A stretch of 33,148 nt of DNA from positions 1-33,148 of the IMG/VR virus record IMGVR_UViG_3300022689_000315, one strand, 5' to 3'. This document shows, piece by piece, positions 1-33,148 of the stretch. The notes beneath the pieces are model-generated. The model was given only the letters and a program-made list of their open reading frames with translations, searched no databases and had not been told where the DNA came from. Numbering within the stretch: the first letter of the stretch is position 1; each line of letters begins with the position of its first letter. A program made the translations under genes and the position numbers. Source of the stretch: a virus.

Positions 1-234
1 CGCCCCACCGAGATCGCCGTCCGCCCCGCGGGCCGCTTCACCGAAATCACCGCCTACAGGTTCGCCCCATGCCTTACGTCCGTGCCGGGCTCTGCGCCGT
101 CTGCCATCGAGAGCCCCGCGGCTGGGGCTGGTTCGACGCGCATTTCCGCGTCTCCGACCCGCGGCGCGACACGAGCCGCAGAGACCTCTGCAGCCGGGTT
201 TGCCAGGACATCTGCCACCGGAGGTCGGGCATGA
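1..234 (+). CDS. 3' end of an unidentified upstream gene (partial)
   Basis: Frame 1 is open from the window edge to a TGA at 232-234. Its first 22 codons end almost always in G or C, as in real genes here. After about position 68 the bias weakens, where the frame overlaps the next gene in a different frame. The visible end reads RPTEIAVRPAGRFTEITAYR and matches no family I recognise. The overlap of about 165 bases is long, so the true end could be nearer 70 if a sequence change removed the original stop. Only the first part is well supported. Confidence 0.35.
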   Translation, partial: RPTEIAVRPAGRFTEITAYRFAPCLTSVPGSAPSAIESPAAGAGSTRISASPTRGATRAAETSAAGFARTSATGGRA

Positions 235-455
235 TCGATCCGACCCCCAATGAGACGGCGGCCATGGTCGAGGGCGGCAAGGCCGGCGGCGCCTATCTCG
301 ACAGCCTCGGCCGGACCGATCTCGCCCAGCTCACCGAGGATGAGTGGGACACCTTCGTCGAGGTGATCGTCACCGGCTACTGCGACCACCTGCGCGACCT
401 GGCCGCGAAGGATCGTGCCCGGCTCGACGGCATGATCCCGGAGGTGCCCTTCTGA
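69..455 (+). CDS. DUF6511-like phage protein
   Basis: This 128-residue protein resembles the DUF6511 proteins found beside primase genes in alphaproteobacterial prophages. The recognisable part is the C-terminal half: MIDPTPNE near residue 55, a Gly/Ala-rich stretch, then LTEDEWDTFVEVIVTGY and the ending MIPEVPF. The N-terminal 50 residues carry paired cysteines (CAVC near 12-15, then CSRVC and a further Cys), which suggests a small metal-binding fold. The function is unknown. Its stop TGA at 453-455 shares one base with the ATG of the primase gene, so the two are probably translationally coupled. Confidence 0.72.
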   Translation: MPYVRAGLCAVCHREPRGWGWFDAHFRVSDPRRDTSRRDLCSRVCQDICHRRSGMIDPTPNETAAMVEGGKAGGAYLDSLGRTDLAQLTEDEWDTFVEVIVTGYCDHLRDLAAKDRARLDGMIPEVPF

Positions 456-2740
456 TGGCGAACACCTCGTGGATGGCGCGCGTCGGCACGCGTCTCGTGA
501 CCAACGGCTACGCGATCCTGCCGATCGCGCCCGGCACCAAGAAGCCCGGCCAGTTCGCCCGCGCGGCCTGGCACGACTACCCGCAGTGGAACCGGCATGC
601 GAGCCGCGCCACCACCGAGATCGAGGTCGCAACCTGGTCCAGCTGGCCCGACTGCGGCGTCGGGATCGTCGGCGGCGCGGTCGCCGCGCTCGACATCGAC
701 ATCGCCGAGGATGGCGACCTGGCGCTCCGCATCGAGCGGCTCGCCCGCCAACGGCTCGGCGATACGCCGGCGCTCAGAGTCGGCAAGCCGCCGAAGCGGC
801 TCCTTGTCTATCGCACGACCGAGCCCTTCGCCGGGATCCGGCGCGCGCCGCTCGAGATGCTCTGCCTCGGACAGCAGTTCGTGGCCTATGCCAAGCATCC
901 CGATACTGGCCAGCCCTATGCCTGGCCGGACGAGGGACTGGCGGATCTCGACATCGAGAGCCTGCCCGAAATCGACGCCGAACAGGCGGCGGCCTTCCTC
1001 GACGAGGCGCTGGCGCTGATCCCGCCCGAGCTGCGCCCGAAGAGCCTCGGCGCCAAGGCGGCGGATGGCGCCGGGCATCCGTGTCTGCCGGCCCATGCGC
1101 AGGCTGGCACGCTGGCGGCGATCCGGAGCGCGCTCGCCTGGCTCCCGAACGCCGAGCTCGACTACGACAGCTGGATGCGCATCGGCATGGCGCTGAAGGG
1201 TGCGCTGGGCGAGGAGGGCGCGACGCTCTTCGCCGACTGGTCGGCGCAGGCGGCCAAGAACGAGCCGGCCGCGACGGTGAAGGCATGGGCGAGCTTCAGG
1301 CCCGCGCGGATCGGCGCCGGCACGATCTATCACCTCGCGATGGAGAAAGGCTGGCGCCCCGATCCCGACCTGCTGCTCGACGGCAGCCAGAAGGTTTGCA
1401 CCGGCGACGAACATCCCGCGGCGGGCCTCCTCGCGCGGCTTGCACAGCCCGAAGCCCCGATGCCGATCCTCACGCCTGCGCCGTCCTTCACGCTGACGAT
1501 TCCGGGCGGGCTGGTCGGCGATCTTGCGCGCTACATGATCGACACGGCGCGCAGACCGCAGCCGCTCCTCGCGGTGGGCGCCAGCCTCTGCGCCCTCGGC
1601 GCGCTGATGGGACGGCGCTACCGCACGACGACCGACCTGCGCACGAACCTCTACATCGTCGGCATCGCGGACAGCGGGTCGGGCAAGAACCACGCCCGCG
1701 AGGTCGTCAACGAGCTGTTCTTCGAGGCCGGACTCGCGCACCACCTCGGCGGCAACAAGATCGCCTCCGGCGCGGGGCTCCTGACCGCGCTCTACCGACA
1801 GCCGGCGATCCTGTTCCAGATCGACGAGTTCGGGATGTTCCTCTCGGCGGCGGCTGACCGCAAGCGCAGCCCGCGCCACATCACCGAGATCCTCGACAAC
1901 ATGACCGAGCTCTACACCGCAGCCTGCGGTGTCTTCCTCGGCGCGGAATACGCCAACCGGGACGGCTCGAACGAGCGGCGCGACATCGTCCAGCCCTGCC
2001 TCTGCGTCTACGGCACGACGACGCCGCTGCATTTCTGGGGGGCGCTGCAGGGCGCCAATGTCGTCGACGGCTCGCTCGCCCGGTTCATCATCCTCCCGAG
2101 CGAGGAGGACTACCCGGACGAGAACCGTCGTGCCGGGCTGCGCACGTCGCCGCGCCCTCTGATCGAGGGGCTGCAGCGCCTTGCCGAAGGCGGCGGCCGG
2201 GCGAGCGGCAACCTGGCCGGCAAGACCTCCGGGCCCGAGACTGCGGTCGACCCGATGACGGTGCCGATGGACGACGACGCGCAGGCGCGTTTCGACGCGC
2301 TCGGCGAAGAGATCACCGCCGAGCTCAGGGCCGCGGCCGGCACGTTCCAGACGCCGATCCTCGCCCGGATCGCGGAGAACGCGGCCAAGGTCGCGCTCGT
2401 CCTGGCCGTGGGACGGAATGCGGTCCATCCCGTCATCCGGCTCGAGGAGGCTGTCTGGGCCATCGACTTCGTGCGCCACTTTGCGCGGCGCACGATCGAC
2501 GCCGTCGAGCGCCATGTCGCCGACACCGAGACCGAGGCGCACCTGAAACGCCTGCGCGAGATCATCCGCAAGGCAGGGACGGCCGGCGTCACCAAGTCCG
2601 AGCTGACCCGCGCCTCGCAATGGCTCCGGGCGCGCGACCGCGACGACATCCTGCTCACGCTGGTCGAGAGCGGCGACATCGCGACGGTCGAGCAGGAGAC
2701 CGGGGGTCGGAAGGCCATGCGCTTCCGGGCGCTGCGATGA
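455..2740 (+). CDS. phage primase-polymerase / helicase fusion
   Basis: A 761-residue replication protein. Residues about 10-200 look like the bifunctional primase/polymerase (AEP) domain, with an acidic DID at 80-82 inside a hydrophobic strand and conserved GTKKPGQ and ALRVGKPPKRLL segments. A PriCT-like linker with YDSWMRIGMALKGALGEEG follows. The C-terminal half is a P-loop ATPase: GIADSGSGKN at 403-412 is the Walker A and FQIDEFG (D457, E458) the Walker B. It would prime and unwind phage DNA. I chose the ATG at 455 because it overlaps the previous stop (TGATG); an upstream in-frame start at 344 would lie inside the previous gene. The next 390 bases hold inverted repeats that may be its origin. 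Confidence 0.85.
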   Translation: MANTSWMARVGTRLVTNGYAILPIAPGTKKPGQFARAAWHDYPQWNRHASRATTEIEVATWSSWPDCGVGIVGGAVAALDIDIAEDGDLALRIERLARQRLGDTPALRVGKPPKRLLVYRTTEPFAGIRRAPLEMLCLGQQFVAYAKHPDTGQPYAWPDEGLADLDIESLPEIDAEQAAAFLDEALALIPPELRPKSLGAKAADGAGHPCLPAHAQAGTLAAIRSALAWLPNAELDYDSWMRIGMALKGALGEEGATLFADWSAQAAKNEPAATVKAWASFRPARIGAGTIYHLAMEKGWRPDPDLLLDGSQKVCTGDEHPAAGLLARLAQPEAPMPILTPAPSFTLTIPGGLVGDLARYMIDTARRPQPLLAVGASLCALGALMGRRYRTTTDLRTNLYIVGIADSGSGKNHAREVVNELFFEAGLAHHLGGNKIASGAGLLTALYRQPAILFQIDEFGMFLSAAADRKRSPRHITEILDNMTELYTAACGVFLGAEYANRDGSNERRDIVQPCLCVYGTTTPLHFWGALQGANVVDGSLARFIILPSEEDYPDENRRAGLRTSPRPLIEGLQRLAEGGGRASGNLAGKTSGPETAVDPMTVPMDDDAQARFDALGEEITAELRAAAGTFQTPILARIAENAAKVALVLAVGRNAVHPVIRLEEAVWAIDFVRHFARRTIDAVERHVADTETEAHLKRLREIIRKAGTAGVTKSELTRASQWLRARDRDDILLTLVESGDIATVEQETGGRKAMRFRALR

Positions 2741-2754
2741 GGGCCGGCGCGATG

Positions 2755-3007
2755 CTTCCTTCAACGGCCGCCATCCTTCATTTGAAGGAAGTTCCCGCCC
2801 AAGTCTTCATCCCGAAACGGAAATCCGGCGCTGGGGGCTTCTTTCAATATTTCACGCAAAGACCCTCGCGCGCGTGGGTGGGGATCGAAGCCAGACACAT
2901 ACCCCATGAAGAAACTGAAATATTGAAAGAAGAGATTTATCCTCATTCTGCCAATGGCTTGCGCCCCCACTTCCTTCAAGCGAACGGGTTGAAGCCATTG
3001 AAGGAAG
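2755..3007. repeat. series of related inverted repeats (candidate phage origin)
   Basis: The 392 bases between the primase stop and the next start hold three nested inverted repeats with a shared core. CTTCCTTCAA at 2755-2764 pairs with TTGAAGGAAG at 2782-2791. CTTCTTTCAATATTTCA at 2838-2854 pairs perfectly over 17 bases with 2916-2932. CTTCCTTCAA at 2970-2979 pairs with TTGAAGGAAG at 2998-3007, enclosed by CAATGGCTT (2952-2960) and AAGCCATTG (2992-3000). CCTTCATTTGAAGG at 2775-2788 is itself a palindrome. The region is AT-richer than its neighbours. A replication origin or a regulatory RNA is my inference from the position next to the primase. A weak reading frame crosses the region but does not look coding. 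Confidence 0.7.
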
Positions 3008-3132
3008 CGCCGGGCGCCCCCGGCATCGACAACGTGACCCTGACCAGACCTCGCGATCCGGGTTCGGGCGCGCGTGCTGCCCTCACCAGGCAGCCGTGCC
3101 GCCCCGGCCTCTCAATCGAAGAGGAGGTCGTC

Positions 3133-3756
3133 ATGGACCGCTCCCCACACATCGCCCCGGCGCCTCTCACGGTTGCCGGCACTTTCGACCGCTGCATTCT
3201 CGCGCTGGATCTCGGCACCAGCACCGGTTGGGCGTTGCGCTCGGCCGAAGGGCTGATCACCAGCGGGACCGCGAGCTTCAGGCCCGGCCGCTATGACGGT
3301 GGCGGCATGCGCTATCTGCGCTTCACGAACTGGCTCACCGAGATCGACCGCCTGTCGGGACCGATCGCCGCCATCTGGTTCGAGGAGGTGCGTCGGCACG
3401 CCGGAACCGACGCGGCCCATGTCTATGGCGGGCTCATGGCCACGCTGACCGCTTGGGCGGAACTGCGCGGCGTGGCCTATGCCGGCGTTCCTGTCGGCAC
3501 GATCAAGCGTCACGCCACCGGCAAGGGCAACGCGCCGAAGGCGACGATGATCGCTGCCGCGCGGGCCCGAGGCTTCAGGCGATCAGCCGGATGGAGGAGA
3601 CGCTCACCTGGACCGCCTGCCTCGACCCCGTCGACGGCAAGATCGTCTGGATGCGCGCCCATGGCGAGCGGTGGAAGACCATCTGCTGGACGGTCGGACT
3701 GCAGCGCTCGGCGGCCCATCAGCACTGGCTCTACGGGCTCTGCGTCATCTCGCTGA
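3133..3756 (+). pseudogene. RuvC-like Holliday junction resolvase, 3' end lost
   Basis: The first 148 residues read as a phage RuvC-like RNase H-fold protein: LALDLGTSTGWAL carries the first catalytic Asp, FEEVRRHAGTDAAHVYGG the second acidic position, and VPVGTIKRHATGKGNAPKA the usual lysine-rich segment. Homologues continue with an acidic DDNEAD-type motif that completes the active site. Here the sequence turns after ARARGF (position 3576) into arginine- and serine-rich residues, because the frame enters the body of another gene. The protein lacks the C-terminal catalytic acids and is probably dead. An excellent AGGAGG Shine-Dalgarno at 3122-3127 supports the ATG at 3133. Confidence 0.75.
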
Positions 3757-3827
3757 AGCTCAACCGGCGTCGGTTCAACCGCAACCTGTCGAAGCGGCGC
3801 GTGATCGAACTGGCCGGTGGCGCGTAA
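3576..3827 (+). pseudogene. DUF6362-like protein, 5' end lost
   Basis: From position 3576 a second frame reads QAISRMEETLTWTACLDP, then KIVWMRAHGERWKTICW, LQRSAAHQHWLYGLCVI and SKRRVIELAGGA before the stop. I recognise this as the C-terminal two thirds of the DUF6362 family, a putative helix-turn-helix phage protein whose usual order is an N-terminal WTAERV-type segment, a proline-rich linker and then this block. The N-terminal part is missing. The join to the RuvC-like gene is abrupt, with C3576 usable by both frames, so a single deletion explains both losses. An internal ATG at 3591 could still give a 78-residue product. Confidence 0.75.
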
Positions 3828-3976
3828 CCCTGCGCGCCACAGGGGAAGGTGTGCGGCGGACAGTTTTCGACGGGACAGAAAACCGGTTCAGGGGCTAGGT
3901 TCGGGATAAGCTCGGGAGAGGCGCGCGCGGCGCGGTTCCGAGCGAAACCATCCTTTCGTTGGTCGCGGCGTTAGCA

Positions 3977-4001
3977 AAGGAAAGGCGCTTATCCTTTCCT
4001 T
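3977..4001. promoter_or_regulatory. AAGGAAAGG / CCTTTCCTT inverted repeat
   Basis: AAGGAAAGG at 3977-3985 and CCTTTCCTT at 3993-4001 form a perfect 9-base inverted repeat around CGCTTAT. It lies in the 460-base gap after the DUF6362 remnant. There is no T-run, so an operator is more likely than a terminator. The same GGAAAGG and TATCCTTTC words recur in front of the Fic gene at 31686-31740. Apart from this and the palindrome at 4196-4252, I see no gene in 3828-4287. Confidence 0.5.
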
Positions 4002-4195
4002 GCAGGCCGCTGTCGGCACAGCCAAGCCCCTCAGTCGAGTTCGCGGTTCCTTCCGCGCGACCTGCGTATGCTGGCGGGCTTGGCTCGGCATTTCGCCAGC
4101 GTCAGGGCCGGATTTTTGGGAAGCCACCCGGAAGCCGGAGCCACCCGCCGCCCGCGCGAACCCCAATGAATACTGGCCTCCGGGCCGGATACCCC

Positions 4196-4252
4196 GGATG
4201 CCGCTGGACCCCGCGCTGGAGTCCAGCGCGGCATCCGGAGTCCGGACTCCGG
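4196..4252. repeat. REP-like nested palindromes
   Basis: GGATGCCGC (4196-4204) pairs with GCGGCATCC (4228-4236). Within it CGCGCTGGA (4212-4220) pairs with TCCAGCGCG (4222-4230). Immediately after comes CCGGAGTCCGGACTCCGG (4235-4252), a perfect 18-base palindrome. Such compact GC-rich nested palindromes between genes are typical of dispersed REP-type elements in alphaproteobacterial chromosomes, which would make this an insertion into the prophage. That origin is inferred from shape only. It sits 36 bases before the methyltransferase start. Confidence 0.55.
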
Positions 4253-4287
4253 CCGGCATCCACCTCATCGACGGAAACCACCCGCCC

Positions 4288-5625
4288 ATGACCCTCGCCT
4301 TCGCCCCCGAGCGGATCGAGACGTGGCCGCTTGCGCGCCTGCAGCCCTACGCGAAGAACGCGAAGGTGCATGGCGCCGACCAGGTCGCGAAGATCGCCGC
4401 CAGCATGGCCGAGTTCGGCTGGACCGTGCCCTGCCTCGTGGCCGAGGACGGCGAGCTGATCGCAGGCCACGGGCGCGTGCTGGCCGCGACGCAGCTCGGG
4501 CTGACCGAGGCGCCGGTGATCGTGCTCGGGCATCTGTCCGAGGCGCAGCGGCGGGCCTATCGCATCGCGGACAACAAGCTGACCGAGCTCGGCAGCTGGG
4601 ACGAGGCGCTGCTCTCGGCCGAGCTGCAGGACCTGCTGGCGGACGACTACGACCTGTCGCTGGTCGGCTTCTCCGACGGCGAACTCGACAAGCTGCTGGC
4701 CTTCGATCCGGACGGGGGCGGTGAAGAAGAGGGCGGCGCCGGAGGCTCCGTGCCTCCGGTGACCATCCCCGAGCCGCCGCGTAACCCGGCCTCGCGGACG
4801 GGCGATCTGTGGATCCTCGGCGACCACCGGCTGCTCTGCGGGGACTCGACCTCGCATGACGACGTACGTCGCCTGATGAACGGCGAGCGCGCGGTGCTGT
4901 TCGCGACGGACCCACCGTACCTCGTCGATTACGACGGCTCGAACCACCCGACCCGCAACAAGGACTGGTCCGCGTCCTACGGCACGACCTGGGACGACAG
5001 TTCGCAGGGTGCGGAGCTCTATGACGGCTTCATCGCTGCGGCCATGGCCGAAGCGATCACTCAGGACGCGGCCTGGTACTGCTGGCACGCCTCGCGCCGG
5101 CAGGCGATGCTCGAGGCCTGCTGGGAGAAGGCGGGCGCCTTCGTCCATCAGCAGATCATCTGGGTGAAAGACCGAGGCGTCCTGACCCGGTCGCACTACC
5201 TCTGGAAACACGAGCCCTGCTTCATGGGCTGGCGCCGTCCGAACCGGCCGCCGAAAGTGGCCGAGCAGACGCTGCCCTCGACCTGGGAGATGCCGTCCTT
5301 CGCCAAGGACGAGCGCCCGGATCACCCGACGCCGAAGCCCCTTGATGCCTTCGGTATCCCGATGCGCCAGCACGTCGTCCGCGGCGGGCTCTGCTACGAG
5401 CCGTTCTCGGGCTCCGGCTCGCAGATCATGGCGGGCGAGGCCAACGGCCGCCGTGTCTTCGCGATGGAGATCAGCCCGGCCTATGTCGACGTCGCCGTCG
5501 AGCGCTGGCAGTCCGAGATCGGCCGCGACGCTATCCTCGACGGCGATGGCAGGACCTTCACGCAAGTGAAGGCCGCGCGGTTAGGCGAGACCCCGGCTGC
5601 GGCTGAGGGGGCCCACGCGGCCTGA
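4288..5625 (+). CDS. ParB-like / DNA adenine methyltransferase fusion
   Basis: A 445-residue phage DNA modification protein. Residues 1-130 are ParB/sulfiredoxin-like, with LQPYAKNAKVHGADQVAKIA and ELIAGHGRVLAATQLG. The rest is a class beta methyltransferase: the catalytic motif DPPY is at 208-211 after VLFAT, a PTPKPL segment lies near 350, and the AdoMet-binding FSGSG is near 373-377, so the catalytic motif precedes the AdoMet motif. DPPY suggests N6-adenine as target. Phages of this group use such enzymes against host restriction. I chose ATG 4288; an in-frame extension upstream runs through the palindrome region and lacks coding character. Confidence 0.85.
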   Translation: MTLAFAPERIETWPLARLQPYAKNAKVHGADQVAKIAASMAEFGWTVPCLVAEDGELIAGHGRVLAATQLGLTEAPVIVLGHLSEAQRRAYRIADNKLTELGSWDEALLSAELQDLLADDYDLSLVGFSDGELDKLLAFDPDGGGEEEGGAGGSVPPVTIPEPPRNPASRTGDLWILGDHRLLCGDSTSHDDVRRLMNGERAVLFATDPPYLVDYDGSNHPTRNKDWSASYGTTWDDSSQGAELYDGFIAAAMAEAITQDAAWYCWHASRRQAMLEACWEKAGAFVHQQIIWVKDRGVLTRSHYLWKHEPCFMGWRRPNRPPKVAEQTLPSTWEMPSFAKDERPDHPTPKPLDAFGIPMRQHVVRGGLCYEPFSGSGSQIMAGEANGRRVFAMEISPAYVDVAVERWQSEIGRDAILDGDGRTFTQVKAARLGETPAAAEGAHAA

Positions 5626-5629
5626 CGAC

Positions 5630-6652
5630 GTGGATGGCGTGGCTCTACCTTCCTCCGGCGTGTCTGCCGGAGCCGGCGACGCGTGCCTGTTCGGCCTCTC
5701 GCTCTGCTCCGGCGCCGGCGGGCTCGACCTCGGGCTGCACCTCGCACTCCCCGGATATCGCACTGTGGGTCACGTCGAGCGGGACGCCTACGCCGCGGCC
5801 ATCCTCATGGCGCGGATGGAAGACGCGGCCCTGGATCCGGCGCCTGTCTGGGACGACGCTGCCACCTTCGACGGCTGCCCGTGGCGCGGCGCGGTGGACA
5901 TCGTCACTGCGGGCTATCCGTGCCAGCCGTTCTCCGTCGCGGGCAAGCGCCGGGGCGCAGACGACCCGCGCCACCTCTGGCCGCATGTCGCCCGGATCGT
6001 CGGCGAGTGCGGACCACCCTTCGTGTTCCTCGAGAACGTCGCCCATCATCTCCGTCTCGGCTTCCCCGAGGTCGCCGGAGGACTGGTCGGCATGGGCTAC
6101 CGCGTTGCGGCAGGCCTCTTCACGGCGGCGGAAGTCGGCGCGCCGCATCGGCGCGAGCGGCTCTTCATCCTCGCCCACCGCGAACGCGACCACCTGGCCG
6201 ACCCCGCGCGCCTGCTCGGGGACGCGGTCGAGCGGCGGGAACCGGACGGAGATGATGCGGCTCTGGCCGACGCCGCTGGCCGGCGACAGCAAGGGAACGC
6301 GGAACCGGACGAGCAGTCGGAGCGAGACGGCGCGCCCGCGCAACGACGGGACCACGCTCTGCGATGCGACGCGGATGTGGATGACGCCGACGGCGCGGGA
6401 TCACAAGGACGGCGCGACGAGCCTTGCGAACACGCCGGTGAACGGGCTGCTTGGCCGCCAGGTCCTGGTGACGCCGACGGCTGGCGGGCGTTCCTGCGAC
6501 ACGCCCCGGACCTTGAACCCGCTGTTCGTCGAGGCGCTGATGGGCTGGCCCACCGGGTGGACCGGCTTCGGCTCTGTGGCAACGGAGTGGTCCCGCTGGT
6601 CGCGGCGCATGCGCTCCGAACTCTTGCAGCTGAACTGCTGGCCGATGGATGA
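5630..6652 (+). CDS. DNA cytosine-C5 methyltransferase
   Basis: A 340-residue enzyme that transfers a methyl group to cytosine C5. All key motifs are visible in order: motif I LSLCSGAGGLDLGL (24-37), motif IV GYPCQPFS with catalytic Cys98, motif VI ENV (135-137), motif VIII PHRRERLF (172-179) and motif X GNGVVP (317-322). The stretch 190-300, where the target-recognition region belongs, is short and rich in Asp, Arg and Ala, including LADP and ALADAAG. The start is a GTG four bases after the previous stop. From 6252 another frame is also open and looks like a real protein (see that entry). Confidence 0.85.
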   Translation: MDGVALPSSGVSAGAGDACLFGLSLCSGAGGLDLGLHLALPGYRTVGHVERDAYAAAILMARMEDAALDPAPVWDDAATFDGCPWRGAVDIVTAGYPCQPFSVAGKRRGADDPRHLWPHVARIVGECGPPFVFLENVAHHLRLGFPEVAGGLVGMGYRVAAGLFTAAEVGAPHRRERLFILAHRERDHLADPARLLGDAVERREPDGDDAALADAAGRRQQGNAEPDEQSERDGAPAQRRDHALRCDADVDDADGAGSQGRRDEPCEHAGERAAWPPGPGDADGWRAFLRHAPDLEPAVRRGADGLAHRVDRLRLCGNGVVPLVAAHALRTLAAELLADG

Positions 6653-6665
6653 GGGTGCGGCGTGA
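6252..6665 (+). CDS. LWPTP-type protein overprinted on the C5 methyltransferase
   Basis: In the frame one base after the methyltransferase frame, two ATGs (6252, 6255) open 137 codons whose product is more protein-like than the overlapping one: LWPTPLAGDSKG, MWMTPTARDHKDGAT, VTPTAGG, then LNPLFVEALMGWPTGWTG and an aromatic tail with SRWSRRMRSELLQL. I recall very similar sequence as the C-terminal part of other phage cytosine methyltransferases. The stop TGA (6663-6665) overlaps the GTG of the next gene as GTGA, the usual coupling pattern here, whereas the methyltransferase stops 10 bases earlier. It may be a separate gene or reached by frameshift. LADA in one frame becomes WPTP in the other, so a shadow effect is not excluded. 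Confidence 0.5.
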   Translation: MMRLWPTPLAGDSKGTRNRTSSRSETARPRNDGTTLCDATRMWMTPTARDHKDGATSLANTPVNGLLGRQVLVTPTAGGRSCDTPRTLNPLFVEALMGWPTGWTGFGSVATEWSRWSRRMRSELLQLNCWPMDEGAA

Positions 6666-7120
6666 AGACTTGGACGATTCACGAGGTTGCGGACGCCTGC
6701 TTGATGACGACTGGCGAGCTAAGCCAGTGGATGTCCCGTGGTCACTACCGGCCCTCCGAGGAGGTCCGACCCGGTCAGCGTCGGCGGTTCGATTGGCGCG
6801 ATCTCGCATGCCTGGCGGTCATCAACGCGCTTCGACCGCACTGTCTGTCGATCAACGCGATGGGTCTGATCGCCGGCGATCTTCGCGAAGAACTCGCCAT
6901 GATGAACCGGATCCCCGAAAGTCCGCGCCTGTTCTTCTTTGCGGCGAACTGGACCAGGGGCAGACACAGACAGACCGTTGGACTGCTTGCGGAAAAGGAC
7001 CTCTGTACGGTTCTGAGGCGCCGTCCCGAGTCGCTTATCGTCGTGGATGTCTCGGGCGTTTACCAAGCAGCCCTCGCGAGGCTACCTTCCGCAGTCGCCG
7101 CGGGAGGCGCTGTGGCATGA
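6662..7120 (+). CDS. small MerR-like helix-turn-helix protein
   Basis: A 152-residue protein starting at a GTG that overlaps the preceding stop. Residues 3-40 (WTIHEVADACLMTTGELSQW and the following RGHYRPSEEVRPGQRRRF) fit a winged helix-turn-helix of the MerR/excisionase type, with an arginine-rich wing. The rest (LFFFAANWTRGRHR, LLAEKDLCTVLRRRPESLIVVDVS) has no domain I can name. It lies between the DNA-modification genes and DUF7220, so a phage regulator is likely. Its stop overlaps the next start as ATGA. Confidence 0.65.
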   Translation: MKTWTIHEVADACLMTTGELSQWMSRGHYRPSEEVRPGQRRRFDWRDLACLAVINALRPHCLSINAMGLIAGDLREELAMMNRIPESPRLFFFAANWTRGRHRQTVGLLAEKDLCTVLRRRPESLIVVDVSGVYQAALARLPSAVAAGGAVA

Positions 7121-7332
7121 AACAGAGCCGCCTCATGTCGATGGTCGAGGCTGCGACGAATGTCGTCGTCGGCTACGTTCTGGCCATCGCAACGCAGATC
7201 GTCGTCTTCCCATGGTTCGGGATCGAGACGGGGCTCGCCGAGCACATGACCATCGGTCTCGCGTTCGTCGGCGTCTCGCTGGCCCGCGGCTATCTGCTGC
7301 GGCGGCTGTTCGAGCGCCTGCGCGGCTGGTGA
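7117..7332 (+). CDS. DUF7220-like small membrane protein
   Basis: A 71-residue protein, MKQSRLMSMVEAATNVVVGY at the start, with two hydrophobic segments (residues about 13-33 and 42-57) and a positively charged end RRLFERLRGW. It matches my memory of the DUF7220 family of short phage-associated inner-membrane proteins. Function unknown. The ATGA overlap with the upstream gene (7117-7120) fixes the start and indicates co-translation. Confidence 0.7.
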   Translation: MKQSRLMSMVEAATNVVVGYVLAIATQIVVFPWFGIETGLAEHMTIGLAFVGVSLARGYLLRRLFERLRGW

Positions 7333-7376
7333 CCGTTGCGCTGGCGTGCGCTCGGTCGCGCTGGTAGCCTTAAGCG

Positions 7377-7574
7377 ATGTCCGAAGGCTGGCAGCATATC
7401 GAGATCAACGATCATGGGACCATTGTCGTCCTGCGTCCGATTTCGGACGAGGGGCGCGGCTGGTTCGAGGAGCATGTTGGCGAGCCGGAGCCGGGCGGCA
7501 TCTACACCTGCGAGCCTCGCATGGCGCAGGATATCCTGCAGGCCGCCGCGCATGACCTGTTGTCATGGCAATGA
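7377..7574 (+). CDS. small hypothetical protein
   Basis: A 65-residue acidic protein (MSEGWQHIEINDHGTIVVLR ... IYTCEPRMAQDILQAAAHDL). Composition and third-position G/C bias look genuine, and it continues the early operon direction. I do not recognise a family. The Shine-Dalgarno is weak and a 44-base gap separates it from the previous gene. It ends 55 bases before the stop of the convergent DUF3489 gene. Confidence 0.55.
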   Translation: MSEGWQHIEINDHGTIVVLRPISDEGRGWFEEHVGEPEPGGIYTCEPRMAQDILQAAAHDLLSWQ

Positions 7575-7628
7575 GGTACCGCCGCCCCATGCGGGACGGC
7601 GGCATCGGGTCCGTCGTGGTATGCGGCG

Positions 7629-8147
7629 TCAGTCGTCAACGATCATGTAGGTCCTCCCGCGCCCCTCGATCTTCTCGGAGGTGATCGTAAGGCCCAGCTT
7701 CTTCTTCAGCGCGCCGGACATGGCGCCTCTCACGGTGTGCGGTTGCCATCCCGTGGCTTCGACAATCTCGTCGATGGTCGCGCCTTCCTCGGCGCGGAGC
7801 ATCTCGATCAGGGTTTCCTGCTTGGTGCCTTTCCGACGCTGGACCGGCGCAGGCGGCGTTTCCGCCGGCGGTGTCTCATCATTCTCGTCCGTGATCCCGA
7901 GGGTGCTGTAGGCGAGCGGGGTGGCGCGCAGCGTGATCGGGCCGCGATCCTCGTCGTGCCGCCAGACCGTGTTGAGATCCGTGGCGGCGATTTCCTCGAT
8001 CAGGCCCTGCTTGAGGAGGCTCTTGCAGACGTTGCCGACGGCGCCGCCCTTGAGGCTGGCAGTGACGGGGAAGATGGCTCCGTCCTCGCGCGCGCAGGCG
8101 GTGGACAGAATGACGGCTTGGGCGTCTGAAAGCTGGATCTGGGTCAT
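7629..8147 (-). CDS. DUF3489 helix-turn-helix protein
   Basis: A 172-residue protein on the minus strand. The N-terminal part (MTQIQLSDAQAVILSTACAR, LKGGAVGNVCKSLLKQGLIEE) and the C-terminal ETLIEMLRAEEGATIDEIVE followed by TGWQPHTVRGAMSGALKKKLG are typical of DUF3489, a small DNA-binding protein common in alphaproteobacterial genomes and prophages. The middle is a proline-rich linker. I chose the ATG at 8147-8145 because it has a GGAG upstream at the right distance; the longer frame to 8273 runs into the tail-tube remnant. Its promoter must lie across the junction where the tail genes begin. Confidence 0.8.
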   Translation of the reverse strand: MTQIQLSDAQAVILSTACAREDGAIFPVTASLKGGAVGNVCKSLLKQGLIEEIAATDLNTVWRHDEDRGPITLRATPLAYSTLGITDENDETPPAETPPAPVQRRKGTKQETLIEMLRAEEGATIDEIVEATGWQPHTVRGAMSGALKKKLGLTITSEKIEGRGRTYMIVDD

Positions 8148-8177
8148 GGGGTCGTCTCCGTACTCGGGCCCGCGACA

Positions 8178-8915
8178 TGCGGCGCCTTCTACGACCCCGA
8201 GGCCTTTGGCTTCTGGCTGAAGGCGGCCTTCGGCGCGCCCACGACCACGGGCGTGGAAGCGCCGTACACCCACGAGTTCCAGTCGGGGTCCTGGACGCTG
8301 CCCAGCATGTCGATCGAGACCGGCATGCTCGAGGTCCCGCGGTACGCGATGTATTCCGGCTGCGTGCTCGACCAGATCACCTGGCAGATGCAGCGCTCAG
8401 GCCTGCTGACCGCGACGGCGCGGCTGGTGGCGCAGGGCGAGACGGTGGGCACGACGACGAGCGCCGGAACACCCGCCGCGCTGGAGCTGAAGCGCTTCGG
8501 CCATTTCAACGGGTCGATCACCCGCAACGGGTCCGCACTCGGCAACGTGGTCTCGGCCGAGATCACCTACGCCAACAACCTCGACCGGATCGAGACCATC
8601 CGCTCGGACGGGCGCATCGACGGCGCGGACCCGTCCATCGCCGCGCTGACCGGCCGGATCGAGGTCCGCTTCGCCGACCAGACACTGGTGACGCAGGCGA
8701 TCAACGGCGAGGCCTGCGAGATGGAGTTCGCCTACGTCCTGCCCTCGGGCGAGAGCTTCACCTTCACGGTGCACGCCGTCTATCTGCCGCGTCCCCGGAT
8801 CGAGATTTCCGGGCCGCAGGGCGTGCAGGCCACCTTCGACTGGCAGGCGGCGCGCGACAGCGTGGTCGGCCGGATGTGCACCGCCACCCTCGTGAATGAT
8901 GTGGAGACCTATTGA
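8178..8915 (+). pseudogene. phage tail tube protein, 5' end missing
   Basis: From about 8178 the frame reads FGFWLKAAFGAPTTTG, PSMSIETGMLEVPRYAMYSG, GLLTATARLVAQGE, NVVSAEITYANNLDRIETI and ends FDWQAARDSVVG ... LVNDVETY. This is the conserved body of the siphophage tail tube protein. Homologues have roughly 70-80 further residues before the FGFWLK segment. Here an in-frame TGA at 8127 and no ATG precede it; the first possible start is a GTG at 8253, inside the conserved part. The gene therefore lacks its N-terminus, and the DUF3489 gene begins directly at the break. Unless a shortened form still assembles, no functional tail tube can be made. Confidence 0.8.
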
Positions 8916-9352
8916 TGCTGACGCTCGACCTTACCAACACCCCGCGCTGGCATGATCTGGCGCCGGGCGTCCGGGTGCAACTGCGCCCGCTGACCACCGC
9001 CTTGATGGTGGCGACGCGCAGCGATCCTGCCGTCGAGGCCATGCCCGAGGACGCCCCCGACGAGGAACGCGCGGTCGCCTTCGCCAAGGCGTTGGCGCGG
9101 CGGGCCGTGCTCGCCTGGGAGGGCATCGGCGATGCCAGTGGCACTCCCATCGACCCGGGGCCGGAGGCCATCGAAGCGCTGCTCGATGTCTGGCCGATCT
9201 TCGAGGCGTTCCAGCTGACCTACGTCTCGAAGGGCCTGCTGCTGGAACAGGAAAAAAACGCCTCCGCGCTCTCGCCGACTGGTCCTTCGGCGGGGGCGAG
9301 CGATACTGCGACGCCTGCCAAGAGACGTGCGAAGACTGCCCGACGCGCCTGA
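8915..9352 (+). CDS. tail assembly chaperone (gpG-like, zero-frame product)
   Basis: A 145-residue protein starting MLTLDLTNTPRWHDLAPGVR, at the position (tail tube, then this, then tape measure) of the lambda gpG / gpGT tail assembly chaperones. Residues 1-112 have normal composition; the end after QEKN is Ala/Ser/Thr-rich and looks like the short unshifted tail. The ATG at 8915 overlaps the tail-tube stop (TGATG). A slippery heptamer at 9253-9259 gives a longer fusion. Confidence 0.8.
   Translation: MLTLDLTNTPRWHDLAPGVRVQLRPLTTALMVATRSDPAVEAMPEDAPDEERAVAFAKALARRAVLAWEGIGDASGTPIDPGPEAIEALLDVWPIFEAFQLTYVSKGLLLEQEKNASALSPTGPSAGASDTATPAKRRAKTARRA
9253..9259 (+). promoter_or_regulatory. -1 programmed frameshift site A AAA AAC
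   Basis: The zero-frame codons GAA AAA AAC (9251-9259) form the canonical heptamer A AAA AAC. Slipping back one base continues as CGC CTC CGC GCT and stays open to 9579, ending 8 bases into the tape measure gene. The run of seven A is striking in DNA this rich in G and C. The frameshift between the two chaperone forms is a conserved feature of long-tailed phages. Confidence 0.8.
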
Positions 9353-9579
9353 ACCGGCCGCTCACGCATGAAGGCTGGCAGGTCTGGGACCTGGTCGGCC
9401 GCCTTGGCGGCCAGCTGCGCGTCCTGCCCGGCGCAGTGATCGGCTGGGACATGTCGGCAGCGCTGGCACTCGGGGACGCGCTCGGCGTGCCGCCGCTAGC
9501 CATGGCCGAACTGCTGCCCGTCATCGAAGCGGTGATGGTGGCCAAGCTCAACGAACAGATGGAACGCCCCAATGGCTGA
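9259..9579 (+). CDS. frameshift extension of the tail assembly chaperone (gpT-like)
   Basis: This stretch has no start of its own and is reached only through the -1 slip. It encodes about 106 residues: RLRALADWSFGGGERYCDAC, a Cys-x2-Cys-x3-Cys-x2-Cys cluster, then THEGWQVWDLVGRLGGQLRV and a helical end VIEAVMVAKLNEQMERPNG. The fused protein would be about 221 residues, produced as a minority form that links tube subunits to the tape measure protein. The Cys4 cluster suggests a small zinc-binding knuckle in the extension. The stop lies at 9577-9579, overlapping the ATG of the tape measure gene at 9572. Confidence 0.78.
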   Translation, partial: RLRALADWSFGGGERYCDACQETCEDCPTRLNRPLTHEGWQVWDLVGRLGGQLRVLPGAVIGWDMSAALALGDALGVPPLAMAELLPVIEAVMVAKLNEQMERPNG

Positions 9580-11986
9580 AAAGCGTGTGTCCGTCCGCCT
9601 CGCCGCGGTCGGCGGGCGACAGGTGCGCGCCGAGCTGGAAGGCGTCGGTGAGGCCGGGTCGCGCGGCTTCGGGCGGCTGAGCCGGGAGATGGAGGCGGCG
9701 AACGCCAGGCTTGCGGCCTTCTCGCGGCGGGTGCGTGTGGCCGCCGCCGCCGCTGTGGCGGCAGCCGCCGCTGCTGGCGTGGCGATGGTTCGCTCCGGCC
9801 TGCAGACGGTGGATGCGCAGGCCAAATTGTCTCAATCGCTCGGGACTACCGTCGCCTCGATCCAGACGCTGGAACGTGCGGGGGAACTGGCGGGCGTCTC
9901 GATGTCCGGCATCGAGCAGGCGACCAAGGATCTGACGCGCCGCCTCAGCCAAGCGGCCGCCGGGACCGGCCCTGCGGTCGATGCGCTCGACCGACTGGGG
10001 CTTTCGGCCAACGAGCTGATTGCGCTGCCGCTGGATCAGCGCGTGGGTGCGATCAACGCCGCCATCGAGAGCTTCGTGCCCGCCGCCGAACGCGCCGCCG
10101 TTGCGGGCCAGCTCTTCGGCGAGGAAGGCTCCATCGCCATGTCGCGGATCGACACGGCGACGCTGCGCCAGGCGACGGAGGATGTCCTCGCCTTCGGCGT
10201 CGTCGTGTCGGAGCAAGACGCCGACCAGATTGAGCGCACGAACGATGCCATTTCTCGGCTCGGGCTGATCTGGCGCGGGCTATCGAACCAGCTGGCGGTC
10301 GCTGCAGCCCCTGCGCTGGAAGCGGTCGCCAACGCCATGGCGGCGGTCGCCAGCCGCACCGGACCGCTCGGCATCGCGATCCGCGGCCTCTTCGACAACA
10401 TCGGCCGCCTGACCACCTATGCCGCCACCTTCGCGGCCTTCCTCGCGGGGCGCTGGGTGGCAGGCATGGCCGCCGCCGCGCTCTCCGTGCGAGGCCTTGC
10501 CACGGCGCTCGTCGTCCTGCGTGGGGCGCTGATCCGCACCGGCATCGGCGCGCTGATCGTCGGCGCGGGCGAACTCGTCTACCAGTTCACCCGCCTCGTG
10601 TCGGGCGCGGGCGGCTTTGGCGAGGCTATGTCGCTCCTGAAGGACGTGGCCGTCGAGGTCTGGGAGCGGATCCGCATGGGCGCCGCTGCGGCGGGCGCGG
10701 CCGCCACCGCGATGTTCTTCGACCTGAAGGCCGACGCCGCCTCCGGAATGCAGAGCGCCATCGAAAGCGTGGTGGGCTTCGGCAACACCGCCGCGAACAC
10801 CTTCGAAGGCGCCTACGAGGCGATCAAGGCGATCTGGGGGCTGCTGCCTGCCGCCATTGGCGATCTGGCGTTCCAGGCCGCCAACCGCCTGGTCGACGGC
10901 GTCGAGGCGATGCTGAACGGCGTGGTCTCGCGCATCAACGGCTTCATCGGCGGCATCAACCAGGGGCTGGAAGCGCTCGGCTCCGAGCGGCGCATTTCGG
11001 TGATCCCCGATCTCGACCTGGGCGAGATCGAGAACCGCTTCGAGGGTGCGGCGACGGCCGCGACCACCGCAGCTCAGGCGGCGTTTGACCGGGCCTTCGA
11101 GGACAATCCGCTCGCCGCGCCCGACCTCGGACTGACGGACGCGGCAAACCGCGCGCTCGAGACCGCGAATGTCTACCGGGGCGCCGCGCGAGATCTCGCG
11201 GAAGCGGCTCGCGCGCCGCTCGAAAGCTGGCAGGCGCTGCGCGACGCGGTGCGTGGCACGGACGAGAATGGCGCCGATGCGCTGGCCGAGGCCACGGCCG
11301 CGGCAGAGCGGTTCGAGACCGCGCTCGACAGCGCCGGGCAGGCTGCGACCGATGCCGGTGCTGCCGCAAGCGCTGCAGCTTCCGCTGCCGAGCCGAACGT
11401 CGAGACGGCGGTCACCGGCTGGCAGGCGGTTTCGGCCGCGCTCTCCGACTACGCCAGCAAGGCCCGCCAGATTGGCGGGGACATCGGCCAGAGCCTCGTC
11501 AGCGCCTTCCAGTCGGCCGAGAATGCCGTCGGCGAGTTCGTGAAGACCGGCAAGCTGAGCTTCCGCGATCTCGTCACCTCGCTGCTCGCCGACCTCGCCC
11601 AACTGGCCGCGCGGCGGTTCATCCTCGGGCCGATCGCCAATGCGCTCTCCGGCGTGTTCTCCGGTGCGGGCGGCATCTTTGCCAACGTCCTGCATGCGGG
11701 CGGGATGGTCGGCTCCGCTGGCCCCTCGCGGATGGTCCCGGCCATGGCCTTCGACGCCGCGCCACGGATGCATTCCGGCGGCATGGCCGGACTTCGCCAC
11801 GACGAGGTGCCCGCGATCCTGCAGCGCGGCGAGCGCGTGCTCTCGCGCCGGGAGGCGCAGAGCTACGGCGCGGGCGGGGTCAACGTCACCATCATGGCGC
11901 GCGACGCCGAGAGCTTCCGGCAGTCCCGCACGCAAGTGGCGGCCGACATCGCCCGCGCGGTGTCGCTCGGGCGGAGGGGCATGTGA
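9572..11986 (+). CDS. phage tail tape measure protein
   Basis: An 804-residue, alanine-rich, largely helical protein. The N-terminal 70 residues are a charged coiled coil, followed by Ala/Val-rich hydrophobic helices (about 50-70 and 290-340) and a C-terminal lambda-gpH-like block with FVKTGKLSFRDLVTSLLADL, GGMVGSAGPSRMVPAMAF, AILQRGERVLSRREAQ and VNVTIMARDAESFRQS. It sets tail length; by the usual rule of about 0.15 nm per residue the tail would be near 120 nm. Its ATG overlaps the frameshift product and its stop overlaps the next start. Confidence 0.9.
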   Translation: MAEKRVSVRLAAVGGRQVRAELEGVGEAGSRGFGRLSREMEAANARLAAFSRRVRVAAAAAVAAAAAAGVAMVRSGLQTVDAQAKLSQSLGTTVASIQTLERAGELAGVSMSGIEQATKDLTRRLSQAAAGTGPAVDALDRLGLSANELIALPLDQRVGAINAAIESFVPAAERAAVAGQLFGEEGSIAMSRIDTATLRQATEDVLAFGVVVSEQDADQIERTNDAISRLGLIWRGLSNQLAVAAAPALEAVANAMAAVASRTGPLGIAIRGLFDNIGRLTTYAATFAAFLAGRWVAGMAAAALSVRGLATALVVLRGALIRTGIGALIVGAGELVYQFTRLVSGAGGFGEAMSLLKDVAVEVWERIRMGAAAAGAAATAMFFDLKADAASGMQSAIESVVGFGNTAANTFEGAYEAIKAIWGLLPAAIGDLAFQAANRLVDGVEAMLNGVVSRINGFIGGINQGLEALGSERRISVIPDLDLGEIENRFEGAATAATTAAQAAFDRAFEDNPLAAPDLGLTDAANRALETANVYRGAARDLAEAARAPLESWQALRDAVRGTDENGADALAEATAAAERFETALDSAGQAATDAGAAASAAASAAEPNVETAVTGWQAVSAALSDYASKARQIGGDIGQSLVSAFQSAENAVGEFVKTGKLSFRDLVTSLLADLAQLAARRFILGPIANALSGVFSGAGGIFANVLHAGGMVGSAGPSRMVPAMAFDAAPRMHSGGMAGLRHDEVPAILQRGERVLSRREAQSYGAGGVNVTIMARDAESFRQSRTQVAADIARAVSLGRRGM

Positions 11987-12612
11987 TGGCGTTTCACGAG
12001 GTCCGGTTTCCCGACAACATCAGCCGCGGCGCGCGGGGCGGGCCCGAGCGGCGCACGCAGATCGTCGAGCTCGCCTCGGGCGACGAGGAGCGCAATGCTA
12101 GCTGGGCCAATTCGCGCCGTCGCTATGATGTCGCCTACGGCATCCGCCGCGCGGACGATCTGGCGACGGTGGTCGCCTTCTTCGAAGCGCGGTACGGCCG
12201 CCTCCATGGATTCCGCTTCAAGGACTGGGGCGACCACAAGTCCTGCCTGCCTTCGGGCGCGCCATCGCCGACCGATCAGTCGATTGGCACCGGCGATGGC
12301 ACGACGACCGCCTTCCAGCTGGTCAAACGCTACGCTTCCGGCAGCCAGACATGGGTTCGGACGATCACCAAACCGGTCGCAGGCACGGTGCGCGTCGCGC
12401 TCGATGGAGCCGAACAGCCCAGCGGGTGGTCCGTCGACACGACCACCGGCGTGTTCACCTTCGACACTGCGCCCGCCGAGGGCGTCGCGATCACCGCGGG
12501 CTTCGAGTTCGACGTGCCGGTTCGCTTCGACACCGACGCGCTCGACGTGATGCTCGACCTCGAGCGGCTCGGCTCGATCACCTCCATCCCGCTTCTGGAG
12601 ATCCGCCGATGA
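11986..12612 (+). CDS. DUF2460 tail protein (GTA gp12-like)
   Basis: A 208-residue protein: FHEVRFPDNISRGARGGPER, YGIRRADDLATVVAFFEARY, FRFKDWGDH, then VDTTTGVFTFDTAPAEGVAI and FDTDALDVMLDLERLGSITS. This is the DUF2460 family, equivalent to ORFg12 of the Rhodobacter gene transfer agent, a distal tail component. The ATG at 11986 overlaps the tape measure stop; a GTG one codon upstream is possible. In GTA clusters the DUF2163 gene follows directly; here a lysis cassette separates them. Confidence 0.88.
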   Translation: MAFHEVRFPDNISRGARGGPERRTQIVELASGDEERNASWANSRRRYDVAYGIRRADDLATVVAFFEARYGRLHGFRFKDWGDHKSCLPSGAPSPTDQSIGTGDGTTTAFQLVKRYASGSQTWVRTITKPVAGTVRVALDGAEQPSGWSVDTTTGVFTFDTAPAEGVAITAGFEFDVPVRFDTDALDVMLDLERLGSITSIPLLEIRR

Positions 12613-12959
12613 ACGACACCGGCAGCTTCGTCGCAGCCGTGCTACGCGAGCTCGCGGCTTCGACGGCCGTGATCCTCGCGGCCTGGGGCGCGCTCGGCGG
12701 TGCGACGAACGCGCTGACCACGAAGATGCACCTGCGCGATGCGCTGCGCCATATCCTCCTTGGCGGCTTGATCGCGGCCGGGATGGGCAGTCTCTCCATG
12801 GCCGTGATCACCGCCTGGCTCGGCCTTCCGCCCGAGGCGATCCCGGCGGGCGGCGCAGCGGGCTCGGCCGCCTATCTCGTGGGCGTCTTCGGCCCGGCCT
12901 TCATAGAGATGCTGCTCGCCCGCCTGCGCCGCGCCAAGCAGGGCGACGGCGATGAATGA
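12609..12959 (+). CDS. holin-like membrane protein
   Basis: A 116-residue protein with three hydrophobic segments: about 8-29 (AAVLRELAASTAVILAAWGA), 46-66 (ILLGGLIAAGMGSLSMAVIT) and 77-100 (GAAGSAAYLVGVFGPAFIEM), ending in a basic tail LLARLRRAKQGDGDE. Size, topology and position before an endolysin match phage holins, which permeabilise the inner membrane to release the lysozyme. The ATG overlaps the DUF2460 stop by four bases. The exact holin family is not clear. Confidence 0.7.
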   Translation: MNDTGSFVAAVLRELAASTAVILAAWGALGGATNALTTKMHLRDALRHILLGGLIAAGMGSLSMAVITAWLGLPPEAIPAGGAAGSAAYLVGVFGPAFIEMLLARLRRAKQGDGDE

Positions 12960-13083
12960 GCTCATTCGCCTCGCGCGCTCCCTCCGCTGCGACCCGGCCG
13001 ACCCTCGAGCGGCCTTTACCCACCGTCTGCGCATCGGCTTCGCCGTCGCGGCGCTGATCCTGATCCTCTCGCTTCTCCGGTAA
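12952..13083 (+). CDS. 43-residue membrane protein in the lysis cassette
   Basis: A short gene starting at the ATG overlapping the end of the holin-like gene: MNELIRLARSLRCDPADPRA, then a basic stretch and a single membrane segment FAVAALILILSLL at the very end. It ends four bases before the endolysin start, so it is fully embedded in the lysis operon. Function is unknown; an antiholin or second holin-like role is a guess from context. Confidence 0.6.
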   Translation: MNELIRLARSLRCDPADPRAAFTHRLRIGFAVAALILILSLLR

Positions 13084-13087
13084 TCCC

Positions 13088-13747
13088 ATGCACATGACCG
13101 ACCGGGGCCTGCTGGCCCTCGTCCGGCACGAAGGACTCGTGCCCGGGCCCTATCTCGATGTGAAACAGGTCTGGACCTTCGGCATCGGCCACACGGCCGC
13201 GGCCGGGCCGCCCGATCCCGCCACCATGCCGCGTGGCATGCCCGCCGATCTTGACGCCGGGATCCGCGAGGCGTTCCGGGTCTTCCGGGCCGACCTCGCG
13301 CGCTACGAGGCCGCCGTCCTGCGCGCCGTGAAGGTGCCGCTGGCGCCGCATGAGTTCGATGCACTGGTCAGCTTCCACTACAATACCGGCGGCATCGCGA
13401 AGGCCGCGCTGACCCGGCACCTCAATGCCGGAAATCGCGTTGCGGCCGACGACGCGTTTCTGAACTGGCGCCGCCCGGCCGCGATCATCCCGCGCCGGGA
13501 GGCCGAGCGCGATCTGTTCCGGCATGGCCGCTATCCTGGCGGCACGATCCCGGTCTGGTCCGTGGATCGCACAGGTCGCGTGGACTTCTCCCGGCCGATC
13601 CGTCGCCTGACCGAGGATGAGGCGCTGGCCCTGCTTCGGCGACCTCCAACACCGCGGCCGCCGGTCCGAGATCCTGAACCCGATACGCCGACCGGCTGGT
13701 TCGCCCGGCTGGCCGCTTTTGTCTCCAACCTGATCCGGAGGGCCTGA
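13088..13747 (+). CDS. GH24 phage lysozyme (endolysin)
   Basis: A 219-residue T4-type muramidase that cleaves the glycan strands of peptidoglycan at lysis. The catalytic triad spacing of T4 lysozyme is conserved: Glu15 in RHEGLVPGPYLD, Asp24, and Thr30 in VWTFGIGHT. FDALVSFHYNTGGIAKAALT is the second conserved block. The C-terminal 60 residues are a proline-rich linker (RRPPTPRPPVRDPEPDTPTG) and an amphipathic or weakly hydrophobic end. There is no signal peptide, so release would need the holin. Starts at 13088 and 13094 are both possible. Confidence 0.88.
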   Translation: MHMTDRGLLALVRHEGLVPGPYLDVKQVWTFGIGHTAAAGPPDPATMPRGMPADLDAGIREAFRVFRADLARYEAAVLRAVKVPLAPHEFDALVSFHYNTGGIAKAALTRHLNAGNRVAADDAFLNWRRPAAIIPRREAERDLFRHGRYPGGTIPVWSVDRTGRVDFSRPIRRLTEDEALALLRRPPTPRPPVRDPEPDTPTGWFARLAAFVSNLIRRA

Positions 13748-13752
13748 TCCCC

Positions 13753-13983
13753 ATGCGCTACGTTCGCCCCAACTCGCTTACCTGGTGGGCGGGACTGCTC
13801 GCCATGCTCACAGGCATCGCCTCCCTCGCGCTCCCCAGCGCCGGGCCGTTCGGGGAACTGTCCCGTCTCGTCGCGCTGCTCGCCGGCTCGGGCGACGCCT
13901 CGCCGGCGGGGCTGATGTTCCTTGGTCTCGGCCTGATCGGCCTGCGCGACCGGATCGAGCGCGGGTTCCGCGGCGATGTTTGA
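13753..13983 (+). CDS. small two-pass membrane protein
   Basis: A 76-residue protein, MRYVRPNSLTWWAGLLAMLT, with hydrophobic segments at about 10-27 and 53-64 around a Gly/Ser-rich loop (LAGSGDASPAG). It lies between the lysozyme and spanin genes in the same direction, overlapping the next gene by eight bases. A phage lysis-associated or holin-like role is likely, but I do not recognise the family. Confidence 0.6.
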   Translation: MRYVRPNSLTWWAGLLAMLTGIASLALPSAGPFGELSRLVALLAGSGDASPAGLMFLGLGLIGLRDRIERGFRGDV

Positions 13984-14077
13984 GTTCCTCGCAGGCTTGG
14001 TCTTGGGCGGCTTCCTCGGCGTCTTCGTCGTCGCCCTCTGCGCCGCCGCCGCGCGCGGGGAGCGAGACGATGGTTGA
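13976..14077 (+). CDS. 33-residue DUF3789-like membrane protein
   Basis: MFEFLAGLVLGGFLGVFVVA is one membrane helix with a glycine motif, followed by CAAAARGERDDG. Size and sequence style match DUF3789, very short phage membrane proteins of unknown role. It overlaps the gene before by eight bases and the i-spanin after by eight bases. It is easily missed by annotation because of its length. Confidence 0.55.
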   Translation: MFEFLAGLVLGGFLGVFVVALCAAAARGERDDG

Positions 14078-14300
14078 TCTCCTGATCTGGCTGGTCGCGG
14101 CTTTCGGCGCGGTCGGGGGCGTCGTCCTCGGCCGGGTCTGGGGGCGCGCGGAAGGGGGACGAACGGGCAAACGGGAGGCCGAACGCGATGCGATCGAAGA
14201 CAAGCACAAGCGCGTCGAGCGCGGGCGGGATGCGGTTCGCGATGGCCGCGGCGCTGGCGATCCTGCTGAGCGGCTGCGCCGCAACGATGGGCGGTGGTGA
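14070..14300 (+). CDS. inner-membrane spanin (Rz-like)
   Basis: A 76-residue protein with one N-terminal membrane segment (MVDLLIWLVAAFGAVGGVVL) and a charged, probably coiled-coil periplasmic part (GKREAERDAIEDKHKRVERG). This is the i-spanin layout. The last 113 bases overlap, in another frame, a lipoprotein gene with the features of an o-spanin. The overlapping pair after an endolysin is the classic Rz/Rz1 arrangement, which fuses inner and outer membranes at the last step of lysis. Confidence 0.72.
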   Translation: MVDLLIWLVAAFGAVGGVVLGRVWGRAEGGRTGKREAERDAIEDKHKRVERGRDAVRDGRGAGDPAERLRRNDGRW

Positions 14301-14430
14301 CGCGGGCTGCGCCTCCTATGCCGAGGCGCGGCTCGCCCGGCCGGCTGCCGAGACCGTCGCGGAGGTGCCGCCCGGATGGGCGAATTGGATCGCCGATCTC
14401 GACGACCGCATGACGGGAACCTGCCGATGA
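14188..14430 (+). CDS. outer-membrane spanin lipoprotein (Rz1-like)
   Basis: An 80-residue protein whose signal peptide ends in the lipobox LSGC (Cys30), preceded by MRFAMAAALAIL. The mature part is about 50 residues. It overlaps the i-spanin gene by 113 bases in a different frame. I prefer the ATG at 14188 because a GGGAGG lies at 14173-14178; the ATG at 14230 would give a shorter signal peptide with a weaker ribosome site. Its stop overlaps the next ATG as ATGA. Confidence 0.72.
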   Translation: MRSKTSTSASSAGGMRFAMAAALAILLSGCAATMGGGDAGCASYAEARLARPAAETVAEVPPGWANWIADLDDRMTGTCR

Positions 14431-15311
14431 AATCCCTCTCGCCCGCCCTGCAGGCCCATCTCGACGAGGGCACGACGACGCTCGCCTGGTGCTGGCGCAT
14501 CACACGGGCGGACGGCGTCACCTTCGGTTTCACCGACCACGACCGGACGCTCAGCTTCGACGGGACCGACTTCGAGCCGGAAAGCGGGCTCACGGCATCC
14601 GAGGTGCGCTCCGGCTCCGACCTGTCGGTCGATGCGCAAGACGCCGAGGGCGTGCTGACCTCCGACCGGATCACCGAGACCGATATCCTCGACGGCCGCT
14701 GGGACAACGCCGAGGTCGAGGTCTGGCGCGTGAACTGGTCAGACACCGGGCAGCGCGTGTTGATGCGGAGCGGGGCCATCGGCCAGATCCGGCGTGGGCG
14801 TCTGGCCTTCGTCGCCGAGGTCCGTTCGCTCGCCCATGTGCTGGGCCAGACGGTCGGGCGGACGTTCCAAGCGACCTGCGATGCCGCGCTCGGCGACGCA
14901 CGCTGCGGCGTTGACCTCGAGGACCCGGCCTACAAGGGCACGGGCGGTGTCATTGATCTCCTGCGCGATCGGGCCTTCACCGCCTCGGGGCTCGGCGGCT
15001 TCGCCTCCGGCTGGTTCACCTTCGGCACCATCGAATGGACCAGCGGTGTGAATGCGGGGCGGAAGGCAGAGGTGCTGGGCCATGACGTCACGGACGGTAT
15101 CGCGGTCCTGAGCCTGCTCGAGGCGCCGGTGCGGTCGATCGTCGAGAGCGACGCCTTCACCATCCGCGCCGGTTGCGACAAGCGGATCGAGACCTGCGGC
15201 GCGAAGTTTGCCAACACCTCCAACTTCCGAGGTTTTCCGCACATCCCCGGTCAGGACACGATCCTGCGCTACGCTACGAAGGACGGTGGCCATGACGGGG
15301 GTGTGCTGTGA
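14427..15311 (+). CDS. DUF2163 tail protein (GTA gp13-like)
   Basis: A 294-residue protein: LQAHLDEGTTTLAWCWRITR, FGFTDHDRTLSFDGTDFEPE, GRTFQATCDAALGDARCGVD, AGCDKRIETCGAKFANTSNF, FRGFPHIPGQD. These are the hallmarks of the DUF2163 / phage_BR0599 family, ORFg13 in the gene transfer agent and a tail hub component. Paired cysteines (CDAALGDARC and CDKRIETC) are conserved in the family. The stop overlaps the next start as GTGA. Confidence 0.9.
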   Translation: MKSLSPALQAHLDEGTTTLAWCWRITRADGVTFGFTDHDRTLSFDGTDFEPESGLTASEVRSGSDLSVDAQDAEGVLTSDRITETDILDGRWDNAEVEVWRVNWSDTGQRVLMRSGAIGQIRRGRLAFVAEVRSLAHVLGQTVGRTFQATCDAALGDARCGVDLEDPAYKGTGGVIDLLRDRAFTASGLGGFASGWFTFGTIEWTSGVNAGRKAEVLGHDVTDGIAVLSLLEAPVRSIVESDAFTIRAGCDKRIETCGAKFANTSNFRGFPHIPGQDTILRYATKDGGHDGGVL

Positions 15312-15742
15312 CGCCGGCCGATCCCGAGAGGGTCATCGCGGCGGCGCGCGCGTGGCTCGGCACGCCGTATCACGACCAGGCGAGCCTGCTCGGCGTCGGC
15401 TGCGATTGCCTCGGGCTCGCCCGGGGCATCTGGCGCGAGGTCGTCGGCCCCGAGCAGTTCCCGATCCCGCCCTACAGCCGCGACTGGGGCGAGACCGGCC
15501 CGCGCGAGGTGTTGGCCGAAGGCGCGCGACGCATGATGATCGAGGTGGAACCGGCAGAGGCCGGTTCCGGCGCGCTGGTACTGTTCCGGATGATGCCGCG
15601 CGCCATCGCCAAGCATGTGGGGATCGTCACCACGCCCGACACCTTCCTCCACGCCTACGAGCGGCTCGGCGTGATCGAGGAACCGCTCACTCCGTCCTGG
15701 CGGCGGCGCATCGCTTTCGCCTTCCTGTTCCCGCAAAGCTGA
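15308..15742 (+). CDS. NlpC/P60 tail peptidase (GTA gp14-like)
   Basis: A 144-residue cysteine peptidase associated with the tail tip, which opens the cell wall during injection. The catalytic Cys34 lies in GVGCDCLGLARGIW, a histidine in AKHVGIVTT (His103) and another in FLHAYERLG (His115). Equivalent to ORFg14 of the gene transfer agent. The start is a GTG overlapping the DUF2163 stop; a nine-base gap separates it from the giant tail gene. Confidence 0.9.
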   Translation: MTPADPERVIAAARAWLGTPYHDQASLLGVGCDCLGLARGIWREVVGPEQFPIPPYSRDWGETGPREVLAEGARRMMIEVEPAEAGSGALVLFRMMPRAIAKHVGIVTTPDTFLHAYERLGVIEEPLTPSWRRRIAFAFLFPQS

Positions 15743-15751
15743 GACGCGATC

Positions 15752-18700
15752 ATGGCAACGCTTGTCCTCGGCGCGGCCGGCGCCGCCATCGGCGGTTCGA
15801 TCGGCGGGACGATCCTCGGCGTGAGCGCCGCGACCATCGGCGGGTTCGTCGGTTCCACCATCGGCTCGGTGGTCGACAGCTGGATCGTGTCCTCGCTCGC
15901 GCCCACCCAGCGCATCGAGGGGCCCCGTCTCGACAGCCTTCGGATCACGTCCTCGACCGAAGGCGCCGTCATCCCGCGCGTCTATGGCCGCATGCGCATG
16001 GGCGGCAACGTCATCTGGGCGACCGATTTCCGCGAGGAGACGAAAACCACGACGCAGGGCGGCGGCAAGGGTGGCGGGGGCGGCGGCAAGGTCAAGACCA
16101 CCGAGTATCTCTACTACGCGAGCTTCGCCGTGGCCCTCTGCGAGGGCCCGATCACCGGCATCGGCCGCATCTGGGCGGACGGGAAGCTTCTCGACACTGC
16201 GGGCATTACCTGGCGATGGTATCCGGGCGATGAGGCACAGCCCGCGGACCCGTTCATCGCGGCCAAGATGGGCGCCGCGAGAACGCCGGCCTATCGCGGC
16301 ACGGCCTATGTGGTCTTCGAGGAGCTCCCGCTTGGCAACTACGGCAACCGCCTGCCGCAGCTGTCCTTCGAGGTTTTCCGCCCGCTGGCCGATCCCGACA
16401 CCGCCGAGGGGCTGACGCAGGCCGTCACCATGATCCCGGCCTCGGGCGAGTTCACCTATGCGACGGCCGGCATCCGCAAGGGCAGCGGCGGGGCGCAGGT
16501 CCCCGAGAACCTGAACGCGCTGTCGGACACCGCTGACATGGTGGTGGCGCTGGACCGCCTGCAGGCGATGGCGCCGAAGGTGGAGAGCGTCAGCCTCGTC
16601 GTCGCCTGGTTCGGAAACGACTTGCGTGCGGGCGACTGCGCCATTCGCCCCGGCGTCGAGGTCTCAGCCAAGACCACCAGCCCGCAGACGTGGTCAGTCA
16701 ATGGCGTCTCGCGCGCCGCCGCGCATCTCGTCAGTCGCGACGACCAGGACCGACCCGTCTATGGCGGCACGCCGGCAGACTTCGCGGTGGTGCAGGCGAT
16801 CCAGGAGATGAAGGCCCGCGGGCTGCGCGTCACCTTCTATCCGTTCATCCTGATGGACGTGCCGCCCGGCAACACGCTGCCGAACCCGTATTCCGACAAC
16901 GCCGCCGAGACGGGGCAGCCGGCCTTTCCGTGGCGGGGCCGGATCTCCTGCTCGCCGGCCGCCGGCTACGCCGGGACCGTGGACAAGAGCGGTGCGGCGG
17001 CGAGCCAGGTCTCGGCCTTCTTCGGCGCAGCCAGCCCATCCGACTTCGCGGTCTCGGGCGAGACCGTCTCCTGGACCGGGGCGGCCGGCGACTGGGGTCT
17101 GCGCCGCATGGTGCTGCACTATGCCCATCTCTGTGCCGCGGCGGGTGGCGTCGACGCCTTCCTGATCGGGACCGAGATGCGCGGGCTGACCACGATCCGG
17201 TCGGGCGCAAGCGCGTATCCTGCTGTGCAGGCGTTTCGCGATCTGGCGGCCGATGTGCGCTCGATCCTCGGGGCCAACACGAAGATCGGCTATGCGGCCG
17301 ACTGGTCGGAGTATTTCGGGCATCAGCCTGGCGACGGCAGTGGCGACGTGTTCTTCCATCTCGACCCGCTCTGGGCCGACCCCGAGATCGATTTCGTCGG
17401 AATCGACAACTACATGCCGCTCTCCGACTGGCGGGACGGGTTCGAGCATGCGGACGCGGCAGAGGGCTGGCCCGCGATCTACGACCGCGCCTACCTGCAA
17501 GGGAACATCGCGGGCGGCGAAGGCTTCGACTGGTTCTACGCCAGCGCGGCCGACCGCTCGGCGCAAATCCGCACCGCAATCACGGACGGCGCCTTGGGCA
17601 AGCCATGGGTGTTCCGCTACAAGGATCTCCGCAGCTGGTGGTCGAACCAGCATTACGATCGCCCGGGCGGGGTGGAGAGCGGGACGCCGACCGCATGGGT
17701 GCCCGAGTCCAAGCCGATCTGGTTCACCGAGCTCGGCTGCCCCGCCATCGACCGGGGGACCAACCAGCCGAACGTCTTCTTCGACCCGAAATCCTCGGAG
17801 AGCTTCGTGCCGTACTTTTCCCGCGGCTGGCGGGACGATGCGATCCAGCGGGCCTATCTCGAGGCGACCTATCTCTGGTGGAGCGAGGCCGAAAACAACC
17901 CGCTCTCGTCGGCCTACGGCGGTCGCATGGTGCACGTCCCCGAATGCGCCGCCTGGACCTGGGACGCGCGCCCCTATCCGTTCTTCCCGGCGCTGACCGA
18001 CGTCTGGACGGACGGGGCGAACTGGCGGCTCGGCCATTGGCTGACGGGGAGGCTGGGAGCGGTGTCGCTGGCGGCGCTCGTGCGGCACCTCTGCCTGCGC
18101 GCCGGGCTTCCCGAGAGCCAGATCGACGTCACCAACCTCTGGGGCGCGGTGGAAGGCTATGCCATCGGAGCGCTGGAGAGCCCGCGCGCCTCGATCACCA
18201 CGCTCTCCCGCCACTTCGGCTTCGACGCAGTCGAGACCGAAGGCGTGATCCGTTTCGTGATGCGTGGCCGGGCAGCTGTCGCCACCGTCTCGCCAGACGA
18301 TCTCGTCGCCGCGCGGGAAGGCGATGGGCTCGAGCTGACCCGCGGCCAGGAGACCGAACTGCCGCAGGCCCTGAAGTGGCAGGTCGCCCGCACCGACGAG
18401 GACTACGAGGCCGCGCAGGTCGAGGCCCGGCGCATCACCGTCGACACGACCCGCATCGCGTCGGAGTCCTTCCCGATGGCGGTGCCGCCCGAAGAGGCCG
18501 AGCGCCGCTGCCGGCGCGCCCTTATGGAAGCTTGGACCGGCCGCGAGAGCGCGGTCTTTCGACTGCCGCCGTCGTGGCTGGCGCTCGATCCCGCCGATGT
18601 CGTCACCTTCGCTCATGACGGTCGCGCCGTCCCGCTGCGGCTCGTCTCCATCGCCGATGCCGACGCGCGCGGCATCGAGGCGGTGCGCCAGGATCGAGAG

Positions 18701-19720
18701 GCCTACGACCTGCCGCCCGGCGCGCCGCGGCCCTCGGCGCTGTCGCAGGCGGTGGTTTTCGGCGCGCCCGAGGCGGTGCTGCTGGACTTGCCGCAGCTGA
18801 CCGAGGACCAGCCCGCGCATCGGCCCTTCGCTGCGGCGCATGCGGTGCCGTGGCCGGGCGAGATCGCGGTGTTCCGCAGCCCCTCGACCGACGGCTTCGA
18901 GCTGCTCACCAGCTTCGGCACGAGGGCCCGGATTGGGAAGCTGGTCTCGAACCTCTACGCCGGCCCAACGTCGCGCTTCGATATTGGCAACGTCCTGGTG
19001 GTCGATCTTCTGTCCGGCACGCTGGAAAGCGTCACCGACCTGACGCTGTTCGGCGGCGCCAACGCGCTGGCGGTGGAAACCGCGTCGGGCGTCTGGGAGA
19101 TCGTTCAGGCGGGCGAGGTCGAGCTAATCGCGCCAAGCCGCTATCGTCTGACCCGCTTGCTGCGCGGCCAGCGCGGCACGGAGGGGGCCATGGCCAATCC
19201 CACGCCCGCTGGCGCGCGGGTGGTGGTGCTCGAAGACAGCCTCGCCTCGCTGCCGATCGCCGAGGCCGACCTCGGCATCCCGTGGAACTGGCGCATCGGC
19301 CCCGCGAGCCGCCCGGTGACCGACGAGACCTATGTCGCGCAGGCTTTCACGCCCGCGGGCGTCGGGCTGCGGCCATTCTCCGTTGCGCATGTGGAGCAGC
19401 CATGGCGAAAGCCGCGCTCGCCCGGCGATCTGATGATCCGCTGGATGCGCCGGTCCCGCGCGCTGGCGGCCGACAGCTGGGGCGGGCTTGAGGTGCCGCT
19501 GGCCGAGGAGATCGAAGCCTACGAGGTCGAGATCATCGACGGTGCGACCGTGAAGCGGGTGCTGAGCACGACCACCACCAGCGCCGTCTACACCGCCGCC
19601 CAGCAGACCGCCGATTGGGGCGCGCTGCTCGGCCCCGGCGACACGCTCGACATCCGCATCTTTCAGCTCTCCGCCCTTGTCGGGCGGGGCGCGCCCAAGA
19701 CCGTCACGCTCACGTTCTGA
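15752..19720 (+). CDS. giant baseplate/tail-tip protein with GTA TIM barrel (gp15-like)
   Basis: A 1322-residue protein. The N-terminal 80 residues are Gly/Ala/Ile-rich (AAIGGSIGGTILGVSAATIG), followed by a glycine-rich loop GGGKGGGGGGKVKTTEY and the conserved YYASFAVALCEGPITGIGRI. Residues about 430-720 are the TIM-barrel-like domain (IGYAADWSEYFGH, FVGIDNYMPLSDWRDG, WFTELGCPAIDRGTNQPN, VPECAAWTWDARPYPFFP), and the C-terminal part is the phage_tail_3-like receptor-side region. This is the homologue of ORFg15, which forms the tail hub and contacts the host. No frameshift or stop interrupts it. Confidence 0.92.
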   Translation: MATLVLGAAGAAIGGSIGGTILGVSAATIGGFVGSTIGSVVDSWIVSSLAPTQRIEGPRLDSLRITSSTEGAVIPRVYGRMRMGGNVIWATDFREETKTTTQGGGKGGGGGGKVKTTEYLYYASFAVALCEGPITGIGRIWADGKLLDTAGITWRWYPGDEAQPADPFIAAKMGAARTPAYRGTAYVVFEELPLGNYGNRLPQLSFEVFRPLADPDTAEGLTQAVTMIPASGEFTYATAGIRKGSGGAQVPENLNALSDTADMVVALDRLQAMAPKVESVSLVVAWFGNDLRAGDCAIRPGVEVSAKTTSPQTWSVNGVSRAAAHLVSRDDQDRPVYGGTPADFAVVQAIQEMKARGLRVTFYPFILMDVPPGNTLPNPYSDNAAETGQPAFPWRGRISCSPAAGYAGTVDKSGAAASQVSAFFGAASPSDFAVSGETVSWTGAAGDWGLRRMVLHYAHLCAAAGGVDAFLIGTEMRGLTTIRSGASAYPAVQAFRDLAADVRSILGANTKIGYAADWSEYFGHQPGDGSGDVFFHLDPLWADPEIDFVGIDNYMPLSDWRDGFEHADAAEGWPAIYDRAYLQGNIAGGEGFDWFYASAADRSAQIRTAITDGALGKPWVFRYKDLRSWWSNQHYDRPGGVESGTPTAWVPESKPIWFTELGCPAIDRGTNQPNVFFDPKSSESFVPYFSRGWRDDAIQRAYLEATYLWWSEAENNPLSSAYGGRMVHVPECAAWTWDARPYPFFPALTDVWTDGANWRLGHWLTGRLGAVSLAALVRHLCLRAGLPESQIDVTNLWGAVEGYAIGALESPRASITTLSRHFGFDAVETEGVIRFVMRGRAAVATVSPDDLVAAREGDGLELTRGQETELPQALKWQVARTDEDYEAAQVEARRITVDTTRIASESFPMAVPPEEAERRCRRALMEAWTGRESAVFRLPPSWLALDPADVVTFAHDGRAVPLRLVSIADADARGIEAVRQDREAYDLPPGAPRPSALSQAVVFGAPEAVLLDLPQLTEDQPAHRPFAAAHAVPWPGEIAVFRSPSTDGFELLTSFGTRARIGKLVSNLYAGPTSRFDIGNVLVVDLLSGTLESVTDLTLFGGANALAVETASGVWEIVQAGEVELIAPSRYRLTRLLRGQRGTEGAMANPTPAGARVVVLEDSLASLPIAEADLGIPWNWRIGPASRPVTDETYVAQAFTPAGVGLRPFSVAHVEQPWRKPRSPGDLMIRWMRRSRALAADSWGGLEVPLAEEIEAYEVEIIDGATVKRVLSTTTTSAVYTAAQQTADWGALLGPGDTLDIRIFQLSALVGRGAPKTVTLTF

Positions 19721-19730
19721 AGGCCATCTC

Positions 19731-20807
19731 ATGTCCGACGCCACGACCCATCTGCTGCTGCCCTACATCATGGCTGCGCAGGCCCAGAAGCATGTTACCC
19801 ACAACGAGGCGCTGCGGATCCTCGACGGGCTGGTCCATCTCTCGGTTCTCGACCGTGATCTGGCAGCACCCCCAGCGAGCCCCACCGACGGCGATCGCTA
19901 CATTGTCGCCTCCGGCGCGACGGGCGACTGGACGGGCTGGGATCTGAACGTCGCGCTCTGGACCGACGGCGCTTGGCTACGCCTGCCGCCCCGGACCGGC
20001 TGGCGGGCGTGGGTCGAGTACGAAGGTCTCCTGCTGGTCTATGACGGCGCAAACTGGATCGGGACAACCCCGGCGTCGCTGCAGAACATGGCGCTCCTCG
20101 GGGTCGGCACGACGGCGGATGCGTCGAACCCGTTCTCGGCAAAGCTGAACGCGGCACTCTGGACCGCCAAGACCGTGGCCGAGGGCGGCACGGGCGATCT
20201 GTTCTACACCATGAATAAGGAGGCCGCGGGCGACGATCTCGGGCTGACGCTGCAGACCGGCTTCGTGACCAAGGCGCTGGTGGGGCTCTTCGGCTCGGAC
20301 CGCTTCCGCCTCGCTGTCTCGGCCGACGGCAGCACCTTCTTCGACGGGCTCAGCGTCGACAACGCCACCGGCATCGTCGACCAGCCGCGTCTGCCGCGCT
20401 TCAAGGCCTACACGAACTACGACAACTATGTCGGCGTCGGGACCTGGACGAAGATCGCCATCAACAACACCGACTATAACGATCAGAGCGCCTTCGATGC
20501 CGCGAACAACCGCTTCGTGGCCCCGGTGGAAGGCACCTACCTCTTCGGCGCGACGCTCCTCTACAAGGTGAACGCCAGCACGTCGGCGCGGATGAGCGGG
20601 CGGCTCGCTTTGAACGGCACGACCGAGATCCGCGGTTCGCGCGGCGAGATAAGCGGCGCGCATGTCTCGGAGGCGACGGCGCTTTGGCTGCAGACGATGG
20701 TCGCGCTCACCGCCGGTGACACCGTGGAGCTGCAAGGCAACTTCCGAGCCGCGGACGGCTACTTCGCCGCCGAACACACATCGTTCTGGGGCTGCAAGAT
20801 TGGCTAA
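19731..20807 (+). CDS. DUF2793 tail fibre-like protein with C1q-like end
   Basis: A 358-residue protein. The first 110 residues are DUF2793: LLLPYIMAAQAQKHVTHNEA, DGDRYIVASGATGDWTGWD, GWRAWVEYEGLLLVYDG. The C-terminal 130 residues (FKAYTNYDNYVGVGTWTKI, VEGTYLFGATLLYK, TVELQGNFRAADGYF) resemble a C1q-type jelly roll, common in trimeric receptor-binding proteins. Probable host-recognition fibre and the last gene of the tail operon. ATG 19731 lies ten bases after the previous stop. Confidence 0.8.
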   Translation: MSDATTHLLLPYIMAAQAQKHVTHNEALRILDGLVHLSVLDRDLAAPPASPTDGDRYIVASGATGDWTGWDLNVALWTDGAWLRLPPRTGWRAWVEYEGLLLVYDGANWIGTTPASLQNMALLGVGTTADASNPFSAKLNAALWTAKTVAEGGTGDLFYTMNKEAAGDDLGLTLQTGFVTKALVGLFGSDRFRLAVSADGSTFFDGLSVDNATGIVDQPRLPRFKAYTNYDNYVGVGTWTKIAINNTDYNDQSAFDAANNRFVAPVEGTYLFGATLLYKVNASTSARMSGRLALNGTTEIRGSRGEISGAHVSEATALWLQTMVALTAGDTVELQGNFRAADGYFAAEHTSFWGCKIG

Positions 20808-21030
20808 GGGGAACACATAGGGGGACGTTAGCCCGGAGCGGTGTCAAGATAGCGACCGATGTGAGCTTCTTGGACTGGGGACCGATCGCGCTCCTCGCAC
20901 TGCCGCTCCGGAAGCATGAACTTCGGCGCGATAAGGATCTCCGTGAGTTGGTGCAAGCAAACCTCCACTCCACCGGCATCGGATTAGCCGAGAGGTTTGT
21001 CGAACGATCCGTCCGCCCAGGAGGGTTTTC

Positions 21031-21084
21031 GTGTTACAAAAAATCGTTCAGGTTCTTGTCACACGGAAAGCCTTGAGCTAGCCT
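21031..21084 (+). promoter_or_regulatory. inverted repeat over a possible promoter of the methyltransferase gene
   Basis: GTGTTACAA (21031-21039) and TTGTCACAC (21056-21064) form an inverted repeat with one mismatch. TTGTCA (21056-21061) with TAGCCT (21079-21084) at 17 bases could be a promoter, though the -10 is poor. The gene downstream begins with a ribbon-helix-helix domain, so autoregulation through this site is plausible. The gap 20808-21112 holds no other convincing gene. Confidence 0.4.
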
Positions 21085-21112
21085 GTTCATGTGAGGCAGG
21101 CGAGGACTGAGT

Positions 21113-22378
21113 ATGGCAAGGCCAAAAGCTGAAAACCCCCGAACAAGAGTCACAAACATCAGATTGACCGCCGAGGAGCGTGTCGCCTTCGAGCAGGCTG
21201 CGGATGCCGCAGGATACAAGAGCGTTAGCGAGTATGTTCGCTTTTTGCATGAGCAGTTCAACGCTGCAGGTAAGGGCCAAGATCAGCCCCCATCCGCAGA
21301 TCCTGCAGAGTATCCTGCCTCGCATCTCCGCGTATTCCATAGAAGTCACCACGGATCGATACTGTGGGGCGATTCACGCGCTTGGCTCTTCAACAAAGCC
21401 AAACCGAGCAGCGTCGATCTGATCATGACCAGCCCGCCCTTCGGCCTCGTGCGGAAGAAGAGCTACGGCAATGAGGATGCGGATCGCTACTGCGACTGGT
21501 TCCGGCCCTTTGCCGAGGGCTTTCACCGCGTCCTGAAGGACACGGGCAGCCTCGTCATTGACATCGGCGGTGCCTGGGTCCCCGGCCAGCCCACACGCAG
21601 CCTCTACCATTTCAAGCTGCTGGTCATGCTCGTCGAGGAGTATGGCTTCCACCTGTGCCAAGAGCACTACTGGTGGAACCCGTCCAAGCTCCCGACACCC
21701 GCCGAATGGGTGAATGTCCGCCGCGTGCGCGTCAAAGATGCCGTCAACACCGTCTGGTGGCTGTCCAAAACGCCCTTCCCGAAGGCCAACAACAAGCGCA
21801 TCCTGGCCCCCTACAGTGCGTCGATGAAACAGCTCCTCAAGACAGGCTACAAAGCCAAGCTGCGGCCTTCGGGACATGACATTTCCGACAAGTTCAGCCG
21901 AGACAACGGCGGCTCCGTCCCGCCGAACCTGCTGGCTATCGCGAATACCGAGTCCAATGGCCGCTACCAGGATCATTGTCGCGCCGAGAACATCGCCATT
22001 CATCCGGCCCGCTTCCCCGCGCAGCTTCCCGAATACTTCATCCGATTTCTTACCGATCCGGGCGATCTGGTCTTCGACCCCTTCGGCGGCTCCTGCGTCA
22101 CCGGCGTCGTGGCCGAGAACCTGAGGCGGCAATGGGTATGCTGCGAATTGTCCGAGGAATACCTGCTCGGGGCCAAGGCGCGCTTCGAGCCGACCCTGCA
22201 ACCGCTCCCGCAAGATCGGGGGATGCCCTACGAGATCGCCGCGCCCTGCGCCCGTCCCGTCGCTGAAGGAGACGTCCCCCTCTTCGAAGATGGCGGCCGC
22301 CAGCGGCCCGCAGCCATGCGGAAGAAGAAAGAGGACGAGGCGCATGTGCAGGCGCCGTCTGCGACCGCCGCGGAGTGA
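21113..22378 (+). CDS. SPPF-type DNA methyltransferase with RHH-like N-terminus
   Basis: A 421-residue protein. Residues 10-48 (RTRVTNIRLTAEERVAFEQA and SVSEYVRFLHEQ) look like a ribbon-helix-helix DNA-binding domain. The methyltransferase follows: LWGDSRAWL, catalytic TSPPFG at 106-111, VIDIGGAWVPGQP, a long target region with WWNPSKLPTPAEW, and the AdoMet motif VFDPFGGSCVTG near 320-331. TSPPF suggests N4-cytosine, though N6-adenine is possible. A GAGGA lies before the ATG. The stop overlaps a GIY-YIG gene as GTGA. McrBC-type genes face it from the other strand, suggesting a restriction-modification role in which this enzyme protects self DNA. Confidence 0.85.
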   Translation: MARPKAENPRTRVTNIRLTAEERVAFEQAADAAGYKSVSEYVRFLHEQFNAAGKGQDQPPSADPAEYPASHLRVFHRSHHGSILWGDSRAWLFNKAKPSSVDLIMTSPPFGLVRKKSYGNEDADRYCDWFRPFAEGFHRVLKDTGSLVIDIGGAWVPGQPTRSLYHFKLLVMLVEEYGFHLCQEHYWWNPSKLPTPAEWVNVRRVRVKDAVNTVWWLSKTPFPKANNKRILAPYSASMKQLLKTGYKAKLRPSGHDISDKFSRDNGGSVPPNLLAIANTESNGRYQDHCRAENIAIHPARFPAQLPEYFIRFLTDPGDLVFDPFGGSCVTGVVAENLRRQWVCCELSEEYLLGAKARFEPTLQPLPQDRGMPYEIAAPCARPVAEGDVPLFEDGGRQRPAAMRKKKEDEAHVQAPSATAAE

Positions 22379-22791
22379 GCGCCTCTGTGACGCTCGACGA
22401 GCTCGGGTTTCTTCCGACCATCTCCATGGGCACGGCCGACTGGACGGCCGTGCCCGACACGCCCGGCGTCTATGTCATCTTCGACCGCGGCGAGGTCATC
22501 TATGTCGGTATGGCCGGTCGGAACGGCAAAGGCTCCCTGCGCAAGCGGCTGCGCGACCATTCCACAGGTCAGGTCGTGAACATGTTCGCGCAGTATATGC
22601 TGTTCAATCGGCTGCTCGATCCCGTCGATCTACCGCGAAGCCCGCAGGAGGCAGGACAACGTTGCCGCGCCTATATCAGGGAACACTGCACGGCCCGCGC
22701 GCTGCCATCTGAAGATGGCGCCGCCGCCCGCGCCATCGAGATTCAGTTGCGCTTGAAACTCGCCCCAACTTTCAACCCGGTCAAGGGCTGA
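22375..22791 (+). CDS. GIY-YIG family nuclease-like protein
   Basis: A 138-residue protein. TPGVYVIFDRGEVIYVGMAG (GVY at 31-33, YVG at 43-45) and the following GSLRKRLRDHSTG are the GIY-YIG signature and its arginine helix. A C-terminal RAIEIQLRLKLAPTFNP carries the expected Glu and Asn. There is no second domain, so it may need a partner for specificity. It is coupled to the methyltransferase through GTGA and its last 11 bases overlap the 3' end of the McrC-like gene on the other strand. Confidence 0.8.
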   Translation: MSASVTLDELGFLPTISMGTADWTAVPDTPGVYVIFDRGEVIYVGMAGRNGKGSLRKRLRDHSTGQVVNMFAQYMLFNRLLDPVDLPRSPQEAGQRCRAYIREHCTARALPSEDGAAARAIEIQLRLKLAPTFNPVKG

Positions 22792-24016
22792 GCCGCTCGC
22801 GCACCCAAGCATGCAGGCTGCCATCCGTCAGCCCGGTAAAATCCACCGCTCGCGGCGCCGCGGCATGTTCATCCAGAAGGGCGGGGGTATCACGGCTCAG
22901 AGCGATCAGCGAAGCCCGCACGAGATCGTCCAGTTCGGCTTCCGGAACATAGCCGCGCGCATAGCGCACGACCTGACCGGCCGCTTCACGGAAGCGGGCA
23001 TTGGCCGTGTCTCCGGCCAGATACTTCACCTCGACGATCCCGCGCGCCTTCTGGGCGTCACGGTCAGCGATGACCAGATCGGGCCGATCACTAGAGAGCT
23101 TCATCCCGTATGCAGTCAGCAAGCGTTCGAGTCGTTCTTCTGAAGGCTCCGGCGGCGGCGCCGTGAACACCCCGCCGCCGCCTTGCCAGAAGATCGCAAA
23201 GCGCCCGCAGGTGATAATCGGCGCGCCGGCCGTCTTGCCGAGGACGGCCAGCGTCATCTTCTCACCGGTCTCCGCTGCGAGCGCTTCTCCGATCCCGAGG
23301 CCGACCGCCAGCTCAAACCGCCGCCACGGTTCGAGCGGGCCCATCAGCGTGCTGTGCAGAACCTCACAAAGCACGTCCTCGCGTCCCGCCTCGATCGCCG
23401 AAAGCGTGTTGTAGGCCGCAATCGCCAGCCGGTAGATCATGCGCCGTGATCGGGCGGCATCGCGGAGGGCACCCGGTCCAGGCCGTCTGTGAACGGCCAC
23501 GGCCTTCAGCGGCTCGCGCAAGGCGTCGAGCCGTTTGACCGCCGTGACATCGGCCATCGCGGCCTCGATCACGCCGGCATAGCCCGAGTCCGGCGGCTGA
23601 AGCGCAAAGAGACGGCCGGCATAGGTCGCCACCATATGCACCACCCACGCCACTACCTGGTTCGGGCCTGTGTTGAAGCTGCGCACCGGTTCCTCGTAGA
23701 GCACCAGCGACGGATGGCCGGAGACGCGCCGCGCCAGCGTCGTGCCGCGAGCGTCGATCCGTCCGCGTGCCACGGCATCATCCATCCGCCGCTCAAGTTG
23801 CAGCAGGCTTTGCGCCTCGTGGCGGTGTGAGAGCACGTAGCGCAGGAAGGCCAAGACAGGCGGCGAGATCGCCCAATGGGCGCGAAGCAAATCGAGATCA
23901 CGCGCCAGATCGAGATGAGGCCTGCCGACGCCTGTCTGCGTGCTTTGCCGAAAATACCGCAGGAGGATCCCTGCAGCATAGTCCGAGATCGCCTGATCGC
24001 GGTCGCGCGCGTCCAT
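22781..24016 (-). CDS. mcrC: McrC-family nuclease subunit
   Basis: A 411-residue protein with a PD-(D/E)xK nuclease core in its C-terminal third: RPDLVIADRD (Asp313) and GIVEVKYLAG (Glu329, Lys331), followed by a helix with QVVRYARGY. The central part (YEEPVRSFNTGPNQVVAWVV, LHSTLMGPLEPWRRFELAVG) fits the McrC / LlaJI-R2 family, in which this subunit cuts DNA when driven by an McrB-type NTPase. The ATG at 24016 overlaps the stop of the McrB-like gene (TAATG), so the two are one operon. The symbol is at family level. Confidence 0.82.
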   Translation of the reverse strand: MDARDRDQAISDYAAGILLRYFRQSTQTGVGRPHLDLARDLDLLRAHWAISPPVLAFLRYVLSHRHEAQSLLQLERRMDDAVARGRIDARGTTLARRVSGHPSLVLYEEPVRSFNTGPNQVVAWVVHMVATYAGRLFALQPPDSGYAGVIEAAMADVTAVKRLDALREPLKAVAVHRRPGPGALRDAARSRRMIYRLAIAAYNTLSAIEAGREDVLCEVLHSTLMGPLEPWRRFELAVGLGIGEALAAETGEKMTLAVLGKTAGAPIITCGRFAIFWQGGGGVFTAPPPEPSEERLERLLTAYGMKLSSDRPDLVIADRDAQKARGIVEVKYLAGDTANARFREAAGQVVRYARGYVPEAELDDLVRASLIALSRDTPALLDEHAAAPRAVDFTGLTDGSLHAWVRERLSP

Positions 24017-25773
24017 TAGACCGCCACTGAATCCATCCGTGCTTTGATCCGCTCGCCCTGCGCCCCATCGAGGTCGAAGACCTCGATGGCCTTTCCGCTC
24101 AGGAACTCCGCATCCTGCACGATGATCCCGTCGAGCATGGGCAGCAGCACCATATCTACGGCATCAAGCAGCGCATCCTTCATCGCGGCATCGGGCGCGG
24201 CGAAGAAATCCGGCGTCTCTACCATGCTCTGCACGGCTTTAATTGAGTCGATCACAGGAGCCGGGCCAAGTACCCGAACCGTATTGATCGCCGCCCAGAA
24301 CTGACCAAGCGGGCAAGGAGCGCCAGGCGCAGGGCCTCCCCAAGTGGAATCATCCTTGCGGAGATACTTTTCGATGAAGCCGACGGTATCTCGGGGCGCG
24401 TCGACATAGACCCAACCGAAGCGTCGCGCGAGCGCATACGACATCTGGTACAGCGCCGCTTTGTCGATGGAGTTGATTGTTGCCAAGAGCCGCCAATGCG
24501 GCCCCGGTGCAAACTCGTGATCCTCTGTCGTCGGATTTGGTTTCGGAAGGATGATGAATTGCGGGCTGTCTTTCTCCTCGATCTTCAGGCGGTAGGGCAG
24601 AGTGGTCTGCTGCCCCGACAACACCGTGAAGAGCGGGCCGAGCACCTTGTCGATGTCGCAGCGGTTCAACTCGTCGATGATCAGTGGCCGGTCGAAGCGC
24701 CGGAGCAGCACACCAGGGACGAAGGCCACTCCGCCTTCGCCGATAGGCTGATAGCCTCCGATGATATCCTGTGAACTCCAGTCCGAAGACCCCGTCACCA
24801 AGGTCCACTTGCCGCCCGTGAGGACCGTCGCGATGTGACGGGCAAGCGTGGTCTTCCCCGTGCCCGGCGGGCCATAGAGCATAATATGCTGTTTGCCCGA
24901 CGCGAGCGCTGCGTTGATCTGGCGGTACACGGCGGGATCGATCCCGATTAGATCAGTGTCTTCCGGGATTTCCAAAGAGGGCGGTGCGATGATCTCGTCA
25001 TCATCGTCGTCCTCTTCTTCTGCGATCGCCTCGCCGCCTTCCGGAGCAGGGCTGGGTACAGGCCCCGATGCGTCCCAAGAATCCACAATCGTCCGTTTTA
25101 GTCGTTCGAACTCCTGCTTTTCACTTAGATCGAAGACAGGCATTTCTACTGGCGCGCTACCATCGATGATTGCCTTTACATCGGCAGACAGCGCATCCAG
25201 CACGTCGCCATAGGTAATTTTGCGTGGCGCTCCGCCTATTGTCAGCTCCGTCTCCTCATCACGCGGTCTGATCCCGAGGAACCCCGCAGCGATGTAGCGC
25301 AAGGGAGCGCCGTTCAGCTCAAGAACGCCGGTTTCGGGATCAAACTTGTATGTCTGCGCCGATGTTCCGCGCTGTGGTGGGCCGTGGAAAAGGAAAAATA
25401 GGTGAACTTCGAGCCCCGTCTCTAACGCATAGTCACCAGGCCCCTGTTTCACTAAAGGCTGGACGCGAAAGACGATAGCTGTTTTGTCGTTCTTCTGGCC
25501 TGGATTGTTGAAGCCGATCGTGTGGTTTTCGTCGGCAGGATTGACCGCAACCCATCGGCCGTTATCCGGCTCAATGTGATATAGCCAGCGAAGTGGCTTG
25601 CTCAAAGAGTATTTTGGGTCTTCCCAATAGCCAGTCTTCAGGTCGATCCGATGGCTTCCAAGATCGTCACCGCCCTTAAAGCCATTCCGGGAAAACTGGT
25701 AATTGTTGTCCTTCAGAAATGTCTTGAGCCATCTGAAAAAGTCATCTTCATAGATCTTCGGGTCGCCTGCCAT
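24016..25773 (-). CDS. mcrB: McrB-family AAA+ NTPase with unusual N-terminal domain
   Basis: A 585-residue protein. Residues 290-560 are the McrB-type AAA+ motor: Walker A GPPGTGKTT (301-309), Walker B PLIIDELNR (363-371), sensor LLATINSIDKAALYQMSYAL and an arginine finger region ARRFGWV. Residues 1-230 form a separate domain I do not recognise (FFRWLKTFLKDNNYQFSRNG, YHIEPDNGRWVAVNPADENH), in the place where McrB proteins carry their DNA-recognition domain. An acidic linker (EEEDDDDDE, 252-260) joins them. With McrC it would translocate and cleave DNA with a particular modification or site. Third-position G/C is lower than in the phage genes, consistent with separate acquisition. Confidence 0.85.
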   Translation of the reverse strand: MAGDPKIYEDDFFRWLKTFLKDNNYQFSRNGFKGGDDLGSHRIDLKTGYWEDPKYSLSKPLRWLYHIEPDNGRWVAVNPADENHTIGFNNPGQKNDKTAIVFRVQPLVKQGPGDYALETGLEVHLFFLFHGPPQRGTSAQTYKFDPETGVLELNGAPLRYIAAGFLGIRPRDEETELTIGGAPRKITYGDVLDALSADVKAIIDGSAPVEMPVFDLSEKQEFERLKRTIVDSWDASGPVPSPAPEGGEAIAEEEDDDDDEIIAPPSLEIPEDTDLIGIDPAVYRQINAALASGKQHIMLYGPPGTGKTTLARHIATVLTGGKWTLVTGSSDWSSQDIIGGYQPIGEGGVAFVPGVLLRRFDRPLIIDELNRCDIDKVLGPLFTVLSGQQTTLPYRLKIEEKDSPQFIILPKPNPTTEDHEFAPGPHWRLLATINSIDKAALYQMSYALARRFGWVYVDAPRDTVGFIEKYLRKDDSTWGGPAPGAPCPLGQFWAAINTVRVLGPAPVIDSIKAVQSMVETPDFFAAPDAAMKDALLDAVDMVLLPMLDGIIVQDAEFLSGKAIEVFDLDGAQGERIKARMDSVAV

Positions 25774-26154
25774 TTTTCTCTCGCCTCAAGTCCCGCCACC
25801 GCAGGTACTCTTCAATAGCTTCTCTTCTCGTGTCCTGCGGCGTTCTGTAAGTGGATCGACGCTATGGTAGACACGGGTTCTTAACCGGCGGGCACTTCAT
25901 CCAACCTGATTTTGTGATTGTCGTTCACGCTCGGGAGGGTTTCAAGAGCATGTATCGGCACGCCACCGGTGTCTCTTCAGTGAACTAAAGGATGTTCGCC
26001 TCGAAGAGCCGACGAAAGGCGTCGCTGTTATAAACGATTTCAAGACGTCCGCAGGACGCGTGCGCTAGACGACGGCAGCAGGTGCGCCCCGAAATGCTCG
26101 CGCGCCACGGCGCCTAGCCCAGTCCCGGTCCACGTTGTGCTCCCGCCTAGCCCT

Positions 26155-26177
26155 GCGCGCACGCGAACTGTGCGCGC
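26155..26177. other. GC-rich hairpin in the gap before the integrase end
   Basis: GCGCGCAC (26155-26162) and GTGCGCGC (26170-26177) form a perfect stem with a 7-base loop. Just before it, CGCCTAGCCC occurs twice (26111-26120, 26144-26153). No strong T-run follows on either strand. The whole gap 25774-26253 (480 bases) lies upstream of the McrB-like gene and downstream of the integrase; it should contain the mcrB promoter, but I see no clear -35/-10 pair and no convincing gene. Confidence 0.4.
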
Positions 26178-26253
26178 CCAATTTCTGGGTTTTCTTGGAA
26201 GCTAGCCGCGCGGAACTGCGCGATCAATCGAAAAGGGACGTGGAGGGGCGCGA

Positions 26254-27408
26254 TTATCCCAAGGATTGCCTGAGGTTCTGAGCTACCGCATCGGCAGCCA
26301 TCCGCACCGGCTCGGCCGCCAGATGGGCGTAGCGCGCCGTGGTCTGGACCTGCGTGTGGCCAAGGAGCTTGCCGATCATCGGCAGGCCCTGACCCGAGGC
26401 GACGGCGGTCGACGCGAAGGTGTGGCGCAGGTCGTGGATGCGGACGTCCTTGACACCAGCGCGGGCGCGCACGCGCTGCCAGAAGGGCTGGAGATCGCTC
26501 AGGCGCTTGCCCGGAAGGGTGCCGAAGATGACCCACGGGTTGCCTTCGATGCGCTGGGCGTCGCGGAACAGGTCGACGGCGGGCTGTCCGAGATGAACGA
26601 CCTTGGCGCCGGACTTGGAATCCGGCAGGCGCAGAACGCGCTCGGCCAGATCGACGTATGCCCATTGCAGCGTCATGATTTCGTTCAACCGACAACCGGT
26701 TAGGATCAGCAGGCGGGCGGCGAGGATGGCCGAAGGCAGTTCGATCCTCTCTGCCTCCATCTCGCGCAGCACCTCACCGATGCGGCGGAGTTCGGCCGCG
26801 CTGAGAAAGCGCTCGCGCTTCTCCTCGGGGTACTTCCGGATGTGCTTTCGCGGATTGGTGCCGTCCGGACGCAGGCCCCACATCTCGGCGAGGCTGAACA
26901 TCTTCGAAACCACTTCGAGGCAGCGGTTCGCCTGATAGGGGATGTGGCGGAGGTCGTGGTGGAACTTCGCCACATCCGCCCGGGTGATGCCCGTGACCGT
27001 GAGCTGGCCGAGCGCGGGCAGGATGAAGCGTTCGAGGTTGCGGCGGTACTCCTTGGCCGTGCTCGCCTTCACGCGGATCGCGATGTGCTCCTTGTCGAAC
27101 CGCTCCGCCAGCTCCTTCACCGTGATCGCCCTGCGCCCCGCGTCCCGCTCGGCGGCGGGGTCTGCGCCATTGCGCGCGGCGGCGACGATGGAGATGGCGC
27201 GGTTGCGCGCCTGCTCGCAGGTCAGCACCGTGCTGGGCCCGAGGCTGATCCGCCGCGACCGGCGTCCGGCGCGATACTGGACCACGTAGCCCTTGCGCCC
27301 GCTCGGCAGCACGCGCAGCCCGAAGCCGGGGATCTCGCTGTCCCAGACGAAGTATTCGGCGGGGCGGGCTTCCGCGGCGTCGACGAGGCGTTTGGTGATC
27401 TTGGGCAT
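26254..27408 (-). CDS. int: tyrosine recombinase (prophage integrase)
   Basis: A 384-residue P4/DUF4102-type integrase. The N-terminal arm-binding domain shows EYFVWDSEIPGFGLRVLPSG, then a SAM-like core-binding domain (ITVKELAERFDKEHIA to KMFSLAEMWGLR). All catalytic residues are present: Arg240 in LTGCRLNEI, Lys265, His325 and Arg328 in IHDLRHTFAS, His351 in LLGHTQVQTTARYAHL, and Tyr360. It would integrate and excise the element at the tRNA-fMet site found at 29253-29297, about 1.8 kb from its start. Confidence 0.9.
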   Translation of the reverse strand: MPKITKRLVDAAEARPAEYFVWDSEIPGFGLRVLPSGRKGYVVQYRAGRRSRRISLGPSTVLTCEQARNRAISIVAAARNGADPAAERDAGRRAITVKELAERFDKEHIAIRVKASTAKEYRRNLERFILPALGQLTVTGITRADVAKFHHDLRHIPYQANRCLEVVSKMFSLAEMWGLRPDGTNPRKHIRKYPEEKRERFLSAAELRRIGEVLREMEAERIELPSAILAARLLILTGCRLNEIMTLQWAYVDLAERVLRLPDSKSGAKVVHLGQPAVDLFRDAQRIEGNPWVIFGTLPGKRLSDLQPFWQRVRARAGVKDVRIHDLRHTFASTAVASGQGLPMIGKLLGHTQVQTTARYAHLAAEPVRMAADAVAQNLRQSLG

Positions 27409-27627
27409 GGCGCTCTTCGGTGGTTCTTTCGCCGTTCCACAGTGCTGAAGCGCGGGCGACAGTCAACGAACACATTGAAATTGCCAAGAAAAAGGAAATG
27501 CCTCGCGTTTCCGCGCAAGGCGTTTCGGCGCGCTGGCGCGGGAAATCGACGAGCCCAGCGAATCAGAACGAAGGTTCCGGACCCCGTGGACCGCTGATAG
27601 GGTCGGGGTAAACAAACTGGCGATCCG

Positions 27628-29067
27628 ATGGCTTCCAAGACCACCCTCAATGCGAAGAACCTCGAAGCGCTGGGCGCCGAGCGCCTGGCGCAATTACTTA
27701 TCGAGGTCAGCACCGGCAACGCGGCGGCCAAGCGCAAGCTCCGGCTCGCGCTGGCGGGCGCCCAGAGCCCGAGGGAGGCGGCGCGGGAGATCACCAAGCG
27801 GCTGACAAGCATCGCCCGCGCCCGCAGCTTCATCACTTGGAAGAACCGCAAGGCGCTGGTCACCGATCTCGAAACCCAGCGGCGCGCCATCGCCGAGCAG
27901 ATCGCGCCGGCCGATCCGGATGAGGCGCTGGCGCTGATGTGGCGGTTCATGGCGCTCGCCACGCCGGTGTTCGAGCGCTGCGACGACTCCAGCGGCACCG
28001 TCATCGGCATCTTCCACCAGGCCTGCGCCGATCTGGGTCAGCTCGCAAAGAACATCCGGCCGGATCCGCAGGCGCTCGCCGGCACGGTTCTCGATGCGCT
28101 GCAGGACAACGGCTATGGCCAGTACGATGGTCTGGTCGGCATCATGGCTCCGGCGCTCGGCGACCAGGGGCTGGCGGCCCTGAAATCGATGGCCGAAGAA
28201 CTCGGTCGCACGCCTGTGCCGGTTCCGCCAAAAGACCAATGGAAGGCGGTGGGCTGGGGCCCGGGTGGCACCACTTACGAGCACGAGATGCGGGCGCGCG
28301 AGCGCGCGAGCACGGTCGCCATGGCGCTCAAGGACATCGCTGACGCGCAGGGCGACGTCGACGGCTTCATCGCCCAGTACGACCCGAAGACCCGCAAGGT
28401 GCCGCAGATCGCGGCCGAGATCGCGCAACGCCTGCTCGCGGCCGGCAGGGCGGGCGAGGCGCTGGAGTTCCTCGAGCGCGCGGAGCTCGGCGACGGCTTG
28501 CGGGTTCCGCTGGCCTGGCAGGACATCCGCCTGCAGACGCTGGAAGCGCTGGGTCGTGGCAAGGAGGCACAGGCATTCAGGTGGGACTGCTTCGAGCGCA
28601 CGCTCTCCGACAGCCACCTGCGGGCCTTTCTCAAGCGGCTTCCCGACTTCGACGACATCGAGGCCGAGGAGCGGGCAATGGCGCACGCCATGGCCTATCC
28701 GAGCCTTCTTCATGCCCTGCAGTTCTTTCTCGACTGGCCGGCGCTGGATCGCGCCGCCGGCCTCCTCGTGGCCCGGCATGACGAGATCGAAGGGGATCAC
28801 TACGAGTATCTCGCCCCCGCGGCGGAGGCCCTGTCAGAGCGTCATCCGCTGGCAGCGACGCTGGTGCTCCGCGCGATGATCGACTTCACGCTCACGAGGT
28901 CGCGGGCGAAGCGGTATCGCTATGCGGCCGAGCACCTCGGCAGCTGCGCCGGGCTCGCGGGCGATATCCCGGACTTCGGCGCGTTCGAGACGCACGACGC
29001 CTATGTCGCCCGGCTGAAGGAGGAGCATGGCAGGAAGTTCGGCTTCTGGTCGCTCACCCCCGCCTGA
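27628..29067 (+). CDS. DUF6880 protein
   Basis: A 479-residue, mostly helical protein: LEALGAERLAQLLIEVSTGN, AAKRKLRLALAG, REITKRLTSIARARSFITWK, HEMRARERASTVAMALKDIA, YAAEHLGSCAGLAGDIPDFG. This matches the DUF6880 family, common in Rhodobacterales chromosomes and of unknown function; the TPR-like helices are an inference. It lies between the integrase and the att half-site, so it is probably carried by the element as cargo. Confidence 0.75.
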   Translation: MASKTTLNAKNLEALGAERLAQLLIEVSTGNAAAKRKLRLALAGAQSPREAAREITKRLTSIARARSFITWKNRKALVTDLETQRRAIAEQIAPADPDEALALMWRFMALATPVFERCDDSSGTVIGIFHQACADLGQLAKNIRPDPQALAGTVLDALQDNGYGQYDGLVGIMAPALGDQGLAALKSMAEELGRTPVPVPPKDQWKAVGWGPGGTTYEHEMRARERASTVAMALKDIADAQGDVDGFIAQYDPKTRKVPQIAAEIAQRLLAAGRAGEALEFLERAELGDGLRVPLAWQDIRLQTLEALGRGKEAQAFRWDCFERTLSDSHLRAFLKRLPDFDDIEAEERAMAHAMAYPSLLHALQFFLDWPALDRAAGLLVARHDEIEGDHYEYLAPAAEALSERHPLAATLVLRAMIDFTLTRSRAKRYRYAAEHLGSCAGLAGDIPDFGAFETHDAYVARLKEEHGRKFGFWSLTPA

Positions 29068-29102
29068 TGGTCGTGCTACCGGAAAATCAGGTTTTGGCCC
29101 GT

Positions 29103-29121
29103 TGGAAGCATTATGGAAGCA
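29103..29121 (+). repeat. paired TGGAAGCA repeat, left of the att core
   Basis: TGGAAGCA at 29103-29110 and 29114-29121, separated by three bases. The pair is followed by GAGGCCGAA and a CGCTGCG word. A matching pair with the same three-base spacing lies on the other side of the tRNA half. Paired short direct repeats flanking an att core are typical of integrase arm-type binding sites. Confidence 0.55.
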
Positions 29122-29252
29122 CGAGGCCGAAAAACGCTGCGCAATCCCGACAGATCGTGCGAAGCGGAGCCTCGCCCTCGGGATCGGCAAGTGTCGGAAA
29201 CTGCGAAAGAACTCGCGTTTCAGCGCAATCGTTCATGGTTCGTTCGACACGA

Positions 29253-29297
29253 CTCATAACCTGAAGGTCGTAGGTTCAAATCCTACCCCCGCAACCA
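29253..29297 (+). other. 3' half of tRNA-fMet: attachment site core (attL/attR)
   Basis: The sequence from CTCATAACCTGAAGG to the final CCGCAACCA (45 bases) is the initiator tRNA-Met from the anticodon loop (CAT anticodon) through the T arm to the acceptor 3' strand and CCA. Upstream, CACGA stands where the anticodon stem should read TCAGG, so the 5' half is absent and the tRNA is not functional. This is the duplicated 3' end left by an element integrated in tRNA-fMet. Because the tRNA reads left to right, the element should lie to the left, with the intact tRNA beyond the window. Confidence 0.85.
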
Positions 29298-29325
29298 AAT
29301 CCCTGCGCGTTATCAAACGCTTAAG

Positions 29326-29350
29326 CGCCGCCCTCCGGGGCGGCGTTTGC
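29326..29350 (+). terminator. rho-independent terminator after the tRNA half
   Basis: CGCCGCCC (29326-29333), loop TCCG and GGGCGGCG (29338-29345), followed by TTTGCGTTT. The strong stem with a short T-rich tract is 29 bases after the tRNA CCA, where the initiator tRNA gene would end its transcript. This suggests the native tRNA terminator travels with the site. Confidence 0.65.
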
Positions 29351-29364
29351 GTTTCCAGCATCCG

Positions 29365-29383
29365 TGGAAGCACTGTGGAAGCA
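29365..29383 (+). repeat. paired TGGAAGCA repeat, right of the att core
   Basis: TGGAAGCA at 29365-29372 and 29376-29383, the same spacing as the pair at 29103. It is followed by a related context (AGAGGGGCCGAA, then CGCTGCG and AATCC). Arm-type sites on both sides of a core resemble attP or the junction of two tandem elements. Confidence 0.55.
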
Positions 29384-29428
29384 AGAGGGGCCGAAGTCCT
29401 TCATATCGCTGCGTGAATCCGCATTCGC

Positions 29429-30052
29429 CTACTTCATGGCCTTCTTCAGAAGATCCCGGATTCCGTCTTCACTCCACGGCTTGCCTGACGCGCTCCGGAC
29501 GCCGTCAACGTTGAGCGCGTCCGCGATCTCCTTGTAGGTCCGCCCCGCGGCGCGACGTCGACTGGCTTCCTCAAGCGCACGGGCGATGCGCTCGGGTTTG
29601 GCTGCGGTCCATTCATGCTGCCGCTCGCGCCATTCACCGAAGTGGCGGTGCGGATCGAACATCGAGCCGTCAATGACGATCTCGTCCGGAGGAACGGCCT
29701 CGAACTTGATTGGTGTTCGTTCCAGCCATTCTCGGAAAGCCTCGTGGCCGCGCCAGCCCTGCACTCTCCAGAAGTCCACGTACAGAAAACAAGCGGATTG
29801 CTCGCGGCAGATCACCTGAAGGGGACGAAGTGCTCCGAGGATGTATCGGCTGCCGCGGTCCGGTGCGATCTCGAGGAAGACCTTCTCCGCCACGAGTTGG
29901 TAGCCGTTCTTCTTGGCATGCCGGCGGATGAGTTCGCACTGGTAGCGGATCGTGCGACTGGTCTCCGCAGCGGCGTCGATGTCCTCCGGCAACTCGGTGA
30001 ACCCAGCCCATGGCACGGGGAGAGTCCAGTAGAAGCCGACGGCATTGCGCAT
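29429..30052 (-). CDS. serine-recombinase-like protein lacking the catalytic serine
   Basis: A 207-residue protein starting MRNAVGFYWTLPVPWAGFTE. The layout follows a small serine recombinase: a first strand, a helix IRYQCELIRRHAKKNGYQLV, then EIAPDRGSRYILGALRPLQV, and a C-terminal part with RTYKEIADALNVDGVRSASG and PWSEDGIRDLL, as in resolvase-type recombinases. The usual YxRVS active-site motif is replaced by FYWTLP, so catalysis is unlikely. GGAGG upstream of the ATG at 30052 supports the start. It may be a regulator derived from a resolvase. Confidence 0.6.
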   Translation of the reverse strand: MRNAVGFYWTLPVPWAGFTELPEDIDAAAETSRTIRYQCELIRRHAKKNGYQLVAEKVFLEIAPDRGSRYILGALRPLQVICREQSACFLYVDFWRVQGWRGHEAFREWLERTPIKFEAVPPDEIVIDGSMFDPHRHFGEWRERQHEWTAAKPERIARALEEASRRRAAGRTYKEIADALNVDGVRSASGKPWSEDGIRDLLKKAMK

Positions 30053-30155
30053 GTCTGTCCCTCCGCAGAAGGGAGCCAAACCGGAAAATCCCGAGCGATC
30101 CGCACGAGCGCCGGCCAAGGCGTATCCCTGCTTCATCGAAGCAAAGGAGAACGTC

Positions 30156-30242
30156 ATGTTCCAGTTCAATATCGAACCCGCAGCCGCCACCCTGTTGCCT
30201 GCGGCGATTCAAGCCGTCTCCGAAGCCGGTGCCATGATGCGG
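30156..30242 (+). pseudogene. 5' fragment, inositol-monophosphatase-like
   Basis: An AAAGGAG ribosome site precedes ATG 30156. The first 29 codons read MFQFNIEPAAATLLPAAIQA then VSEAGAMMR, which resembles the first helix of inositol monophosphatase-family proteins. After 30242 the + frame turns into antisense of the QatC-like gene and loses coding character. The gene was cut here. Family assignment rests on one helix and is weak. Confidence 0.45.
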
Positions 30243-30803
30243 TTGGACATTCTGGACTTTCGGCACCGACCAGTGGCCAACCAAGGTAACAGACTTGCCC
30301 AGCGTGACGATGTCGTTGACCGCCCCGGCGAAGGAATCGACGCCGCCCGAGAACAGCGCCACCTCGTCGTTCTCCTGGAAAGCATCGAGGAGTTCGTGGA
30401 AGTAGGGATCGCGCGGCTGAACCGGCGCTTCGGCCTTGCGAAACCGGAATGCATAGCTGTCGTCGGAGAGGAAGCCGAGGGTTTCGACCAGCAGTTCCTG
30501 CACCTCTTCCCCATTCCAGATCTCGGGATGGCGCACAGGGATCGAGAAGGTCAGACTGCGGCGCCAATCCTTCCCGTAATCCATGAGCATCTCAGTCCCG
30601 CGCTTGATGCGCTGATCGACGCAGTAGACGTATGCCGCGATCTCCAGAAGATCGATCAGAAGGTCGGGGATGTTCCCGACCATCGAGCGGCTGATGGAGT
30701 CGATCCTCAGATTGACGTTCTTGCCGGGGTCGCTCACGTTCATCGCGAGAGCGCCCTCTTCGGATGCCTGCCGCACGCCGCATTCAATCAGGCACCGTTT
30801 CAC
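30243..30803 (-). pseudogene. QatC-like (QueC-fold PP-loop) defence protein, C-terminus lost
   Basis: Residues 1-186 match my memory of QatC, the QueC-like subunit of the Qat anti-phage system: LLEIAAYVYCVDQRIKRGT, DYGKDWRRSLTFSIPVRHPE, LGFLSDDSYAFRF, and the ATP-binding PP-loop ALFSGGVDSFAGA (149-161), then LVGHWSVPKVQNV. At about 30245 the family sequence ends; the frame stays open to 29670 but reads antisense through the two neighbouring genes. Full proteins are over 400 residues, so the catalytic domain is incomplete. The ATG at 30803 overlaps the stop of the upstream gene (ATGA), so the two form an operon. Confidence 0.7.
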
Positions 30804-31585
30804 TTTGACCCCTTCCTGTTCTTGAGCTCGATATTGATCTTTTCCACGGCATAGGCCGAGAATTTACGAGCGTCGTTCTTCGATATGTCCTTGCCGTCCC
30901 GATACTGGTTCTTGCCGAGCCAGTCCCTGGCGAAGGCGCGCATGATCAGCGCGGCTTCCATGCAATGGCGGCGTATCGCTGAGTCGTATGTGGCGAGATC
31001 GTGGACCGAGGACACAACGCGATCGGCGCCGACGAGTTCATGCAGGTTTCGATCGACATAGTAGTGGATGACGCGCTCCACGGTATTTGCGTGGAAGTGG
31101 TGGGCCAGAGCACCGAACTTCTCGGGTGACCTCAGTGCAGCCACCGAAGCCTGCACATCGTCCGCCGTGGGGGACCACATTGGCATCCCGGCTCGCACAG
31201 CATCGCCGAGCGCGGTGAGTGCTGCCTGACGGGCGATCTCGCCAAGGTCCGTGGCATCCCGATGTTCGCGCCGCTGCACGCGCTCCAGCGCATTGTCGAA
31301 GGCAACCATCAGTTCCGCGACTGACGTCGGCCGCTGTGCGCCCATGCCGATCTCGGCGAGAGCCGCCCCGAAGTCCCTCGACGCGGCCGCCTGCGGCAAC
31401 CTGATGAGCAGCCACAACGCTTCCACGAACACAGGATCCTTCAGGGCACGCTTCAGTGCATCCCGCCCCACTTCGGTCATCTGTTCCACCAGGTGCGCGG
31501 TGGGCGTGCCACCGGTCACCAGATACCTGACGATGTCCGGCAGGTATCGGTGGGTGGGGAGTTTTCCGAGGCGCTGATGTCCCAT
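30800..31585 (-). CDS. unrecognised partner of the QatC-like protein
   Basis: A 261-residue soluble, helical protein: LVTGGTPTAHLVEQMTEVGR, DALKRALKDPVFVEALWLLI, VAELMVAFDNALERVQRR, FHANTVERVIHYYVDRNLHE, CMEAALIMRAFARDWLGKNQ and a lysine-rich end. I do not recognise the family. It does not look like the QatB proteins I remember, though position and length fit a second component. It is coupled to the QatC-like gene and divergent from the Fic gene with about 160 bases between them. Confidence 0.7.
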   Translation of the reverse strand: MGHQRLGKLPTHRYLPDIVRYLVTGGTPTAHLVEQMTEVGRDALKRALKDPVFVEALWLLIRLPQAAASRDFGAALAEIGMGAQRPTSVAELMVAFDNALERVQRREHRDATDLGEIARQAALTALGDAVRAGMPMWSPTADDVQASVAALRSPEKFGALAHHFHANTVERVIHYYVDRNLHELVGADRVVSSVHDLATYDSAIRRHCMEAALIMRAFARDWLGKNQYRDGKDISKNDARKFSAYAVEKINIELKNRKGSK

Positions 31586-31685
31586 CGCGCCACCGGTTCA
31601 GAGGGTGCGCCCGGACCGGATCTGGCGCGGACAGAGAGAATGAGCACTCGACAAGAAAAGGAACCTTCCGTTAGAACCATGACAA

Positions 31686-31740
31686 AGAAAGGAATATGCG
31701 ATATCCTTTCTCAGGTAGCCTGCCAAGGAAAGGATCCTTT
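31686..31740. promoter_or_regulatory. AAAGGA/TCCTTT palindromes before the Fic gene
   Basis: AGAAAGGA (31686-31693) pairs with TCCTTTCT (31704-31711), and AAAGGATCCTTT (31729-31740) is a perfect palindrome ending seven bases before the preferred Fic ATG. They lie in the divergent gap between the Fic gene and the QatC-partner gene and probably bind a regulator. The Fic protein's own winged-helix C-terminus is one candidate. Confidence 0.5.
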
Positions 31741-31747
31741 TTCAACC

Positions 31748-32920
31748 ATGGCGTTAGCACCGGAGCCATCACGGTTGGGTCAGCGCGTCGCCATCTCGAC
31801 CGCGGGCGAACGCGCGGAGGCATTCGTGCCTCCCCCGTTGCCGCCAGCCCCGCCAGTGAGGATGGACCGGCTCTACCGTCAGCTCGAGCGCGCGAACCGC
31901 GCGATCGGCCGGCTCGATGGCGTGACCTCCATCCTGCCCGACACACCGCTCTTCCTCTACATGTACGTTCGCAAGGAGGCGCTGCTGTCCTCGCAGATCG
32001 AGGGCACGCAGTCGTCGCTCTCAGACCTGCTGCTCTTCGAGAGCGAGGAAGCGCCAGGCGTCCCGCTCGACGACGTGCAGGAAGTGTCCAACTACGTCGC
32101 CGCCATTAACCATGGCCTCGACAGGATCCGTGCGGGCTTTCCGCTTTCCCTGCGCCTGATCCGGGAGATCCACGCCATCCTTCTTGAGAAGGGGCGCGGA
32201 AGCACGAAGCAGCCGGGAGAGTTCCGGCGTTCCCAGAACTGGATCGGCGGAACGCGACCGGGCAATGCGCTCTTTGTCCCCCCGCCGCCCGAGCACGTCC
32301 TCGACCTCATGTCAGACCTGGAAGCGTTCATCCATACCGACACGCCGGAGATGCCGACCCTCATCAAGGCCGGGCTCGTCCATGTGCAGTTCGAGACCAT
32401 TCATCCGTTCCTCGATGGGAACGGCCGTCTCGGCCGCCTGCTGATCACCTTCCTGCTCTGCACGCAGGGGATCCTGAAGGAGCCGATCCTCTATCTCAGC
32501 CTCTACTTCAAGACGCATCGCCGCCAGTACTATGACCTGCTGCAGCAGGTTCGCGAGAATGGCGATTGGGAGACATGGCTGGAGTTCTTCCTCGACGGCA
32601 TCGCCGAGACGTCTCTGCAGGCATCAGAGGCGGCGCGCGAGATCCTTGCTCTGTTCGAAGCCGATCGGCACCGGATCGAGGATCTCGGACGCCCGGCCGC
32701 ATCCGCGCTTCGGGTCCACCAGCTGCTTCAGCAGAAGCCGATCATCGGCATTCCCGCGGCGGCGCAGCGGCTGAGCATCTCGCCCCCGACAATTGCGAAG
32801 TCGATCCAGCATCTGGAGGATCTCGGCATCGTGCGGGAGGTGACGGGCAAGCAGCGTGGCCGGATGTATGTCTACAGCGACTACTTGAGCATACTCAGCC
32901 GGGGAACAGAGCCCCTGTGA
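31748..32920 (+). CDS. Fic family AMPylase-type protein
   Basis: A 390-residue protein. The Fic motif HPFLDGNGRLGR (219-230) is complete, with the catalytic His219. A class II inhibitory motif is at 81-86 (SSQIEG, S/TxxxE[G/N]) in the N-terminal domain that begins with LYRQLERANRAIGRLDGVT. The C-terminus (HQLLQQKPIIGIPAAAQRLS ... VYSDYLSIL) is a winged helix. Fic enzymes attach AMP or related groups to target hydroxyls; here activity would be held down by Glu85. I prefer ATG 31748 because homologues start close to the STAGERAEAF segment; ATG 31679 is possible but spans the palindromes. Confidence 0.85.
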   Translation: MALAPEPSRLGQRVAISTAGERAEAFVPPPLPPAPPVRMDRLYRQLERANRAIGRLDGVTSILPDTPLFLYMYVRKEALLSSQIEGTQSSLSDLLLFESEEAPGVPLDDVQEVSNYVAAINHGLDRIRAGFPLSLRLIREIHAILLEKGRGSTKQPGEFRRSQNWIGGTRPGNALFVPPPPEHVLDLMSDLEAFIHTDTPEMPTLIKAGLVHVQFETIHPFLDGNGRLGRLLITFLLCTQGILKEPILYLSLYFKTHRRQYYDLLQQVRENGDWETWLEFFLDGIAETSLQASEAAREILALFEADRHRIEDLGRPAASALRVHQLLQQKPIIGIPAAAQRLSISPPTIAKSIQHLEDLGIVREVTGKQRGRMYVYSDYLSILSRGTEPL

Positions 32921-32959
32921 TTCAGAGAGCTGCCGAATCCGGTCGTGCGGAGAAGGCAG

Positions 32960-33148
32960 GTGGGAAAAAGCATCGGGAACGAGGAAATTTCGGAACAGGA
33001 AATGAGAACGTTGAACGAGCCGGCCGAAAATCAGGATCTCATCGCCTTTCCCGAGTGGACCGAGTACCGCAAGAAGAACGGTCTCGACCCGCTCGGGATG
33101 CAAAACAGTAGCGTAAATCTCTACCAGTCGCTTTTGCCCGGCATATCG
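32960..33148 (+). CDS. unknown protein, N-terminal part only
   Basis: An open frame runs off the window end. From GTG 32960 (GGAGAAGG just upstream) or ATG 33002 it reads IAFPEWTEYRKKNGLDPLGM and NSSVNLYQSLLPGIS. The GLDPLGM plus LYQSLLPGIS pattern is familiar from large uncharacterised proteins of accessory islands, but I cannot name the family. It follows the Fic gene in the same direction after 39 bases. Confidence 0.5.
   Translation, partial: MGKSIGNEEISEQEMRTLNEPAENQDLIAFPEWTEYRKKNGLDPLGMQNSSVNLYQSLLPGIS

Follow-up and report, generated by a model that had tools for sequence, protein, structure and literature searches.

The methyltransferase locus described here is very probably a fully overlapping gene pair that encodes a C5 cytosine methyltransferase of two subunits, like M.EcoHK31I. 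It lies in a viral stretch of 33,148 nt (IMG/VR record IMGVR_UViG_3300022689_000315; 'the window' below, meaning the whole stretch analysed), in which two long frames, A (alpha) and B (beta), are read from almost the same nucleotides. Alpha would supply the SAM-binding and catalytic domain with motifs I–VIII and X, while beta, translated from its own start 4 nt after that of alpha, would supply the small domain, in which the WPTP repeats form the recognition region and are followed by motif IX. The two chains would associate post-translationally, and the assembled enzyme would methylate phage DNA and perhaps host DNA. Alpha residues 189–298 and most of beta before 189 would need only be translatable, because the partner frame holds the functional information there. 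The features of the locus are as follows.

5630..6652, plus strand: alpha subunit open reading frame (ORF), a putative C5 cytosine methyltransferase with motifs I–VIII and X; 340 aa, GTG start
5634..6665, plus strand: putative beta subunit ORF; 343 aa, ATG start, +1 frame, overlapping alpha almost entirely
5630..5636, plus strand: start-start overlap GTGGATG (ATGCATG in most homologues)
5918..5926, plus strand: frame A motif IV, PCQ, with catalytic Cys98; P97, C98 and Q99 invariant in alignment A1 (49 diverse alpha sequences)
6032..6040, plus strand: frame A motif VI, ENV; E135 invariant and V137 nearly so in A1
6152..6160, plus strand: frame A motif VIII, RER; R175 and R177 invariant
6194..6523, plus strand: alpha spacer, codons 189–298, open but free in amino-acid sequence
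6195..6512, plus strand: beta WPTP-repeat region, candidate target recognition region
6513..6563, plus strand: beta motif IX, LNPLFVEALMGWPTGWT; the most conserved part of beta alignment A2, with both frames constrained
6563..6595, plus strand: frame A motif X, RLRLCGNGVVP; G317 and N318 conserved in at least 90%
6662..6665, plus strand: GTGA, in which the beta stop and the next start codon overlap
6662–7120: next gene, MerR-like (PF13411, E 1.5e-6)

Frame A carries the features of the PF00145 family, namely motifs I, IV (PCQ), VI (ENV) and VIII and motif X (GNxVxP), and the initial annotation had rightly seen that this frame finishes a C5 methyltransferase with motif X. Alpha residues 23–189 match Pfam PF00145 (E 4e-31), residues 23–332 match phrog_363 (E 1e-62), and a profile of alpha homologues matches M.HhaI and M.HaeIII (E 1e-26 to 1e-38). 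A recognition region and a motif IX between motifs VIII and X on the same chain are not found in alpha. As the stretch from VIII to X is free in frame A and the motif IX-like sequence is in frame B, alpha alone is, by sequence, not a complete canonical enzyme.

Frame B, which had been described as a WPTP/MGWPTGW-type sequence ending in a GTGA overlap, reads just so: from 6180 to 6665 it gives TTWPTPRAC...RLWPTP...WMTPTARDHKDG...TLNPLFVEALMGWPTGWT, with its stop at 6665, 13 nt past that of alpha, and in 102 homologues the beta stop shares an ATGA or GTGA with the start codon of the gene that follows. Beta residues 82–310 match phrog_1008 'DNA methyltransferase' (E 9e-19). The beta profile alone, searched against solved structures, returned nothing up to E 10, and motif IX was therefore assigned from its pattern, its position and single-chain relatives; the segment resembles the canonical motif IX of M.HhaI. 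In two of these relatives (L284 and L289) a single ORF holds motifs I–VIII, the WPTP region, a motif IX-like segment (LNPDWVECLMGFPIGWT in L284, LSPDWVECLMNYPLGWT in L289) and motif X, with the WPTP region sitting between motifs VIII and IX. In four others (L270, L282, L285 and L286) alpha stops at motif VIII, with WPTP, IX and X carried by a +1 ORF that overlaps it, and gp76/gp75 of mycobacteriophage Wizard007 are likewise split after motif VIII, with the rest on the second chain. Because single-chain and split relatives alike place WPTP and IX after VIII, beta corresponds by position to the small domain, and the best interpretation of the second product is that it provides this enzyme with the small domain that alpha lacks, rather than being a second methyltransferase unrelated to it.

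Structure prediction is consistent with this assignment. A fused AlphaFold model, in which alpha 1–185 was joined to beta, aligned with M.HhaI 5–286 (Z 19.5, rmsd 2.6, 171 residues, model residues 15–311); the alignment ends at MGWPTGWT, where pLDDT is ~50, and it is for this reason consistent with beta as small domain rather than proof of it. The fused model is confident in the catalytic domain only, the beta part having pLDDT mostly <55, and the VIA-align list is dominated by the catalytic domain. Alpha alone, modelled with a shallow alignment, had a mean pLDDT of 42.

Three loci (L199, L272 and L321) have frames A and B seemingly joined or exchanged by indels within the WPTP region; these could be natural variants or sequencing errors. 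A window-like relative with 56% G+C (L202:448-1974) has an uninterrupted 508-aa beta ORF starting MAWLYLP; its alpha ORF stops right after motif VIII, with motif X in a separate short frame-A ORF, so that this alpha is possibly three-piece or damaged.

The overlap region has a G+C content of 72%, and synonymous shuffles of frame A always left frame B open in the window itself. The openness of frame B there is thus uninformative, being expected by chance, and homologues were needed to decide. We scanned viral contigs with each frame separately, and the two scans converged on loci of one kind. Frame B was open, and at +1 to A, in 108/108 viral homologues. Among 111 distinct loci with both ends, B was open and at +1 in all and A was scored open in 109, the other two being apparent extraction failures near the inferred start. 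An independent set of 80 prophage loci in bacterial genomes, mostly Rhodobacterales, gave A open in 80/80, B open in 79/80 and B at +1 in 80/80. In 19 annotated phage records (34–64% G+C) every C5 methyltransferase gene carries the +1 frame. In the 18 phages whose alpha spans beta (overlap G+C 41–62%), both frames are open over 165–379 codons, with a probability of no stop in synonymous shuffles of 0–0.024 for B given A and 0–0.008 for A given B, making chance openness at lower G+C unlikely. Across 376 loci, a set that gives no share of phage C5 methyltransferases without B because most were found through B, B was at +1 in 364, in the same frame in 4 and at +2 in none, and 8 had no alpha N-terminus in the retrieved DNA. 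The m5C enzymes JCM7686_0772/2655 of Paracoccus aminophilus prophages, considered as characterised homologues, were set aside, as they grouped with proteins of ~700 aa from a different family.

Substitutions between related sequences revealed which frame is under selection where. We classed changes in 85 nearest-neighbour pairs by their effect in both frames, per expected change; since the pairs are not independent, the rates below are effect sizes rather than formal tests. Pairwise diversity showed that A third positions vary up to codon 188 and again from codon 312; from codon 189 onward to 311, A first positions (B third positions) vary and A third positions are almost frozen. For codons 189–298, the rate was 0.164 for A-missense/B-silent, 0.032 for A-silent/B-missense and 0.0066 for A-nonsense/B-silent changes. 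Compared to the A-silent rate of 0.147 in the N-terminal part of alpha, the first of these values means that alpha amino acids at 189–298 change at about the synonymous rate, while B-silent changes that are nonsense in A are depleted ~25-fold relative to those that are missense. Both frames are constrained at codons 299–311 (A-silent/B-missense 0.007; A-missense/B-silent 0.061), and at codons 312–326 A is constrained (A-missense/B-silent 0.004) and B is free (A-silent/B-missense 0.156). Selection thus passes from frame A to frame B at codon 188/189 and returns to A at about 311/312. The 80 genome loci replicated the pattern for codons 189–298 (0.155, 0.024 and 0.0087 for the same three classes in the same order), and in Acinetobacter-type phages the middle region repeated it with a weaker contrast (0.35–0.39 vs 0.12–0.15).

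Taken together, these rates place the constraint on alpha at codons up to 188 and beyond 311, and that on beta at codons 189–311; outside its constrained part each frame changes in sequence, with nonsense changes still depleted. The dual coding proposed by the initial annotation is thereby supported, frame B being open in homologues and the substitutions at codons 189–298 sparing the third positions of A instead of those of B; we also looked for close homologues in which B is stopped or evolves freely, and neither was the case. The accompanying statement that both frames are conserved is correct for codons 299–311; at 189–298 it is B only, with A kept open, and after 312 mainly A.

The same rates bear on the possibility that alpha is complete and active alone and that beta is an independent overprinted protein, e.g. 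a regulator or an anti-restriction factor. Alpha does have motifs I–VIII and X, and, as the phrog_363 match shows, its similarity to the frame-A proteins of other phages extends over its length. Yet at codons 189–298, the necessary place for a recognition domain, amino acids change freely, canonical motif IX is absent from alpha and present in beta, and the alpha of split relatives ends right after motif VIII, all of which leaves this explanation improbable.

Where beta begins was judged from several signs. Translation from 5634 to 6665 is most likely, because B-frame constraint sets in at 6194, upstream of the ATG at 6252, because the ATG at +4 from the alpha start is kept (104/105 viral and 80/80 genome homologues, 184/185 together), because the ORF is intact and beta stops are avoided, and because of the beta N-terminus and the stop overlap. 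Full-length beta is open in 102/104 viral and 78/80 genome homologues (180/184), and interrupted in the other four (L083, L138, L401 and L412). The N-terminal residues M[TA]WLY-P are near invariant; more widely, NTGnATG is found near the alpha start in 257/368 loci, with a beta N-terminus that is mostly M[STA]WL[YF]. In alpha codons 3–158, Leu/Val codons before A are NTG in 0/142 cases, compared to 27% before other bases and 80% in the neighbouring gene, and NTA occurs 1/2233 times before A/G vs 111/958 before C/T; only 1 beta stop was seen there vs 108 expected from synonymous shuffles. The avoidance was repeated in 108 other overlap-start loci (0/187 for NTG; 2/1816 for NTA). The overlap had been thought to be the last 414 nt of the gene, from 6252; it takes in the whole gene instead, the beta ATG being at 5634.

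Other starts were considered. At the internal ATGATG at 6252, ATG or TTG is present in just 59% of the viral homologues, and frame B is already constrained before this point; TTG 6105 (96% conserved) and ATG 5985 were dropped, as the start-start overlap at 5634 is near invariant. In the window, the start pair has no strong Shine-Dalgarno sequence ahead of it. In some other phages, e.g. N15 and Paenibacillus phages, beta starts later, at a position served by a good internal ribosome site. Frame A synonymous variation is unusually low at alpha codons 141–169 (6050–6136), with fourfold sites at codons 141–160 at 0.065 and 0.026 per ten-codon bin vs ~0.3 nearby; together with the kept TTG 6105, this may reflect an extra constraint on beta or an RNA-level element.

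A programmed +1 ribosomal frameshift near codon 188, yielding a single polypeptide whose catalytic domain comes from frame A and whose C-terminus comes from frame B, would account for the sharp change of selected frame at codon 188/189; relatives with a single-frame enzyme exist, and L138 keeps the downstream B sequence despite a frame-B stop at codon 179. A conserved slippery sequence is absent, however, codons 183–188 varying at first and third positions, and frameshifting needs neither protection of B from stops far upstream of 188 nor a near-invariant ATG at +4. Moreover, motif X would be lost, because it is in frame A. A review of frameshifting yielded a single methyltransferase, an unrelated yeast tRNA enzyme. 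We regard such a frameshift as unlikely.

That frame B is a mere by-product, either a fossil left by an ancient frameshift or an artefact caused by the high G+C, is most improbable, for although long alternative ORFs are common at 72% G+C and shuffling A never closes B in the window, B is under purifying selection at 189–311, its stops are avoided upstream, and the same nested frame recurs at much lower G+C with a shuffle P <0.01 in most cases. The suggestion that the stretch is the product of an ancient frameshift is unsupported in particular because selection acts on both frames in present-day relatives; even so, the split may well have originated in a past change of frame.

The fully overlapping two-subunit enzyme can be put in broader terms, to which we give somewhat better than even chances: a dual-coded enzyme from start to stop, with >1 kb shared, catalysis in one frame and recognition in the other, the partner's stretch serving in each case as a spacer of free sequence, an arrangement that would be old and widespread in tailed phages of actinobacterial, Firmicute, Bacteroidetes, cyanobacterial and proteobacterial hosts, with specificity in the overprinted frame. 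From motif VIII to motif IX it is frame B that is under selection, and this suggests that recognition resides in beta. If so, recognition could be changed without altering the catalytic sequence of alpha, and the locus would offer a direct test of where target recognition lies in split methyltransferases, here in frame B, as against the earlier prediction for M.EcoHK31I. The locus would be a rare case of long same-strand dual-coding genes with both products understood, and its recurrence in hundreds of phage contigs of very different G+C makes it a natural model of information split between frames.

Both frames are annotated in Paenibacillus phage Lily (LILY_62 and LILY_63, the latter labelled 'g62 internal gene'), in Bloom (BLOOM_56/57) and in E. 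coli phage K1H (APL42_gp32/gp33), and a single frame in most phage records examined. Many phage records thus annotate half a methyltransferase, and if the annotated gene is recoded for cloning, the second subunit could be lost. Searches of the literature for overlapping phage methyltransferases gave no account of them, and neither the two frames as parts of one enzyme nor the selection pattern is described in the records or literature found.

With an integrase (26254–27408, minus strand), a primase-like gene (344–2737) and tail genes, the window resembles a temperate phage or a prophage from a Rhodobacterales host. Directly upstream of alpha, at 4198–5625, lies an N6/N4-type methyltransferase with a ParB-like N-terminal part; its stop is a few bases before the alpha start, so that the phage has two different DNA methyltransferases side by side.

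Among known systems, M.HhaI and M.HaeIII have the same motif order as the window, but with all parts in one frame and on one chain. Alpha and beta match separate families of the same name, PHROG 363 and PHROG 1008 'DNA methyltransferase', respectively. In M.AquI, motifs IX and X are both on the small subunit (PMC3404938). The window is akin to M.AquI in that two chains would form one enzyme, and an AquI-like layout is seen in L270, L282, L285, L286 and Wizard007; unlike in M.AquI, motif X stays in alpha (frame A), which sets the window apart from the AquI type. To our knowledge, the arrangement proposed here is biochemically known from a single bacterial enzyme only, M.EcoHK31I. Its beta subunit has 176 aa and, as Lee, Kam and Shaw reportedly found in 1995, is encoded within the alpha gene in a different frame; the related M.EaeI is also a two-polypeptide C5 methyltransferase. 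In the window, too, the small subunit would come from another frame of the same DNA; unlike M.EcoHK31I beta, however, the window beta (343 aa, start at +4 nt) spans the whole alpha gene. The larger subunit of M.EcoHK31I contains motifs I–VIII and X and the smaller one motif IX (PMC3404938). Compared by description, the window shows the same division of motifs, I–VIII and X on the large chain and IX on the small one. The recognition domain was predicted in the large subunit of M.EcoHK31I, whereas in the window it is frame B that is under selection downstream of motif VIII. M.EcoHK31I has the specificity YGGCCR. The window system is phage-borne, with no nuclease identified alongside it.
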